DNA from: a candidate division FCPU426 bacterium
GTDB lineage: Bacteria > Oederibacteriota > Muellerivitia > Muellerivitales > DAHXKG01
NCBI GenBank assembly: GCA_027366525.1
Contig: DAHXKG010000002.1
Coordinates: forward strand, 186,001-250,000
Reading direction: 5' to 3'
Length of the DNA stretch: 64,000 nucleotides
Below are positions 1 through 64,000 of this stretch, one piece after another. The notes under the pieces were generated by a model. It saw only the letters and a program-made list of their open reading frames with translations. It was not told the DNA's origin and did not search any database. Position 1 is the stretch's first letter; every line of letters starts with the position of its first letter. The translations under genes and the position numbers were made by a program.

Positions 1-1216
1 TAAAATATTTTTTTTAAAAATTATTAAACTGGATTTTCAAAAACACAATATTGTTCTTTCACATCGCGCATTTTTAGAATATGAAAAAGAAGCTCTTCAA
101 AATAAAATTCTTCAAACTTTAACACCCGGTTCCATTTGCTCTGGCGTGGTCAAAAATATAACCGATTATGGAATTTTTGTGGATCTTGGTGGCATTGATG
201 GATTAATCCATCAAGAAGATATTGATTGGGATTCGAATTTTCCTAAAAACAAAACCACGGTTGGAGAAAAACTTCAGATTATGGTTTTAAATTTAGACTA
301 TGAAAAAAAAAGAATTTCTCTAGGATTAAAGCAATTAATGCCCAATCCCTGGATTGAAATAAACCAAAAATATGCAATTGGACAGCAACTTGAAGTTGAA
401 ATTATTAAGAAATCGAATAGTGGTATCTGGGTTCGAGTCGATGAATTAATTACCGGTTTTGTACCTAAAAGCGAATGTTCTTGGTTTAAAAAATTAAATG
501 CAACTTTAGATTCATTTTTATTGAATACAAAAAAAAATGCGGAAATACTTGAAATCAGTCCTGAGAAAAGAAAAATATTATTGAGTTTTAAAAAAGTTGA
601 AAAAGATCCTAAAGATTTAGTTAAAGAAATTTATCCCATAGGATCTATCGTGCTTGGAATAATTTCAAATATTCTTGATTTTGGTATTTTGGTGGAACTC
701 AAAGACCCATTTGAAGGGATTATTTACAATACTGACCTTAGTTGGCACAAAAATTGGAAATTAATAAAAAATAATTTTAAAATCCATCAAGAAATTTCAA
801 GTACAGTTTTAGATTGGGATAGTAAGAAGAAGATTATTCTTGGATTAAAGCAATCTGAGGAAGATCCGTGGACAAAAATAAGCGAAAAATATAAAGTTGG
901 ACAAGTGATTACTGGTAATGTTATCAAACTCAATGAACATGGAGCTTTTATTGATTTGGATAATCAAGTTGAGGGTTTGCTTCACAAAAGCAAATTAAAA
1001 ACTTTAAATGCTTCGGATCCTCAAAATCAAGTGAAGGTTGGAGATATGCTTAACGTAATGATAACCAATATAGACATAAGCAAAAGAACAATTTCTTTTA
1101 GTTTACCAATTATAGAAAAAAAGCCGAAGGACTTTGACCCCATTCTTATAGAACGCAAAACAAATTCTTTTAAAAAAATGCTTGAAAAATTTTTAAAACA
1201 AACTGATCTTCAATGA
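1..1216 (+). CDS. rpsA: 30S ribosomal protein S1 (5'-truncated by window edge)
   Basis: The reading frame is open from base 2, so this is the 3' part of a longer gene. An internal GTG at 146 is not the start, because the residues encoded before it (about LEYEKEALQNK, then LTPGSICSGVVKN) continue a normal S1 linker and domain. Four S1/OB-fold RNA-binding domains are visible. The first carries DYGIFVDLGGIDGLIH, the second GFVPKSECSW, the third FGILVELKDPFEGIIY and the fourth HGAFIDLDNQVEGLLH. This matches the last four domains of a six-domain ribosomal S1, which binds mRNA on the small subunit and helps start translation on weak leaders. The stop overlaps the next start as ATGA. The domain order and linkers fit S1 much better than a PNPase or other single-S1 protein. 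Confidence 0.93.
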   Translation, partial: KIFFLKIIKLDFQKHNIVLSHRAFLEYEKEALQNKILQTLTPGSICSGVVKNITDYGIFVDLGGIDGLIHQEDIDWDSNFPKNKTTVGEKLQIMVLNLDYEKKRISLGLKQLMPNPWIEINQKYAIGQQLEVEIIKKSNSGIWVRVDELITGFVPKSECSWFKKLNATLDSFLLNTKKNAEILEISPEKRKILLSFKKVEKDPKDLVKEIYPIGSIVLGIISNILDFGILVELKDPFEGIIYNTDLSWHKNWKLIKNNFKIHQEISSTVLDWDSKKKIILGLKQSEEDPWTKISEKYKVGQVITGNVIKLNEHGAFIDLDNQVEGLLHKSKLKTLNASDPQNQVKVGDMLNVMITNIDISKRTISFSLPIIEKKPKDFDPILIERKTNSFKKMLEKFLKQTDLQ

Positions 1217-4146
1217 AAATATTTCAACGGCGTAATTTTTTTTTATTCATTATTGTTTGTAGCTTTTTTTCATTAGGCTTTAGATATAAATTACATACAA
1301 ACGTTTTTCCATCTTTAAAAAAACAAACCATTTTTCTTTTGAATGCACATGCATATCAACTCGCTTTAAATAACTTAAAAAGTCCAATTCCGAATAGCAA
1401 AGATCAAATTTCCAAACAAAGCTTTCTTGAATTACTAGGGGATGCTGAATTTAAAAATCAACATTATGAGACAGCACATTCGATTTATAAGAAATTATTA
1501 AGATGGTATCCAATTTCTTTAAAGTACAAAAGCATTCAATTGAAATCAATCATTTCACTTATTTATTTGAAATTTTATCAAAAAGCCTTAAATCAAATAA
1601 ACGAACTGCAGCTAAAATTTCATTCAGAAAAACTAAATCAAGTACTCATGTTATGGAAAGGTGAATGCTATTTTCAATTGGATAAAATTAATCATGCAAA
1701 AATTATATACAATAAAATTCTAAATTTGAATCCACACAATCAATATATAAATATGATTCAATATTTAAAAGCTTGGTGTAATTTTAAAGAAAAAAATTAT
1801 CACCTTGCGTTGCAAGAATTTAAAAAAGTTTTTAGAAAAACAAAAAATAAACATTTGAAAAAGCTTTCACTCTTTCAAATCGCCGAAACTTTATATTGGG
1901 AAACGCACTATAATCATTCGCTCAAAACATATCAGAAATTTAACAACTTATATCCAAATGACTTTCTCATACCTGCAACTTTGTACGGGGAAGGGTGGTG
2001 TCTAGAAAAGGAAAATAGATATATCGATGCCATAAAAGCATTTCAAAAACTTATCATGAATTATCCAACAAATAATTTGGCATCGTGGGCAGCTGCACGC
2101 GAAGGCGCTATTTATAGTTTACTTTATAAAAAATCACAGGCCATTACGGCTTACCATATTTGTCTAAGACTTGCATTAAATCATCCACCCGCTGATGTTG
2201 CATATTATGGATTAGGTTGGGTGTATTATAACGCAGCCCAATATTTTAAAGCAGCACGTGAGTTTAGCCAAGTTTTGACTATTATTCCTCGAAGTAGTCT
2301 TTACTTGGATGCTATTTATTTAGAAGCCGGTTGCTTGTATTTAAACAAAAATTATTCCAATGCGCAAAAAGTTTATCAACAAATTGTGTTACAAAATGCA
2401 GGCATTCTATCTCAGGCATCCCAATTTTGGATTGGGTGGTGCCAATATGCATTGCAACACTATCAAAATGCAAAGAAAATTTTTGATACACTATCCAGTT
2501 CTAGTTCAAATGAAATTAAATGGAAAGCACTTCTGGCTTCTGGCGCGTGTTCATATCAAATCAGTAACTATCAGCAATCAATTAGTACATATGTGTTAGC
2601 TAAAAAAAGTCATTTAATAAAAATCAATTCCGAGGCGGATAATGGACTAGGGTGGTGTTGGTTTCAATTGGGAAATTATTTAAATGCAATTAAGTATTTT
2701 CATCAAGAACTTAATTATTTATTAACACCAAATCAAAAGGCAGAAGCAATACTCCGATTAGGCGATAGTTATTATAACCTGCAACGATATCATACATCGA
2801 TAAAATACTATACTAAAATAGCCTTAATTAAAAATGTAAATCTTTCATATAAGTTAGAAAGCATAGAGCAACTTGGATGGTGCCAATATCGGTTGGGTAA
2901 CTACACACAATGTTTAAATATCTGGACATCGTTGTTATCCTATCTACAATTAAAGAATCAACATCCGCTTTTACGATATTGGATTGCTTGGGTTTATTTT
3001 CGCGAAAAACATTTTCGAGAAGCGGCTAAAGCCTTTCAGAGAATTACTCAAGAATTTCCAAATAATCCTTTAGCGTTAGAGGCACAGCTGAAAGCTGCAG
3101 ATAGTTTATTTAATGCAGGCAAATATCAACAATCAATCCAAGTGTATAAAAAATTCATAAATATGCATTCCAATAATGAATTAGTGTCCAATGCGTTTTA
3201 TGGACTCCAATGGGCCTATGAAAGACTGGGTGATATAAGCAATGCTAATCAAGCTGCTGAAATATTTTTGAAAAAATTTCCGAGCAGCAATTTTGCAGCT
3301 CAAATAGAATTTCAGTTAGCCGACTCTCTTTATCACCAAAAACAGTACCTGAATTCCATTCAAAAATATAAAAATCTAATCAAAACCTATCCATTATTCC
3401 CAGAAATTTCTCAAGCATATTTTTGGTTAGGAACCGCTTACTATAAATTAGGCCATTCCGGTAAAGCCATTAAAGCATTTAAAATTATTTTAAAAAATTA
3501 TCCTCAAAGTCCTTTTATTCCGGAAACACGATTTAGCATAGCTACAATCTATTTTGCTTTAAAAAATTATTCTAAAGCGCTAAAAGAATATCATGTCGTA
3601 TTTAGCCAATATCCTCACCATCGTTTAGCTAGCAATGCCATGTATAATAGTGCCATTTGTGAAGAAGAAATCAGAAACTTAAAATTAGCTATTCAATATT
3701 TTCAACAAGTGAGTCAAAATTATCCCAAAACTAAATTAGCGGCAGAAGCCCTACTTCAAGCAGGTGCAATACTTGAAAATCACAATGAATACTATCCCGC
3801 GTTGGCGATATATGCTCAAGGCAAAAAGGTAAAAGAAGTCAAATTAGCAGTAGAAGCTTCATATTGGCATGCTTATATCTTAAAGCAGCTCAAACGATAT
3901 CAAGAATCAATTCAGGAATTTAAAAATTTGTTGAATAAATATCCAACACAAGGATTATGGTGTGTCTCTGCCATGGCGCAAATTGCGGAATGCTATGAAA
4001 GCCTCCAGCAATATTCACTAGCTGCCAATTATTACAAAAAAATTATTCATTACACCAACATTGCTTCATTCCAAAAAGCCGCTCAACTTCGTTTGAAGGC
4101 ATTACAACCGTTTTTACATGCTGAAAAAATGAGGAATACGAAATGA
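1213..4146 (+). CDS. Large exported TPR-repeat protein of the TonB block
   Basis: A 977-residue protein with an N-terminal hydrophobic segment (about residues 9-22, FFLFIIVCSFFSLGF) followed by tetratricopeptide-like repeats along almost the whole length. Recurrent elements include YYKLGHSGKAIKAFKIILKN and YFALKNYSKALKEYHVVF, each followed by a YP turn. I count well over fifteen helical pairs. TPR superhelices are protein-binding scaffolds. With a signal anchor or signal peptide this one should act in the periplasm, as CpoB/YbgF does in Tol-Pal systems but much larger. It overlaps rpsA by ATGA upstream and the beta-barrel gene by ATGA downstream, and exbB, exbD and tonB follow, so it probably works with that energised complex. 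The binding partner is not readable from the sequence. Confidence 0.85.
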   Translation: MKIFQRRNFFLFIIVCSFFSLGFRYKLHTNVFPSLKKQTIFLLNAHAYQLALNNLKSPIPNSKDQISKQSFLELLGDAEFKNQHYETAHSIYKKLLRWYPISLKYKSIQLKSIISLIYLKFYQKALNQINELQLKFHSEKLNQVLMLWKGECYFQLDKINHAKIIYNKILNLNPHNQYINMIQYLKAWCNFKEKNYHLALQEFKKVFRKTKNKHLKKLSLFQIAETLYWETHYNHSLKTYQKFNNLYPNDFLIPATLYGEGWCLEKENRYIDAIKAFQKLIMNYPTNNLASWAAAREGAIYSLLYKKSQAITAYHICLRLALNHPPADVAYYGLGWVYYNAAQYFKAAREFSQVLTIIPRSSLYLDAIYLEAGCLYLNKNYSNAQKVYQQIVLQNAGILSQASQFWIGWCQYALQHYQNAKKIFDTLSSSSSNEIKWKALLASGACSYQISNYQQSISTYVLAKKSHLIKINSEADNGLGWCWFQLGNYLNAIKYFHQELNYLLTPNQKAEAILRLGDSYYNLQRYHTSIKYYTKIALIKNVNLSYKLESIEQLGWCQYRLGNYTQCLNIWTSLLSYLQLKNQHPLLRYWIAWVYFREKHFREAAKAFQRITQEFPNNPLALEAQLKAADSLFNAGKYQQSIQVYKKFINMHSNNELVSNAFYGLQWAYERLGDISNANQAAEIFLKKFPSSNFAAQIEFQLADSLYHQKQYLNSIQKYKNLIKTYPLFPEISQAYFWLGTAYYKLGHSGKAIKAFKIILKNYPQSPFIPETRFSIATIYFALKNYSKALKEYHVVFSQYPHHRLASNAMYNSAICEEEIRNLKLAIQYFQQVSQNYPKTKLAAEALLQAGAILENHNEYYPALAIYAQGKKVKEVKLAVEASYWHAYILKQLKRYQESIQEFKNLLNKYPTQGLWCVSAMAQIAECYESLQQYSLAANYYKKIIHYTNIASFQKAAQLRLKALQPFLHAEKMRNTK

Positions 4147-5900
4147 TGAAGAATCACCACATGAAAAGTATAAGATATCTGTTACCTAATCTATTTTTTT
4201 TGATGTTCGTCGGTACGGTTTATGGAGCTTTACCACTCCAAGTTTATAAATCTTCTGTAAAAATGCCAAATCAAAAAATTCCAAGATTAATCCAAGAAAA
4301 ACAATCTAAAAAAGCAATTGTTCCATCAAAATCTCATTCATTTCAAGTTCCGGAATTTAAACTCCCAGAAGTTATTATTACAGGAAAAAATGAATTAACT
4401 GTTGGGGCAAACCATTTTGATGAACCATTAAGTAATATAACTTTAGAGGCTCAAACTCTTCAAACTATGAATCGTTCGATAAATGATTTCCCTGGATTAG
4501 ACAAAAAATATACTGCATTGAATTTAGTTCAACCCCATGCTGAAAATAAAAATGTTGCTATTGTGAGCCTTGATGGTGGGGTACCGGGGATGTTTGGAGG
4601 GTGGGGCATGTTTGGGCAGGAAATTGAGCATATGAATTATTTACTATCACTTTACGATTCTCAATTTTCAGGAGTATCGATAAATAAAAATTATAACACG
4701 TCTCAAACCTGGGGGTTTTCACTTAAATCAAATATTGATGTGACTTCCAATTCTAATTTAAATTTTAAAGATGCTTGGTCCAAAAACCAATTTAATCTTC
4801 CTTACGAAAATAATGCTCAAGAAATACATCAAGGCAATAATTTTCTAGCTGGTTTTACTTTAAATTGGACTAATAATCTTAATTCGAAAATATATTTTAA
4901 TAATCAACAACTTTTACTTAATTATTGGAATCAAAATGTACAAGGTGGATTTAATACCGAAACTTTTGAAAATTTCAAAACTGCTTTTACCACTCGCAAT
5001 ACCATTATAAAATTAGTTTCCATTGGAATATTTCACAAATCTTCTATTACTTCTTTCCCCAATATTCTTAATCCTGAATATGACGTTTCAGGAATTAAAG
5101 CTGAAACCCATATCCGGTTTAGCAAACGACTTATGTTTTGGGCTATAGGGGACTTTCAACAATGGAATAATCTAACTCCATCTTCCAATTATTTTTTGAA
5201 CCTTGGAAGTGAATTTAATATTTCAAATATAACACAATTTAAATTTCAATATGACAAAGGAGAAAAAATTCCAAGTTTTTATAATACCTACCTCGCTCAA
5301 CCCTACATTGCTGTTGTGAATAATTTAGAACCGACCAATATCGCAAATGAATTTCAAGAAGAACTTGAACATCAATTTATGAGCTTTCTAATCGGGAGTT
5401 TAAAATTAAATCAAACGACATGGAATACTTACCAACAATGGACTTCAATTTCTCAAATAAATACAAGCTATTTTATTCAAGTACCTAATTACTTAAATAA
5501 TATTTATATTGAAAATGCATCTGTTAACCTTACTTGGAACTTTAATTCAAGTTGGCTTGGCCAAGCACAATACATTTGGACGTATGGTAAAATAGGAAAT
5601 AATTCGATTTTTTTAACAAATTTACCTATGTCTAAAACACTAATAAGAATAAAATATCGTAAAGATCCCTTTGCAGTGCGATTAGATTATTGGATTGTAT
5701 CTAAACGCAATGCATTTGAAACACAAACCAGTCCTCTATCGCCATATGCTCTTTTAAATTTAAAGGCTAGTTACCATCCGTTAAAAAGCATGTCAATTTG
5801 GATAAAAGGGTATAATCTTTTAGGAGAACATTTTGAGTTAATCCCGGGATATTTGGAACCTAGATTTTTAACCATGCTCGGTGTTACAGTAATTCTATAA
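4143..5900 (+). CDS. TonB-dependent-receptor-like outer membrane beta-barrel lacking a clear plug
   Basis: A 585-residue exported protein with a signal peptide at about residues 8-30 (LLPNLFFLMFVGTVYGA). A segment at about 73-82 (LPEVIITGKN) resembles the TonB-box region of receptors. From about residue 170 on there are alternating amphipathic beta-strands, and the C-terminus (NLLGEHFELIPGYLEPRF, then LTMLGVTVIL) is close to the closing strands of TonB-dependent receptors. The roughly 120-residue plug domain expected between the TonB box and the barrel is not recognisable; only about 85 residues separate them, including a glycine-rich GGVPGMFGGWGMFG. The stop-start overlap with the TPR gene and the exbB/exbD/tonB genes downstream support a role as the outer-membrane partner of that motor. 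Its substrate is unknown. Starts at 4143 and 4146 are both possible. Confidence 0.7.
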   Translation: MMKNHHMKSIRYLLPNLFFLMFVGTVYGALPLQVYKSSVKMPNQKIPRLIQEKQSKKAIVPSKSHSFQVPEFKLPEVIITGKNELTVGANHFDEPLSNITLEAQTLQTMNRSINDFPGLDKKYTALNLVQPHAENKNVAIVSLDGGVPGMFGGWGMFGQEIEHMNYLLSLYDSQFSGVSINKNYNTSQTWGFSLKSNIDVTSNSNLNFKDAWSKNQFNLPYENNAQEIHQGNNFLAGFTLNWTNNLNSKIYFNNQQLLLNYWNQNVQGGFNTETFENFKTAFTTRNTIIKLVSIGIFHKSSITSFPNILNPEYDVSGIKAETHIRFSKRLMFWAIGDFQQWNNLTPSSNYFLNLGSEFNISNITQFKFQYDKGEKIPSFYNTYLAQPYIAVVNNLEPTNIANEFQEELEHQFMSFLIGSLKLNQTTWNTYQQWTSISQINTSYFIQVPNYLNNIYIENASVNLTWNFNSSWLGQAQYIWTYGKIGNNSIFLTNLPMSKTLIRIKYRKDPFAVRLDYWIVSKRNAFETQTSPLSPYALLNLKASYHPLKSMSIWIKGYNLLGEHFELIPGYLEPRFLTMLGVTVIL

Positions 5901-5926
5901 TTAAAATTATATTTTGAGGAGATTGT

Positions 5927-6547
5927 ATGTCACTAATTCAAAATTTTTCGTTGCTCGATTTACTCGCGAAAGGCGGTTGGACAATTGGAATCCTATTTTT
6001 GATGTCCATTCTTGTATTAGCAATTTGGATTGATCGATGGAAAGCTGTAAAAAAATCAAAATATTCAAATGAAAATATTCTCGATTTAATTGAGCCCTAT
6101 ATTCAAACTCAAAATTGGGCAGAGGGAATAGAAGTATGTGAGCGAAATGAAGGTTTTTTTTCCACCATCATTCAAGCTGGTTTGCGCTCTAAAATTGACA
6201 AAATAGGATCTCCACAACTTGCCATGGAACGGAGTGCTAAAAAACAATTGCTGGTTTTAGAAAATCGATTATCTTGGCTAGCTACCTGTGGAAATATAGC
6301 ACCCTATATAGGATTATTTGGCACTGTTATTGGGATCATCGACGCATTCAAAAATATATCCTTAATGAATTCATCCGGAGTTGGTATTGTTTCCGCGGGA
6401 ATTGCTGAAGCTTTAATATCAACCGCGTCGGGAATCTTTGTGGCGGTAATTTCAGTTATTATTTATAACAGTTTTCAAAATAAACTTGAACGTTTAGCAC
6501 AGAAAACGGAGGTCATTATTTCAGAAATGGATGAACAGTTAAGTTAA
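5927..6547 (+). CDS. exbB: ExbB/TolQ/MotA-family proton channel protein
   Basis: A 206-residue inner-membrane protein with three hydrophobic segments: about residues 15-33 (GWTIGILFLMSILVLAIWI), 116-140 and 150-180. The family signature GNIAPYIGLFGTVIGIIDAF lies in the second segment, and the third contains ISTASGIFVAVISVIIYN. Together with ExbD it forms the proton-driven motor that energises TonB or Tol proteins. A good ribosome binding site (GAGGAG, about 5915-5920) precedes the ATG. ExbB and TolQ cannot be told apart by sequence alone. The TonB-type protein encoded two genes downstream favours the Exb name. Confidence 0.9.
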   Translation: MSLIQNFSLLDLLAKGGWTIGILFLMSILVLAIWIDRWKAVKKSKYSNENILDLIEPYIQTQNWAEGIEVCERNEGFFSTIIQAGLRSKIDKIGSPQLAMERSAKKQLLVLENRLSWLATCGNIAPYIGLFGTVIGIIDAFKNISLMNSSGVGIVSAGIAEALISTASGIFVAVISVIIYNSFQNKLERLAQKTEVIISEMDEQLS

Positions 6548-6559
6548 GGATAAAATGAA

Positions 6560-7021
6560 ATGAAAAATCAATTATTGCCAAGCCGGAAGTTAATTTCAAC
6601 AATTAATATGATTCCCTTTACAGACGTTGTACTGGTTCTACTCGTTATTTTTATGATTACATCACCCTTATTGTTTCAAGGGGATTTAAAGGTTAATCTG
6701 CCTCGAGTTACAACCGCAGTTACACCAATTCCCAAAACCATTAATATAACTTTAACACGAAGTGGAAGAATATATTTAAATAACCAACTAATGTCCCAAA
6801 ATCAGCTTATTTCAAAATTGAAAGCAGCGATTGTAAGGGCTCAAAACTCAAAAAAACCAATGGTCGTAATTAATGCAGATAAGACGATAGCCTATGGAAA
6901 GGTAATAAAAATATTAGATCTCATTCGTCATATCGGAATTGTTCAAGTAGGAATTGCTGTTTTACCTTTGCAGTCAACTGTTAGCAATAATTTTTTGTCA
7001 AAAAATAAAACTCGGTTTTAA
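6560..7021 (+). CDS. exbD: ExbD/TolR-family proton channel protein
   Basis: A 153-residue protein with one N-terminal membrane helix (about residues 17-40). The conserved motif NMIPFTDVVLVLLVIFMIT places the essential protonatable aspartate at residue 22, equivalent to Asp25 of Escherichia coli ExbD. The periplasmic domain ends with KPMVVINADKTIAYGKVIKI, the usual fold of ExbD/TolR. It sits 12 bases after exbB and 2 bases before tonB, so the three are one translational unit that converts proton flow into force on the TonB protein. Confidence 0.92.
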   Translation: MKNQLLPSRKLISTINMIPFTDVVLVLLVIFMITSPLLFQGDLKVNLPRVTTAVTPIPKTINITLTRSGRIYLNNQLMSQNQLISKLKAAIVRAQNSKKPMVVINADKTIAYGKVIKILDLIRHIGIVQVGIAVLPLQSTVSNNFLSKNKTRF

Positions 7022-7023
7022 TT

Positions 7024-7746
7024 ATGCGGGATACTGAATTTCAAAAATCAGTTGTTTATTCATTGATTATTCATATTATTATCCTTTTGCTGGTTTTTTA
7101 TTCTTTTCAACATATTTTTATGACAGAACAACCACTGTTGATGAAAGTTTCATTAATAGAGGAAATACCGTTAGGAAATAATACTGGTATCAAATCTAAA
7201 ATAAACCCTTCAGTAAATCATGTGAAGTCAATTACAAATAAAAATATTTCAAATAAATTGGTTTTTAAAAGGGGAATCATAAAAACGAGTATCGAAAAAA
7301 AAGTAATTCCTAGCCCTACAATTAATCCTGAATATTTTCAAAACTTGTATAAAATTGCTCCTATTGGTGTTTCTAACCACCCAGCGACCCAAGTTGCTAT
7401 TGCACCAATGGGCATTGGATATACTGGAATTAAAGGATCCTCAAAAGGTAAGGCTGATATTCAAGGTCAGTTGGCCTCTCGGGGGATTAAAAAGGCAGTT
7501 TATCCCAAATATCCTTTGTGGGCTCAGAAGAATGGAGTAGAGGGAACCATTGTTTTAAAATTAACTGTTTTCCCAAATGGATCGGTTAAAAGCATACAAA
7601 TCATTCAAACATCAGGTTATACAAAATTAGATCAACTGGCGTATCAAGCCTTGTTACAATGGGAATTTGATCCTCTCCCGCCGAACGTTATACAAATAAA
7701 TCAAACAGGGATAATAACATTTTCATTTAATTTTAAAAACAGCTAA
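7024..7746 (+). CDS. tonB: TonB-family energy transducer
   Basis: A 240-residue protein with a single N-terminal anchor (about residues 10-30, SVVYSLIIHIIILLLVFYSF), a periplasmic linker of about 115 residues, and a C-terminal TonB domain. The domain begins near KAVYPKYPLWAQKNGVEGTI and runs through VFPNGSVKSIQIIQTSGY to ALLQWEFDP. The usual Pro-rich (EP/KP) linker is absent; the linker is rich in Ile, Lys, Asn and Ser. By family knowledge the C-terminal domain reaches through the periplasm to contact an outer-membrane partner, most simply the barrel encoded at 4143-5900. It ends the block: a 53-base AT-rich gap separates it from the next gene. Confidence 0.88.
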   Translation: MRDTEFQKSVVYSLIIHIIILLLVFYSFQHIFMTEQPLLMKVSLIEEIPLGNNTGIKSKINPSVNHVKSITNKNISNKLVFKRGIIKTSIEKKVIPSPTINPEYFQNLYKIAPIGVSNHPATQVAIAPMGIGYTGIKGSSKGKADIQGQLASRGIKKAVYPKYPLWAQKNGVEGTIVLKLTVFPNGSVKSIQIIQTSGYTKLDQLAYQALLQWEFDPLPPNVIQINQTGIITFSFNFKNS

Positions 7747-7799
7747 AAAACAAAGTGAAATTAATTTTAAAATAAAAAAATCTATAACTAAGGCAAGGT

Positions 7800-8741
7800 A
7801 TGGCACCTACAGTAGCAGTTTTTCCAAATGAAGGCTCTCATTACATTGGTATGGGTAGAGAATTTTATTCACGCTCCTTGCTTGTAAGAAAATATTATGA
7901 TGATCTTGAGAAAGAATTAAAAATTAAACTTGCGAAAGTTTGCTTTTTAGGACCGAAGGAAGAACAAGATAAAATTTTATATTCCCACTTGAGTGTATTC
8001 ATAAGTGATTTAAGTTTTTATGAAGTACTAATTCAAAATAAACGGAAGCCTGAAATTTTAACCGGAGTGGGAATTGGTGAACTTGTAGCTTTAGTTGCGG
8101 CAGAATCCATACCATTTTTACCCACGATTCACTGGCTCTTTCAGCGAGTCGGTATTTTCGAAACGTGGAGAGAAAAATATTCAGGAACCTCTTTATATAT
8201 TTCAGGAATAAAATTACCTCAGCTCGAATCGATTATAGAAAAAAACAAGGACTCTATTTATATTACGCAATATTTATCTTCTGAAAATTTCATGGTATGG
8301 GGATCTACGGAAGCCATAACTATGCTACAAAATGCAATTCAAACAATCAAATTAATAAAATTCGCATATAGTTTAAATCGAGGTCCCATTTTCACATCTC
8401 ATGCTAAAGAAATGATTCAAGATTTAAATCAAAGTTTTTCATCCGTGTTTGGAGATGAAAAAATAAAAATGCCTAAACTTCGCATTTTTTCAACCTATTT
8501 ACAAAAATTCATTGAAACGGTTGAAGACATAAAATTAATTTTATTTCAGCAATATACTGCACCGGTAGATTGGATAAAAACCTGTCAAACACTGACTACA
8601 ATGGGATATCGGACTTGGATTGAAATTGGTCCTGGGAAAGTATACTCAACACTTTTGAAAAAAATTGATATCAATACACGAATTGTTAATGTTGAAGATG
8701 TTAAATCTTTATCTACCACGCTAAAAATTTTAAATTCATGA
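7800..8741 (+). CDS. Malonyl-CoA:ACP transacylase-like protein with lost catalytic serine (pseudoenzyme)
   Basis: A 313-residue protein with the length and fold pattern of FabD. The start VAVFPNEGSHYIGMG aligns with the family VFPGQGSQ-VGMG, and the end WIEIGPGKVYSTLLKK aligns with the family ExGPGKVLTGL. The nucleophile motif, normally GHSLGE, reads GVGIGE at residues 89-94, so the catalytic serine is Gly91 and the preceding histidine is Val90. The oxyanion-hole glutamine (Gln11 in E. coli) is Glu11. The other active-site histidine (His201, in FTSHAKEM) and an arginine (Arg116, in WLFQRVG) are kept. It therefore should not transfer malonyl groups by the known mechanism. A true fabD presumably lies elsewhere. 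It may bind acyl carrier protein or acyl-CoA in a regulatory way, but that is inference. It overlaps the next gene by ATGA. Confidence 0.85.
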   Translation: MAPTVAVFPNEGSHYIGMGREFYSRSLLVRKYYDDLEKELKIKLAKVCFLGPKEEQDKILYSHLSVFISDLSFYEVLIQNKRKPEILTGVGIGELVALVAAESIPFLPTIHWLFQRVGIFETWREKYSGTSLYISGIKLPQLESIIEKNKDSIYITQYLSSENFMVWGSTEAITMLQNAIQTIKLIKFAYSLNRGPIFTSHAKEMIQDLNQSFSSVFGDEKIKMPKLRIFSTYLQKFIETVEDIKLILFQQYTAPVDWIKTCQTLTTMGYRTWIEIGPGKVYSTLLKKIDINTRIVNVEDVKSLSTTLKILNS

Positions 8742-9406
8742 AAAAAATCACGATTTTAATCATTTTAATATTAAGTTTCTTTAATATTAGTTTTTCAAAC
8801 TATCCATTTTTAAAACTTTTTATTGTTTTTAAAAAAAATCCAAGTATAACCATCGAGAAAACTCTTCAAAAAAAATTCTTTGTTACACAATCGATAAAAA
8901 AATTATATTATTATGTTTGGATGTTCAAAACAAAAAAACAAAGAAACGTCTGTTTATTAAATCTTCTAAATAATTCTAATGTTAAATGGATAACCTGTAA
9001 CCGCCATAATCTTCCCTTGAAAATAATATCCGATCAACCTGTTCTTAAATTAGATGAACATCATTTTGTTTCAAAAAAAATAAAACTAACCCATAAAAGT
9101 AAAATCATCAATCCGAAAGATCAATTGCACATTACAGCGCTTCCAAATCCTTCTTATGGCAGTCATGTATTTTTCAGGTTTACCACTACGATATCGGGAA
9201 TTTTAATTGTAAATATTTTCAATCAAGATGGTACACTACTTACTAAATTATCAAAACATGGAAAAGGTATGATCGATATTGACTGGAATCTCTCAAATGT
9301 TTCTCCAAATATTTATTTTTACAAATGTAAATTTATTTCCAGCCATCTTCAATACATACTTTATTCAAAATATAAAGAAATTTTTGTTTATAAAAAATAC
9401 AGTTAA
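8738..9406 (+). CDS. Exported protein with C-terminal FlgD-like/type IX-sorting-like domain
   Basis: A 222-residue protein with a hydrophobic N-terminus (about residues 3-20, KITILIILILSFFNISFS) that should be a signal peptide. The first 130 residues are unrecognised. Residues about 128-200 follow the pattern of FlgD Ig-like/secretion-sorting beta domains: ALPNPSYGSHVFFRFT, then GILIVNIFNQDGTLLTKL, then GMIDIDWNLSNVSPNIYFY. This compares with PNPF...I-Y-GxxV--L...W-G--V--G-YFY in the family. In many diderms such a terminal domain addresses proteins to the cell surface. Here about 20 residues follow it, so use as a sorting tag is uncertain. It starts inside the stop codon of the malonyltransferase-like gene, which suggests co-translation. 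Confidence 0.6.
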   Translation: MKKITILIILILSFFNISFSNYPFLKLFIVFKKNPSITIEKTLQKKFFVTQSIKKLYYYVWMFKTKKQRNVCLLNLLNNSNVKWITCNRHNLPLKIISDQPVLKLDEHHFVSKKIKLTHKSKIINPKDQLHITALPNPSYGSHVFFRFTTTISGILIVNIFNQDGTLLTKLSKHGKGMIDIDWNLSNVSPNIYFYKCKFISSHLQYILYSKYKEIFVYKKYS

Positions 9407-9423
9407 TCATATCTAACCTTATT

Positions 9424-10746
9424 ATGGAAATCGACAAATTATCTGAAATTGTTATTGTTGGGAAACCCAATGTTGGAAAATCATCCCTATTTAATCGTCT
9501 GGTCGGAGGTTCTAAAGCCCTAGTTGATTCTCAACCAGGAATGACACGAGATCTCAAATCAGAAAAAGTTATTTGGAATAACAAATCATTTTCTCTCATT
9601 GATACTGGTGGGTGGATACCTGAAGATCATCCAATATTAAATCAAATCCACAAATTGATAGAAAAAAAATTAATTACCGCGGATCTTATTTTGTTTGTTG
9701 TTGATGCTTTCCAAGGCATAACTCCAGACGAAAAATATCTTTCAAATTACTTTCGAAAATTTAATTGTCCTATCATTTTAGTTATTAATAAAGCTGATAA
9801 CCCAAGTAATTGGGCATTAAATATATCCGATTTTAGTTCTTTGGGATTTAATAGTGTGACCATTTCGGCAAATCATGGCTTAGGTATTGATATACTATTA
9901 GATAACATTGTAACTCATATAAAATCTTCGAAAACATCTCCCATTTCAGCTCAATCAGAAAAAAGTTTTAAACTTACAATTATTGGAAAACCCAATGCTG
10001 GAAAATCATCATTAATTAACGCACTATTAAATGATCAGCGTTCCCTCGTGCATGAACTTCCAGGTACGACACATGATGCTATTCAATATCCCATTCAATA
10101 TTTAAATAAAACATGGTATATCGCTGATACTGCTGGGCTACGAGATCGGAAGAAAATTAGAGATCGAATTGAATCATTAAGTTTAAATCAAACATTATAT
10201 GAAATTCAAACTTGTCAGGTTGTTTTATGGGTGATTGATGGATCAGAAAATCTTACTCATCAAGATAGTACCATTAGCAACTTACTTTATAAATCTTTTA
10301 GACCTCTTGTGATTTTAATTAATAAGTGGGACATTCGCGCATCGAATGTTGCTCAAGATCAAGTTAAATCAATCATTAAAAAGCAATTTCTAGACTTAAA
10401 CTATGCTCCTATTTTATTTATTTCTGCTAAAACAAAGTTGAACTTAAACCAAATTTTCCCAAGTGCGGATCGAGTTTATCAGGAAAGCTTAAAAAGAATT
10501 TCAACAAGTTTACTTAATGCAACCTTACAAAAAGCAATTACTCAAACACCACCGCATTACAAAAAAGGCCATCTTCCAAATATTTTATACGCGCATCAAA
10601 GATCCGGACATCCTCCTGCATTTGAAATTTTTGTTAATCGTCCAGAAAGTTTGAAGGACTCATATAAAAGATATATTGAAAAATATTTAAGAAATTCTTT
10701 AAAATTAAACAGTATACCTATTCAGGTCGTTTTTTTAAAAAAGTAA
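9424..10746 (+). CDS. der: Ribosome-assembly GTPase Der (EngA)
   Basis: A 440-residue protein with the two tandem G domains unique to Der. The first P-loop is GKPNVGKS at residues 13-20 with NKAD later, and the second is GKPNAGKS near residue 187 with NKWD later. Both switch II motifs are present (DTGG and DTAG). A C-terminal KH-like domain follows from about residue 350 and contains a run of the type PPAFEIFVNRPE. Der acts in late assembly of the 50S ribosomal subunit. The length is normal for the family. The genes plsY and gpsA follow directly, a neighbourhood found in many bacteria. Confidence 0.97.
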   Translation: MEIDKLSEIVIVGKPNVGKSSLFNRLVGGSKALVDSQPGMTRDLKSEKVIWNNKSFSLIDTGGWIPEDHPILNQIHKLIEKKLITADLILFVVDAFQGITPDEKYLSNYFRKFNCPIILVINKADNPSNWALNISDFSSLGFNSVTISANHGLGIDILLDNIVTHIKSSKTSPISAQSEKSFKLTIIGKPNAGKSSLINALLNDQRSLVHELPGTTHDAIQYPIQYLNKTWYIADTAGLRDRKKIRDRIESLSLNQTLYEIQTCQVVLWVIDGSENLTHQDSTISNLLYKSFRPLVILINKWDIRASNVAQDQVKSIIKKQFLDLNYAPILFISAKTKLNLNQIFPSADRVYQESLKRISTSLLNATLQKAITQTPPHYKKGHLPNILYAHQRSGHPPAFEIFVNRPESLKDSYKRYIEKYLRNSLKLNSIPIQVVFLKK

Positions 10747-10750
10747 CATT

Positions 10751-10766
10751 AAGGAGAACTTCATTG
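10751..10766 (+). promoter_or_regulatory. Shine-Dalgarno AAGGAG deciding the TTG start of plsY
   Basis: AAGGAG at 10751-10756 is followed by seven bases and then TTG at 10764-10766. The strong site explains initiation at a TTG codon, and the resulting protein has the normal PlsY N-terminus. Confidence 0.8.
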
Positions 10767-11363
10767 CGATACTTTTTAATGATCTTAATCGTTTATCTTA
10801 TTGGATCCATTCCATCGGGATATATTTTAGTAAAACTGATTAAAAGGAAAGATATTAGAAAATTTGGGAGTGGAAATATTGGCATGACAAATGTTTGGAG
10901 AGTTGCAGGCCCATTTTTAGGAATATCAACACTTCTTTTAGATATTTCTAAAGGTGTTATATCAATTTATCTACCCTCAATTTTATTTAATGTAAATTCA
11001 GCAGAATTAAAGGTTTTATGTGGAATTTTTGTGTTACTAGGAAATGTTTTTTCAATATTTTTAAATTTTAAGGGTGGTAAAGGAGTGGGAGTAAGCATAG
11101 GAGTCTTTTTCACAATTCTACCTTTAGAATGTTTGATAGGACTGGCAGTATTCTTAATCTTGTTGCTCATTTTTAGAATAGTTTCGATAGGAAGCCTTGG
11201 AGCATTTACAATTGTCACAATTATTACATTTTTATTCCAGCAATCACATATAATTGATTATTTTATAACTATTTCCTGTATACTAATCTGGTGGACACAT
11301 CGAGAAAACATTAAGCGAATTATTGCTGGAACTGAAAATAAAATTTTAAAACGTGATCTATGA
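10764..11363 (+). CDS. plsY: Glycerol-3-phosphate acyltransferase PlsY
   Basis: A 199-residue membrane protein that transfers an acyl group from acyl phosphate to glycerol-3-phosphate, the first step of phospholipid synthesis. PlsY motifs are present: GSIPSGYIL near the N-terminus, GSGNIGMTNVWR at about residue 35, and FKGGKGVG near residue 104. At least five hydrophobic helices are visible. The start is TTG at 10764, chosen because AAGGAG at 10751-10756 lies at the proper distance and no ATG does. The stop overlaps gpsA by ATGA, which couples the enzyme to the gene that makes its substrate. Confidence 0.95.
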   Translation: MRYFLMILIVYLIGSIPSGYILVKLIKRKDIRKFGSGNIGMTNVWRVAGPFLGISTLLLDISKGVISIYLPSILFNVNSAELKVLCGIFVLLGNVFSIFLNFKGGKGVGVSIGVFFTILPLECLIGLAVFLILLLIFRIVSIGSLGAFTIVTIITFLFQQSHIIDYFITISCILIWWTHRENIKRIIAGTENKILKRDL

Positions 11364-12361
11364 AAATATGCGTCTTAGGAGCAGGAAGCTGGGGAATTAC
11401 TTTAGCATATTATTTAAAAAACATTAATTATCAAGTTAAAATTTGGTCAAGAAGTACTACTAAATCAAAATCGCTCAATAAAAATAAAACATTTAATCTT
11501 TTACATTCTAAAGTTATCTTACAAACAGATGTTAAAGTAATGAGTGATATTAAACAATCACTTGAAGATGCAGAACTAGTTATCTTAGCTGTACCATCGC
11601 ATGCTTTAAGAAATACTTTAATTCTTTCTAAAGATTATTGGCCTAAAAAGGCAGTCGCCTTAAGTGCTGTAAAAGGCCTTGAAATGGAAACTCATTTGCG
11701 CATGAGTGAAATATTTAATCAAATTATGCCCAATCATGAATTTAGTGTTATTTCTGGCCCGAGTCATGCTGAAGAGCTTGCAAAAAATATTCCTACGGCT
11801 TTGGTTGTTGCGTCTAAGCATTTAAAATTGGCAAAATTTATTCAGAAAAAATTATCATCAAATGTTTTAAGACTATATACTTCTAGTGATTTAATAGGTG
11901 TAGAATTAGGTGGAGCATTTAAAAATGTAATTGCCATTGCTGCTGGAATTCTTGACGGCATGCGTTATGGAGATAATACAAAAGCGGCATTAATAACTAG
12001 AGGTTTGTATGAAATGACTAATTTAGGTATTTCTTTAGGTGCACAGTCTCATACTTTTTCTGGTTTAGCTGGTATGGGAGACTTAATTGTAACTTGTATT
12101 AGCCGTTTCAGTCGCAATCGACTTTTAGGGGAAAAAATTGCCAGTGGAATAACTGTAAATCAAGCTTTATCACAAATGTCCGCTGTGGCAGAAGGTGTTA
12201 AAACTTCTCAATCAACTTGGCTATTTTCAAAAGAAAAACATGTAGAGACACCAATCATGAATGAGGTTTATTCTGTTTTATACAAAAAGAAAACAATTCA
12301 AAACGCTGTTAAAGATTTACTTTCAAGATCACTTAAGCCTGAAAATAGAAGACTTAAATGA
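11360..12361 (+). CDS. gpsA: NAD(P)-dependent glycerol-3-phosphate dehydrogenase
   Basis: A 333-residue enzyme that reduces dihydroxyacetone phosphate to sn-glycerol-3-phosphate, the substrate of PlsY encoded just upstream. The nucleotide-binding motif GAGSWG is at residues 7-12. Family motifs follow: SAVKGLEMET, SGPSHAEELA, and the catalytic region GAFKNVIAIAAGILDGM with the active lysine, then FSGLAGMGDLIVTC. The length is typical. It overlaps plsY by four bases upstream and the HU gene by four bases downstream. Confidence 0.97.
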   Translation: MKICVLGAGSWGITLAYYLKNINYQVKIWSRSTTKSKSLNKNKTFNLLHSKVILQTDVKVMSDIKQSLEDAELVILAVPSHALRNTLILSKDYWPKKAVALSAVKGLEMETHLRMSEIFNQIMPNHEFSVISGPSHAEELAKNIPTALVVASKHLKLAKFIQKKLSSNVLRLYTSSDLIGVELGGAFKNVIAIAAGILDGMRYGDNTKAALITRGLYEMTNLGISLGAQSHTFSGLAGMGDLIVTCISRFSRNRLLGEKIASGITVNQALSQMSAVAEGVKTSQSTWLFSKEKHVETPIMNEVYSVLYKKKTIQNAVKDLLSRSLKPENRRLK

Positions 12362-12639
12362 AAAAAAGTGATTTAATTTTTGAATTAAAAAAAATAGGAC
12401 TGACGTATGAACGATCTAAGTTAATTGTAGACTCAGTAATTGCGGATATTCAAAATGCCTTAAATTCTGGTGACACAATTAACATTTCTGGATTTGGCAG
12501 TTTAATTTGGAAATCTCGATATGCACGAATTGCAAGAAATCCTAAAACTGGAAAACTTGTTCAATTGAACAATCGCCAAATTTTACAATTCAAGCCCAGT
12601 GCTAGATTAAAGAAAAAAATCAATCTGAAGGATAGTTGA
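12358..12639 (+). CDS. HU/IHF-family DNA-binding protein
   Basis: A 93-residue histone-like protein. The core signature ISGFGSLIWKSRYARIARNP is followed by KTGKLVQL and QFKPSARLK, which matches the DNA-wrapping arm and C-terminal helix of HU/IHF. The first arm position reads RIARNP instead of the more usual RxGRNP. It is coupled to gpsA by ATGA and followed one base later by a MerR-family gene, a pairing often seen for IHF-alpha-like genes. HU and IHF subunits are not separable by eye. Confidence 0.92.
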   Translation: MKKSDLIFELKKIGLTYERSKLIVDSVIADIQNALNSGDTINISGFGSLIWKSRYARIARNPKTGKLVQLNNRQILQFKPSARLKKKINLKDS

Positions 12640-12640
12640 T

Positions 12641-13054
12641 ATGGCCGACCCCAACTACGATCCGAACAAACTATTTTATACTATTGGAGAGGTTGCAACT
12701 ATTTTAAATGTGAAACCCTATGTTCTGAGATACTGGGAAACAGAATTCAATCTTTTAAATCCACCAAAAACACCGACCGGGCAACGCTCATACCGAAAAG
12801 TTGATTTACAAACCGCTATCTTAATAAAAAAATTATTGTATGAAGATAAATTTACTATCGCAGGAGCTAAAAAAAAACTACTAGAATTATCTCTGGGAAA
12901 TAAAGAACAAATCGAATTGTTCCTTCCACCGATTAATAAACCTACTAAAAAACCTAATGCTTCACAGATACAGGCGATCAACGAAATTAAAGTTTTAGTT
13001 AATTTAGTTAAAGAATTAATCAAAAAATATACTTCTGATTATTTTGAAAATTAA
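12641..13054 (+). CDS. MerR-family transcriptional regulator
   Basis: A 137-residue protein with an N-terminal MerR winged helix-turn-helix: YTIGEVATILNVKPYVLRYW at residues about 12-31, then GQRSYRKVDLQTAILIKKLL and an arm helix to about residue 85. The remaining 50 residues are a short coiled-coil-like tail with no metal-binding cysteines, so it is not a classical metal sensor. Genes of this type commonly follow the IHF/HU gene. Its targets cannot be read here. Confidence 0.88.
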   Translation: MADPNYDPNKLFYTIGEVATILNVKPYVLRYWETEFNLLNPPKTPTGQRSYRKVDLQTAILIKKLLYEDKFTIAGAKKKLLELSLGNKEQIELFLPPINKPTKKPNASQIQAINEIKVLVNLVKELIKKYTSDYFEN

Positions 13055-13097
13055 AACTAGATGTTTCGAATAAAATTAGATATTCTGTGATACCTAG

Positions 13098-13173
13098 CGG
13101 GGTGTAGCGCAGGGGCTAGCGCGCTTGGTTCGGGACCAAGAGGTCGGAGGTTCAAATCCTCTCACCCCGACCA
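13098..13173 (+). tRNA. tRNA-Pro (anticodon CGG)
   Basis: A 76-base cloverleaf with acceptor arms CGGGGTG and CACCCCG, followed by discriminator A and an encoded CCA. The D arm is flanked by AGCGC and GCGC. The anticodon stem CTTGG/CCAAG closes the loop TTCGGGA, giving anticodon CGG. The T arm contains GGTTCAAATCC. It decodes CCG proline codons. Confidence 0.95.
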
Positions 13174-13192
13174 GTATATTTTACATAACCAT

Positions 13193-13269
13193 CGGGGCGT
13201 GGCGCAGTTCGGTAGCGCAATTGCATGGGGTGCAAGAGGTCGCAGGTTCAAATCCTGCCGCCCCGACCA
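13193..13269 (+). tRNA. tRNA-Pro (anticodon GGG)
   Basis: A 77-base cloverleaf 19 bases after the first tRNA-Pro. Acceptor arms are CGGGGCG and CGCCCCG, then A and an encoded CCA. The anticodon stem is ATTGC/GCAAG around the loop ATGGGGT, giving anticodon GGG (codons CCC and CCU). The outermost anticodon-stem pair (27-43) is an A-G mismatch where C-G is usual. The acceptor and T-arm ends resemble the first copy, which fits an old duplication. Confidence 0.93.
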
Positions 13270-13287
13270 TGATTTGAAATAAAATTT

Positions 13288-13566
13288 ATGAAAATAGAAA
13301 AATCACTTTCTATATCGATTACCGGAAAAGTTCAAGGAGTCGGATTTCGATACTTTGTTCGGCAACAGGCGAGTGATCAAAAACTTACGGGATGGGTCAA
13401 AAACAACATGGATGGCTCTGTTGAAATTCTAGCTACTGGTCCTGCTGATAAATTGGAGGCTTTTATATCTCAAATAAAAAAAGGACCTCCGGGAAGTCGT
13501 ATCGATAATTTCTTTTTTTCATGGATTCGCACTCAAAACAAAGTGAAAGACTTTAAAATTTTATAA
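13288..13566 (+). CDS. acyP: Acylphosphatase
   Basis: A 92-residue enzyme that hydrolyses acyl phosphates. The catalytic signature [15 protein letters not shown] carries the substrate-binding arginine at residue 21. The second signature [13 protein letters not shown] carries the catalytic asparagine at residue 39. The length is exactly that of the family. It starts 18 bases after the second tRNA-Pro and ends 17 bases before the sigma-factor gene, so it is likely transcribed together with the tRNAs. Confidence 0.96.
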
Positions 13567-13583
13567 ATAACTAGAAGTAAATA

Positions 13584-14471
13584 ATGAAAAAGAATTTAAA
13601 TAAGAAAAAACTTTCGCAGCCTCATGATCTTTCCGATAGTATTAAGATTTATTTTAATGAAATCTCAAAAGTTAAATTATTAAATTCCAAAGAGGAAATT
13701 GATCTTGCTATTAAAATTGAAAATGGCGATCTTCAAGCAAAACAATTATTAATTTCATCTAATTTACGGTTGGTTATAAAAATTGCTAAAAAATATATGA
13801 ATCAAGGCTTGTCTTTTCAAGATTTAATTGAAGAAGGTAACTTAGGTTTAATTAAAGCAGTAGAAAAATTTTCGTGGAGAAAAGGCTTTAAGTTTAGCAC
13901 TTATGCAACTTGGTGGATTCGACAAACAATTACGAGAGCTTTATCTAATTTTTCTAGAACTATACGTATTCCAGTTCATATTTCTGAAGATATTTTTTAT
14001 TTAAAAAAAATCGAGAGGAACCTATTAAAAAAATTCGGACGTACACCCTCTGAAGTCGAACTTTCAAAAGCATCCAAAATAAGTTTAAAAAAAATTAGGC
14101 AACTACAAATTATTAATCAAAAAAACATTTCACTGGAAACCCCGATTTCTGATGAACCTAATTCAAAGCTAATCTTAGAATCGTTAAAAGATGTGTCCAT
14201 TAAGACACCAGAATATCATCTGTTTCTTTTGCTCCGAAATGAAAAGCTTAAAAAAATAATGAACATTTTAACGGAAAAAGAAAAAAATGTACTCGAGTTA
14301 AGGTTCGGATTTAATGATCAACCTCCAATGACACTCGAAGAAATTGGATTAACGCTTTCAGTTACTCGTGAACGTGTTCGTCAAATAGAATCGGGGGCAC
14401 TGAAAAAAATCCGAAGTTTTATTCATAAACAATCCAAGGAATATCACGAATTACTAGATGACTTTATCTAA
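13584..14471 (+). CDS. Sigma-70 family RNA polymerase sigma factor (RpoD/RpoS-like)
   Basis: A 295-residue sigma factor that starts directly at region 1.2 ([16 protein letters not shown]) and lacks region 1.1. Region 2 is complete: [31 protein letters not shown], and the -10 reading helix [17 protein letters not shown]. Region 3 starts at [10 protein letters not shown]. Region 4 includes [14 protein letters not shown] and the helix-turn-helix [20 protein letters not shown]. All promoter-contact regions are intact. The size fits a group 1 or group 2 factor without the RpoD N-terminal extension, so whether it is the primary sigma factor cannot be decided here. Confidence 0.93.
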
Positions 14472-14494
14472 ACTATTTTTAAAAAGAGGTATTT

Positions 14495-15040
14495 ATGATT
14501 AAAAAAAGCCATTCAACTATTAAACCTATTAATTTGAAAGAATTTATTCGAGATGTTCCAGATTTTCCAAAAAAAGGCGTCGTTTTTAAAGATATTAATC
14601 CTTTATTACGTCATCCAGATGCATTTCATTATCTAATCAATCTTTGGTATTCAAGATATGAAAAGAAAAATATTGAAGCTATTTTAGCTGTTGAATCACG
14701 TGGATTTATCTTTTCAAGTGCCTTGGCTTTAATTCTTAAAGTTCCTTTGGTTTTAATCCGGAAGCCTGGGAAATTACCTTCAAATACAATACAAGAAAAA
14801 TACGACTTAGAATATGGAACTGACGCTTTAGAAATACAAGTAGATGCCCTACCAAAGAAGGCAAACGTTTTAATTTTAGACGATGTACTAGCTACAGGCG
14901 GAACGGCTGCCGGCGTTGTAAGATTAGCGAATCGAGTCGGTGCGCATGTTTTTGAAGTAACTTTTTTAATAGAATTGACTTTTTTGAATGGAAGACAAAA
15001 ATTGCAAACTAGCTCAGTATACTCTATACTACAATACTAG
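14495..15040 (+). CDS. apt: Adenine phosphoribosyltransferase
   Basis: A 181-residue purine-salvage enzyme that makes AMP from adenine and PRPP. The PRPP-binding loop VLILDDVLATGGTA lies at about residues 125-138. Other family motifs are IRDVPDFPKKGVVFKDINPL near the N-terminus, AVESRGFIF, and VLIRKPGKLP. Start at ATG 14495, preceded by AAGAGG. The length is normal. tRNA-Arg follows 18 bases downstream. Confidence 0.96.
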   Translation: MIKKSHSTIKPINLKEFIRDVPDFPKKGVVFKDINPLLRHPDAFHYLINLWYSRYEKKNIEAILAVESRGFIFSSALALILKVPLVLIRKPGKLPSNTIQEKYDLEYGTDALEIQVDALPKKANVLILDDVLATGGTAAGVVRLANRVGAHVFEVTFLIELTFLNGRQKLQTSSVYSILQY

Positions 15041-15058
15041 TGATTCTATTTAAATTTA

Positions 15059-15135
15059 GCCCTCGTAGCTCAGTTGGATAGAGCAACCCTTTCCTAAAGG
15101 GTAGGTCACGCGTTCGAATCGCGTCGAGGGTACCA
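15059..15135 (+). tRNA. tRNA-Arg (anticodon CCT)
   Basis: A 77-base cloverleaf. Acceptor arms are GCCCTCG and CGAGGGT (first pair G-U), followed by A and an encoded CCA. The anticodon stem ACCCT/AGGGT holds the loop TTCCTAA, giving anticodon CCT, which decodes AGG. The T arm contains GCGTTCGAATCGCG. Its final A is also the first base of the AGGA that serves as ribosome binding site for the next gene. Confidence 0.95.
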
Positions 15136-15146
15136 GGAATTAAACG

Positions 15147-16565
15147 TTGTTCAAAAAGAATATAAAAACATATTTCTTCCAAAATTTAAGCATTGTTTTT
15201 ATCCTTTTCGGTTTCCCGTTACTCTCATTTGCAGCAACATGGGTTAATCCTGTTTTATCTGGAACACATGTGTGGACCTCAAAAGGGAACCCTTATTTTA
15301 TTAATCAGGATACGCGACTTTTACCAGGCGCCACTTTGATCATTGAACCTGGTGTTAAAGTAGAGGTGTCTAATGCATATGATACGAGTATTCCTCAAGG
15401 AACTGACAAAATAGATTTTTTCATTCAAGGACAATTAATTGTTAATGGCTCTTCTTTCGCTCCAGTTGTCTTTGATTGCCAATCAAAACAAAGTACATGG
15501 GGAGCCCTATATGTCGTATCCTCACAAACCAAAAGTTGGAAGCATATAATTATTAAACGAGGAAGAGTAATTATATGGAATGCACGTCTCAATCTCATCC
15601 ATTCTCGAATTGCCAATGGACTTGGAATTACGGTTGGTGGTAGATCAAAAGTTACTTTTTATCACACTCAAATTGATAAAAACCATATTGGTTTATATTT
15701 AATTTCATCCAAATCAAAAATTAATCTGATCTGGAGTAGACTTTATAAAAATGATGTCGGTATTTACTTTCAAGCAAAGCCTCAAATTTTTTCTGAAAAT
15801 TCAAGTATTCTATTAAATCAAAAATTTCAAGTCATCAATAGAACCAAAGATAACATTATACTACCCCCATTTTGGTGGGGCACGACTAACCAAGAAAAAA
15901 TTGAGGAAGGTATTTATGATTATAAAAACAATTCTGCGTTAGGCTCAATACAATTTTCTGCCATATTAGGGTATGATCCAACCGTCTCTGAAGTTCATGG
16001 ATTTGTTCCTGCTCAAAGTCCAAGGCAATTATTTTGGAAGGGCCCACATTATTTGGTTGGAGTTTTTTTGCCTGTTTCTTTCGCTCAATTAAAATTACCA
16101 AATCATTATTCATCTTCTTTAGGGAAGGGATTATTATTTGGACTTATTATGAATAAATTTTTGGAAACAAGAATTATGTTTGAAAATATTAACTTTTCAT
16201 ACTCAAATGCATTATTAAATCAATCAAGTAATCTTACCTTTTGGGAATTAGGTGTTTTTGAAAGATACCATCTTCCCATTTTACCCAAAAACACTGTATC
16301 TATTTTTGGCGAAGCGGGAGCATTTTTAAATTACTCAAATTTAACCGAGTATCATCCTGAAAATTTAAGCAATATTAGTACACCTATTATTAATAATTCA
16401 TTTTATCAAACAAATATAGATCCAGCATTGTTATTAGGAATTTCAGTTATGATAACTCCAAAATATTTTTGGGAAATTGAGGGACAATATGAAATTATTT
16501 CATTGGGCGAAAATGCTGGTGGCAGCATCTTAGGTGCTCAAACTGGAATAAATTTTTACTTTTAA
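15147..16565 (+). CDS. Exported beta-helix protein with a barrel-like C-terminal half
   Basis: A 472-residue protein with a signal peptide (about residues 14-30, SIVFILFGFPLLSFA, cleavage likely before ATWVNP). Residues about 35-230 look like a right-handed parallel beta-helix, with short repeated strands such as NPYFINQDTRLLPGATLIIE, GVKVEVSN, KHIIIKRGRVIIW and GLGITVGG. Residues about 285-472 are different: alternating hydrophobic and aromatic strands ending in GAQTGINFYF, which resembles an outer-membrane barrel with a terminal aromatic. The start is TTG at 15147 because AGGA at 15135-15138 lies eight bases upstream and no in-frame ATG precedes the signal peptide. I infer a surface-exposed outer-membrane protein of unknown function. 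Confidence 0.65.
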   Translation: MFKKNIKTYFFQNLSIVFILFGFPLLSFAATWVNPVLSGTHVWTSKGNPYFINQDTRLLPGATLIIEPGVKVEVSNAYDTSIPQGTDKIDFFIQGQLIVNGSSFAPVVFDCQSKQSTWGALYVVSSQTKSWKHIIIKRGRVIIWNARLNLIHSRIANGLGITVGGRSKVTFYHTQIDKNHIGLYLISSKSKINLIWSRLYKNDVGIYFQAKPQIFSENSSILLNQKFQVINRTKDNIILPPFWWGTTNQEKIEEGIYDYKNNSALGSIQFSAILGYDPTVSEVHGFVPAQSPRQLFWKGPHYLVGVFLPVSFAQLKLPNHYSSSLGKGLLFGLIMNKFLETRIMFENINFSYSNALLNQSSNLTFWELGVFERYHLPILPKNTVSIFGEAGAFLNYSNLTEYHPENLSNISTPIINNSFYQTNIDPALLLGISVMITPKYFWEIEGQYEIISLGENAGGSILGAQTGINFYF

Positions 16566-16566
16566 A

Positions 16567-16594
16567 TTGACTCCAATTTAAAAATGGATATAGT
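16567..16594 (+). promoter_or_regulatory. Sigma-70 promoter upstream of the YfgM-like gene
   Basis: TTGACT at 16567-16572 and TATAGT at 16589-16594 are separated by 16 bases. The start codon at 16632 leaves a leader of about 30 bases containing GGTAGG. This is the best-matching promoter in the left half of the window. Confidence 0.55.
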
Positions 16595-16631
16595 AGTCGT
16601 CATTTAAATATTTATTAAATGGTAGGCAAGT

Positions 16632-17312
16632 ATGTCAAACTGGAAAATAAGCGTTCAAAAAGATAAAAATAATTTTGAGAGCTTTAAAAATTGGGCAAAG
16701 TTGCACCAAGAATTTATTGCGATCTTAATAATCGTAATTCTTATCATCGGAATTGGATTACCCTATTATTTAAACTCTGTAGCAACAAACAATAAAAAAT
16801 CAATGGCCATGCTAAATATGGGTATCTATTACTTAAATGCTCCCGTAGGCCCTCAAAGTGCATTCAAAACCGAGGTTGAAAAATATCAAGAGTGTTCAAC
16901 TTTTTTTAATAAAGTCAAAAATCTTTATCCTGGAACCCAAGCCTATAATATAGCTTATTATTATCTTGGTAAATGTGATTTGTTTTTACAAAATTATATG
17001 TTAGCAAGTAAATATTTCAAATTAGCTTATAAAAAACTAAAAAATACTCCGTTAGGTCAAGAAGCTTTTATTGGAGTAGGGATGTGTTATATTTCACAAT
17101 CTCAATGGAATCCAGCAATTTTGATATTTGAAAAATATTTAAAAATTTATCCTAACGGATTTTTACGCGAAGAAGCTCGGTTTAATTTGGCTAAAATTGA
17201 TAAGTTGGTACATAATTTAGCCATGGCAAAAATAGAGCTTAAAAAAATTATCCATTCACATCCAAACTCAGATTGGGCCAAACAAGCAAGTTTTGAACTT
17301 CAAACGTTGTGA
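16632..17312 (+). CDS. Membrane-anchored TPR protein (YfgM/YbgF-like)
   Basis: A 226-residue protein with one N-terminal membrane helix (about residues 29-47, FIAILIIVILIIGIGLPYY) after a short cytoplasmic start, then TPR-like helical pairs to the end: YYYLGKCDLFLQNYMLASKY, IGVGMCYISQSQWNPAILIF, ARFNLAKIDKL. The layout is that of YfgM, which contributes to periplasmic chaperone networks, and of YbgF-like proteins. No specific partner is visible. Its stop codon abuts the stop of the convergent aminotransferase gene. It is the last + strand gene before the strand switch. Confidence 0.75.
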   Translation: MSNWKISVQKDKNNFESFKNWAKLHQEFIAILIIVILIIGIGLPYYLNSVATNNKKSMAMLNMGIYYLNAPVGPQSAFKTEVEKYQECSTFFNKVKNLYPGTQAYNIAYYYLGKCDLFLQNYMLASKYFKLAYKKLKNTPLGQEAFIGVGMCYISQSQWNPAILIFEKYLKIYPNGFLREEARFNLAKIDKLVHNLAMAKIELKKIIHSHPNSDWAKQASFELQTL

Positions 17313-18506
17313 TCAAAGTAATTCATATAATAAGCTAGTAAGTAGGCTTATTGCTTTATCAAATTGATCCTCCTGAATTAAAAGGCTGAATACTAAAAAA
17401 TTTCCAGAAAAAAAATTATAAAAATCCCCCGGATGTATTAATATCTTGTGTTTTTGGTATAACTCCCAACATATTTTTACATCAAAATAAGGCTGCATGC
17501 CGTGAATTTCAATTATTCCATACCAGCCGCCTTGCGGATCCAAAATTGAAATTTTTTTTTCCTGTGCTAAGTTCAACAATATTTTTTTTAACCGCTGATA
17601 ATTATTGTTAGTCCTTATTGAAACTTCATCTTGAAATTTATTAGCAACTGTTAACAGCTTTGGTAAATGAATTTGAATTGGAATATTTACAGAAAGGAAC
17701 GTGTCAGCAATAAACTCCAATCGAATTTTTGCTTGATCAACTAATTCTCTTGGACCTTCAAGGATAATCCAAGAAATTTTCAACTGAGGAAGTCCACATA
17801 GTTTTGATAATCCACCTAAACGAAAAATTAAAGTGTTTTTCGATGAAAAATAGTTCGGTTTCACTCCACGTGCATATTCATAAAAAACTTCATCAATAAT
17901 TATTGGGATATTTTTGTTAGCTGTCGTAAAAATTTTTTCAAGTTCTACAAACTCATCGTAGTTTAAGTAATTTCCAGTTGGATTATTTGGTGAAACATAA
18001 ATCAGACCTTTAATGTCATTAGAAAGCAATAGCTGTGTGAAATAATCTAAATCAATTTTCCAACCTTGATTTGGATCTAATTTATAAAAAACAGGAATGT
18101 TTGATTCTAGTTGTAATAAATATTCTAATAATGGATAAGAAGGAATTGGAACCATAAATTTGTCCATCGGATTGGCTAACAGCTTAAAAATAAATGAATA
18201 TGCTTCACTCGTACCTGAAGTAAAAAAAATATTTTCAGCTTGGGTTATTCTTCCTTGATGGGTTAAATAATTTGCAAGACTTTCACGGGCAATTTTGTTT
18301 CCTTGGGGGTTAGGATGATACGGAAAAATATTTGAAAAATTAAAATCTTTTAAATTGAAATAGGAATAGCTTTTAAAATCACATTTTGTGGGATTGGATT
18401 CAGTTAAGTCAATCTGGGGGAGTCCGCTTTTATCGACAAGATCTCCAAGAAAGTTTGGTGTAAAATCATCAGGTAATCGATTGGAAAACATTCTCTTTAA
18501 TTTCAA
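17313..18506 (-). CDS. Pyridoxal-phosphate-dependent class I/II aminotransferase
   Basis: A 397-residue fold type I aminotransferase. Motifs in order: TESNPTKCDF (substrate-binding N-terminus), FTSGTSEAYSFIF (phosphate cup), VPIPSYPLLEYLL, YVSPNNPTGNYL, IIIDEVFYEYARG, and GGLSKLCGLPQLKISWI with the Schiff-base lysine. The pattern is that of the alanine/aspartate aminotransferase family. The exact amino-acid substrate cannot be deduced. It is the first gene of the minus-strand half and converges with the YfgM-like gene with no spacer. Confidence 0.9.
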   Translation of the reverse strand: MKLKRMFSNRLPDDFTPNFLGDLVDKSGLPQIDLTESNPTKCDFKSYSYFNLKDFNFSNIFPYHPNPQGNKIARESLANYLTHQGRITQAENIFFTSGTSEAYSFIFKLLANPMDKFMVPIPSYPLLEYLLQLESNIPVFYKLDPNQGWKIDLDYFTQLLLSNDIKGLIYVSPNNPTGNYLNYDEFVELEKIFTTANKNIPIIIDEVFYEYARGVKPNYFSSKNTLIFRLGGLSKLCGLPQLKISWIILEGPRELVDQAKIRLEFIADTFLSVNIPIQIHLPKLLTVANKFQDEVSIRTNNNYQRLKKILLNLAQEKKISILDPQGGWYGIIEIHGMQPYFDVKICWELYQKHKILIHPGDFYNFFSGNFLVFSLLIQEDQFDKAISLLTSLLYELL

Positions 18507-18585
18507 TAAGTTAATTTATTTAATTATATTATATTTTTAAAAAAATATATGAAAAACAATAACTTAGAGTGGACTTTTTAAAAAC

Positions 18586-19611
18586 TTAATGTTTTAGATT
18601 GTGATTTCTATATAGTTCTAGAACTTCAGTAATTGTTGATTTTTTATCTAAATTTAAATTAACAACTTTAGCTTGAAATCCGCTCCCAAAAGCCTTTTCA
18701 TACGCATTGAGTTTGCTTTGTTGGGCAATTTTCACATAATTCTCACTTACAGAAATACTTGAATGCCCCATTAAATCCCGGATTTCATAAGCGCTTGCTC
18801 CAGATTCTGCTAAAATACTTCCAAACGTGTGTCTTAAAACATGTACTGTAAGTTCTTTAGAATTCTCTAATTTGGCCCAATTGGCAGCCTGCTTTACGTT
18901 TAATTCTAAAAAATGTGGATGAATTGGCTTTTCCCGACTCCTAGGACTTGGAAAAAGGAATATGCTTTGAGAAGCTCTTGAATTTTCTAATGCACGATAT
19001 AATAAGCTTTTTAATCCACTTGTAATCGGTAAAATCCTTTCTTTATTACCTTTACCTGTAACTAAAATATAGTTTTGGCTTAAATTAATATTTTGAATAC
19101 GTAATTTCGAAATTTCAGACACACGTAAGCCACACTCATACCCCAATAAAACAGTTAACGTAATATTTAATTCGTCTATAGTTTCGGTGCGTAACGAACT
19201 TAAAAGGGAGGTACGATCCGTTAAAGAAAGTGGGCGAGGATTTTTTTGTGGTGAATTCATTGCTAGATAATGAAAAACAGCCGTTGGATCCTGAGAAATT
19301 TGTTGAGTGGCAGCCAAATATCGATAAAACGAGCGTAGAGATGCTAAAATTCTTTTAATTGAACGCGTTGAATACTTCATGCGTAATTTTCCAGAAGGAG
19401 TACTACCAGATTGATTTAAAAAACTAATAAATTCAGTTAATTGATGAGAATTAACCTCCAATGGAGTTTTAATGTTTTCACGATCAAGGAAAAACTTAAA
19501 AACACGAAGATCTTGTTGATAATTCGATATCGTATGAATTGAGTTAAAAAGTTTTAAAAAATCACCATACGGTTTGATCAAACTTAAATTATCCGGCCTT
19601 GTAAATGACAT
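18586..19611 (-). CDS. Xer-type tyrosine recombinase
   Basis: A 341-residue site-specific recombinase. The N-terminal SAM-like core-binding domain (about residues 12-110) precedes the catalytic domain with the full active-site set: Arg163 (CGLRVSEI), Lys187 (VTGKGNKER), His257 and Arg260 (HVLRHTFG), His283 (LMGHSS) and the nucleophile Tyr292 (SENYVKI). It is about 40 residues longer than typical XerC/XerD, nearer in length to the single-recombinase type XerS. Xer proteins resolve chromosome dimers at dif. A dif-like inverted repeat lies 29 bases upstream of the start codon. No phage genes are nearby, which argues against a phage integrase. Confidence 0.9.
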   Translation of the reverse strand: MSFTRPDNLSLIKPYGDFLKLFNSIHTISNYQQDLRVFKFFLDRENIKTPLEVNSHQLTEFISFLNQSGSTPSGKLRMKYSTRSIKRILASLRSFYRYLAATQQISQDPTAVFHYLAMNSPQKNPRPLSLTDRTSLLSSLRTETIDELNITLTVLLGYECGLRVSEISKLRIQNINLSQNYILVTGKGNKERILPITSGLKSLLYRALENSRASQSIFLFPSPRSREKPIHPHFLELNVKQAANWAKLENSKELTVHVLRHTFGSILAESGASAYEIRDLMGHSSISVSENYVKIAQQSKLNAYEKAFGSGFQAKVVNLNLDKKSTITEVLELYRNHNLKH

Positions 19612-19639
19612 GGTTGACCTAATTTTATAGTTTCATGCT

Positions 19640-19673
19640 TTAAACTTCTATAACTGTAATTATAGAAGTTTAA
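19640..19673. promoter_or_regulatory. dif-like recombination site (perfect inverted repeat)
   Basis: Two perfect 14-bp arms, TTAAACTTCTATAA (19640-19653) and TTATAGAAGTTTAA (19660-19673), flank the 6-bp centre CTGTAA. The inner 28 bp (19643-19670) has the canonical dif architecture of 11-bp arm, 6-bp centre and 11-bp arm, and the inner arm ends ATAA/TTAT match the conserved part of bacterial dif sites. It lies just upstream of the Xer gene and close to the switch of gene orientation. There is no T tract on either side, so a terminator is unlikely. An operator for the recombinase gene is the main alternative. Confidence 0.65.
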
Positions 19674-19726
19674 TTTGGGTTTGTAAAGGTTTTAAAAATA
19701 GATTTAAAATAATTGAAATTTCAAAT

Positions 19727-20539
19727 CTAATAGGCTTTTTTTGAAAGTTTTTTTTCAGCTAAATAGGTAGAACCTTTGTAGAAATTCAAAAATTCTCTCA
19801 AAAGTAATTGAAAAATTTTAGGCTGTTCCAGTGGAATCAAATGACCAGCATGCGGAATAAACTCTAACCTAGATAATTTAATCCTTTTATGCATTTTTTG
19901 CATTATTTCAGGTTGCAGGACCTTATCTTCAGAACCTACTAATAATAGTGTTGGAATGCTAATTTTATTTAATAATGCTGTCCTTGAAGGTCGATTTGCC
20001 ATAGCTTTTTCACTGTAAATTATAGATTTAGTACTAGTTTTTTGAATCTTAGCTTTAATTTTTTGAACCATAAATTTTCTCTTATGTTGTGTTGTAACAC
20101 CAAGCAATAGTCTAGACAACGAATCAGCCAAAAAAGAAATGCCTTCTTTGGAAATTTTTTTAATAATTCCCTGACGATTTTCCTTATTAATTTTAGAATC
20201 ACCCTGTTCATGCGTTGATATCAACACCATTCCTGAAATTTGTCGTGAAATTAATTTAAAGATTTCGAAACTTAAATAGCCACCCATTGAAATTCCAACT
20301 AAAATATACTTACCATTATTAATTTCCTTAATAATTGGAACAATTTTTTCGGCCACACGAGGTAATGATTGAGCCCACGAATATAAAGGACTTTTCCCAA
20401 AACCTGGATAATCAATGAAAATATACTGGAAATTCTTAACCGGCTTCAATCCATCCCATATAAAGCTAGATAGAGGGAATGCATGCAAAAAAATGACTGG
20501 CTGCCCTTTGCCGATTATTTTTATGTGTAATGTTTTCAT
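19727..20539 (-). CDS. Alpha/beta-hydrolase
   Basis: A 270-residue protein of the alpha/beta-hydrolase fold. The oxyanion loop HAFPLSSFIWDGL follows strand 3, the nucleophile elbow is GISMGG (serine near residue 84), the acid is in LLVGSEDKVLQPE, and the catalytic histidine is in FIPHAGHLIPLEQP. The family includes esterases, lipases and peptidases, and the substrate cannot be told. It is the gene upstream of the dif-like site on the same strand as the recombinase. Confidence 0.85.
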   Translation of the reverse strand: MKTLHIKIIGKGQPVIFLHAFPLSSFIWDGLKPVKNFQYIFIDYPGFGKSPLYSWAQSLPRVAEKIVPIIKEINNGKYILVGISMGGYLSFEIFKLISRQISGMVLISTHEQGDSKINKENRQGIIKKISKEGISFLADSLSRLLLGVTTQHKRKFMVQKIKAKIQKTSTKSIIYSEKAMANRPSRTALLNKISIPTLLLVGSEDKVLQPEIMQKMHKRIKLSRLEFIPHAGHLIPLEQPKIFQLLLREFLNFYKGSTYLAEKKLSKKAY

Positions 20540-20588
20540 AATTTATTATAAAAATATTAAAGTATTTCATTATATTTATCAATATGAT

Positions 20589-21833
20589 TCAAAACTCGAC
20601 CTCTAAATTAACCAAATATGATAAATTTTTATAAGAATTACTTGATAAATATATATCTAAGTTCTTAATTTCATTTGAATAACCTACCGAATTTACAAGC
20701 AAGGTATCAATGGGTGAAAATGCGTTTCCTTCATTTAATCGTGAGAATGTATAATCCCCTTGTGAATTAGTTAAGCAAACTATTAAATCAGCAAAATTCA
20801 ACTTGCTTTTTATCTCGAAAAAAAAACTAGTTTGTGGCATTTGAGCTTTTGAAAGCAGTAATCCATTGCCACCAGTAAAACTATTGTCCAAAGTTAACCC
20901 TAAGGGGCTTTGAATTTCAAAAATAATTTTTTTAAATAAAAAATCATTTACTACTGGAATCATTTTTTTGAAATTTAAGCCATATGTTATTACACTTGAA
21001 TTAACCCAATGTGATGTATCTTGCGATCCATATTCGACATCGAATGAGAATTGCTTTGTTAAATTAAAATTAATTGCAGATGAAATATTCCAATGGCCAC
21101 TCATTATTGAATATGCATAAAATTGATTTATGGATTTTCCAAAATTAACTCTTAGAATTGATGATTTATTAATTAAATTTACTCTGATTTGACCTAAAAA
21201 GTAATCTTGTACTCCATTTTCATTGACATAAATATTTTTGAAAACACTTGGAAAATAAAAAAAAGAAATGGAACTTGATAAAGTTTCCATTCTTTTGTAA
21301 TTCGTGATCCCCATTTTAAAATTTACTGGAATGGTTATCTGAAGTCCGTCTAGATGTCGAATCCCCATGGTACTATAATCTCCAAAAAAACACGATGGGC
21401 TTAAAATGTCCCCAATATCCAGTCTTCCAATTGATAAACTTATCCACGCGTTGTTATATGATAATTGTTCACTAATAACATTAAAGAAATCAATTGAAGA
21501 AGAACTTGAAAAATTTTTTTCAAGTTCAAATTGACCAGAAATATTTAGACTGGAGCTTGAAATCCATTTTTCAAATTTAACAATTAAAGTAGAATCAATT
21601 TGAGAACCCAGTTCCGAATTTATATCATTAAAACTCAATGCATAATTAACTTTTAATGGATTTTGAAATCCTGGAAAATTATTGTCCGACAAATTAATTT
21701 CAGGTAAAATACCACAATTATCTTTTGAATTTTTTATTTTTTGTGCCCATACAACATGATTCAATACAAAAAAAAAGAAATAATAAAATAAGATATTTTT
21801 TTTAATTTTCTTTAATAAGAGGCATTTAAGCAT
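20589..21833 (-). CDS. Exported outer-membrane beta-barrel-like protein
   Basis: A 414-residue protein with a long hydrophobic signal peptide ending VVWAQ (about residues 13-30). The rest consists of alternating short strands rich in Ser, Asn, Phe and Tyr (for example SLNISGQFELEKNF, NNAWISLSIGRLDIGD) and ends LVNLEVEF, with the terminal phenylalanine typical of outer-membrane barrels. I recognise no family. Its start lies 22 bases inside the upstream lipoprotein gene, so the two are probably translated together and may form a surface pair. Confidence 0.6.
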   Translation of the reverse strand: MLKCLLLKKIKKNILFYYFFFFVLNHVVWAQKIKNSKDNCGILPEINLSDNNFPGFQNPLKVNYALSFNDINSELGSQIDSTLIVKFEKWISSSSLNISGQFELEKNFSSSSSIDFFNVISEQLSYNNAWISLSIGRLDIGDILSPSCFFGDYSTMGIRHLDGLQITIPVNFKMGITNYKRMETLSSSISFFYFPSVFKNIYVNENGVQDYFLGQIRVNLINKSSILRVNFGKSINQFYAYSIMSGHWNISSAINFNLTKQFSFDVEYGSQDTSHWVNSSVITYGLNFKKMIPVVNDFLFKKIIFEIQSPLGLTLDNSFTGGNGLLLSKAQMPQTSFFFEIKSKLNFADLIVCLTNSQGDYTFSRLNEGNAFSPIDTLLVNSVGYSNEIKNLDIYLSSNSYKNLSYLVNLEVEF

Positions 21834-22918
21834 ATTGTCGACCCGTTAAGTGCTAAGGCAACGGTATTTGAGGGTTTTGTTGGCGATGAATTCAACGTAC
21901 AAATAAGCAATGGACTCCACCCGGTATAAAAAGTTACATTGTACGTTCCACAAGATAAATTAATTGATCCTCCCCCTGTTTGTATATTTGAAATATTCCC
22001 ATAAGGTGTTTCCAAATAATCAGATGAACAACTACCTCCAGACCACTGAATATTCACGGATACATTTGATGAACAAGCATTTTGGGCACTAATTTTTAAT
22101 GTGCCTGACAAAATTAATTGAATTCCAGAAGAACATGTATAAAATCCATTGGTTAAACTAGTAGATTGCCATGTCACGCTGACTGTGGAATTAAAATCTT
22201 TGACGATGCTAGGCAAAATACTTTCTGTGCGATAATTTGATGTATTTGAAACTGAATCAATTGCAAATATTGTAACTGAAACACTTGGATCATCTACACA
22301 TTGCTGTCCACTAACGGTGACATATGCATTGGAATCATTATTTATGCCCATCGTGGTTGGAGCTGCTGTTGCCTTCCAATTTGTTGCGAGTGTTGGAATA
22401 TATAGATGTACTGGAACTAATAAGTTTCCAGGCTGAACATATAAAATTTTATAAACAAAAACTCCACCACTAGTTCCTGTATATGACAGGATACTTGGTG
22501 GCGTTACTACAATCGATGTAGGGGCCGTTGAAAATTGCAATAATTGATTGTTTTCGGTAACAGCAAAATTGGCTACGCTGGGTGCATATAATGGATTAGG
22601 AGTTAGTGCTGCAATAACAGTCCAATTCCCCATTTGAAGTTCGCCACTATTTGGAATAAATTGACAAAATCCAGTGTTATTAATTTCTCGAACCATCGTT
22701 GCACTATCATCCGGAGGTATGAAATTTAATGACATTCCATTAATATTTGAAAAAGATGCATTATTTGGATCAACAATTTGCACATTAATATCTCCATCTT
22801 TTATAGGCTGCAAATTTTTAGGGATTTCATTTAATAACGGTAATGAAATTTGAGCGTTCTTGCATCCTGCATTCACGATCAAGAAAAACAAAATGATAAT
22901 AATTAATTTTTTATACAT
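21812..22918 (-). CDS. Predicted surface lipoprotein, cysteine-containing beta protein
   Basis: A 368-residue protein with a lipoprotein signal: hydrophobic LIIIILFFLIV followed by NAGC, so the lipidated cysteine is near residue 19. The mature part is Thr/Ser/Asn-rich with beta character and no recognised domain. The C-terminal 150 residues hold several cysteines (in QQCVDDP, FYTCSSG, QNACSSN, GGSCSSD, NLSCGTY, LICTLN, TICLN), which could form disulfides outside the cytoplasm. It overlaps the barrel gene by 22 bases. The function is unknown. Confidence 0.6.
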   Translation of the reverse strand: MYKKLIIIILFFLIVNAGCKNAQISLPLLNEIPKNLQPIKDGDINVQIVDPNNASFSNINGMSLNFIPPDDSATMVREINNTGFCQFIPNSGELQMGNWTVIAALTPNPLYAPSVANFAVTENNQLLQFSTAPTSIVVTPPSILSYTGTSGGVFVYKILYVQPGNLLVPVHLYIPTLATNWKATAAPTTMGINNDSNAYVTVSGQQCVDDPSVSVTIFAIDSVSNTSNYRTESILPSIVKDFNSTVSVTWQSTSLTNGFYTCSSGIQLILSGTLKISAQNACSSNVSVNIQWSGGSCSSDYLETPYGNISNIQTGGGSINLSCGTYNVTFYTGWSPLLICTLNSSPTKPSNTVALALNGSTICLNASY

Positions 22919-23495
22919 ACTTTCTCAATAATTAAATTTTTTACTATTTTTACTCCATACAAGCGATTAACATTACAAAAATATTTATTTTTATTTGTAA
23001 AAGAAAAAATTTGTGCAGGAAAAATATATTTTTAAAAAAACAAAAGTTTTTTTTGTTGTGATAACTTGCTAAGTTTAATAAAAATATTTATATCAGACAC
23101 TTTTAATGCCAATTTAAATTGATCAAATAAGTTTAAAATAAATGATTCATTACTGAATGAAACAATACTATTTTCATTTTGGAGATTTAGAAAATTTTTG
23201 AATTTATCAGAAGATGTCAATCGCAAAACCAGAACATCATTTCATTGAACGACCATAAAAATTTAATAATCATTTATTATTTTTTAAGCTTATACCTTTG
23301 TCACAATTGATTCTTAAGATGGCCTTTGAATTAAAGATATATCGCCCTATTTGCACTCAATTTAAAAACAATAAATATTCGTTATATAACGCAGTCTGAC
23401 AGATTTTTAAATCATCGATAAAATTCTAAATAATTATTGATCTATTTTTTTATACCGATAATAATATCAGCTATGCATTTAATATTGAGAAATAT
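22919..23495. other. 577-base intergenic region between divergent genes
   Basis: Very AT-rich. It must hold the promoters of the lipoprotein operon (leftward) and the glutaredoxin (rightward). I see no convincing -35/-10 pair. A TTGATC at 23437-23442 with TAATAA at 23459-23464 (16-base spacing) is the best candidate for the glutaredoxin. A minus-strand open frame at 23032-23226 (TTG start, 64 codons, no recognisable motif) is probably chance or a gene remnant. No tRNA, hairpin terminator or repeat array was found. Confidence 0.5.
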
Positions 23496-23735
23496 GTGAA
23501 AAACAAACTTATTATATACACAACTTCTTGGTGCGGTGACTGCTTTCAATTAAAAAAATTCTTAAATGAAAACAATATTCTTTATGATGAAAAAAACATT
23601 GAAGAAAATGAAGAGGATTTTAAAACTATGTTGTCATATACCAATGGCAAGCGAATTATCCCAACCGTAAATATCAATGGAACCATTTTGATCAATCCTA
23701 AACCCACGGAATTAAAAAACCTTTTAAATCAATGA
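23496..23735 (+). CDS. Glutaredoxin-like thiol oxidoreductase
   Basis: A 79-residue thioredoxin-fold protein. The redox motif Cys13-Gly-Asp-Cys16 sits in YTTSWCGDCFQLKKFL, and the cis-proline loop follows in RIIPTVNINGT. CGDC motifs occur in NrdH/mycoredoxin-like glutaredoxins. The start is GTG at 23496. It is one of only two + strand genes right of 17.3 kb, is transcribed alone, and converges with the gene at 23742 with six bases between the stops. Confidence 0.82.
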   Translation: MKNKLIIYTTSWCGDCFQLKKFLNENNILYDEKNIEENEEDFKTMLSYTNGKRIIPTVNINGTILINPKPTELKNLLNQ

Positions 23736-23741
23736 GTTAAC

Positions 23742-24353
23742 TTAGCTTGGTGTTACCGTCGGTGTCGGAGTAGCCGTAGGTGGATGAAGATGATTTAAAA
23801 TTCTTTGCCACAAGGATGGTCCTGGCGTAGGTGTAACCGTACATGTCGGAGTTGGAGTAAGTGGAAGACGAAAATCTAATAATTTTTTACGATTGTTCCC
23901 ACCATTCTGAAAAGTCTCAATGACATCAACTAAAATTGCATATTCTGAATCCGGTAAATTATAAAATTTCCCATATACTGTAATTCCCTCTTTGGGTTTT
24001 AACTTTCTTAATTGATGAAGGTGACCCATCGCGGAATTAAACATTAAAATTGGAAAATAATAACGAAGGCCACGAATTGAATTTTTGAGAACCATTTGAA
24101 TAAAATTGAAATTTTCTGCATCCATATGAAAGACTTTTAGTCGTTCAATATATTTAAAGGGTTGTTCCCAATGGTATGAATGAAAATAGGCATTAAATTG
24201 TATGGAAGTTCCATGAGGAATTTTTTCATAATTTCGATTGAGTAATGGAAGTGGAAATATCGCATAATCATCTACATATATTTTGGGTGGCATTGTTTGG
24301 GCTGATACGAATCCCGATAAAGCTAATAGCATAACGCAGAAAAAATATTTCAT
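23742..24353 (-). CDS. Exported protein with Thr-Pro-rich C-terminal tail
   Basis: A 203-residue protein with a signal peptide (about residues 4-18, FFCVMLLALSGFVSA). The globular part (about 20-168) is unrecognised. The last 35 residues contain two Thr-Pro runs, LTPTPTCTVTPTPGP and ATPTPTVTP, of the kind used as extended, often cell-wall or surface-exposed linkers. The tail at the very end suggests a spacer whose following domain has been lost, or a surface-attachment tail. It overlaps the next upstream gene by ATGA. Confidence 0.55.
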   Translation of the reverse strand: MKYFFCVMLLALSGFVSAQTMPPKIYVDDYAIFPLPLLNRNYEKIPHGTSIQFNAYFHSYHWEQPFKYIERLKVFHMDAENFNFIQMVLKNSIRGLRYYFPILMFNSAMGHLHQLRKLKPKEGITVYGKFYNLPDSEYAILVDVIETFQNGGNNRKKLLDFRLPLTPTPTCTVTPTPGPSLWQRILNHLHPPTATPTPTVTPS

Positions 24354-25036
24354 TGTTGATCCTCTACCTTCAGATAAGTTAATTGAAAATCACTCTGATT
24401 TGTTTTCCTCGTTTTATTCTTTTCTTTTTCCAAAAAATATTTTAAATCATTGGGGCAGATCAATTGTGGATAAATATCAAGTATTGTTTTAGCTGACAAT
24501 TTTAAGTCATTACGAATAATGCTCAATATTTCATTGCATTCATCAATCGAAAATGAATACTGGGGTGAATTTAAAAAATTTTGATCTTTTTCAAGTTGAA
24601 TAATTGAAAGACATCGATAAACAATTGTATAACACTTCTCAAAACGACGAAAATAGACATATTCACAATTTTCTTCTAATTGATTACTAGATATTGCCGG
24701 TGCAACAGATAAAAAATGAGAGCCGTTATTAATTGCTAATTCAAGCCATTGTTCATGTTGTGAAATTAATTGTCCAGAAGTAATTTGAGATGGTGGAACG
24801 AGAATATTATAAATCGAATAAAAAATATTTTCCGAGTTTTGATTCTCTTTCGAATACATTTCTCGCATTTTTTTTGAAAGCAAAATCATTGATTCAACAG
24901 AAAGTGGATTGGAAAGAAGAAATAACTCCTTTGCATCACAAACACCACATTTAAATAAGAATAACTGCATTTTGGAGTTTTTTAAAATATCCGAAGTTAA
25001 TGTCGGTTCATTTTTAATTTTAGTATGTAATAACAT
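24350..25036 (-). CDS. Hypothetical protein
   Basis: A 228-residue protein with no signal peptide and no family that I recognise. It has a CGVC pair near residues 31-34, mostly alpha-helical character, and is rich in Leu, Ser, Glu and Lys, so it is probably cytoplasmic. It is the first gene of a two-gene unit with the exported Thr-Pro-tail protein (ATGA overlap). GGAG lies just upstream of the start and a perfect TATAAT at 25068-25073 lies a further 30 bases upstream. Confidence 0.5.
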   Translation of the reverse strand: MLLHTKIKNEPTLTSDILKNSKMQLFLFKCGVCDAKELFLLSNPLSVESMILLSKKMREMYSKENQNSENIFYSIYNILVPPSQITSGQLISQHEQWLELAINNGSHFLSVAPAISSNQLEENCEYVYFRRFEKCYTIVYRCLSIIQLEKDQNFLNSPQYSFSIDECNEILSIIRNDLKLSAKTILDIYPQLICPNDLKYFLEKEKNKTRKTNQSDFQLTYLKVEDQQ

Positions 25037-25067
25037 AAGGAACTCCAGATTTAAAATGATAGACGAT

Positions 25068-25073
25068 ATTATA
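25068..25073 (-). promoter_or_regulatory. Candidate -10 box for the 24350-25036 unit
   Basis: On the minus strand the bases read TATAAT, preceded directly by TG, about 32 bases before the start codon at 25036. No good -35 box lies 16-18 bases upstream, so this is a weak call based on the -10 box and position. Confidence 0.35.
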
Positions 25074-25196
25074 CATGATTGTTAATAATAACATACATAT
25101 TATAATCGTTTTCATTCTCTGTATTTTCAACGTTAAAACATCCAGCCTAAAACTAAATTGTGATATAAAAATTTGAAATACCCATTCTTGATTCAA

Positions 25197-27125
25197 TCAA
25201 TGAAGTGCAACTGCGCAAATACTTTGGCGCCCACCTAAGGGGTACCAAAGTCCTTGTTGAGAAGCAAACGCGACTTTAAATCCATCAGGTGATAACGCCG
25301 GTGCTGAACTTGGTAACTGTGAAGGAACTATCATTTTAACAGTTGATAAATTCAAATTTAAAATTCCAACATATTTTTTTTTGAAAAAACCTTGGGTGGA
25401 GGCTTGAAAAACAGCTTTTTGGGTGTCAGGAAATAGTTGCACCGCGGTTACTTTCATAGGTATTTCTTTTACTTTTCTTGCACTAGACTTTAGTGGATTA
25501 AAAATCCAAAAAGAAGTTGAATTTTTTGAAGCTACTAAAAATAAATATCGATTCACATTTTGGGATGGAATCACTTCAGATATTTGAAAGAACTTATGTT
25601 TTTTCTTGTTAACAGTAGCCCAGTGTTTTAACTGCGCTCCCCATTCCTGCTGATGCACATAATAAACATGGTGTATTTTCAAATGATGAAAAAAACTTGT
25701 TAAAAGAACCGCATAAGTTTGGAATTGCGGATTGAATTTTTCAATAGTAGAAATAGATTGATAATTAGCAACAAATAAAATTTGTTTCCCATTTTGAATC
25801 CAAGCGGGACTTTTTAAATTTGCAAATGACCTTGAAATTAATTTTTTTCGAAAAGAATTCAAATTAATTGAATTTAAATATGAAAAACCATAATTCCGAG
25901 TAATATATAAAAACTTGTTTTTATGTGGAAAATAGGACTGTTGCCCTTGAAAGGGTAAAACATTTTTATGGACTAAAACATGCTCCATTCCATTTTTAAC
26001 ATTGATTAATAATAACTGACGATCATTACTAACTCCTGGATCAACAAGTATTGCTCGACCTTCATCAACAAAAATGGGATGCATCATCATTGGGCTCTTG
26101 ATTTTAAATGCTCGAATATGTTTGGAATGACTTTTAATTAAATTCAAACCCCAAGTTTTTCGATTCTTTTGGACAAAAGCTAATTCATGCCCGTCAGGTG
26201 CATACGTAATATATCCAATTTTTCCTGATAATCCTTTCAATACTTGACCTATATTTGATATCGGAACCTGATTAGAGGATGATGGAAAATTTTCAACAGC
26301 AATGGGGAAAAGAAAAATCATTGAACCAAAAAGGCAAATCATTCTTAATAAGTTAACATGTGTTGATTCTTCTTCAATTGGTGTGAAGGCACTAATCACT
26401 CCTGTAAGTACAGCATATAAACCAATAATTAAACTTATAATTGGAATACTCAGTAAAGAATTTGAAAAAAAAGCGATTGCGGATAAAACTAAAGCTAATG
26501 CAGCAATACGATAAGCTCCATGACCTCCAAAACGATTTTTAAAATATGAAATTAAATACCACACGGTATAGGCTAAAAATAAAATCAAAAAGCCAACCAT
26601 CAACCCTAAATTCTGAATTCTAAACCACAAACTCAACCCAACACCCATAGCGTATATTGCAATTAAAAATAATAATAACTCTTGAAAAGAAATTAATGGG
26701 ATTTTCCATGCATTCAACGAATTAGATTTTTGTTGTCGTTTCTGGATTTCATATGTGCGTCGAGTTCTGCCACGACTTATTCCTAAACCAAAAAAACCAA
26801 TGGCGGTTAATAAATATGGAAATTTCAATGATAAAAATTGTTTGGCAACAGATCGAATATCAAATTCTCTAAAAGAAATAAAATGGAAAATAAGACTTAA
26901 AAAAATAAAAAAAAATCCGAAAATCGTTATAATCCAAGTTACCATAAGATTAGGTGTTTCATAAACGCGTGACAATGCGGCCGTTGTATAAATTGAGTCA
27001 AAAGCAGCAGAACGACGCCGTGGACCAGATCCTACTCCCGTTGCAATTTTAGGTGCTTCTGCTTTTGCATTTCCAAGCTCAGCTAAAGACTCGAGTTCTT
27101 TCATTTTTTCATTATCGTCTGCCAC
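25197..27125 (-). CDS. Polytopic membrane protein fused to a C-terminal beta-propeller
   Basis: A 642-residue protein. The N-terminal 50 residues are charged and soluble. About six or seven membrane helices follow between residues 60 and 280 (for example VTWIITIFGFFFIFLSLIF, ELLLFLIAIYAMGVGLSLWF, LLRMICLFGSMIFLFPIAV). Residues about 295-642 form repeated PD40/WD40-like blades, with the diagnostic pieces ITYAPDGHELAFV near the start and ALSPDGFKVAFAS near the end. TolB-like propellers bind proteins or peptides. A membrane-anchored propeller suggests an extracytoplasmic binding domain, but no function is known to me. It lies downstream of sppA on the same strand. Confidence 0.6.
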   Translation of the reverse strand: MADDNEKMKELESLAELGNAKAEAPKIATGVGSGPRRRSAAFDSIYTTAALSRVYETPNLMVTWIITIFGFFFIFLSLIFHFISFREFDIRSVAKQFLSLKFPYLLTAIGFFGLGISRGRTRRTYEIQKRQQKSNSLNAWKIPLISFQELLLFLIAIYAMGVGLSLWFRIQNLGLMVGFLILFLAYTVWYLISYFKNRFGGHGAYRIAALALVLSAIAFFSNSLLSIPIISLIIGLYAVLTGVISAFTPIEEESTHVNLLRMICLFGSMIFLFPIAVENFPSSSNQVPISNIGQVLKGLSGKIGYITYAPDGHELAFVQKNRKTWGLNLIKSHSKHIRAFKIKSPMMMHPIFVDEGRAILVDPGVSNDRQLLLINVKNGMEHVLVHKNVLPFQGQQSYFPHKNKFLYITRNYGFSYLNSINLNSFRKKLISRSFANLKSPAWIQNGKQILFVANYQSISTIEKFNPQFQTYAVLLTSFFHHLKIHHVYYVHQQEWGAQLKHWATVNKKKHKFFQISEVIPSQNVNRYLFLVASKNSTSFWIFNPLKSSARKVKEIPMKVTAVQLFPDTQKAVFQASTQGFFKKKYVGILNLNLSTVKMIVPSQLPSSAPALSPDGFKVAFASQQGLWYPLGGRQSICAVALH

Positions 27126-27150
27126 TTAATTTCTCCTAGTTGAAATTTAA

Positions 27151-28125
27151 TTAAAATAAACGATATTCTAAGTTGAAATTTCCAACAGATGAAACATAAT
27201 GCCATGGAACTAATGATTCAATCATATGCCCCCACCGCATTGGATTTTCTGAGCGTAAAATCGGATGCCCTTTTATACCTGCCAGTTTAGCTCCCAGATC
27301 TACTGCATCATAAAAATTTCCAAGTTGATCGACAAATCCAAGTTGATATGCTTTTTGTCCATTTAAAATTCGTCCATCTGCAAATTGTAAAACATAGTGT
27401 TTAATTTCTTGTTGCGTAATTTCATGAATTGGTACTTTAAAATCTTGTGCTAATTTTTGCGCAAAATCCTTTTTGCGACAATGAATTACCGCATTGAGAA
27501 ACTGGTGAAAAACTTGATTAATCGTCTTTTGTAAATATATGCGTTCTGCGGGCGTTAAATTTCGGTCAAAATTACCTGTATCCTTAAATTTACCGCTTTT
27601 AATATCAACAAATTTAATTCCTAATTTATTCAATAAATTAGTTGCATCTGGAAATTCCGCAATAACGCCAATGGATGCTGTAATTGTTCCAGGATCTGCA
27701 ACAATTTTATTGCAAGCAGAAGCAATGTAATAGGCTCCCGAGGCTGCAACACTTGACATACTTGCAATAATAATTTTGTGATTTTTCTTTCGTGCTTTTA
27801 GAATTTCAGAATAAATTTCTTGTGAAGGAGCAACCGCACCACCTGGACTATTCAATCTAAGAATTAATACTTTTAGATGGCTATATCGAAACGCATGTAT
27901 TTTTTCTAAAATAGGTTCACTAGATACAATCGGCCCACGAATACTAAGCAAGGCAATTTGATTAGATGAATTTAAAATAAAATTACCAGATCCTCCAACC
28001 ACCTGTTGAAAAGCACTGATCACTAATATAAAACAAATAAATAAAACTAGGACAACAACCCCTAAGAAGATTCCAAAAACCCATTTTTTATTTGCATGAG
28101 GCTGTTTTAGCATGCTTTCAGACAT
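27151..28125 (-). CDS. sppA: Signal peptide peptidase SppA (short form)
   Basis: A 324-residue serine protease of the S49 family with one N-terminal membrane helix (about residues 15-38). The catalytic serine lies in SVAASGAYYIASACNKIVAD and the general-base lysine in IKSGKFKDTGNFDRNLT. The clamp motif LRLNSPGGAV is also present. It degrades signal peptides left in the membrane after secretion. The length fits the single-domain bacterial form. Confidence 0.92.
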   Translation of the reverse strand: MSESMLKQPHANKKWVFGIFLGVVVLVLFICFILVISAFQQVVGGSGNFILNSSNQIALLSIRGPIVSSEPILEKIHAFRYSHLKVLILRLNSPGGAVAPSQEIYSEILKARKKNHKIIIASMSSVAASGAYYIASACNKIVADPGTITASIGVIAEFPDATNLLNKLGIKFVDIKSGKFKDTGNFDRNLTPAERIYLQKTINQVFHQFLNAVIHCRKKDFAQKLAQDFKVPIHEITQQEIKHYVLQFADGRILNGQKAYQLGFVDQLGNFYDAVDLGAKLAGIKGHPILRSENPMRWGHMIESLVPWHYVSSVGNFNLEYRLF

Positions 28126-28174
28126 ATACTCCCTTACGTAAAAATATGATTAAAATGAAAATAAATTTAAAACA

Positions 28175-28468
28175 TCATGGGCCTGTTTTTCGTGGTGCGC
28201 TGACTTGTTTGTTAAAAACAGGCGAGGAGTTTGCTTTAGGCATCGTCGTTCCTCGGGATTTGTGCTGCTTGCCATAAGCATTTTCTTGCTTTAAATTGCT
28301 ATCTTGAATGGCGCTGTTTTTCGCAAAATCAGCATTCTGTTTCACTAATTGTTGCTCTTTTTCTTCATCTGCAAGTAAATGACATTTTTTATATTTTTTA
28401 CCAGAACCACACGTACAGAGATCATTTCTACCTAAAGTTTTTAATCGATTTAAGTATTCTTCAGCCAT
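28175..28468 (-). CDS. Small SEC-C motif protein
   Basis: A 97-residue protein whose N-terminal third carries a zinc-binding SEC-C motif, [17 protein letters not shown] (Cys18, Cys20, Cys29, His30), the same module found at the end of SecA. The remainder is charged, rich in Lys, Gln and Ser, and probably disordered. The start is supported by AAGGAG eight bases upstream. Such stand-alone SEC-C proteins may bind ribosomes or SecB-like partners, but the role here is unknown. Confidence 0.75.
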
Positions 28469-28487
28469 GGCTTCTCCTTAGCCCATT

Positions 28488-28517
28488 ATTATAATCAAGA
28501 TTAGATAATTTTTCCAA
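28488..28517 (-). promoter_or_regulatory. Candidate promoter for the SEC-C gene and sppA
   Basis: On the minus strand TTGGAA (28512-28517) and a perfect TATAAT (28488-28493) are 18 bases apart. This places a start about 13 bases before the AUG, just upstream of the AAGGAG ribosome binding site. Confidence 0.4.
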
Positions 28518-28536
28518 ATATCTTTTACTTGGAATA

Positions 28537-30183
28537 TTACTTTTTATTTCTTCTATTTTGGTTTTCAGTAAAAGCTAAATAATCAGAATAAGTTCCTTTA
28601 AAATCAACAAAATTGCCATTGGGTTTCAATTCTAAAATTCGAGTGGCCACCTTTGCGATTAAATCTTGATCATGACTAGAAAAAATAACTGTATAAGGGA
28701 AATCAGCTAAAGCCTTACCTAAACTAACAATTGATTCAAGATCCATATGATTGGTTGGTTCATCGAGAACTATAACATTCCCGCCCTCTAACATGATTCG
28801 GGCTAAAAACATTCGTTGTCTTTCTCCACCGGATAAAACGCTTATTTTTTTTTCTTGCTGATCACCTGAAAATAGCATTTTACCCAGTGTTCCACGTAAT
28901 ATTTGAGAATCTTCTAGCGGTGCAAATTTTCGAAGCCATTCCAATGCCGTAATATCTTCATAAAGCTCTTCATTTACATCTTGGGGCATGCTATTCAACC
29001 GCACAGTTTCTCCCCATTTCACACTCCCGTAATCTTGTTTGATTCCTAAATACGGATTCGAATTTTTTTCTGGTGAATAATTTGATAATAAGGTTTTAAT
29101 TAATGTGGTTTTCCCAATCCCATTTGATCCTAAAACAGCCAATTTTTCATCATTTCCTAAAATAATATTGAAATTATTTAAAACTAAAAGTTTATCATAA
29201 CTTTTACAAAGCCCTTTAACCGTTAATATATCCTTGCCAGGCTCAACTTGAGCTTTAAATTTCAATTTGGGATATTGACGAGAGGAAGGTATGATTGGTT
29301 CTAATTCAATTTTTTCTAACAACTTTGCACGACTAGTTGCTTGAGCACTTTTACTAGCGTTTGCAGAAAATCGAGCAATAAATTCTTTTAATTCACTAAT
29401 ACGTTTTTCTTTTTGTGCATTTTCAGACAATTTGGCATCAAGTATTTGTTTACTATTTTCTTCAAAAAAATCATAATTTCCAGTATAAATAGTTACTTTT
29501 TGTCGATCCACATCACAAATATGTGTACAAACATGATTTAAAAAATGGCGATCATGACTAATAACAATAATTGTTCCATCATAAGCATTAAGATAATCTT
29601 CCAGCCAATCAATTGTTTTTATATCCAAATGATTAGTGGGTTCATCCAGTAGTAATACGTCTGGCTGGGCATAAAGAACTTGAGCTAAAAGCACTCGAAA
29701 TTTCCACCCACCAGTAAGTTGCTTCATGCTCCAATTATGCTTAGTCGTTTCAATACCTAATCCTTCCAATAATTCACCTGCACTTGCAATAATGGTATAT
29801 CCGTTTTTATCAATAAATTCTGTTTCCAATTCAGAAACACGCAATCCCTCTTCATCCGTTAAATTAGCTTTGGCATACAAAGCGTCTTTTTCTTGTTGAA
29901 TTTTCCAAAGTTGAGTATTACCAATAAGAACAGTATCTAAGACTGTGTATTGGTCATATGCATATTGATCTTGTTGAAGCACCCCAATTTGAATTCCTTT
30001 ATCCCACGTTACTTCACCTTCATCTGGTTGGATTTGTTTAGCTAGAAGTTTTAAAAAAGTTGACTTCCCAGCTCCATTAGCCCCGATTAATCCGTAACAA
30101 TATCCGGGTTTAAATCGAAGATCAACTTTATCAAAAAGAATCTGTTTACCAAATTTTAGCGTTAAATCATAAACTGAAATCAT
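28537..30183 (-). CDS. ABC-F family ATPase, YbiT-type
   Basis: A 548-residue protein with two ABC ATPase domains and no membrane segments. Walker A motifs are GANGAGKST (about residue 35) and GSNGIGKTT (about residue 350). Walker B motifs are LLLDEPTNHLD and VIVLDEPTNHMD. The linker ARFSANASKSAQATSRAKLL and the GWKFRVLLAQVLYAQPD segment match E. coli YbiT closely. ABC-F proteins bind the ribosomal E site and relieve translation stalling. The second signature motif is normal (LSGGERQR). The first reads LTGGWKFR, as in other YbiT proteins. Confidence 0.93.
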   Translation of the reverse strand: MISVYDLTLKFGKQILFDKVDLRFKPGYCYGLIGANGAGKSTFLKLLAKQIQPDEGEVTWDKGIQIGVLQQDQYAYDQYTVLDTVLIGNTQLWKIQQEKDALYAKANLTDEEGLRVSELETEFIDKNGYTIIASAGELLEGLGIETTKHNWSMKQLTGGWKFRVLLAQVLYAQPDVLLLDEPTNHLDIKTIDWLEDYLNAYDGTIIVISHDRHFLNHVCTHICDVDRQKVTIYTGNYDFFEENSKQILDAKLSENAQKEKRISELKEFIARFSANASKSAQATSRAKLLEKIELEPIIPSSRQYPKLKFKAQVEPGKDILTVKGLCKSYDKLLVLNNFNIILGNDEKLAVLGSNGIGKTTLIKTLLSNYSPEKNSNPYLGIKQDYGSVKWGETVRLNSMPQDVNEELYEDITALEWLRKFAPLEDSQILRGTLGKMLFSGDQQEKKISVLSGGERQRMFLARIMLEGGNVIVLDEPTNHMDLESIVSLGKALADFPYTVIFSSHDQDLIAKVATRILELKPNGNFVDFKGTYSDYLAFTENQNRRNKK

Positions 30184-30335
30184 AGTTTCTCCTAAATATC
30201 CGAATCATATAAATCTTGATTATCACAAATAAAAATAATTTTTAACTACCAGAATCAACTTAATTTACTTTGCTAGACTAGTGTAATACTCAATTTAATT
30301 TTATTCCTACACGATGCTGGACAAAAAATCTTTCT

Positions 30336-30776
30336 TTAATTTTTCCATTGATTACCTAGATATATTGACGATAGTGGCATTGAGTTAATAATTTGTAAAA
30401 GCTCGGATCTTACATCCGGAAATAAAATAATATTCTTAAAATCTGTCAATGAAAAAAATTGTGATTCTTTTAAAATAGAATCTGGTTTGGTTTCTACCTT
30501 AATATCAGCCGAAGTAACCCAATAATAAATATTTAATCCGTGACGATGCTTATCCATGGGAATGGAGTCATGAATTAATACTAAATTCTTTATTTCAATT
30601 TTCAAACCAACTTCTTCCTGAAATTCACGAACCAAAGCCTCGGACAATGTCTCCCCATATTCCACACCGCCCCCCGGTAATAACCAATAGCTTTTTTTGT
30701 TTTTTTCATGACGCACTAAAAGTATTTTGTTATCTTTTATTAATATTCCGGCCACTCTAATGCGAATGGAATTCAT
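30336..30776 (-). CDS. NUDIX hydrolase
   Basis: A 146-residue protein with the complete Nudix box: G-x5-E-x7-REFQEEVGL, reading from GVEYGETLSEALVREFQEEV. The substrate is probably a nucleoside diphosphate derivative, but the box does not specify which. The start overlaps the miaA stop by four bases, so it is the last gene of the mutL-miaA-nudix unit. Confidence 0.9.
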   Translation of the reverse strand: MNSIRIRVAGILIKDNKILLVRHEKNKKSYWLLPGGGVEYGETLSEALVREFQEEVGLKIEIKNLVLIHDSIPMDKHRHGLNIYYWVTSADIKVETKPDSILKESQFFSLTDFKNIILFPDVRSELLQIINSMPLSSIYLGNQWKN

Positions 30777-31699
30777 GTTTTCACCCCAAGTATTTTCAAA
30801 ACGAACGGAATTAAATCCTTCACATTTTCTTGAGAAGGAACATCCAGCCAGTTTATCGCGGAATGTTGATGCCTAAACCAAGTTTGTTGACGTTTAGAAT
30901 ATTGATGTGTTCTAGTATAGATAAGATTCAACGCTTCTGCTTCATTAATCTCTCTCTTCAAATACATTTCCGTTTCACGATATCCAATGGCTTTCCATAT
31001 CATATGATCTCGTGGAATATTTGAGTTGATTAAATTTTGAGTTTCTAAAATCAACCCATTTTTCCACATCCACAAAATACGATCTTTTATATCCAAGTCA
31101 AGCTGTTTCTGCTTTTTTTTCAATCCAATAAAAATCACATTTTCACTTCCAAGCTTTTCAACCGGTTCTTGTATAGAAGTAGATCCAAAATATTTTTCTA
31201 ATGCTCGGGAAATACGATAAGCATCATTGGGATGGATTTTCAATGCCGTGGTTTGATTAAGAGCCCGAAGCCAATCATGCGCTCGAGAAGACCCTAACCG
31301 CAGCACTTCTTGATGAATCCAATATCGGATGTTGGAATTGGATAAACTGGTTGGATCAACACCTTCAATTAGTGATTTTAAATAAAAACCTGCCCCTCCT
31401 ACTAAAATTACCTTTTGATTTTGTTGCTGTAACTGACGAATACGGTGCAGAGCTTGAGAAACAAATAAACCTGCACTCCAATTTTCGGGTAATGAAACAG
31501 AAGCAATAAAGTGATGTGAAACTTTTTCTTTCCATAACAGTGGTGGTTGACCGGTTCCAATTTCAACACCCTTATAAATTTGGAAGGCATCCACGGAAAC
31601 AATATGCGTGTTTAAGCGTTGACTTAATTCATACGCAAGTGCCGATTTTCCTGTACCCGTTGCTCCAATTAAAACTGGAATTTTGTATGAAAAAATCAC
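30773..31699 (-). CDS. miaA: tRNA dimethylallyltransferase MiaA
   Basis: A 308-residue enzyme that adds a dimethylallyl group to A37 of tRNAs reading U-starting codons. The P-loop GATGTGKSALA is near residue 13, followed by SVDAFQIYKGVEIGTGQP, GGAGFYLKSLIEG and the C-terminal KRQQTWFRHQ. All are family signatures. The length is typical. It is two bases downstream of mutL, a widespread mutL-miaA pairing. Its substrate DMAPP comes from the isoprenoid route that includes dxs in this window. Confidence 0.96.
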   Translation of the reverse strand: MIFSYKIPVLIGATGTGKSALAYELSQRLNTHIVSVDAFQIYKGVEIGTGQPPLLWKEKVSHHFIASVSLPENWSAGLFVSQALHRIRQLQQQNQKVILVGGAGFYLKSLIEGVDPTSLSNSNIRYWIHQEVLRLGSSRAHDWLRALNQTTALKIHPNDAYRISRALEKYFGSTSIQEPVEKLGSENVIFIGLKKKQKQLDLDIKDRILWMWKNGLILETQNLINSNIPRDHMIWKAIGYRETEMYLKREINEAEALNLIYTRTHQYSKRQQTWFRHQHSAINWLDVPSQENVKDLIPFVLKILGVKT

Positions 31700-31701
31700 T
31701 T

Positions 31702-33528
31702 TTAGTGCCGATCAAACCTTCTATAAAGTTCCGAGAGTGAAATTGAAATTATAGTTGGCCTTCCATGTGGACATGCAAAAGGGATGGATTCTCGCCGCAT
31801 TTGATCGATTAATTGTTTCATTTGATTTTCATTAAGATGCTCGCCTGCCATAACGGCACTCCGACAAGATAAAAAAGTAATGGCTCTTTCTCGCAATTCC
31901 TCAAACCGATTCTTTTCTTTAACTTCTATGGTCTCCGATTGGCTTAATTTATCTATAAAATCCTTTACCAATTGTTTTACATTTTTGTCTTTAAAATCCG
32001 CAGGAACCGAATTAATCAAAAATGTGTTTCGACCAAACTCCGTGATTTCCATTCCTAGTTCTTTTAAAAAAGCACTATGTTCAATTAAAAAACGACTTTC
32101 CTTAAGAGTAAGATCCAGCTGTTCTGGAATCAGCAGTGGCTGTATTTCCAATTGTTGATTTTGAAGTTTTTTTAGCCAGTGTTCAAAATTCAATCGTTCA
32201 TGAACCGTATGCTGATCAGCAATAAATAATTCAGTATCTGATTGAAAGACAATAAAAGTATTAAAAATTTGAGTAAAATTATACAATACAATGTTAGGAT
32301 CAATTTTCCGCGCTGCAGAACTTGATTTTAGGATTTTAACGTCATTAAGCACCGTAGTCATGGTTAGGTTGGTCAATGAATTTTTAAAAAGATCGTTTGA
32401 AAATTGGCTAATAGAATCTTGAGTGGATTGTGGTACCATTTTTTCTTCGGTACTTTTATTAACATCGCCCCCCCATTCTACATGCGTTTTTTCAAATGAA
32501 TTTACCATGGGGTTACTTTCTAGCGTTGGCTGATTTGAAATATTCGATTTTAATAATTGTTCTCGTATGACATGAACAACCATTTGATAAATTTCATGTT
32601 CATTCGTAAATTTCACTTCGCGTTTAGTTGGATGAACATTTACGTCAACTTGACCAGGCGGAATCTGCAAAAACAAAACAACCATTGGGAATCTTTTGGT
32701 TGGAAGTAATGTTTGATAAGCCGTTAAAACAGCATAATTCAATGATGAATTCATTATCCAACGATTATTGACAAAATAGATCATATTCTCTCGAGTTGAA
32801 CGAGTAACGGTTGGAATACTTATGACTCCTTTTACGCCGATTAAATTATAAGCGGCCTCAAAGGGTAACATATTTTCACAAATATTTTTTCCAAATACTT
32901 GTTCTAATCGTTGATTAAACGTCGAGTGACTCATTTGAAATATAATAGTGGAGTTTACTTTTATTTGAAATGCAACACTAGGAAATGCTAATGCATACGT
33001 TAGAATGGTTGTTAAGATATGCCGTTCTTCCGTGGTCTTTTTTTTCATAAATTTCAATCGAGCGGGGGTCGATGAAAACAACTTAGAAATGGAAACCGTT
33101 GTTCCTGGATTCCGTGCAACATCGCGGGTTTCCATAACAGATTCCAAGTTGATTTTTAAATATGTTCCCACTTCTTGATCAACTTTTCGGGTAGTGATAG
33201 TAAAATCAGAAACTGAAGCAATGCTGGCTAGTGCTTCGCCTCGAAATCCAAATGACTGAATGGTAAATAAATCTTCGACGTTTTTAATTTTACTTGTAGC
33301 ATGTTTATGAATCGACAAAAGTGCATCATCTTTTGACATCCCTTCACCATTATCACTCACTTGAATTAATTGAAAACCAGCGTCTTGAATTTCAACATCG
33401 ATTCTAGTGGCATTTGCATCTAACGCATTTTCAATGAGTTCTTTTACAACCGACGCGGGTCTCTCAACAACTTCACCGGCTGCAATTTGATTGACAACTT
33501 GGGGTGGCAAGACCTGAATTCTATTCAT
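31702..33528 (-). CDS. mutL: DNA mismatch repair protein MutL, endonuclease type
   Basis: A 608-residue protein. The N-terminal GHKL ATPase has all motifs: QIAAGEVVERPASVVKELIE, DNGEGM, SFGFRGEALASIA, and the GTTVSI region. The C-terminal domain carries the endonuclease metal site as DQHTVHERLNFE (family DQHAxxERxxYE with Ala to Thr and Tyr to Phe), then SCRSAVMAGE and ACPHGRPTI. MutL of this type nicks DNA itself, so strand discrimination should not rely on MutH/Dam methylation. A Gln/Ser-rich linker of about 80 residues (about 330-410) joins the domains. Confidence 0.96.
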   Translation of the reverse strand: MNRIQVLPPQVVNQIAAGEVVERPASVVKELIENALDANATRIDVEIQDAGFQLIQVSDNGEGMSKDDALLSIHKHATSKIKNVEDLFTIQSFGFRGEALASIASVSDFTITTRKVDQEVGTYLKINLESVMETRDVARNPGTTVSISKLFSSTPARLKFMKKKTTEERHILTTILTYALAFPSVAFQIKVNSTIIFQMSHSTFNQRLEQVFGKNICENMLPFEAAYNLIGVKGVISIPTVTRSTRENMIYFVNNRWIMNSSLNYAVLTAYQTLLPTKRFPMVVLFLQIPPGQVDVNVHPTKREVKFTNEHEIYQMVVHVIREQLLKSNISNQPTLESNPMVNSFEKTHVEWGGDVNKSTEEKMVPQSTQDSISQFSNDLFKNSLTNLTMTTVLNDVKILKSSSAARKIDPNIVLYNFTQIFNTFIVFQSDTELFIADQHTVHERLNFEHWLKKLQNQQLEIQPLLIPEQLDLTLKESRFLIEHSAFLKELGMEITEFGRNTFLINSVPADFKDKNVKQLVKDFIDKLSQSETIEVKEKNRFEELRERAITFLSCRSAVMAGEHLNENQMKQLIDQMRRESIPFACPHGRPTIISISLSELYRRFDRH

Positions 33529-33556
33529 ATTCCATTTTCATATCAAACAAGATATT

Positions 33557-35158
33557 TCACGAATTTTGATCGATTGGAAGCGAAGAAATCGCTTCATAAA
33601 TCTGAATTTTTTCTTTTTTACCACGAATTGTTTTAATCGGTAATTTATTAAAATTAAAATTATTTTTGGATAGATTCCATGTTTTTTCAGAAACTAAGAT
33701 TTGATTACTTTGGGATTCACCCTCTAAACGCGAGGCCACATTGACCACATCACCAATGGCGGTGTACTCCATCCGGCGTTCACTTCCAATGTTACCTACA
33801 ATTGCTTCCCCAGAATTGATTCCAATACCTATTTCAATTTGAATTGAAAAACGTTTCTGCCAATCGGAATTTAATTCAAAAATTCTTTCTCGCATTTTTA
33901 ATGCCGTTTGAATACAACGAAATGCATGATCCGTCATTGAAATTGGAGCACCATAAATAGCCATAATGGCATCCCCGATAAATTTATCCAACGTCCCTGA
34001 GTACGAAAAAATTATTTCGGACATGGAACTGAAATACTCATTGAGTATTTTGACAATGGTCTCCACCGGTTGCTGTTCCGTTAAACTTGTAAATCCTCGA
34101 ATATCGCAAAATAAAACACTAATTTCCTTTTTCCCCCCACCCAGTTTTATTGATTGAGGGTTTTTTAAAAAATCTTCGACAATATTTGGGGATAAATATC
34201 GTTGAAGTGAAGTTCTAAGCCGTTCCTCTTTGCGAGCATTATCAAATAGTTTTGCATTACTAATTGCAATTGCAGCTTGATTAGCAAATGCAGATAAAAA
34301 ATACATATCCTCTTCATTAAAGGTTGAAGTCCCTTCTACTTTATCAACATAAATAACTCCAATAATTTTCTCGCGTTCCCAAATTGGAACACAAATGATT
34401 GAAGAAAGAGGAAGCGCCTTTAAACTATCACGTCCGGAAAACCGAATGTCATGTATGGGATCCAAAACGAGAGCTGGAAGCCGTTCCCGCAAAACCGTTT
34501 CGACTATTGTTTTGCTATATGGTGCTTGCGCTTCATTCCAGCTAATTAAGTGAGTCGAAACAGGATCTAGTGTACCAGCTTCATTTTGTAATAATAAAAA
34601 GCCGCGATTGGCTTGCATTACTTTAATAGCCATCGTCATAATAATGTTCAAAAGAGTCTTGAGTTCCAATATTGAATTAACAATATTTCCCACTTCATAT
34701 AGTGTTAAAAGTTTTTTGTGCGCCAATTCATTGATATTGGATAATTTTGAATCGGATTTATCTGTGGAAACTTCAACAGCAAATCTTAATCGGGTATTTC
34801 CGATTGCAATAATATCTTGAGTTCGAATTGGACTTTCTGAAATTTTTGCTCCATTAATAAATGTTCCATTCGTGCTTCCTAAATCTTTTACATGGACACC
34901 ACTCATTCCCAAAATGATCTGACAATGCTGACGAGAAATAAGTGGATCTGTTAAAACAATGTCGCAGGTACTCGACCGGCCGATTGAAGTGGTGGGTCGT
35001 GTAATTTTGTAGCTTTGTCCTTGTTCAATACCGGCTAAAACAGTAATGGTAATTTGAGGTTGTTTCCCAGATTTTGCGGGTGTTAATACAATACGACCTT
35101 GTGGAATTTCAAAATTACTTCTTGGTTTCTCTGAATTTGATGAATTACTAATGTTCAT
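33557..35158 (-). CDS. FHA-GAF-class III adenylate/guanylate cyclase
   Basis: A 533-residue soluble signalling protein. An FHA phosphothreonine-binding domain lies at about residues 35-125 (TSIGRSSTCDIVLTDPLISR, then RQHCQI, LGSTNGTF). A GAF domain lies at about 160-310 (ICVPIWEREKIIGVIYVDK). A class III cyclase domain lies at about 345-525. The catalytic metal aspartates are in LFCDIRGFTSL and KFIGDAIMA, and the purine and transition-state residues lie in YTAIGDVVNVASRLEGE, so it should be active. The DKFIGD lysine favours ATP over GTP. It overlaps the kinase gene by ATGA, and its FHA domain is a plausible reader of phosphorylation by that kinase. Confidence 0.92.
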   Translation of the reverse strand: MNISNSSNSEKPRSNFEIPQGRIVLTPAKSGKQPQITITVLAGIEQGQSYKITRPTTSIGRSSTCDIVLTDPLISRQHCQIILGMSGVHVKDLGSTNGTFINGAKISESPIRTQDIIAIGNTRLRFAVEVSTDKSDSKLSNINELAHKKLLTLYEVGNIVNSILELKTLLNIIMTMAIKVMQANRGFLLLQNEAGTLDPVSTHLISWNEAQAPYSKTIVETVLRERLPALVLDPIHDIRFSGRDSLKALPLSSIICVPIWEREKIIGVIYVDKVEGTSTFNEEDMYFLSAFANQAAIAISNAKLFDNARKEERLRTSLQRYLSPNIVEDFLKNPQSIKLGGGKKEISVLFCDIRGFTSLTEQQPVETIVKILNEYFSSMSEIIFSYSGTLDKFIGDAIMAIYGAPISMTDHAFRCIQTALKMRERIFELNSDWQKRFSIQIEIGIGINSGEAIVGNIGSERRMEYTAIGDVVNVASRLEGESQSNQILVSEKTWNLSKNNFNFNKLPIKTIRGKKEKIQIYEAISSLPIDQNS

Positions 35159-36963
35159 TTTTTTAATCCAAAAATGCTAATTGAAAAATTGGCTATATCT
35201 GTCAAATACACCGTATTTTCATTATCAATATAAATAGAATAATATCTTGGTGCAATCTTATAATTTCCCGGTGGTGTTCCAAAATCTGTCAAAAAATAGC
35301 CATCAGGATCAAAGATCTGCACCCTTAAATTACGGTCGGTAACAAAAATATTATTTTTAGAATCAGTTGCAATACCAAACGGAGAGGAAAATTCGCTATT
35401 GCCTGTTCCCCGTTTCCCAAATTTATATTTAAATACGCCTTTTTGGTTAAAAATTTGAATTCGAAAATTATGTTCATCCACTACAAGAATATTTGATTCC
35501 GTATTAATGCATAGGCCAACAGGATTGTTAAATTCTCCAAATCGAGTTCCTTGATTGCCAAATTTATTTATCGCACGACCCGCAGTGTTAAAAACGCGTA
35601 TTCGGTGATTCCCAGTATCAGACACATAAACATTTTCTTTTTTATCCAGCGCTAAGGCTTGAGGATGAAAAAATCCACCAAATCCGACTTCAATTTTTCC
35701 CATATTTGGAGAAGCCGTTTCTCCAAATTTTGTTAAAACCTTGCCGTTTTTCTCAATGATTTGTACCGTACACGATTTTGAATCCAAAACAATGAGATTT
35801 CCCGCCGCATCTAAAGCTACTGAAACAGGCATTAAAAATACAGCTTCTTGTGTTTCAGTTTCTTTTCCGAATTTTCCAATAGAATAAAGATATTTACCTT
35901 CATTATCAAAAACAAGAATTTGGCATTTTAACGAGTCCACAACATAAATTCGTTTTTGAGCATCTACGCTAATCGAAACCGGAGACATAAAATTACTTTC
36001 ATCTTTTCCACGCGAACCAAATGTTCGAATGAGCTTATAATGAAATCCTCGATAGCGTAAGGTGTTGATATCCCCAACTTCTTTGATGACTTCTTGTTTT
36101 TCTACATGAACCAAGGTCTGGTTCATTGCATTAAATGTAGTTTTATTTTCGGATGATATAATTTGATCAAAATATTTTTCTGGCACTGCTTCTAACATTT
36201 GCCTCATTTCCAGTGCAGATTGGAATCTTTTGGCTGGATCTTTCTGCAAGGCCTTTAAAATAATGGTTTGAATTTCTGCAGGAATATTGGGGCGAAGAAT
36301 TCGAGGTTCAATAGGATCATCTTTTAAAATTTTATTTAAAACAACCATTGGAACTTCATCAAAAAATGGGAGTTGACCGGTTACTATTTCATATAAAATA
36401 ACACCTAATGAATACAGGTCAGAAACAGGTACGGGATGACCCAAAACTTGTTCTTTGGACATATAATAAAGCGTCCCTCCTATTCCAGATCCATGTTGAT
36501 TGGATTGAACCAGTGTGGCAGTTCCAAAATCAGTTATTTTCACTTTTCGATCAGAAGTTAGAAGAATATTCCCAGGTTTTAAATCACGATGAATAATATT
36601 TTTCTCATGGGCATAATTTAACGCTGATAATATTTGAATTAAGATTTCACGTATCTCTCTTATCGTTAATGAAGTGTCTTTCATTAACTGCGCCAAATTA
36701 TTGCCATCTACATATTCCATTACCATAAAAAAAATATTTTCTGCTTTATCAACTGTTAACAATTGAACAATATTTGGGTGGTCTAAAGAAGCTAGCAGTT
36801 TAGGTTCAGCAACTAAAGTCGTAAAATTTTCCTTTTGATTATGTGGAATTTTCAAAGCAACTTTTTTCCCAATCCATGTATCCTCAGCTAACCACACAGT
36901 GCCAAAAGTTCCACTACCCTTAATCTCAATCAATTTATACTTATCAATATGCCCTTGAAGCAT
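35155..36963 (-). CDS. Serine/threonine protein kinase with C-terminal six-bladed NHL propeller
   Basis: A 602-residue protein. The N-terminal Hanks-type kinase (about residues 8-270) is intact: glycine loop GSGTFGTVWLAE, ATP lysine in VALKIPH, HRDLKPGNILL, DFGTATL, and the activation segment GGTLYYMSKEQ. Residues about 315-600 form six NHL repeats with the recurring pattern F..P..I..D....I.V.D....R.Q.F...G, such as NPVGLCINTESNILVVDEHN and FRIQIFNQKG. No membrane helix separates kinase and propeller, unlike mycobacterial PknD, so the propeller should be cytoplasmic. It is translationally coupled to the FHA-cyclase. Confidence 0.93.
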   Translation of the reverse strand: MLQGHIDKYKLIEIKGSGTFGTVWLAEDTWIGKKVALKIPHNQKENFTTLVAEPKLLASLDHPNIVQLLTVDKAENIFFMVMEYVDGNNLAQLMKDTSLTIREIREILIQILSALNYAHEKNIIHRDLKPGNILLTSDRKVKITDFGTATLVQSNQHGSGIGGTLYYMSKEQVLGHPVPVSDLYSLGVILYEIVTGQLPFFDEVPMVVLNKILKDDPIEPRILRPNIPAEIQTIILKALQKDPAKRFQSALEMRQMLEAVPEKYFDQIISSENKTTFNAMNQTLVHVEKQEVIKEVGDINTLRYRGFHYKLIRTFGSRGKDESNFMSPVSISVDAQKRIYVVDSLKCQILVFDNEGKYLYSIGKFGKETETQEAVFLMPVSVALDAAGNLIVLDSKSCTVQIIEKNGKVLTKFGETASPNMGKIEVGFGGFFHPQALALDKKENVYVSDTGNHRIRVFNTAGRAINKFGNQGTRFGEFNNPVGLCINTESNILVVDEHNFRIQIFNQKGVFKYKFGKRGTGNSEFSSPFGIATDSKNNIFVTDRNLRVQIFDPDGYFLTDFGTPPGNYKIAPRYYSIYIDNENTVYLTDIANFSISIFGLKK

Positions 36964-36996
36964 CCTAATCCTTTGAACTTAATTTGCTACTCATCT

Positions 36997-37024
36997 ATTC
37001 TAACAAATGGACCGCTTGACTCAA
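36997..37024 (-). promoter_or_regulatory. Promoter of the kinase-cyclase unit
   Basis: On the minus strand TTGAGT (37019-37024) and TAGAAT (36997-37002) are 16 bases apart. The -35 box overlaps the ogt stop codon. The start codon at 36963 gives a leader of about 25 bases. The two boxes and the spacing are identical to those proposed for murJ. Confidence 0.5.
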
Positions 37025-37545
37025 AGAAGGAACTTATTCATTTTTTCTTTTTTAAGTAGTTCCCACTTAGCCTTATGCCCATATCTAAATCCACCCAAAT
37101 TATGATTTTTCAAAACAACCCGATGACATGGAATTAAAAGAGGAATGGGATTTTTATTAAGGGCGTTTCCTACCGCCCGGGATGAATTCGGAAATCCTGC
37201 GTGATCTGCAATCCATGAATATGAACATGTGTTTCCAATCAAAATATTCTTTGTAATCTCTAATATTTTTTTTTGAAAATCAGGTAATCCATTTAAATCC
37301 AGAATAATCTTATCATTTAATCGACCGGTCCAAGCTTTTTGAACCCATAAATAATACTGCCGAGGAATCGGCCGGAGAAATAAAACATAGGGATACCGAT
37401 GTTGAATTTTGTCTTCTAGTTTTCTTCTTATCCACAATTTTTTTCTTTGTGGATAAGTTAAAGCAACAATTCCAACCTCTGACCACGCTATTGCTGAATA
37501 GTGCTTTTGGATATTAATGATGTTATAAAATAAAACCGATTCCAT
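37021..37545 (-). CDS. ogt: Methylated-DNA-protein cysteine methyltransferase
   Basis: A DNA-repair suicide enzyme that removes alkyl groups from O6-alkylguanine. The active-site motif is IPCHRVV, within NPIPLLIPCHRVVLKNHNLG, followed by GGFRYG. Upstream, SYSWIADHAGFPNSSRAVGN is the helix-turn-helix DNA-binding segment. I place the start at the ATG at 37545 (174 residues). The longer frame from 37599 would add 18 residues overlapping the murJ coding region by 50 bases and has no better ribosome binding site. It is probably transcribed with murJ. Confidence 0.9.
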   Translation of the reverse strand: MESVLFYNIINIQKHYSAIAWSEVGIVALTYPQRKKLWIRRKLEDKIQHRYPYVLFLRPIPRQYYLWVQKAWTGRLNDKIILDLNGLPDFQKKILEITKNILIGNTCSYSWIADHAGFPNSSRAVGNALNKNPIPLLIPCHRVVLKNHNLGGFRYGHKAKWELLKKEKMNKFLL

Positions 37546-37549
37546 ATTA

Positions 37550-39163
37550 TTAAAACTTCTTTTTTGGGGTTCTAAAAATCCATGATAAGCTTTCAACATG
37601 CAAAATTTTTAATAAAGAGTAATAAACGCCACTCCCCACTGCAATAGGAATAAACACACTTACAATTGAATTGCCCCATCCATGATATTGATTGCAAATT
37701 CTTAATGCTTCCCAAGCCAAAAAAGCCATTACCACTGTAGCAAAAGTAATTTTAAATATTTCCAGTTTGATTTTTGTCCATTTAATTTTCAAATTGATTT
37801 TTTTCAAGCCAATTATTAAAAAAATCACGTTAGCCAAGGCGCCTAAAGCAGTTGATAATGCAAGTATTAAAAACTTTGTATGTTCATTTGAGATATATAA
37901 AAATGCGAGTAAGTTAATAATTAAATTAACAGACACCGAACTTATGCTTGCATACAATGGCCATCTGGTAAAATGGAATGAATAGTAAGCTGGAACAAGC
38001 AACTTAATCATCGTATAGAAAAGAAGACCTGAGGCATATAAGCAGGTGGCTTCCGCAACATAGAGCGTGGCTTGTTGATTAAATTGTCCATGATGAAATG
38101 CCAGATTACAAACGGGATAACTCATAATCCATAAACCAGCAATGGATGGGAGCATAATCGCAATACTCGATTCCACTGCATCCGTTAAGGTATCACTGGT
38201 TGCCACTGTGGCATTGGCTGCAGCTTGATGCGCCAAAAGTGGAAAAACCACTTGTGCAATTGAAACTCCAAAAACACCTAAAGGTAATTGCATCCATCGG
38301 TTTGCATAATACAAATCTGAAACATATCCGTTTTTCAAATATGATGCAAAAAACTGGTTAATTATGAAATTAATTTGAAAAATAGATGAACTAATTACTG
38401 CTGGTATCATCATTTGGATCATTTTGAAAACACCGGGATGTTTGGGAGGCCATGAAAATTTTATTTTTACTCCATATTTTCGAACTTGAGGAACTTGAAT
38501 GATCCATTGCAAAAGAAGTCCAGCTACAGTGGCCATGGACCAAATAAAAATTAAATTAACGTTGCCCGATTGTATGTTTTTTTTAAAAAAAATCCAAAAA
38601 CATACACCGGTTCCAATCAACACTAAGTTCATCATTACCGGAGCATATGCTGAAACTTTAAAATCATAATGTGCATTTAAAAAACTCATCCATAATGCTG
38701 CAAAAGAAACAAATAAAATAATCGGAAAAAGAATTCGAGTTAATGCAATTGTTAATTGATATTTTTTCGGATTTAACATAAATCCACGAGCCAACACTTG
38801 AACTATTAGTGGAGCAAAAATAATACCGAGAATAACGATAATTAACACTAAAACCAATAATAATGAAAAAACCTGATTTAACAATTCAATTGCATCTTCG
38901 TTTCCTTTTTCTCGTAAACTTTTTGAAAGAGTTGGTAAAAAGGCTGAATTTAATGATCCTTCACCTAAAAAATCGCGAAAAAGATTAGGAATTCTAAATG
39001 CAGTAAAGTAGGCATCCGAAAAAATTCCGGACCCGAAAATAGAAGCATTTAAGGCATCGCGAATAAAGCCTGTAATGCGACTCGTCCCGGTTGCTTGCGC
39101 AAGGGTTCGAAAATAATGGCCTAACGTTTTTATGGAAGATTCTTTCTTCCGCTTTTTTTTCAT
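37550..39163 (-). CDS. murJ: Lipid II flippase MurJ
   Basis: A 537-residue polytopic membrane protein of the MVF/MATE-like superfamily, with about 14 hydrophobic helices. The N-terminal signature SRITGFIRDALNASIFG and the segment DAYFTAFRIPNLFRDFLGEGSLNSAF are diagnostic. It flips the peptidoglycan precursor lipid II to the periplasmic face. The length is normal. A promoter is proposed in the divergent spacer shared with rpsT. Confidence 0.95.
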   Translation of the reverse strand: MKKKRKKESSIKTLGHYFRTLAQATGTSRITGFIRDALNASIFGSGIFSDAYFTAFRIPNLFRDFLGEGSLNSAFLPTLSKSLREKGNEDAIELLNQVFSLLLVLVLIIVILGIIFAPLIVQVLARGFMLNPKKYQLTIALTRILFPIILFVSFAALWMSFLNAHYDFKVSAYAPVMMNLVLIGTGVCFWIFFKKNIQSGNVNLIFIWSMATVAGLLLQWIIQVPQVRKYGVKIKFSWPPKHPGVFKMIQMMIPAVISSSIFQINFIINQFFASYLKNGYVSDLYYANRWMQLPLGVFGVSIAQVVFPLLAHQAAANATVATSDTLTDAVESSIAIMLPSIAGLWIMSYPVCNLAFHHGQFNQQATLYVAEATCLYASGLLFYTMIKLLVPAYYSFHFTRWPLYASISSVSVNLIINLLAFLYISNEHTKFLILALSTALGALANVIFLIIGLKKINLKIKWTKIKLEIFKITFATVVMAFLAWEALRICNQYHGWGNSIVSVFIPIAVGSGVYYSLLKILHVESLSWIFRTPKKKF

Positions 39164-39176
39164 AGTTTCTCAAATC

Positions 39177-39205
39177 TTGACACAATTCTAACATTGGTTT
39201 AGGAT
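39177..39205 (+). promoter_or_regulatory. Promoter of rpsT
   Basis: On the plus strand a consensus TTGACA (39177-39182) is 17 bases from TAGGAT (39200-39205). The rpsT start at 39278 leaves a leader of about 65 bases. It overlaps the oppositely directed murJ promoter. Confidence 0.55.
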
Positions 39206-39212
39206 AACTCAA
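39185..39212 (-). promoter_or_regulatory. Promoter of murJ-ogt
   Basis: On the minus strand TTGAGT (39207-39212) and TAGAAT (39185-39190) are 16 bases apart, with the murJ ATG about 22 bases past the -10 box. The boxes interleave with the rpsT promoter on the other strand. Confidence 0.5.
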
Positions 39213-39277
39213 TATTTTGTTAACGATTTAACCATTTGAATCAAATTTTTAAACTATAACTATAGGAGCCTATTTAT

Positions 39278-39532
39278 ATGCCGATTATTAAGTCTTCAAT
39301 TAAAGATGTCCGACGAATACAACGCCGAACTGTAAGAAACCGAGCAATCAAAGGCCGGCTTCGTACCGTTATTAAATCTGTTCTCAATGCAACAACTCGT
39401 GAAGAGGCACAAAATAAGCTCAAACTTGCTAATAAAGTTATTTTTCAAGCTAAATCCAAGGGCATCCTCAAAAAAAATACCGCCTCTCGTAAAATGTCAC
39501 GATTATCCATTCAAGTTCAAAAAATCAAATAA
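39278..39532 (+). CDS. rpsT: 30S ribosomal protein S20
   Basis: An 84-residue, very basic ribosomal protein with the S20 pattern: SSIKDVRRIQRRTVRNRAIK at the start (family SAxKRxRQxxkRxxRNrxxk), a central three-helix bundle, and KSKGILKKNTASRKMSRL near the end. TAGGAG lies about seven bases before the ATG. It is transcribed alone on the + strand, converging with holA with a 16-base gap. Confidence 0.95.
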   Translation: MPIIKSSIKDVRRIQRRTVRNRAIKGRLRTVIKSVLNATTREEAQNKLKLANKVIFQAKSKGILKKNTASRKMSRLSIQVQKIK

Positions 39533-39548
39533 GCCGTTGGTTGCGTAT

Positions 39549-40562
39549 TTAAAAAATCGTTGAATTGGGAATTAATTTTAGAATACATAATTCTAGGGCA
39601 GGAAGTACCGAAGATGATGTCACTCGTCCGGAAACTATCCCCATTTGAATATGAATGAGATCCAACAACATCAATTCCAATTCTTGAACTGAAAATAATT
39701 TTGCTTCTTCTAACAACTTTTTAACTCGGAATGGATGCATACCTAAAGTCGAACATAAACTTGGAGAAGTTTCATTGCGTTCGGAAATTTGGATACACCA
39801 TAAATCACGAATTCGCTGATAAAGGATACTTACTATTTCCCTGTTTTCTTGCTGATAAATATTTGTTAACTGATTTAAAGCACTTAATGTTTGACGGCGA
39901 GCCAGCAACCCTAAGAATTCATAAATGGAAAATTCCGAACTAGGCGTTGGCAAATTTAAAATATCATGCTTATCAATATTTTTTTGTGGAGTAATCATGA
40001 GACTTAAAGTTATTGCAGCATCGCGTAAATAGCCTAAATTAGTTCCAACTTTCTGAATCAAAAATTTACAATTGTCAGATGAAATATTTATGTCTTCACT
40101 TTTAAAAATTTTCATCAGCCATGGAATAATTTTCCAATCTTGCAATGGATAACATTGTACCGTCCATAGACTCAAAAATTCTTTTGTTTGAGATAAAAGT
40201 TTTGAATTCTTTTTTAATTGAGGTGCCACCCAAAGATTGCAATTGGAATTAGCAGTCAAACAATCTTTAAATACTGCTAGATCTTCTTCATCCATTTTTA
40301 AAAAAAATTTTTCAGCGTTGTACACAACTGTTAATTGTTGATTCGAAAACAGCTCTTGTGTCTGCGTGGCCACTAATACATTTTCAAACTTTAGTTGTCC
40401 CGCATCAACATAATTGATTTTCCCTGCAGGAAATTGTGTTTTGAATGCATTTTTAATTTTAAAAACACATTCAAAAATCAAGTCTTCGGCTGCTCCCCAA
40501 AGAATTATCGAATTGGGCAATTGACTGTTTTGAACTTTTTTTTCGAACTCTTCAAAAAACAT
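39549..40562 (-). CDS. holA: DNA polymerase III subunit delta
   Basis: A 337-residue clamp-loader subunit that opens the beta sliding clamp. Recognisable features are the N-terminal AAA-like region (SIILWGAAEDLIFECVFKIK without a functional P-loop, as in delta), VATQTQELFSNQQLTVVYNAE, the middle NLWVAPQLKKNSKLLSQTKE, and the C-terminal collar YEFLGLLARRQTLSALNQL. The context is also typical: leuS, lptE and holA are neighbours in many bacteria, with rpsT near holA. Sequence divergence is high, as usual for HolA. Confidence 0.88.
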   Translation of the reverse strand: MFFEEFEKKVQNSQLPNSIILWGAAEDLIFECVFKIKNAFKTQFPAGKINYVDAGQLKFENVLVATQTQELFSNQQLTVVYNAEKFFLKMDEEDLAVFKDCLTANSNCNLWVAPQLKKNSKLLSQTKEFLSLWTVQCYPLQDWKIIPWLMKIFKSEDINISSDNCKFLIQKVGTNLGYLRDAAITLSLMITPQKNIDKHDILNLPTPSSEFSIYEFLGLLARRQTLSALNQLTNIYQQENREIVSILYQRIRDLWCIQISERNETSPSLCSTLGMHPFRVKKLLEEAKLFSVQELELMLLDLIHIQMGIVSGRVTSSSVLPALELCILKLIPNSTIF

Positions 40563-40573
40563 AAAAACTCATT

Positions 40574-41281
40574 TTAAAATGTTTTGGGAATATGATTGGA
40601 TGGCGTAAACATCGGTAATGCATTCCCAAATTTCCCTTGTTTATTTAAAATCATGGAAGGCCTGGCTCGCAACGTCATGTTTTTTTCATGAAGTTTTTTG
40701 ATATAAAAAAAAGTAATTCCCACCAAATTTCCATCCACGCGCAAATGAATCGTATATAATCCTCGCGTTTCAGGAAGTCCTGTTTGATTTGAATTACTAT
40801 TAAATGACCTTAAATTAATTTGTGAGGTAACTAACATCCATTGATACGTTTTATTTTCCAAAGTTAATAAATGATTTGTAAACTCCAATTGAATAGTTCG
40901 AACTTGGTGTGCGATTTTCATTCCCGATGGATTATACCAACTCACATCAATTGTATGAACTTTCGTCTGAGGCTGAATCAAAAAATATGCAAAATAACAT
41001 ATCCTTTTATTTTTGTTTAAATAAAAATAATTGTTACTGTCAATCGGGTAATTATTTACTATTTTGGTACACGTAGTTAAATGACAAACAATTATTTTTT
41101 GAGTTAAATAGGAGTGTTTTGAGGTTAAAGAAATTGGTGCATCCGAAATAAACGGTTCCGCTGAAATTGAAAAAGCTTTTGAAGTTGGGTTACTTCCATT
41201 GTTACCAGTAATCCAATGCACCCCTGCAAAACAAGGAGATGCACTCAACATAAATACCAGAATTAATGTTTTCTTTTTCAT
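40574..41281 (-). CDS. Hypothetical exported protein between lptE and holA
   Basis: A 235-residue protein with a clear signal peptide (about residues 4-19, KTLILVFMLSASPCFA). The mature part is beta-rich, with IDVSWYNPSGMKIAHQVRTI and GLYTIHLRVDGNLVGITFFY reminiscent of an Ig-like or transglutaminase-associated beta-sandwich, but I cannot name a family. It lies 15 bases after lptE and 11 bases before holA, so it belongs to the leuS-lptE transcript. The neighbourhood makes an envelope role plausible, by inference only. Confidence 0.55.
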   Translation of the reverse strand: MKKKTLILVFMLSASPCFAGVHWITGNNGSNPTSKAFSISAEPFISDAPISLTSKHSYLTQKIIVCHLTTCTKIVNNYPIDSNNYFYLNKNKRICYFAYFLIQPQTKVHTIDVSWYNPSGMKIAHQVRTIQLEFTNHLLTLENKTYQWMLVTSQINLRSFNSNSNQTGLPETRGLYTIHLRVDGNLVGITFFYIKKLHEKNMTLRARPSMILNKQGKFGNALPMFTPSNHIPKTF

Positions 41282-41296
41282 ACCTACCAGCCTAAA

Positions 41297-41821
41297 TTAG
41301 TACCCAAGCAATATTTTATGAACAATGATTTGCGCTGTTTCTTGCATTAGCTGATTCTCCGCTTGGTCTTGAGTTTGCGTAATTGCTCCAGGTTCATTAT
41401 TGGTATAATAAAAAATTGTCCCCATTTGGTTTTTTTCTTCAAATAAAGATCGTCCATCAGTTTGATCAATGGCTTCTACGTCATAAGTAAATACAAGACG
41501 ATACTGTAATACTAAATTATTGGTAGTATTGTAAAGAATGGGGTCTCTAGAATAGTAAAGAATCCTTCCCTTAACCAATAAATCGGCTTTGGAGGGTGAA
41601 ACTACAGATAATCTTCCATCAACTTGAAATTGCTGAATAATATCACTCGTTAATTCAGTTTCGAGTCCATAGCGACTTGTTTGATTTTGAAAAACAGCTA
41701 CTCCAACAGTATGAATATGCGATGGTAGGGCCAAGATTTGAGGCGAACAACCAATAATTCCTAAAACAAAAAATATTGGAATCAAAACCCATATTCTAAA
41801 AGGCATTTGTAGTTTTTTCAT
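41297..41821 (-). CDS. lptE: LPS-assembly lipoprotein LptE
   Basis: A 174-residue lipoprotein. The signal peptide ends in the lipobox GIIGC, with the lipidated cysteine near residue 25. Motifs shared with LptE-type proteins are HTVGVAVFQNQTSRYGLETE, LTSDIIQQFQVDGRLSVV, and ADLLVKGRILYYSRDP. LptE plugs the LptD barrel that places lipopolysaccharide in the outer leaflet. Its position between leuS and holA is the classical one. This gene is a good indicator of an outer membrane. Confidence 0.85.
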   Translation of the reverse strand: MKKLQMPFRIWVLIPIFFVLGIIGCSPQILALPSHIHTVGVAVFQNQTSRYGLETELTSDIIQQFQVDGRLSVVSPSKADLLVKGRILYYSRDPILYNTTNNLVLQYRLVFTYDVEAIDQTDGRSLFEEKNQMGTIFYYTNNEPGAITQTQDQAENQLMQETAQIIVHKILLGY

Positions 41822-41831
41822 AGTTGTACTC

Positions 41832-44303
41832 CTAATTTTTTAAAACAATATTAAGTAATCGATTTTGAACCCAAATTATTTTTTTAATATTATTTGATTC
41901 AAAAACCATCTTTAGTTTACTTTTCTCTTTAGCAAAATTCACCACTTCTTCTTGAGATAATCCCATCGGTAGCTGAAGATGATCACGATTTTTGCCATTA
42001 ATTTGAAGAACAATTTCAACTTGATCTTGTAAAATCAATTTTGCGTCATACTGTGGCCATGGAGTTTTTAAAAGGCTCTGAGAATGCCCGAGTTGATTCC
42101 ACATTTCTTCAGCTACATGAGGAATAAAAGGGCCTGATAAAACAATAAAAGTTTCAAAACACTGGCGCAATATGATCGTGCTTTTGAGATTGAACTTTTG
42201 TTGGTATTCTGAAAATGCATTTAGAAGTTCCATTAAGGCACTCACTGCCGTATTGAACTTAAACGAGCCTGTCATATCTTGAGTAACTTTTAAAATGGTT
42301 TGATGAGTTTTCCGAATAATGATGCGATCCCCTTCAGGATTTTCAAGTGATTTATTTGAATTTGAGGCAAGTTTAATATCCTGAAATAATCTCCAAATCC
42401 TATTAATAAAACGGAAAACTCCCTCAACTGCACGATCGTCCCATTCTGCATCACGTTCTGGAGGACCAATAAACAAGGTATAGAGTCGAAATGTATCCGC
42501 CCCATATTTTTGAATTAACTGGTCGGGCTGAATCGCATTCCCTTTACTTTTAGACATCTTCACTCCACCTTTAGTTATCATCCCCTGAGTAAATAAACGC
42601 GTAAAAGGCTCATTAAAATTAATAAGTTGGCAATCATTTAAAAATTTCGTAATAAATCTTGCATATAATAAATGCAAGATGGCATGTTCAACACCCCCAA
42701 TATACTGATCTACCGGTAACCATGCATTGGCCGTTTGAGGATCAAAAGCTTTCGTTGTATCCTGCGATGATATATATCTTAAAAAATACCAGCTCGAGTC
42801 AACAAATGTATCCATCGTATCGGTTTCGCGTTTAGCCATTTCATGACATTTGGGACAAGGAATTTGAGTAAAATTCTCAATGGACTTCAGCGGTGAATCC
42901 CCTGTAGGTTTAAATTCAACATTTGAAGGTAATATGACTGGAAGCTCTGATTCAGCAACTGGGATCCATCCACAATTCGAACAATGAATCATCGGTATTG
43001 GAGCTCCCCAATACCTTTGACGCGAGACTAGCCAATCGCGCAATCGATATTGAGTACTCCGTTTCCCAATTTTTTGATTTTCTAGCCAATCCATCATTTT
43101 TTCTTTTGCATCTGCTACCGACAATCCATTTAGAAATCCTGAATTAATTAAAATTCCATCACCTTCAAATGCCTTCTTAAGTTCCGGATTAAAGTCGTTA
43201 TCTTGAAAATCTCGTATAACGGGAATAATCGGTAGCTGATATTGCTGCGCAAATTCAAAATCTCTTTGATCATGTGCGGGAACAGCCATAATGGCTCCAG
43301 TTCCATATCCCGTGAGAATATAGTTTGCGCTATAAACAGGTATTTGAATTCCATTAACTGGATTAATGGCTTGAATTTTTAAATCAATACCGAGTTTGGG
43401 TATTGATTCGCTTAAGCGTTCTAGCGGGGTTTGTTTTCGAATCAAATCGATAAATTCTTGAACTCTTTTTTTATGAGATGCATCAGCAATCAGTTCCATA
43501 ATATCCGGATGTTCCGGCGCTAAAACTAGATAGGTTGCTCCAAACAAAGTATCAGGACGCGTTGTAAAAACACGAATGGTTTTATTGGAATTTACAATTT
43601 TAAAATCGAACTCGGCACCAAGACTCTTCCCAATCCAATTTTTTTGCATGGTTTTTACACGTTCAGGCCAGTATTTTAAATGGTCTAAGTCATTTAAAAG
43701 TCTTTCCGCATATTGTGTAATTTTAAAAAACCATTGTTCTAATTCCCTTTGTTCAACTAAAGTATCGCATCGTTCACAACACCCATCTACTACTTGTTCA
43801 TTTGCTAAGACAGTCATACAAGACGAACACCAGTTAACGGATGCTTTTTTTCGATATGCCAATCCATTTTCATATAATTTGAGAAAAAGCCACTGTGTCC
43901 ATCGATAATATTGAGGCAAACATGAAATAACTTCTTTTTCCCAGTCATATCCCATGCCCCATTCTCTAAACTGAGATTTCATCCGCTTAATATTGCTAAT
44001 CGTCCATTGCTCTGGATGAATTCCTTTTTGAATGGCCGCATTTTCTGCAGGTAATCCAAAAGCATCAAAACCCATTGGATTCAAAACATTTAATCCTTGA
44101 GATCGGAGATACCGATAAACTGCATCGCCAATAATATAAGTTCTTCCATGGCCTGCATGCAGGTAATCCCCTGAAGGATAAGGAAACATAACTAAAACGT
44201 AGTATTTTTTATTCGTGTCATTTAAATTGCAAAAAAAGGAACTGTTTTGTTCCCAAATATTTTTCCATTTTTGTTCAATATTTAAAAAGTTATATGTGTC
44301 CAT
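41832..44303 (-). CDS. leuS: Leucyl-tRNA synthetase
   Basis: An 823-residue class I synthetase. The HIGH-type motif is HAGH, in PYPSGDYLHAGHGRTYIIGD, and the KMSKS loop is KMSKSKGNAIQPDQL. The editing (CP1) domain contains FTTRPDTLFGATYLVL and VPAHDQRDFEFA. Zinc-ribbon cysteines are seen in CSSCMTVLANEQVVDGCCER and further CxxC pairs. The length is typical of bacterial LeuRS. It starts the leuS-lptE-unknown-holA unit. Confidence 0.98.
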   Translation of the reverse strand: MDTYNFLNIEQKWKNIWEQNSSFFCNLNDTNKKYYVLVMFPYPSGDYLHAGHGRTYIIGDAVYRYLRSQGLNVLNPMGFDAFGLPAENAAIQKGIHPEQWTISNIKRMKSQFREWGMGYDWEKEVISCLPQYYRWTQWLFLKLYENGLAYRKKASVNWCSSCMTVLANEQVVDGCCERCDTLVEQRELEQWFFKITQYAERLLNDLDHLKYWPERVKTMQKNWIGKSLGAEFDFKIVNSNKTIRVFTTRPDTLFGATYLVLAPEHPDIMELIADASHKKRVQEFIDLIRKQTPLERLSESIPKLGIDLKIQAINPVNGIQIPVYSANYILTGYGTGAIMAVPAHDQRDFEFAQQYQLPIIPVIRDFQDNDFNPELKKAFEGDGILINSGFLNGLSVADAKEKMMDWLENQKIGKRSTQYRLRDWLVSRQRYWGAPIPMIHCSNCGWIPVAESELPVILPSNVEFKPTGDSPLKSIENFTQIPCPKCHEMAKRETDTMDTFVDSSWYFLRYISSQDTTKAFDPQTANAWLPVDQYIGGVEHAILHLLYARFITKFLNDCQLINFNEPFTRLFTQGMITKGGVKMSKSKGNAIQPDQLIQKYGADTFRLYTLFIGPPERDAEWDDRAVEGVFRFINRIWRLFQDIKLASNSNKSLENPEGDRIIIRKTHQTILKVTQDMTGSFKFNTAVSALMELLNAFSEYQQKFNLKSTIILRQCFETFIVLSGPFIPHVAEEMWNQLGHSQSLLKTPWPQYDAKLILQDQVEIVLQINGKNRDHLQLPMGLSQEEVVNFAKEKSKLKMVFESNNIKKIIWVQNRLLNIVLKN

Positions 44304-44348
44304 AAAATCACCGATAAAGATTATATATTTAAATAAAATTAAAACAAA

Positions 44349-45077
44349 TTAAGAATTAATTAATTGTCGTTTGGAAATTAAGATTCCAAGGATTAAAATT
44401 AAAGACCAGATCCCAAAAATGATAACAAATATTTCAAAAATGTTTGGATAATGACTCAATAAATGAGGCCACCGCTTCAACGATAAGTGATTAGCGTGAA
44501 AAATCAAATGCCATTTTAAAAGCACAATTAAAAACAATAAAAAATCGAATAAATGAATCAGTGGGATCAAAACAATGGTTAATTTCAATCCACTCCACAA
44601 ATAAACACTGGAGAGGAAAAAAAGGATACCTTCTCCGATCCAAAATGTAATCGAAATTGAATTTGAAAACACATAATTTCCAAGTAATATTTGATGGAAA
44701 AATGTCCAACCACTAAAAAATAAAACCGAAAAAGTAAATTCAAGGGATCCCGCAATTATTAAGAACGGATTCAACATCAATTTCGGATGAATAATTTGGA
44801 TATCGGCGACTACTTGTTTTGAACTCGAGGTTAAATAGCGAATTCCAACACAAAATTCACCGATGGTGGTCCATAATTGAAGTTTGCAAAAAATAATTTC
44901 AACTAAATAGAATACAAGGCTCAACTCTAAAACCCAATGAAAATGGTCTGAAACATTGGCAATAATCCATGAACTAAAAAAACATAATACGCCATCAATG
45001 TATATGCTTAAAAATCTTCTCAGACTATTTGGACGAATAGGTTTTCGTTGAGGATTAAGTTCCGACGTGGTTGTCAA
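44349..45077 (-). CDS. RDD-family membrane protein
   Basis: A 242-residue membrane protein. The N-terminal segment PNSLRRFLSIYIDGVLCFFS carries the arginine and aspartate of the RDD signature in the first helix, and TIGEFCVGIRYL matches the conserved second block. Five to six helices follow. RDD proteins are thought to be transporters or ion antiporters in some cases; the substrate is not evident here. It lies one base from the acetyltransferase gene. Confidence 0.65.
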   Translation of the reverse strand: MTTTSELNPQRKPIRPNSLRRFLSIYIDGVLCFFSSWIIANVSDHFHWVLELSLVFYLVEIIFCKLQLWTTIGEFCVGIRYLTSSSKQVVADIQIIHPKLMLNPFLIIAGSLEFTFSVLFFSGWTFFHQILLGNYVFSNSISITFWIGEGILFFLSSVYLWSGLKLTIVLIPLIHLFDFLLFLIVLLKWHLIFHANHLSLKRWPHLLSHYPNIFEIFVIIFGIWSLILILGILISKRQLINS

Positions 45078-45078
45078 A

Positions 45079-45546
45079 TTAAAGCTCCAAGTGTCTGATC
45101 ATAGCAACTTCATCACAATCAGAAAATTTCGCACAGTGAATACAATCCGCCCATATTTTTTGTGGCAATGTTAATCTTTCAACTTGATTAAATTGAAGTT
45201 TTTTAAAAAAATCAATTTGATACGTTAAAGTAAATACTCGGTTTAGTTCTAATGAAATTGAATCTTTTATGCAATATTCAATTAATTTTTTTCCAATGCC
45301 ATGTCGCTGATGGGTACTCAAGACTGCTAAGGATCTAATTTCTCCCATTTCCTCAGAAACTGGATGAAGCGCAACGACGCCAACTATCTGTCCATCGTTG
45401 ATTCCAACTGTAAAATCTCTGATTTTTTCCACTATCTGAGTATAAGAGCGCGGTAACATTAAGCCTTTCATCGAATAATGATTAATTAATTCCAAAATTG
45501 ATTTGGAATCGTTTGGCTTAGCTTTCCGATAAACGATTTCTGTCAT
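45079..45546 (-). CDS. GNAT N-acetyltransferase, short ArgA-like
   Basis: A 155-residue GNAT protein. The acetyl-CoA loop is RHGIGKKLIEY, following the strand IRSLAVLSTH. The C-terminal block LPQKIWADCIHCAKFSDCDE, with AMIRHLEL following, is characteristic of the short N-acetylglutamate synthase/ArgA-like family, with three conserved cysteines. It may catalyse the first step of arginine synthesis, but no other arg genes are in the window, so the assignment is by sequence alone. Confidence 0.78.
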   Translation of the reverse strand: MTEIVYRKAKPNDSKSILELINHYSMKGLMLPRSYTQIVEKIRDFTVGINDGQIVGVVALHPVSEEMGEIRSLAVLSTHQRHGIGKKLIEYCIKDSISLELNRVFTLTYQIDFFKKLQFNQVERLTLPQKIWADCIHCAKFSDCDEVAMIRHLEL

Positions 45547-45600
45547 TATAACCTTTAAACAAGTTTAATTGAGTATTAAAAAATCCAATTTCTTAAAATT

Positions 45601-45639
45601 AAATAAAAATAGGGAAAGCTCATATTGAGATTTCCCTAT
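45601..45639 (-). terminator. Rho-independent terminator after the exported protein gene
   Basis: On the minus strand ATAGGGAAA and TTTCCCTAT (45631-45639 and 45609-45617) form a nine-pair stem. One mismatch and a further CTC/GAG pairing close it over an AATAT loop. The hairpin is followed by a T-rich run (complement of AAATAAAA, 45601-45608). It lies 20 bases after the stop codon of the gene at 45659-46486. Confidence 0.85.
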
Positions 45640-45658
45640 CGATTTGTAAAATTTAATT

Positions 45659-46486
45659 TCAAAGCGGGAAAATAACGCTACCGCCAACAATAATTCCAGG
45701 CGCGTTGCTGGCAAGTCCCAATCCAATCACGCCTTCATAAACTAATTGATTATTTCCTCCACGAAGACCAATATCAAAAATGGATCCATTAGTACCATAC
45801 TCATTAATGCTAAATTCAGCAATACCGTTTAAGCTACGTTGAAGTGGAATGCCTGTTCCCAATTTCAACTGAACAAACGTAGAACTTGCACTTCCATTTG
45901 CTCCGCCTTGATAAGTTATTCCAAATTCACCGTTTAATAATATATTATTTTTTAAGATATACGTTGTTACTCCATCAATATCAAAACCCACGGCTCCATT
46001 TCCAAGAGAACTACTTAATGGTCCGTAAAATAATTTGCCTAAAACCGCGAAATTCAAAAGTCGATTTTCTGAAGGAATGCGAACTTTGACGCCACCCAAT
46101 AAATCATCTAATCCATTTATCGAATTTATCGGTACATTAAAATTATCTGAGAAAAAATTAAATTCGTAGTTAAGCGCAAGATTAACTTCCACATCTTGAG
46201 CAACACCTAAATCTGCGGTAGCAAAAATTGGAATAGCGTTATCCGTTACCGTCACCCCGTTACCGCCGGTTTGGAAATTTTGCCAATCAGCATCCAATGC
46301 GAAATTCCCGTGATTTATTCGTGGTGTTTGAGCCGTTTCAGAGAAAAACAAACCTAATTGCCCAGAACTATCTGGTGCTGATATAAATTGATTTCCACCA
46401 TAGGATGCCGCTTGAGCTAAATTTAACAATCCCACTGCAGAAATAAAGCCTATCATCGAAAAAAGCAACACTAGTTTTTTCAACAT
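45659..46486 (-). CDS. Exported outer-membrane barrel-like protein
   Basis: A 275-residue protein with a signal peptide (about residues 5-26, ending NLAQAAS). The mature part is a regular series of amphipathic strands rich in Gly, Asn and Leu, for example VEVNLALNYEFNFF, LLGGVKVRIPSENRLLNFAV and FVQLKLGTGIPL, ending GIIVGGSVIFPL, which suggests a small outer-membrane barrel. No family is recognised. The G/S/N-rich composition and the strong AAGGGGAG ribosome binding site suggest high expression. A clear terminator follows. Confidence 0.6.
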   Translation of the reverse strand: MLKKLVLLFSMIGFISAVGLLNLAQAASYGGNQFISAPDSSGQLGLFFSETAQTPRINHGNFALDADWQNFQTGGNGVTVTDNAIPIFATADLGVAQDVEVNLALNYEFNFFSDNFNVPINSINGLDDLLGGVKVRIPSENRLLNFAVLGKLFYGPLSSSLGNGAVGFDIDGVTTYILKNNILLNGEFGITYQGGANGSASSTFVQLKLGTGIPLQRSLNGIAEFSINEYGTNGSIFDIGLRGGNNQLVYEGVIGLGLASNAPGIIVGGSVIFPL

Positions 46487-46509
46487 ATGCTCCCCTTTAA
46501 AATATTGAT

Positions 46510-48222
46510 CTACAGACGTTGCATTTTATCATAAAGTTCTTTCGCATGTGAAATGGAAATTTCCGTGATCGGCTCCCCCGCAATCATGTGAGCTATTTCT
46601 TGAATACGTTCTTCGGGATTTAACCGTCGAACCATAATTTTTGTTTGATTATCAATAATTCTTTTATAAATTTGATAGTGAGTAACTCCTAAAGCTGCAA
46701 TAGACGGCAAGTGAGTAATACAAATTAATTGTTTAAATTTAGAAATTTGGCTTAAAACTTCACCGACAACTACGGAGGAGCGCCCTCCAATGCCTGTATC
46801 AATTTCATCAAAAACGATCGTTGGAATATCATCACTTTCTGCCAGTACACTTTTAATGGCTAACATAATTCTTGACGCTTCACCTCCAGAAGCGATTTTG
46901 GTTAACACCTTAGGCTCTTCATCAATATTAGCTGAAAATAAAAACTCAATCTTATCCCATCCATTTTGTGTGGCAGGCCAACTCGAGTTATTAAATTCAA
47001 TTTGATATTCACAGTTATTTATTTTTGAACAGCTTACTTGGAATTGAACACGGGGCATACCCAACTTACTCAAAATTTCATGCGTTTTAGTTGAAAGACT
47101 CCGAGCCATTTCTGCTCGATGTTGACTTAATTCAAAAGCCGATAAATAATATTGCTGTGATATTTTTAAAATTTCAGTAGCGATATTCGATAATCGCTCT
47201 GATCGCGTTTCCAATTGCTTTAATGTATTTTGATATTCGAGATAATTTTCTTTAATTTCAGAAACCGTATTCCCATACTTTTTCTTCAATCGATTAAGTA
47301 GATCTAATATTTCAGAAATTTCATTTAATCGGCCATCTTCAATCGAGAGCACATCAATTTTTTGGGATATCGTCAAGGCAATATCCTTCAATTCATCATT
47401 CAAAGTTTCCACTCGATCATGAGTGACCGAAAAATCCGCATCAAACTTTGTCAATTCTTTTAAAAAATCAATTAATTTTCCGATTACAAAAAAAACCCCA
47501 CCGGTCATTTCATCCTGAAAAAGATTCTGTGATTGATGTAGCAATTCAAGAATTTTTTCTTTTTTTTTCAAAACCAAAAACTCACTTTTAAGATTTTCTT
47601 CATTCAGTGTTGATAAATTAATGGATTCGATTTCATTAATTTGAAATTTCAAATACTCCATTTCTTTTTCAAATGATTTTTCATCATTCATTAAATAGTT
47701 TTGCTCAGAAAAAATGGTTTTCAATTGAACAAATACAGAATTATTTTTTTCAACTAATTTTTCCAAATGGCCAAATCGATCTAAGATTTTTCGATGATTT
47801 TCGATATTAAAAATGGCTTGATGTTCATGCTGACTATGAATATCGAGCAAATCCATCCCGAGTTCATTAATCATTAAAATTGTTGCCAACTGGCCATTAA
47901 TAAAACTGCGCGTTTTTGAACTGCTAAGTAAATATTCACGTTTAACAATGATTTCATTGTGCCAAGGTATGCCCCATTGTTGCAATTTTGCCGTAACGCC
48001 ATGGTCTGCGTTAATCTCAAAGAGTGCTTCAACACTCATTTGATCCCGCCCTGATTTTAGCAATTCAGCTGCATTGCCATGTCCGAATACAAATTCTAAC
48101 GCATCAATAATTAAGGATTTTCCCGCACCGGTTTCTCCTGTTAAAACATTGATCCCGTTAGTAAAATTAATCGTAAGTTCATCGACAATGGCGAAATTTT
48201 TTATTTGGAGATCGCGTAACAT
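46510..48222 (-). CDS. recN: DNA repair protein RecN
   Basis: A 570-residue SMC-like ATPase for double-strand break repair. Walker A is TGETGAGKSLIIDALEFVFG near residue 30. Long coiled coils lie at about 150-210 and 270-390. The signature ASGGEASRIMLAIKSVL and Walker B TIVFDEIDTGIGG lie in the C-terminal half. QHEHQAIFN is also typical. All key residues are present. Confidence 0.96.
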   Translation of the reverse strand: MLRDLQIKNFAIVDELTINFTNGINVLTGETGAGKSLIIDALEFVFGHGNAAELLKSGRDQMSVEALFEINADHGVTAKLQQWGIPWHNEIIVKREYLLSSSKTRSFINGQLATILMINELGMDLLDIHSQHEHQAIFNIENHRKILDRFGHLEKLVEKNNSVFVQLKTIFSEQNYLMNDEKSFEKEMEYLKFQINEIESINLSTLNEENLKSEFLVLKKKEKILELLHQSQNLFQDEMTGGVFFVIGKLIDFLKELTKFDADFSVTHDRVETLNDELKDIALTISQKIDVLSIEDGRLNEISEILDLLNRLKKKYGNTVSEIKENYLEYQNTLKQLETRSERLSNIATEILKISQQYYLSAFELSQHRAEMARSLSTKTHEILSKLGMPRVQFQVSCSKINNCEYQIEFNNSSWPATQNGWDKIEFLFSANIDEEPKVLTKIASGGEASRIMLAIKSVLAESDDIPTIVFDEIDTGIGGRSSVVVGEVLSQISKFKQLICITHLPSIAALGVTHYQIYKRIIDNQTKIMVRRLNPEERIQEIAHMIAGEPITEISISHAKELYDKMQRL

Positions 48223-48244
48223 GGCCTTCCTTGCGATTGCTCAT

Positions 48245-48273
48245 GAAATACAAACATTATTTTGAATTGACAA
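48245..48273 (-). promoter_or_regulatory. Candidate promoter of recN
   Basis: On the minus strand TTGTCA (48268-48273) is 17 bases from a weak TATTTC (48245-48250), about 22 bases before the recN start. The -35 box is good and the -10 box is poor. Confidence 0.3.
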
Positions 48274-48298
48274 GCCGAGACTCATCAACCTCATTTAA

Positions 48299-51200
48299 CT
48301 ACTTAGCTATCGTTGTTTCATTTAAAATGTTTTTTGCGCTTTGAATTGCCGCATCGATTTTAGGATATCGGATCTTTCGATATCCTCGAACTGTATTTGG
48401 AAGCGCAAAAACTTCATTCCATTTTTCATATTCTAATTGAGTGTTATACTGGAACTTTTCAATTAGTGAAATATACCAACTTCTAAATTTTTTTTCTTGA
48501 GCATGCCACTGAATTAAAATTTTTCGAAGAAATTTAAAATGTTTCATTATTTTCAGCATCCAATCTCGGCTTATCAAATCAAACTCTATTTTCAATCCCA
48601 GTATATCAAATTGAGGTCGATTGAAATGCTTATATGTGACTCGATCTCCATTTTTAAAATTAACTTTAAATCTTTGCGAGTCGGCCTCATATTTTTCCGG
48701 ACTACTCAATAAGTGGGCCACATAAACTTCATCCTTAATAACCATCACATTGTAAAGATATTGCATCGTTGTCTTGGTTGCTTGGTAATTGTATTTGATG
48801 CTATCCTTTTTATAAACTGACTGAATCAGATTTAAATATTGATGAGCATAGTGATAGTTTTCATATTGAATTAATTCGTAGAATCGATCCACTAATTGAA
48901 ATTGTTGATGATTTGTTAATTGCAGATCAGGGCAATCTTGAAAAAACTTCTCTAACCTGCTCTTGAATTTTTTATCCGAATGTAAATATTTTGCTTTTTG
49001 ATTAATAAATTCGTCTACTGAGTTCGTTTTTAAATCCAAATACAAATCCGGTTGATATGCAATGTTGCGTCCCAAATGAAATGCTTTAATATTTTCATTA
49101 GCCTCTTCTAATCGGAACGTTTGCTGAATTGCAGTGATGAGAGACTCCATTTGAATTGGAAGCAATCCGAGTTGAGAAGCCAATCCTAAAAGCATGGCAT
49201 TAACATATAATTTGTTGCCCAACTGGTCTTCACTGATTTTAGCTAAATCTGCCCCAAAATATTTTTTGGTATATTTTTCAATTGTTTGTATTAGATTTTC
49301 ACTGGAAAAAGAATCTTTACCCATTAACGTTAATATCGTCGGTGCTTTATGCGTATTCACCACTGCATAAGTCTTTTCTGGCGATGCAATGCGAAAATTA
49401 GCTTTGGGGTCCAAACCTCGAACAGCTTCGAGACTATCTAATCCCAACAGTAAATCCGCCTCTCCATGTGGAAATAGTGGAGAAACAAATTTCGGTGCTT
49501 TTGTTAAGGTGATTTGAGAATAAACACCTCCGTTTCGAATAGCGATCCCCTTTTTGTCGCAAAAATTGACGTAAAACCCATCTATTTTGGCGGCTTCCAC
49601 TAAAATTGCAGTGGAACTTCCGATTCCCATGCCACCCACACCAGCAATATGTACACGCCATATTGCATTGTTTGTTGGAAAAATATTAGGTTTGGGAATG
49701 GAATTGATATCCAATTGACGTACCGCAGTCGATTTTTCTCGGAAAATAGTTATTTCTTCAAAAGCAGGGCACGCTTTGATTCGAACACATGCCATATCTG
49801 AAACACACCATGAAAGATCTGTTGACATTTTTGTTCCATACAATGTTTCGGTCAATGTTAATCCTGGACATCCCGTTAATCGCGTACATTCCAAACAAAA
49901 TTCACAAGCCTTCTCATTAATGTTAATACGCGTTTCTTTGGAGATGTACCCCTTTTGAATTTTTTCTATATTTAAAGCCCTTTTTTTCCTTCGTTGGAAT
50001 GTAATACCACATTCTTTATCTGCAATAACAAATTTGACTCCATCTTCCATGATTAGGCTTTCAAGAAGCTTGCGGTACTCGCTCCGATTCTCGGGATTGA
50101 TTCTCACAAGGGAAATTTCTTCGCCTTCAGTCAAACCCATTAAGACTTTTTCAATGTCTTGCGCAACGGTTTTTTGTCCGACTAAATTAACATCTACCCC
50201 AGGGTGAGGTTGATGTCCTGTCATTGCCGTTGTTTTGTTATCAAGAATAATATAAAGGATATCCTGATTATTCTTAATGGAATCCGATATCCCGGCCCAT
50301 CCTGAATGAAAAAATGTTGAATCGCCCAAAAAATTGATGGATTTATTTGTGGAAAAGGGAGATAAACCTGCACCCGTCCCGCCTCCCAAACCCATTCCAG
50401 AATAATTATGCATCAAAGGACCATTGGGAGGCATAAACAACATTGAATAACAACCGGCATCACCATGAAATACAATATCAATTGGGTTGGTTTTATAATG
50501 TTTCTTCATATAGTGGTCATTTTTAAAATCATTGACCAATTCCAAAAGAACGGACGAAGAATCGCGATGTGGACATCCAGGACAAAATGTTGGCGTTCGC
50601 AGAGGGATTTTGACATCGTACATACTTAATTCATCTAAATGAATTACCAGTTCTTTTATTGGCTTTTTGTCTTCCACCAAACCATTCATTTCTTCTAATA
50701 ACGGTGCGAGTGTTTTAATAATAATTGTTGGATTTAATCCATGATCTTCTGGAAATCCTTTGAAATTCCCTGGAAATATTTTTCCATAAATTTTTGGAAT
50801 TTCTTTAATTTTATGATTCTGAAATAAATCTATTGCAATGTTTCGGATTTGAAGTTCAATAAATTTTCTTTTCTCTTCAACGACAATAATCGTAGAATAC
50901 TGGTCAAATAGCTCTTCCATAATTTGTGGATCAATGGGATAAGTCATCCCAAGTTTTAAAATAGTAAAATAGTCCGTGAGTTGCATTTGATTTAAAGCTT
51001 CTTGCAAATAAAGAAATGATTCTCCGGCTGCAACAAAAGCTAAAGGCAACTTTTGCTTTCCTGAAAAAATTTGATTAATTTGTTTTTTTCTAACGGATTC
51101 AAATAATAGAGGAAATTTTATTTTAAGCGTTTCTTCCTCAAGGCAAGCTGTATATGGCGGTAATAAAATTGTATGCTCTGTAGGAATTTGATCCGTATTA

Positions 51201-51814
51201 ATGGTGATTTTATTTATTGTTGAAACCCGAGACGGAGGACGATTTGGAAAAACTTGAACACTTCCACCTCCTTCTGATAAATATGTGGTTAAAAGATAAG
51301 TGATATATAAATCCGACTCTTCAGAAATTTCAAAACCAATCTTGATCCAATCCTTTATTTCTTGAAATGTTGATGGTTCTAGCACTGGAATAAATAAATG
51401 GTCTGAAAGTCTCCGCGAATCGACTGGAACTTGAGTCGTATCACTCCAAGGATCATCCCCTACGACAATCAAAACTCCACCCAAGTGTTTGGATTTTGCC
51501 ATATTTCCAGTAGCTAATGCATCCGCTGCTACATGAAATCCGACAGATTTCATTACTGCAATTGACCTTAGCCCAGCTAGTTGCGAGCCATTTAAACGAG
51601 CAGCAGCTAATGCTTCATTATTGGCGATTTGAGCTAAAATCCCATTTTGTATTAAATAGGGTGCGATATTTTGCACTGAGTCAAAAATATCAGAAACTGG
51701 CGATCCAGGATATCCGGTTAGTAAGTGAAAACCACTCTCTAGTGCACCCTTTAGAACCAATTCCGTGCCTGTATAAACCTCTAAACCTGATTCTTGTAAA
51801 AATCGTTTATCCAT
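48299..51814 (-). CDS. Fused 2-oxoacid (indolepyruvate-type) ferredoxin oxidoreductase
   Basis: A 1171-residue single-chain enzyme. The N-terminal pyrimidine-binding half (about residues 12-200) has TGYPGSPVSDIFD. The thiamine diphosphate domain (about 405-600) has FCPGCPHRDSSS and HGDAGCYSML...GLGGGTGAGL. A cysteine cluster (about 640-700: CEFCLECTRLTGCPG, then CVSDMACVRIKACPAF) should bind iron-sulfur. A gamma-type domain (about 725-900) starts IAGVGGMGIGSSTAILVEAA. The C-terminal about 170 residues match the DUF6537-type tail of the large aerobic indolepyruvate oxidoreductases (WMLKIMKHFKFLR, LPNTVRGYRKIRY). It oxidatively decarboxylates aryl or branched 2-oxoacids to acyl-CoA; the exact substrate is unclear. 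Confidence 0.88.
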   Translation of the reverse strand: MDKRFLQESGLEVYTGTELVLKGALESGFHLLTGYPGSPVSDIFDSVQNIAPYLIQNGILAQIANNEALAAARLNGSQLAGLRSIAVMKSVGFHVAADALATGNMAKSKHLGGVLIVVGDDPWSDTTQVPVDSRRLSDHLFIPVLEPSTFQEIKDWIKIGFEISEESDLYITYLLTTYLSEGGGSVQVFPNRPPSRVSTINKITINTDQIPTEHTILLPPYTACLEEETLKIKFPLLFESVRKKQINQIFSGKQKLPLAFVAAGESFLYLQEALNQMQLTDYFTILKLGMTYPIDPQIMEELFDQYSTIIVVEEKRKFIELQIRNIAIDLFQNHKIKEIPKIYGKIFPGNFKGFPEDHGLNPTIIIKTLAPLLEEMNGLVEDKKPIKELVIHLDELSMYDVKIPLRTPTFCPGCPHRDSSSVLLELVNDFKNDHYMKKHYKTNPIDIVFHGDAGCYSMLFMPPNGPLMHNYSGMGLGGGTGAGLSPFSTNKSINFLGDSTFFHSGWAGISDSIKNNQDILYIILDNKTTAMTGHQPHPGVDVNLVGQKTVAQDIEKVLMGLTEGEEISLVRINPENRSEYRKLLESLIMEDGVKFVIADKECGITFQRRKKRALNIEKIQKGYISKETRININEKACEFCLECTRLTGCPGLTLTETLYGTKMSTDLSWCVSDMACVRIKACPAFEEITIFREKSTAVRQLDINSIPKPNIFPTNNAIWRVHIAGVGGMGIGSSTAILVEAAKIDGFYVNFCDKKGIAIRNGGVYSQITLTKAPKFVSPLFPHGEADLLLGLDSLEAVRGLDPKANFRIASPEKTYAVVNTHKAPTILTLMGKDSFSSENLIQTIEKYTKKYFGADLAKISEDQLGNKLYVNAMLLGLASQLGLLPIQMESLITAIQQTFRLEEANENIKAFHLGRNIAYQPDLYLDLKTNSVDEFINQKAKYLHSDKKFKSRLEKFFQDCPDLQLTNHQQFQLVDRFYELIQYENYHYAHQYLNLIQSVYKKDSIKYNYQATKTTMQYLYNVMVIKDEVYVAHLLSSPEKYEADSQRFKVNFKNGDRVTYKHFNRPQFDILGLKIEFDLISRDWMLKIMKHFKFLRKILIQWHAQEKKFRSWYISLIEKFQYNTQLEYEKWNEVFALPNTVRGYRKIRYPKIDAAIQSAKNILNETTIAK

Positions 51815-51834
51815 TTTAGCCTTTTATTTAATCA

Positions 51835-52788
51835 TTAAAGAAGTGGCAGCGGATTAATGGGAACATTATGGTATCGTATTTCAAAATGTAAATGAGGACC
51901 TGTGGATATTCCCGTCATTCCAACACGACCAATCATTGCTCCACGTCCAACACGTTCTCCAACATGAACTAAAAATTTTGACAAGTGGGCATAGTAGGTG
52001 TCATAGCCCCGACCATTATTCATAACAATTAAATTTCCATACCCCCCCGCAGGACCCGTAAAAATAATTCTTCCCGGTGCTGCAGAATACACGGGAGAAC
52101 CATACGGAGCTGGAAAATCCATTCCAGTGTGAAATTCCCTTTTCCCCGTAAATGGATCATGCCTCCATCCAAATGGAGAACTGCATCCCCTTAGCCAGTC
52201 GCCTAATGGAAAAGCAAAAAAGCCTCTTTTAGCAAAATAGGATCGCCAGTGAGAATTCATCACAATCGGTTTTACATTCGGAATATATATAACTTCTCCG
52301 GCTTGTAAACCCCATAGCCAAGAAATTTTATTATCTTTTTCAATAATACTAGGTGAAACTTTGTACATTTTGGCAATGCTGGATAATGTTTGATTTTTTT
52401 GAACTCGGCAAAGAATTCCTGTATGCGGAAGAATAATAAGTTTTTCATTCACTTGAGCAACAAAGGGCATATTGGGATTCGCACCTAAAACCGTATCAAC
52501 ATTAATATGGTAATGCTTGGCAATATTCCAATAATTTTCATGCATTTTGACAGTGTGGATTACAATTTTTAAATGTCGTGCAATTAATTTTTTTAAATTG
52601 AGTGGAGCAATCTGATTTTGTATATCCTTTACCGGTATTTCTAATAATTTTTTATTAAAATACTTTGAGGTGGAAATTTTTTTACTTACAAAAGCATGAT
52701 TTTTCGAAACAAACAAGATAATTAAAATTAAAAAAAATGCCGCTGTAATTCCAAACCACTTAAATCTTTGAATGTTTTCCTTGGTCAT
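51835..52788 (-). CDS. LysM-M23 murein metallopeptidase
   Basis: A 317-residue envelope protein. One N-terminal membrane helix (about residues 10-28) is followed by two LysM-like segments (about 75-120 with YWNIAKHYHINVDTVLGANP, and 127-172 with TLSSIAKMYKVSPSIIEKDN). A C-terminal M23/LytM domain (about 205-317) carries zinc ligands in FHTGMDFPAPYGS and GPHLHFEIRY, so it should be an active endopeptidase. The start overlaps the dxs stop by four bases. Confidence 0.92.
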   Translation of the reverse strand: MTKENIQRFKWFGITAAFFLILIILFVSKNHAFVSKKISTSKYFNKKLLEIPVKDIQNQIAPLNLKKLIARHLKIVIHTVKMHENYWNIAKHYHINVDTVLGANPNMPFVAQVNEKLIILPHTGILCRVQKNQTLSSIAKMYKVSPSIIEKDNKISWLWGLQAGEVIYIPNVKPIVMNSHWRSYFAKRGFFAFPLGDWLRGCSSPFGWRHDPFTGKREFHTGMDFPAPYGSPVYSAAPGRIIFTGPAGGYGNLIVMNNGRGYDTYYAHLSKFLVHVGERVGRGAMIGRVGMTGISTGPHLHFEIRYHNVPINPLPLL

Positions 52789-54695
52789 CGGTCATTACCC
52801 TTTCTCAAATCTCTAACTTGATTAACAAATTTCTTCACTTCTCCTGCAATTGATGTAGCATCTAATCCATAATTATCACGAAGTGTTTGGGGATTTCCAT
52901 GCGGTACATATACATCTGGAATACCAATTAATTTTACAGCCGCATTAAAAACAGCTAATTTTTGTAATGATTCTAATACTGCACTTCCAAAGCCACCTAA
53001 TATACTACTTTCTTCGATAGTAATTATAGGTAAGTTTAATTGAGCAAGTTCAAAAATCAAATCTTCATCCAGGGGTTTTACAAATCGCATATTGACAATA
53101 TATCCATCCATAGTCTGCTGTTTCAAAAGTTGATGCACTTGCTTGGCGACACCTACCATTTTCCCGATGGCCAGTATTACATATTGATTTCCTTTTTCAA
53201 GGATAACCCCTTTACCTATTTCAATTTTTTGCATTGGATTATCAAGTAAAACGCCTTCTCCACTCCCACGTGGATATCGAATAGAAACGGGACTCGACAT
53301 TGTTAGAGCTGTATACAACATATTTCGCAATTCATTTTCATCAGCTGGAGCCATAATTGTCATATGGGGAATACATCTTAAGTATGTTAAGTCAAAGGCG
53401 CCCTGATGGGTTTCGCCATCTTCACCTACTATTCCTGAACGATCCAATGCAAAAACAACTGGAAGTTTTTGCAGACAAACATCATGTATAATCTGATCAT
53501 AGGCTCGCTGTAAAAATGTCGAATATATAGCGACCACCGGTTTCATACCCTCACATGCTAAGCCCGCTGCCATACATACGGCATGACCTTCTGCAATACC
53601 AACATCAATATAATTCTTTGGAAATTGCTCACTTAATTTTTTAAGCCCAGTTCCTTCGGGCATGGCTGCAGTAATACCAATAATACGATTATCCGCTTGA
53701 ATCAACTCAAGAAGTGTCTCACCAAAAACCTGCGTGTAAGTCGTCGTTGTCGGAGATGTTTTAACTGGAGTTCCAGTGGTTTTATCAAATGTTGATACGC
53801 CATGAAATTTTTCTGGATTTTCTTCTGCCGGAGCATATCCCTTCCCTTTTTGAGTAATCATGTGTAGAAAAATAGGCCCTGATAATTGTTGAATACGTTG
53901 AAATGTTTCAATAATAGAAAAAATATTATGTCCATCAAACGGACCATAGTATCGAAATCCAAGTTCCTCAAATAAGGCTCCTGGCGTCACAAAACCTTTA
54001 ATCGCCTCTTGCGCATGCTGGGCAATCTTTAACATGCGAGGTCCAACATTGGGGATACCTTCAATCAATGATTCCAATCGATTTTTGGCAACATTAAAAG
54101 AATGCCCCATAAGAATTTTATTTAAATAAGTAGTCATCGCCCCAACCGAAGGGGATATGGACATTTCATTATCATTCAAAATGACGGTTAGATTCACATC
54201 GGAATGGTTGCCAATATTATTCATGGCTTCCATTGATAACCCATTGGAAATAGCAGCATCGCCCACAATTGCCACCACTTGAAAAGTTTCATTTTTACGA
54301 TTGCGAGCTACCGCCATTCCAAAAGCGGCTGATAACGCCGTTCCAGCATGACCAACTGCAAAGGTATCATAAATACTTTCAGATCGCTTGGGAAACCCAC
54401 ATAAACCCTGAAATTGCCTTAACGAATGGAACGCTTGTTTTCGTCCAGTTATTATCTTATGGCCATACGCTTGATGGCCAACATCCCAAACAATTTTATC
54501 GATCGGCGTATTATAGCAATAATGCAAGGCAATCGTTAATTCGACCACACCTAGGCTTGCGCCTAAATGTCCACCGGTTTTTGAAACCGATGAAATTAGA
54601 AAATCGCGCAGTTCTGCAGAAACTTTGGGTAAGACTTCTAGGGGTAATGCGCGCAAATCTTTAGGATCTTGAATTGAATCTAAATATTGATACAT
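52785..54695 (-). CDS. dxs: 1-Deoxy-D-xylulose-5-phosphate synthase
   Basis: A 636-residue thiamine-dependent enzyme, the first step of the MEP isoprenoid pathway. The N-terminus has SKTGGHLGASLGVVELTIAL and WDVGHQAYGHKIITGR. The thiamine motif is VGDAAISNGLSMEAMNN (GDG replaced by GDA at the first position set, as in some Dxs). YYGPFDGHN and the transketolase half DRSGIVGEDGETHQGAFDL follow. It lies near ispA, xseB and xseA, a common grouping. Confidence 0.97.
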   Translation of the reverse strand: MYQYLDSIQDPKDLRALPLEVLPKVSAELRDFLISSVSKTGGHLGASLGVVELTIALHYCYNTPIDKIVWDVGHQAYGHKIITGRKQAFHSLRQFQGLCGFPKRSESIYDTFAVGHAGTALSAAFGMAVARNRKNETFQVVAIVGDAAISNGLSMEAMNNIGNHSDVNLTVILNDNEMSISPSVGAMTTYLNKILMGHSFNVAKNRLESLIEGIPNVGPRMLKIAQHAQEAIKGFVTPGALFEELGFRYYGPFDGHNIFSIIETFQRIQQLSGPIFLHMITQKGKGYAPAEENPEKFHGVSTFDKTTGTPVKTSPTTTTYTQVFGETLLELIQADNRIIGITAAMPEGTGLKKLSEQFPKNYIDVGIAEGHAVCMAAGLACEGMKPVVAIYSTFLQRAYDQIIHDVCLQKLPVVFALDRSGIVGEDGETHQGAFDLTYLRCIPHMTIMAPADENELRNMLYTALTMSSPVSIRYPRGSGEGVLLDNPMQKIEIGKGVILEKGNQYVILAIGKMVGVAKQVHQLLKQQTMDGYIVNMRFVKPLDEDLIFELAQLNLPIITIEESSILGGFGSAVLESLQKLAVFNAAVKLIGIPDVYVPHGNPQTLRDNYGLDATSIAGEVKKFVNQVRDLRKGNDR

Positions 54696-54710
54696 ATGCT
54701 CCTTGTTTGA

Positions 54711-55166
54711 TTAAAATATCACACGATAAAATAATATAGCGATTGCAACACCAATCACCGCCCCGACTAGAACCTGTACCGGAGTATGTCCCAGCAATTC
54801 TTTGAGTCGCTGAGGTGGAATTGGCCTCGACTGATAAAGATCCTCCATAATTAAGTTTAAAATTTTAGCTTGTTGTCCTGCGGCTCGTCTTACACCTGCA
54901 GCATCACTCATAATAATTAGTGCCATCCCTAGCGCTAGCAAAAACACAGGGGAATTCCAAGAAGTTTCAAGTCCAATTGTGGTTGCAAGACATGAAACAA
55001 ATGCCGAATGTGAACTCGGCATTCCCCCACTTCCGACTAATCGCCGAAAATCAATCTTATGATAATTAATATAATAAATCAACACTTTGATACCTTGCGC
55101 TAACGCCCAAGCAGTAAACGTCGCACAAAAGATTTTTGATAAAATAATTGCCTTGAGTACTTTCAT
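54711..55166 (-). CDS. Divergent PAP2-family membrane protein (DUF212)
   Basis: A 151-residue membrane protein with about four helices. The PAP2-like motif GSGGMPSSHSAFVSCLATTI and the SDAAGVRRAAGQQA block are diagnostic of the DUF212/acid phosphatase-VanZ-like family. Its position between ispA and dxs suggests dephosphorylation of a polyprenyl or lipid phosphate, but this is inference from context. Confidence 0.85.
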   Translation of the reverse strand: MKVLKAIILSKIFCATFTAWALAQGIKVLIYYINYHKIDFRRLVGSGGMPSSHSAFVSCLATTIGLETSWNSPVFLLALGMALIIMSDAAGVRRAAGQQAKILNLIMEDLYQSRPIPPQRLKELLGHTPVQVLVGAVIGVAIAILFYRVIF

Positions 55167-55236
55167 TCAAATCCACAATGAGCTATTTTAAAAAAACAAC
55201 TGTTGTCTTTCATTCTCACTCCCCGCCTGTGTTTCA

Positions 55237-56151
55237 TTAAAAACTTCGATTGGCCATATAGAGCGCCAGTGTTTTTAAAAAAGCCGTTTTTTCACCCAGG
55301 GGTTCTAGTGCTTGAATAGCCTCTTGAGTTAATTGCTTCACTTTTTCCCTAGATCGTTCAATTCCGATTACCTTCGGGAAGGTTAATTTCCCCTTTTTAA
55401 GATCACTGCCCGTTTTTTTTCCTATAATTTTGACATTTCCAACTTCATTTAAAATATCATCGATAATTTGAAAAGCAAGACCGGATTTTTCTCCAAATAG
55501 TGTTAGCGATTTTAAGATTGGAGACGTCTTCCCTTTCAAAATTGCAGGTATACGGACAGAAGCCAAAAACAGAGCTCCAGTTTTTCCTCGATGAATATTG
55601 ATCACTTTTTGAAAGGAAGGCTTGACATGTTCGGAAAGAATATCTTCAACTTGACCACCTACCATTCCCGTATATCCCGCTTGCTTGGCCAATTCATACA
55701 AAATGGCTGGGATATTTTTCTGATACGCACTTGGATAGTGTTTATAATCGGCAAGTATTTGAAAAGCCAAGGTTAATAAAGCATCTCCTGATAAAATTGC
55801 CAAGGCTTCACCAAAAACAACATGATTAGTTCTTCTCCCCCTTCTAAAATCATCGTCATCCAAAGCAGGCAAATCATCATGAATAAGGCTATAGGTGTGA
55901 ATCAACTCCAGTGCACAAGCTAATCGCAAAGCGATTGATTCTTGAAGTTGGATGGTTTCTGCAACCGCAAGACATAAAATGGGTCGAAGTCGTTTTCCAC
56001 CCGAAAAAATACTATACTCCATGCTGCGGTGTAATTTTACGGGAACATAATCCTGTTTTTTTAAAAAAAAATGAAGCGCTTTATCAACCAATTGTTGTTT
56101 AGATTTTAGCTTCTTCTGAAATTGATTACTTTTAAAATCAAGTAAACTCAT
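55237..56151 (-). CDS. ispA: Short-chain polyprenyl diphosphate synthase (farnesyl/geranylgeranyl type)
   Basis: A 304-residue trans-prenyltransferase. The first aspartate-rich motif is in SLIHDDLPALDDDDFRRGR and the second in AFQIIDDILNEVGN. The GGKRLRPILCLA motif near residue 52 binds isopentenyl diphosphate. The two residues inserted in the first Asp-rich motif fit bacterial farnesyl/geranylgeranyl synthases. It overlaps xseB by four bases (xseA-xseB-ispA order). Confidence 0.95.
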   Translation of the reverse strand: MSLLDFKSNQFQKKLKSKQQLVDKALHFFLKKQDYVPVKLHRSMEYSIFSGGKRLRPILCLAVAETIQLQESIALRLACALELIHTYSLIHDDLPALDDDDFRRGRRTNHVVFGEALAILSGDALLTLAFQILADYKHYPSAYQKNIPAILYELAKQAGYTGMVGGQVEDILSEHVKPSFQKVINIHRGKTGALFLASVRIPAILKGKTSPILKSLTLFGEKSGLAFQIIDDILNEVGNVKIIGKKTGSDLKKGKLTFPKVIGIERSREKVKQLTQEAIQALEPLGEKTAFLKTLALYMANRSF

Positions 56152-56366
56152 TGCGCTTCCAAATGATTCGGAGTGTTCAGATTTTTCAAAAGATTTTTCA
56201 TTTTTTTTTCAATTTCATCCAGTTTTTCGTTACAAACCTTAGTTAGCTTTACTCCCTCTTCAAATAATTTTAACGAATCATCCAACTTTAATTTATCCGA
56301 CTCCATTTGGGAAACAATTTTTTCGAGTTTTTCAAAAGCTTCTTCAAACGAAAGTGAATTAGCCAC
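56148..56366 (-). CDS. xseB: Exodeoxyribonuclease VII small subunit
   Basis: A 72-residue helical protein with the whole family pattern: LSFEEAFEKLEKIVSQMESD, then LKLDDSLKLFEEGVKLTKVC and a short C-terminal coil. It assembles on the XseA stalk to form exonuclease VII. It lies 42 bases after xseA and overlaps ispA. Confidence 0.95.
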   Translation of the reverse strand: MANSLSFEEAFEKLEKIVSQMESDKLKLDDSLKLFEEGVKLTKVCNEKLDEIEKKMKNLLKNLNTPNHLEAQ

Positions 56367-56408
56367 TTATTTTTTCCTTGTTTTGAAATATTAAAAAATT
56401 AGCTTATT

Positions 56409-57761
56409 TTACTCTTTTTTTTCATCAATGGAAATAACTTCTGCATCAAATTGGCCATCAAAAACTTGCACAGAAATAATATCTTTTTTATTTATTTTTT
56501 TAGTAGAACTAATAATTTTATGAGTCCGTTTCATTTTAACAAATGCGTACCCCCGTTTTAAGGGTTTAAACGGATGAAAATTGTTAATCTGTTTACTCAT
56601 TGAATGAAGTAGAAGGTGTTTTTCTTTTAATAAATTCTGAAAAGATTTTTGACAACTTTTTTGAAAATCATTTAATTTATTTTTCATAATCTCAAAATGC
56701 AAACGTGGACTACATATATTTAAATTATTACGATGGGCTGAAATTTTTTCACGAAAATCTTCGATGCGGCTCTTAAATAAATCGATTAATTCCTCGGCGG
56801 TTTCATCCGTGGATTGACGCAACAAATCAAATTTTGATGGAAGATTAATTTGTTTAAATCTTTTTTCTAAATCCAAAAAATTTTGATGTGCAGTTTGGAC
56901 CGCCGTTTCGGAAAAATACTTGATTTTCTGAAATTGGGTGTGAATATCCTTCCGAACCTGCTGTCGTGCGGGAATTATTCCAGCAGCAGCTGTTGGAGTT
57001 GCCACACGCAAATCAGCCACATAGTCGCAAAGTGTTTTATCTACCTCATGTCCAATTGCACTAACCGTAGGAATGGAACAATTTGCAAGAGTCCGAACCA
57101 ATTTTTCATCATTAAAGATTGATAATTCCTCTGCACTACCTCCCCCGCGTGTTAAAAATAACACATCATATTTTTTATCGTTTGAAATGGTTTCGATCGC
57201 ATGAATAATTTCCGGTATAGCGTCTTGCCCTTGAACATTTACAAATTTGAAATCCACGGTTTCAATCATTCGGGATTCAATGGTGGTTATAAAATCATGC
57301 CTGGCCGCACCCGATGGCGAAGTCACAACAACAATTTTTTGGGGGAACTTTGGAATGGTTCTTTTTCGATCGGCAGAAAACAAACCTTCTTCATTCAATT
57401 TTTTCCACAATTGTTCAAAAGCAATTTGGAGACTCCCAATTCCAACCGGTTCAATCGTGTACACATTCAATTGGAAATTTCCTTTAGCCGGGTAAAGACT
57501 CAATGAGCCCATTGCGATAATGTTCATTCCATTGTTCAATTTAAATGGCAAAGCCTGATTATAGGTTCTAAAAAATGTACATCGAAGGACACTCTTAGCA
57601 TCTTTAAGGCTAAAGTATATGTGTCCGCTCGGATGAAATTTGTAGTCGCTAATTTCTCCCATTACTGCAATCGAGCTAAATTGATGCTCTAATAATTCTT
57701 TAGCTTTCTGAAGAGCAACCGATACTGATAAAATTTCCTTATTTAATTCTGAGGATGACAT
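56409..57761 (-). CDS. xseA: Exodeoxyribonuclease VII large subunit
   Basis: A 450-residue nuclease subunit. The N-terminal OB fold contains VMGEISDYKFHPSGHIYFSL. The catalytic domain has VVVTSPSGAARHDFITTI, DVLFLTRGGGSAEELSIFND and VSAIGHEVDKTLCDYVADLR, then TPTAAAGI. A long coiled stalk (about 270-400) and the end KRGYAFVK complete the family pattern. Its start lies 19 bases inside the 3' end of the PfkB gene. Confidence 0.96.
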   Translation of the reverse strand: MSSSELNKEILSVSVALQKAKELLEHQFSSIAVMGEISDYKFHPSGHIYFSLKDAKSVLRCTFFRTYNQALPFKLNNGMNIIAMGSLSLYPAKGNFQLNVYTIEPVGIGSLQIAFEQLWKKLNEEGLFSADRKRTIPKFPQKIVVVTSPSGAARHDFITTIESRMIETVDFKFVNVQGQDAIPEIIHAIETISNDKKYDVLFLTRGGGSAEELSIFNDEKLVRTLANCSIPTVSAIGHEVDKTLCDYVADLRVATPTAAAGIIPARQQVRKDIHTQFQKIKYFSETAVQTAHQNFLDLEKRFKQINLPSKFDLLRQSTDETAEELIDLFKSRIEDFREKISAHRNNLNICSPRLHFEIMKNKLNDFQKSCQKSFQNLLKEKHLLLHSMSKQINNFHPFKPLKRGYAFVKMKRTHKIISSTKKINKKDIISVQVFDGQFDAEVISIDEKKE

Positions 57762-58687
57762 AGTTTGATGTGAATTGAATTTTCAATTTTCAACTTTTTA
57801 TTTTTGAAAAACCCATCGATTCCATTTCGTGCTACTTTAGTCGCCATGGTGGTTGCATAGCGTATACGTTGATTAAGATTCCACTTGCGATAAAGTCCAA
57901 ATAAATATCCAGCCAAAAATGCATCGCCTGCGCCAAGCGTATGAGAATATTGTATTCTTTTCTCAAAGGCCACGCGAATCATTTTATGATTTTCCCATAA
58001 CAAAGCTCCTTGGGGCCCCTCCGTAATAGCTCCTGAAACTATATGATGGGTTAAAAACCAACCATGCAATTTTTTGACTTGATCCAGCGAATGAATTTTT
58101 CCCTTTAAAATTTCCGATAATTCAAATCGATTAATTTTCAAGAAATCCGGTCCTGCATCACATGCATATTTTAAGGCAAGCCCGGATGAATCTAAAAAAA
58201 CTTTTATTTTTTTTAAATGTAACTTTTGAATCCAATGATAATACGTTCGTGCATTCTCACGCGGAAGCCGGCCATTCAAAACAACCCAATCACCTGATTT
58301 CATTTCGGAAAGAGCCACCGACTCTATTTTGGAAAGCATCTTTGGATCCATGGAAGCACTTTCCTGATTGAATTTCCCTAAAGACTTTGAATTTAGTTGA
58401 ATGGAAAAATTGCTGCGAAGGATTCCTGTATGATTAAAAACTGTAGCATTAATAGAATTTTTTTTAAGAAATTGATTAAAAAAAATGGTTCCGGGATCTT
58501 TCAAATCCCCTAAAACCACCCATAAATGATTAGGGACTTTTAAAAAAGATAAAAGGCAAGCCACATTCAATCCTTTTCCACCTGCCTTTACTGTATAGTT
58601 GAAAACCGTGCCAATCTTCCCCAATTCAGGTTTTTGAATTGAAATATCATGGTCCAAGGATGGAAAGAAATTAATAATATGAATCAT
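57743..58687 (-). CDS. PfkB-family sugar kinase (1-phosphofructokinase-like)
   Basis: A 314-residue ribokinase-fold enzyme. The substrate-side motif is KAGGKGLNVACLLSFLK (family GGKGxNVA) and the ATP/anion-hole motif is HTLGAGDAFLAGYLFGLYRK with catalytic Asp in GAGDAF. VVLNGRLPREN and ITEGPQGALLW are also typical. The pattern is nearest to the 1-phosphofructokinase/tagatose-6-phosphate kinase group, but no PTS or fru gene is nearby, so the substrate stays open. It overlaps the TPR gene by four bases and xseA by 19. Confidence 0.85.
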   Translation of the reverse strand: MIHIINFFPSLDHDISIQKPELGKIGTVFNYTVKAGGKGLNVACLLSFLKVPNHLWVVLGDLKDPGTIFFNQFLKKNSINATVFNHTGILRSNFSIQLNSKSLGKFNQESASMDPKMLSKIESVALSEMKSGDWVVLNGRLPRENARTYYHWIQKLHLKKIKVFLDSSGLALKYACDAGPDFLKINRFELSEILKGKIHSLDQVKKLHGWFLTHHIVSGAITEGPQGALLWENHKMIRVAFEKRIQYSHTLGAGDAFLAGYLFGLYRKWNLNQRIRYATTMATKVARNGIDGFFKNKKLKIENSIHIKLCHPQN

Positions 58688-59403
58688 TCAATACCAGCAC
58701 GTCGATTATACTTTTTCTCATTTAAAAGTTTGTATATCGCTGCGAGCTTTCGAACCGCTTCTTCCCGCTCGGTAACCGAATGCGTCTTGTGTAAAATAAC
58801 TTCCCACAAATGTTTTGCTTGAGAATATTTTTTTAGTTTTATATATGTATTAGCTAAAATATTTATTAGTCGTTGAGGAGCTTTGCCAGAATCAATATCA
58901 TATTTTAAAAAAGCAACTACTTTATTTAATTGATGTAAATGCTGATAAACGATTGCAGCCATCATATATTTCAAGACAACATCTTTAGGATTATAATAGC
59001 TTCCAATTTTTAACAAGTTAATCGCCTGTCCCGACCTTCCTAATTCAAAAGCTAAAGCAGCGCCTCCAAACGTATAATTGATCTCAAAATATGGATTTAA
59101 ACTTGCAATCACTCTACAATCTTGATACAAGTCAGGATACAATAGTTTTTGATTTTTAAAATCACCATAGTATTCCACTGTTTCAATCCAAAAAAAATCT
59201 GCCATTATCGTACGAAAACCACTTAAATCCGCTGCCGCACGCAAAATTGACGGAACATGCTTAACTGAAAAGTGTTGATTAACTGTCGAAAAGAAATACT
59301 CATTTGAATTAAAATCCGACTTCAAATTTTTATTTGATAAGAACCCTTGCAAACCAAAGAAAAGAACAATTAAAAAAATTTTTCGAACATCGCTGCGAAG
59401 CAT
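58684..59403 (-). CDS. TPR-like protein downstream of an ABC exporter
   Basis: A 239-residue protein with a hydrophobic N-terminus (about residues 8-20, IFLIVLFFGLQGFLS), then a conserved-looking segment (LSGFRTIMADFFWIETVEYY) and TPR-like helix pairs from about residue 80 (AINLLKIGSYYNPKDVVLKY, LINILANTYIKLKKYSQAKH). The start and the permease stop share a base (TAATG). The fixed position after the ABC genes suggests a function with that exporter. No specific family name can be given. Confidence 0.65.
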   Translation of the reverse strand: MLRSDVRKIFLIVLFFGLQGFLSNKNLKSDFNSNEYFFSTVNQHFSVKHVPSILRAAADLSGFRTIMADFFWIETVEYYGDFKNQKLLYPDLYQDCRVIASLNPYFEINYTFGGAALAFELGRSGQAINLLKIGSYYNPKDVVLKYMMAAIVYQHLHQLNKVVAFLKYDIDSGKAPQRLINILANTYIKLKKYSQAKHLWEVILHKTHSVTEREEAVRKLAAIYKLLNEKKYNRRAGIE

Positions 59404-60176
59404 TACTTGAATTCTCTCTTTTCAAATGCAATCCAACCAACCAAAAAAGCAAAGAATGAGTACGTAAATGTATATAAAAGAATAGATTCCCATTGTACTA
59501 GTGATAGCACGTGGTGGGGTAAATACATTCGATCTTTTATGTTAAAAATTTCCAAATTGGGAAAAATATAATAGAAAATATTTAATATAATTTTCATAAA
59601 AGAGGAAATATGCTTATGTAAAAGCCATTTTAAATTTGCCAATAAATGCCCTAAAATAATCGTAAACAGTGTATACAAAACCACTCCCGCCATGGATGTC
59701 CCTATCATTTGAAATGTTAGTCCAACAACATTTAAAATAATCATTTCCAATAGCAAGCCAATAACTGCTTCCCAATACATTATGTTAACTGAAGCCCCAT
59801 AGAACCATAATATCCCTGCTATCAAGAATGACATTCCCAGTACGATCGTCCAATTAATGCCTATAAATCCCAAAATACGACCTAATAAATACTCTCCTTT
59901 GGTGAGAGGTTTGACAATCTGCAAGTAAATAGCTCGCTGATCAAATTCAGTGACATACGTAACTGCTAAACTGAGCAATAGCGTTAAAACCCCAGCAAAT
60001 TCAATTCCCCCTAGTCCCAAATCAATAAAAACTTGTTTTTGATAGCCATAGCTAAGCATCGACAATAAATAATCCAATGCCGCAATTGCAATGGCAAAAA
60101 TGACCCAAACAATGGCAATGTGATTGCGGATTAATTCTCGATAGGTGAATTTTGCTATTTTAAAAATGCTTTTCAT
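59403..60176 (-). CDS. ABC-2 type transporter permease
   Basis: A 257-residue membrane protein with six hydrophobic helices, the first at about residues 20-40 (IAIVWVIFAIAIAALDYLLSML). The motif FDQRAIYLQIVKPLTKGEYLLGRI matches ABC-2 permeases, where it contacts the ATPase. It overlaps the ATPase gene by 17 bases. The exported substrate is unknown. Confidence 0.88.
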   Translation of the reverse strand: MKSIFKIAKFTYRELIRNHIAIVWVIFAIAIAALDYLLSMLSYGYQKQVFIDLGLGGIEFAGVLTLLLSLAVTYVTEFDQRAIYLQIVKPLTKGEYLLGRILGFIGINWTIVLGMSFLIAGILWFYGASVNIMYWEAVIGLLLEMIILNVVGLTFQMIGTSMAGVVLYTLFTIILGHLLANLKWLLHKHISSFMKIILNIFYYIFPNLEIFNIKDRMYLPHHVLSLVQWESILLYTFTYSFFAFLVGWIAFEKREFK

Positions 60177-61104
60177 GATCTTTTGCCTCGTTAAAATCTT
60201 GAATTGCTTTTAAAAAAAAGGCTTCTAACGTTGATGATAATGGTCGAATACTTTTCGGATAAATTTTTTGACTCGCCAACCGATTTAAAGCCTCCGGAAG
60301 TTGATCTCCCTCTATTTGAATCCCGTCTTGATTTTTAATCCATGGTACTGGCCAATTTTGGATTTGCTCAAAATCCATTTGATCGAGTTCAATCCAATAT
60401 TTAAGTAAATGTGTCGAACCTAAAACATGACTCATTTCTTCAGTTTTTAAAAGTCTACCTTTATAAATAATTCCAATGCGATCACAAATGCGTTCAACTT
60501 CATTAAGATCATGGGTATTCAAGAACACAGTTGTTCCACGATGTTTGAGCTCAAGAAAAATGTCTCGCATTTCTTTATAACCAACAGGATCCAGACCGCT
60601 CATTGGTTCATCGCAAATCAAAAGCTTGGGATGCGCAATTAATGCTTGGCCGATACCTATGCGTTGAAGCATGCCTTTGGAATAGGTGAAAATTTTTTCC
60701 GATGCCGCATGTCGCATTTGAACTACATCTAAAATTTCATCCACTCGATTTCTTAATTTTTTACCCGTGAGTTCATACAAAGAGCCAAAAAAATTTAGTA
60801 ATTCACGTCCCGAATGTTGTCGAGAGAAATACGGGGCTTCCGGTAAATATCCAATTTGATTACGGATCTGACGATTTTCAACCGATCCATTTAAGATGGT
60901 ACAATGTCCCGTTGTTGGTTTTAATAATCCTAAGATAATTTTAATTGTCGTTGTCTTGCCGGCACCATTTAAACCAATCAGCCCAAATACTTCGTTTTCA
61001 AAAACCTTTAAATTGATGTTTTCAATGATTTTTTTTTGCTTTTGAAATCCGTAAACACCCGTCCAAAACGTTTTTGAAATATTGTCAAGAATCAAAGCCG
61101 GCAT
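60160..61104 (-). CDS. ABC transporter ATP-binding protein (ABC-2 type)
   Basis: A 314-residue ATPase. Walker A is GLNGAGKTTTIKIILGLL near residue 43, the signature is YSKGMLQRIGIGQALIAHPK, Walker B is LLICDEPMSGLDPVGYKEM, and the switch histidine is in FLNTHDLNEVERICDR. About 80 extra residues at the C-terminus are typical for ABC-2 exporters of the CcmA/NatA group. It pairs with the overlapping permease. Confidence 0.95.
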   Translation of the reverse strand: MPALILDNISKTFWTGVYGFQKQKKIIENINLKVFENEVFGLIGLNGAGKTTTIKIILGLLKPTTGHCTILNGSVENRQIRNQIGYLPEAPYFSRQHSGRELLNFFGSLYELTGKKLRNRVDEILDVVQMRHAASEKIFTYSKGMLQRIGIGQALIAHPKLLICDEPMSGLDPVGYKEMRDIFLELKHRGTTVFLNTHDLNEVERICDRIGIIYKGRLLKTEEMSHVLGSTHLLKYWIELDQMDFEQIQNWPVPWIKNQDGIQIEGDQLPEALNRLASQKIYPKSIRPLSSTLEAFFLKAIQDFNEAKDHEKHF

Positions 61105-61106
61105 AA

Positions 61107-61940
61107 TCAGTTTCCAATCTCAACATAGCTTTCTAATCGTTCAAAAAGGGCCAAGACAGATTGAATCGCCAAAGCACTGGTTTTAGGATTGAGCGTTGAG
61201 GGAACATTTTGTGTCACGGAATGTAATTTCCCAAAACTACCCTCAATTCGAATTTCATGTTGATTCACTTTGATTTTAGGATCCAAGACTACTTTCACCT
61301 TAGCTTGTTTAGTAAATTTAGCAGCGGAGGCTAACGTTGCGGCAACATTGACATTTTTAGGAAATCGGTCAATAGCTTGTTTAACCCCACCTTGGAATAT
61401 ATAGCAAGGTTTTTTACGAATTTCAAGATTTCTTAAATATTTTGGAGAAAAACCTGGAGCCCCCTTCAATCCATTTTCATTTTTTGTTGAAATAATTTCC
61501 ACTTTAGTGATGCGCCCAATTTGTTGTGCAGATCGAACACCATCAATGCCCGCCAAGGCTCCCGAAGGAATATAAACTTTAGTTTGATATTGATTGGCCA
61601 GCTTTATAATTTGTGTCCGATTTAAAAAAAACCCACCCACGCTCATGACAATGAGCGGAATATGATTTTTTAATGCCACCCGAGCAGTTGGCAATACTGC
61701 TGAAACTGCAGCTGCTTCTAAAATCCATTCACAATTGTCAACTAGGTCGTTTAAAGAATTGCAAACTCGGGGAACTGATTTTAACGAATTGGCTAATTGG
61801 TAAGCTGCTTGAAAATTTTGATCAAACAAAGCGACTACTTTAAATGCGGAACTTTTTTGGATTAAGTGTTTTGTTACCATCGTCCCAATAGCACCGCAAC
61901 CGACAATACCCAATCGTTTGGTTTTCAAATAATTTTTCAT
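61107..61940 (-). CDS. nadX: L-aspartate dehydrogenase NadX
   Basis: A 277-residue NAD(P)-dependent enzyme that makes iminoaspartate from aspartate. The Rossmann motif is GIVGCGAIGTMVTKHLIQK near residue 12. Family motifs follow: LIVMSVGGFF, KVYIPSGALAGIDGVRSAQQ, and FPKNVNVAATLASA. The C-terminal block HEIRIEGSFGKLHSVTQNVP is also conserved. It overlaps nadA by four bases, so the pair supplies quinolinate without the oxygen-dependent NadB. Confidence 0.92.
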   Translation of the reverse strand: MKNYLKTKRLGIVGCGAIGTMVTKHLIQKSSAFKVVALFDQNFQAAYQLANSLKSVPRVCNSLNDLVDNCEWILEAAAVSAVLPTARVALKNHIPLIVMSVGGFFLNRTQIIKLANQYQTKVYIPSGALAGIDGVRSAQQIGRITKVEIISTKNENGLKGAPGFSPKYLRNLEIRKKPCYIFQGGVKQAIDRFPKNVNVAATLASAAKFTKQAKVKVVLDPKIKVNQHEIRIEGSFGKLHSVTQNVPSTLNPKTSALAIQSVLALFERLESYVEIGN

Positions 61941-62872
61941 TTTACAGGTATTACCGACAACATACCTTCAAGGGATTTTTTGGCTTGAATGCGAATATGT
62001 TCTGGAATTTCAATTGGGTATTTTAATTCAAGCAGCGATTCGTAAACATCTTCCAATTGAGTCATTTTCATATTCGGGCAAATTAATCCTTTAGAAGGTT
62101 GAAAAAATATTTTATTCGGCATGGCTGTCCGTAATCGATGGAGCATTCCCATTTCTGTCCCAATAATAAATTTTTGAGCCGTTGAATTCTGGCAAAAGCG
62201 AAGCATTTGAGAAGTTGATAAAACGGCGTCTGCCAATTGACAAAGCTCTTCGCTCGCTTCAGGATGCATTAATACCAAAGCATCGGGATGTTCTTCTTTT
62301 ATTTGAAATATATCACGCGCTTTCATTCGTTGATGGGTTGGACATCCGCCCGCCCAGAGTATAATTTTTTTATTGCTATGCTTTTGAACCCATCGACCTA
62401 AGTGTTGATCTGGAACAAATAAAATTTGATCTTGTGGCATTGCATTAACCACCTGAATCGCATTAGCCGAAGTACAACAAACATCTGCCATTGCTTTGAT
62501 TTCAGCGGAGCAATTTACATATGCAACTACGCCGGCATCCGGATATTTTGATTTTTCAATCGTGAGTTGCTCGGGAGTAATCATGTCGGCTAAAGGGCAA
62601 CCGGCTTCAATGGCTGGAAGAAGAACCAATTTTTGAGGCGAAAGGATTTTGGCAGTTTCTGCCATGAAATGGACACTACAAAAGACAATAATATCGGCAT
62701 CCGTTTTGGCAGCAAGGCGAGAAAGTTCTAAAGAATCCCCAACCTCATCTGCAATATCTTGAATTTCAGGGCGTTCATAGCTATGGGCAATAATAAAAGC
62801 ATTTTTTTCATTTTTTAATTTTTGAATTTTCTCAATTAACTCTGTGTCATCCCAAAACATATCCATGGCCAT
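61937..62872 (-). CDS. nadA: Quinolinate synthase NadA
   Basis: A 311-residue [4Fe-4S] enzyme that condenses iminoaspartate with dihydroxyacetone phosphate. Family motifs: IIAHSYERPEIQDIADEVGD, FCSVHFMAETAKILSP, VAYVNCSAEIKAMADVCCTS, GGCPTHQRM and GTEMGMLHRL. The cluster cysteines expected are those in VNCS, GGCP and LICPNM. The start is followed within a few residues by MFWDD; initiation at the first ATG gives the normal length. Confidence 0.96.
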   Translation of the reverse strand: MAMDMFWDDTELIEKIQKLKNEKNAFIIAHSYERPEIQDIADEVGDSLELSRLAAKTDADIIVFCSVHFMAETAKILSPQKLVLLPAIEAGCPLADMITPEQLTIEKSKYPDAGVVAYVNCSAEIKAMADVCCTSANAIQVVNAMPQDQILFVPDQHLGRWVQKHSNKKIILWAGGCPTHQRMKARDIFQIKEEHPDALVLMHPEASEELCQLADAVLSTSQMLRFCQNSTAQKFIIGTEMGMLHRLRTAMPNKIFFQPSKGLICPNMKMTQLEDVYESLLELKYPIEIPEHIRIQAKKSLEGMLSVIPVK

Positions 62873-62873
62873 A

Positions 62874-63239
62874 TTAGTTACCTTCTTTCACTTCTAAAAT
62901 TTTATTTTTACTATCAACAAAAACGACAATGGGATTATCATGATTTAAAAAAGGCTCATCTAATATTTGATAAGTTAAAATAATAATTTTATCACCGACT
63001 ATTGCATTGCGTGCTGCGGCTCCATTTAAACAAACCATCCCTTTATCCTGCTCGCCTTCAATGGCATACGTTTCTAATCGAAACCCATTATTCAGATTAA
63101 GGACATGGACTTGTTCATACGGTAAAATATGAGCCGCTTTCATTAAAACGGGATCTAGCGTAATGCTGCCTTCATAATGAAGATTTGTTTCTTGAATAAC
63201 CGCTCGATGAATCTTGGATTTTAAGAATATTCGACTCAA
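62874..63239 (-). CDS. panD: Aspartate 1-decarboxylase precursor
   Basis: A 121-residue pyruvoyl enzyme that makes beta-alanine. The self-cleavage site Gly24-Ser25 lies in HYEGSITLDPVLM. The motifs GFRLETYAIEG and LNGAAARNAIVGDKIIILTY are conserved. It lies between panC and nadA, one base before the nadA start, so aspartate-consuming genes for pantothenate and NAD share one operon. Confidence 0.97.
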   Translation of the reverse strand: MSRIFLKSKIHRAVIQETNLHYEGSITLDPVLMKAAHILPYEQVHVLNLNNGFRLETYAIEGEQDKGMVCLNGAAARNAIVGDKIIILTYQILDEPFLNHDNPIVVFVDSKNKILEVKEGN

Positions 63240-63292
63240 CTTTACCTCAATTCCAATCGTAAATATTAAAATACTTAGTGTAACTTATACAA

Positions 63293-64000
63293 TTACACTA
63301 TTATATTATCAATCAGGCGGACATTGTCAATAGTTGCCGCTATTGCAATCATTGTTTTTTGAGGTTGGATTTTTTGAAGAGGTTGCAACGTATCTTTATG
63401 AACGACTTCCAAATATTGAATATGAATTCTTGGTTCTTGCCGTATTTTATCACGAATTAAATTCAAAACCGTTAAAACGTTTTTTTCGCCTGATTGAGCA
63501 CACTTTTTACCACAATACAACGATTCGAACAATTTTGAAGCAAATTTTCGCGATGACGCCGATAATCGCTTATTTCTAGAACTTAAGGCAAGCCCATCTG
63601 CCTCTCGTAGCGTAGGGCAAACAACTACCTGAGTATTCCAATTTAAATCTTGAAGAATTTTTTTTATTACTGCCACTTGCTGAGCATCTTTTTGCCCTAG
63701 AAATAAATGCGTTGGATGGACAATGTGTAATAGCTTCAATACCACGGTCGCAACACCATTAAAATGATTTGGACGAAAAGGTGCGCATAACCCATGAACA
63801 ATGGGGCCAGATATGTGGATCAGGGTTGAAAAACCATTTGGGTACATCTCCGCATAGGAAGGTGTAAATACAATATCAACTTTTTCTTTTTTTAAAAATT
63901 GAAGGTCGGCATTCATCATCCTCGGATATTCATTAAAATCTTCTTGCGGACCAAACTGTAATGGGTTAACAAAAATGGAAACAACCGTTATATCACACCG
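63293..64000 (-). CDS. panC: Pantothenate synthetase (5'-truncated by window edge)
   Basis: The frame is open to the right edge of the window. The first methionine in the visible part (63919) is internal, because the residues before it read SIFVNPLQFGPQEDFNEYPR, a core PanC motif. The visible 235 residues continue with HPTHLFLGQKDAQQVAVIKKI and EADGLALSSRNKRLS. It joins pantoate and beta-alanine, the product of PanD encoded 53 bases downstream. About 45 N-terminal residues, including the HxGH region, lie outside. Confidence 0.95.
   Translation of the reverse strand, partial: RCDITVVSIFVNPLQFGPQEDFNEYPRMMNADLQFLKKEKVDIVFTPSYAEMYPNGFSTLIHISGPIVHGLCAPFRPNHFNGVATVVLKLLHIVHPTHLFLGQKDAQQVAVIKKILQDLNWNTQVVVCPTLREADGLALSSRNKRLSASSRKFASKLFESLYCGKKCAQSGEKNVLTVLNLIRDKIRQEPRIHIQYLEVVHKDTLQPLQKIQPQKTMIAIAATIDNVRLIDNIIV

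Follow-up and report, generated by a model that had tools for sequence, protein, structure and literature searches.

The Locus and Its Neighbours

The stretch of DNA analysed for this report (the window, 64,000 nucleotides) is part of a 273,637-base contig in the 2.02-Mb draft genome (33 contigs, 97.5% complete) of a candidate division FCPU426 bacterium. This genome, referred to here as G000, was compared with the draft genomes of eight other members of its order (n = 9, G000-G008). A 34-bp site in the window, TTAAACTTCTATAA-CTGTAA-TTATAGAAGTTTAA, consists of two perfect 14-bp arms of an inverted repeat around a centre of 6 bp, exactly as a first-pass annotation of the sequence had described it at 19640-19673, and it lies directly upstream of xer, a gene for a tyrosine recombinase of the Xer type (Table 1). 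The ATG of xer is 28 bases from the site, not 29 as originally counted. The order of the neighbouring genes is conserved across the order: a gene for a TPR protein on one strand is followed on the other strand by an aminotransferase gene, xer, the site and a gene for an alpha/beta hydrolase. In six genomes with these same neighbours, the distance between the site and the switch in coding strand is 2.3-2.8 kb; in the window the TPR gene is the last on the + strand, which places the switch 2.3 kb away.

Table 1. Coordinates of the site, its predicted promoter elements, the adjoining genes and the canonical dif sites of other families (window positions unless a genome and contig are given)
Feature	Position	Strand	Remarks
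TPR protein gene	16632..17312	+	conserved neighbour; last + strand gene
Aminotransferase class I/II gene	17313..18506	-	conserved neighbour; first - strand gene after the coding-strand switch
xer, Xer-type tyrosine recombinase	18586..19611	-	341 aa; full R-K-H-R-H-Y active site
Left (gene-proximal) dif arm, TTAAACTTCTATAA	19640..19653		from sequence and arm co-variation, 9 genomes
6-bp centre, CTGTAA	19654..19659		asymmetric
Right (gene-distal) dif arm, TTATAGAAGTTTAA	19660..19673		from sequence and arm co-variation, 9 genomes
Predicted -10 box, TATAAT	19659..19664	-	inner 5 bp of right arm plus last centre base (first in gene direction)
Predicted -35 box, TTTACA	19682..19687	-	matches TTGACA at 5/6 positions; outside the site, with a 17-bp spacer
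alpha/beta hydrolase gene	19727..20539	-	conserved neighbour, opposite side of the site
Canonical XerCD-type dif (CGCATAATGTATCTTATGTTAACT and near variants)	G014:C6:172025, G022:C32:11150, G025:C103:22621, G041:C110:33801, others		other families of the phylum

An intrinsic terminator was considered as a reading of the palindrome and set aside, as a scan of the window found no terminator-like site there. The contig holds only one further inverted repeat with perfect arms of 14 bp and a 6-bp loop, which is terminator-like (AAAAACC...GGTTTTT) and most likely is a terminator (G000:C22:142154-142187, AAAAACCTTGAATAGGTTGCTATTCAAGGTTTTT). The Rfam matches in the window are tRNAs only; three of these lie on the + strand to the left of the strand switch (13098-13173, 13193-13269 and 15059-15135) and comprise two tRNA-Pro (CGG, GGG) and one tRNA-Arg (CCT). 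Two other loci on the - strand of the window deserve mention in their own right. One (48299-51814) encodes a protein of 1171 aa that matches the models for both the alpha and the beta subunits of indolepyruvate ferredoxin oxidoreductase in one chain, well below the curated cut-offs; the other (33557-36963) comprises adjacent genes for an FHA-GAF-type protein and for a Ser/Thr kinase whose C-terminal part is propeller-like, which might form a signalling pair.

Conservation of the Site and Co-variation of Its Arms

The site is found just upstream of an orthologous xer in all nine genomes of the order (in G008 xer is split over two contigs, of which the one with the N-terminal part carries the site), in agreement with the first-pass proposal that a dif site should occur in a single copy and be conserved beside this gene. 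The inner pattern CTTCTATAANNNNNNTTATAGAAG is matched exactly at a single place in the whole of G000, where the next best match carries 3 mismatches. In the seven order genomes of highest completeness the core TATAAYTRYARTTATA has a single exact occurrence per genome, always adjoining xer, and the reversed-pattern control for this core gave zero matches in the same seven genomes. The remaining two genomes have the variant centres CTAAAA and CTGAAA. Every site in the order has the 11-6-11 geometry of dif, with ATAA and TTAT bordering the centre.

The outer parts of the arms, next to TATAA, vary by species (CTTC, TCGG, TTAG, TTCA) and change jointly on both sides. At arm positions 6-11 there are 45 matches out of 54 within the nine sites, whereas pairing left arms with the right arms of other genomes gave 29.2 on average (p = 0.0007). 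Joint drift of this kind between species is what recognition of both arms by one protein would produce, and this co-variation supports the earlier suggestion that a single recombinase acts on both arms. The full symmetry that had been emphasised for the site is present in the window and does not extend to the order as a whole: the 11-bp arms agree at 11/11 positions in four of the nine genomes, at 10/11 in three, at 9/11 in one and at 7/11 in G002, and the uninterrupted arms are perfect over 14 bp in G000 and G001 and reach 11-12 bp in G005 and G006. The accompanying statement on the usual imperfection of natural dif sites calls for some qualification as well, since perfect or near-perfect arms have been published for XerL/dif (PMC9765430) and XerA/dif (PMC2958812).

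Once the sites are oriented, the centre is CTNNAA in all nine genomes, including G003, whose site as a whole is turned round with respect to xer. Through this asymmetric centre the site retains a polarity despite the near-equivalence of its arms.

Position Relative to the Replication Terminus

The GC skew turns from positive to negative around the site in two contigs, the window contig and a 341-kb contig of G001, and such a switch marks a maximum of the cumulative skew. This maximum has a flat top, and its distance from the site is 19 and 21 kb in the two contigs. The placement of the site at the skew switch, as first proposed, is thus upheld; the switch had been called a skew minimum and is instead the maximum of the cumulative curve. 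The dnaA gene is on a different contig.

An FtsK with a gamma domain was found in eight of the nine order genomes. The FtsK-orienting word GGGNAGGG is polarised towards the site (11:1 in G000, 34:7 in G001), and GGGGAAG is polarised likewise; G004 shows a weaker ratio of 31:22. We place no weight on this polarisation, which could arise from GC skew and coding bias alone.

The Xer Recombinase

Orthologs of the xer product in the other eight order genomes are 54-59% identical to it, and the six catalytic residues (R163, K187, H257, R260, H283 and Y292) are invariant in eight orthologs, which confirms the full active site noted at first sight. Compared with E. coli XerC and XerD, the protein has an insert of about 10 residues at 69-79 and a C-terminal extension after about residue 309; the C-terminal RQLHQQ stretch of E. 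coli XerD is not kept in the Xer of the order, which weakens the case for activation by FtsK.

The protein is of the XerC/XerD type by model score, with 157 and 150 bits that are below the respective cut-offs of 335 and 330 (TIGR02224, TIGR02225), and it also falls below the cut-offs of the XerS model (81.5 bits vs 267) and the XerA model (128.8 bits vs 220). Among solved structures, a profile built for the order matches XerD with 120 bits and XerH with 46 bits. In a maximum-likelihood tree the recombinases of the order form a supported group on a long branch, outside XerC and XerD. When named genomes were scanned, the single protein sequence found no relatives and the alignment gave, among the matches listed, only XerC/XerD-like proteins that are 26-33% identical. 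An AlphaFold model of moderate quality (pLDDT 77, pTM 0.60) matches XerA first in the PDB, with a TM-score of about 0.46; these matches do no more than confirm a tyrosine recombinase.

Integrase genes often adjoin their att sites, and the position of the order's clade outside XerC and XerD would suit a reading of the gene as the integrase of a mobile element and of the palindrome as its attachment site. We consider this most improbable, given that the TPR, aminotransferase and hydrolase genes flank the pair on both sides across the order, that the site is strictly single-copy and located at the terminus, that the gene is present in every genome of the order, and that no viral relative of the recombinase was found. 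Xer and its site may nevertheless have been derived long ago from a mobile element. A search of 2.9 million viral contigs returned 67 matches with the exact centre; these were read as chance, because none had more than 9/11 arm matches.

Other Recombinases and Canonical dif Sites

The product of xer is the only intact protein with a PF00589 match in G000. The other match to this family in the genome is a fragmentary integrase of the phage/ICE type (about 190 residues with an in-frame stop, G000:C27:191887-192324). No protein above the XerD cut-off (TIGR02225) was found in any of the nine order genomes, and one was present in all nine tested genomes of other families. Conversely, a model search of 45 genomes gave no ortholog of xer in the 36 from elsewhere in the phylum; a weak match (1.9e-41) to a 306-residue frame in G040 sits in the tree among the phylum's own Xer proteins. 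A canonical dif is present once in several of these other families, as with CGCATAATGTATCTTATGTTAACT in four genomes (Table 1), and where checked it is on a different contig from xerC/xerD. In the five order genomes searched, no canonical dif scored above the reversed-pattern control, and the XerD arm TTATGTTAA with its dissimilar outer arms is absent from the order's sites. Findings that the annotation had named as adverse, such as separate xerC and xerD genes or a better dif elsewhere, were not encountered: G000 has no other intact Xer, no order protein reaches the XerD cut-off, and no canonical site exceeds the control in the genomes searched. That other families lack this gene and have XerD, several of them with a canonical dif, suggests that the order uses a distinct system with a single recombinase. 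G000 is a 97.5%-complete draft in 33 contigs, so that a gap could conceal a second Xer.

Additional XerD-like recombinases, often in tandem, occur in G001, G003 and G004, and an additional Xer-like protein occurs in G002; G000 and G005, G006, G007 and G008 have only one Xer at E<=1e-20 to the XerD model. The extras raise the prospect that this Xer acts on dif in a heterotetramer with a less similar tyrosine recombinase. Their patchy distribution, the lone Xer of the five genomes just named and the near-identical, co-varying arms, which argue for one protein on both, make this scarcely probable, and because of this patchiness we take the extra XerD-like recombinases to be mobile, even though those of G001, G003 and G004 could in principle take part. 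The tandem groups consist of two or three recombinases of about 320-465 aa (G001:C3:319324-321205, G001:C19:76039-78804, G003:C16:559-3280, G003:C97:110465-112271 and G004:C26:7831-9751) and are possibly recombinase-in-trio elements. The second, very divergent Xer-like protein of G002 (317 aa, 34% identical; G002:C20:4461-5297) groups with the order's clade on a very long branch, and G002 is the member of the order with the least symmetric dif.

Overlap of dif with a Predicted Promoter

The best promoter in the window by a consensus scan, TTTACA-17-TATAAT with 11 of 12 matches, overlaps the site in the direction of xer, a feature that had escaped the first-pass annotation, and its predicted transcription start is near 19652, inside the other arm. 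A hexamer resembling the -35 box (3-6 of 6 matches) lies outside the site at a spacer of 16-18 bp in all nine genomes; the forms seen are TTGACA, TTTACA, TTGACT, TTGACC, TTCACA, TTGAAC, TTGAAT and TTCCCA, with a weak TTGTTT (3/6) in G001. The -10 box is TATAAT in the order except in G003, where the inverted centre spoils it to TATAAC and the -35 box is a perfect TTGACA. The -10 box is also forced by the conservation of the dif arm, so that the -35 box alone is independent evidence. Summed over the nine species, which are related to one another, its matches come to 41; shuffled sequences average 23.3, and none of 5000 shuffles reached the observed value. A scan of other spacings gave a sharp peak at 16-17 bp. 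From the positions of these boxes, we think it likely that the dif site carries the promoter of xer.

A recombinase bound to such a site should shut off xer, and the chances that it represses its own gene in this way appear to us evenly balanced. The polarity of the site may serve the promoter as much as recombination. A need for such autocontrol would fit the suspicion of the authors who studied Helicobacter that XerH levels are limiting and kept under tight control (PMC3325230). In the open-licence literature we found no account of a dif site that serves as promoter for the gene of its own recombinase, and for Xer autoregulation unrelated papers only.

The same overlap with promoter-like boxes in all nine genomes, directly upstream of xer, is what would be expected if the palindrome were an operator only, through which the recombinase or a regulator controls xer while chromosome dimers are resolved elsewhere. 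An operator has no need for a terminus position, for 11-6-11 geometry or for ATAA and TTAT at the centre, and the site has all of these in every genome of the order; no other dif candidate rises above the control in the five order genomes searched, and no protein of the order attains the XerD cut-off. We regard this reading as very unlikely.

A Proposed Single-Recombinase System

The site, its uniqueness, its terminus position, its conservation, the co-variation of its arms, the single conserved Xer and the promoter-like boxes at the correct spacing are all computed from the genomes. We conclude that the palindrome is very probably the chromosomal dif of a distinct Xer/dif system in which a single recombinase has replaced XerC and XerD in one order; this high degree of confidence applies to the dif and the single Xer, and not to the part played by the promoter.

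We envisage that each of the two near-identical 11-bp arms would be bound by a copy of the same Xer, with cleavage where the arms meet the 6-bp centre, and that two such sites in a chromosome dimer would synapse and recombine to yield monomers, probably at the division septum with the help of FtsK. Since the arms are nearly equivalent, polarity would have to come from the asymmetric CTNNAA centre, from the side on which FtsK arrives, or from both. The gene-distal inner arm and one base of the centre would at the same time act as the -10 box, with the -35-like box just outside, and recombinase bound at dif would compete with RNA polymerase for the site and thereby limit its own synthesis.

A tentative extension, to which we give slightly less than an even chance, is that dif combines three roles, as the site of recombination and as both core promoter and operator of its recombinase gene, with transcription of xer starting inside the site and being silenced by bound Xer. 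If this is so, events that clear dif (passage of a replication fork, arrival of FtsK, strand exchange) could re-open the promoter, and the supply of recombinase would be coupled to chromosome segregation in a self-contained module of 1.1 kb with equivalent arms.

Comparison with Known Xer/dif Systems

A canonical dif recombined by XerC and XerD shares with the site of the order the 11-6-11 layout, ATAA and TTAT at the edges of the centre, a terminus location and the presence of FtsK-gamma. The order differs in having one recombinase rather than two, in its near-symmetric arms, neither of which is the TTATGTTAA XerD arm, and in a site beside the gene.

Single recombinases with a site near the gene are known in XerS/difSL and XerH/difH (PMC5357621, PMC2731167), and XerA of archaea has nearly perfect arms (PMC2958812). 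As the first reading of the locus had pointed out, difSL is a precedent for adjacency with another centre length: it is immediately adjacent to its gene at the terminus and is used by a single recombinase, but has a centre of 11 bp and unequal arms, whereas the centre here is of 6 bp (from arm symmetry and conservation in nine genomes), and the XerS model is not matched. The difH/XerH system of Helicobacter and Campylobacter (PMC2731167, PMC3325230, PMC5241119) also has one recombinase, a site near the gene and at the terminus, and a 6-bp centre in the structure; difH is asymmetric, however, with a different arm sequence, and the profile of the order is much closer to XerD than to XerH. The dif/XerA system of Thermococcales (PMC2958812) likewise combines a single recombinase with near-perfect arms, but is archaeal, appears to act without FtsK and has a recombinase whose model scores the protein of the order below its cut-off. 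XerL/dif of the Legionellales (PMC9765430) resembles the present system in its single recombinase, its site near the terminus and its long uninterrupted inverted-repeat arms (10 and 12 bp for XerL). In Legionella the gene is more than 400 kb from dif, and adjacency is seen only on the Coxiella (virulence) plasmid, unlike the adjoining arrangement here; the catalytic tyrosine of XerL is Y387 as compared with Y292. The comparison with XerL is by its published description (PMC9765430).

Judged by sequence, the system of the order belongs to the broad class with a single recombinase, for which both a unique inverted repeat at the terminus and one conserved Xer were found (the extras in G001-G004 being patchy), and it corresponds in full to the definition of none of the types compared (XerC/XerD, XerS, XerH, XerA). 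It would represent a further, apparently separate lineage in which XerC and XerD have been replaced by one recombinase, throughout an order whose sister families keep XerCD, and its natural set of near-symmetric dif sites makes it possible to ask how the order of strand exchange and its control by FtsK work without two recombinases. Perfect arms, a single Xer and adjacency each have precedents; their combination and the overlap with a promoter look new. If used, this overlap would explain why the dif sites of single recombinases tend to adjoin their genes, an idea that could be tested for XerS and XerH as well.
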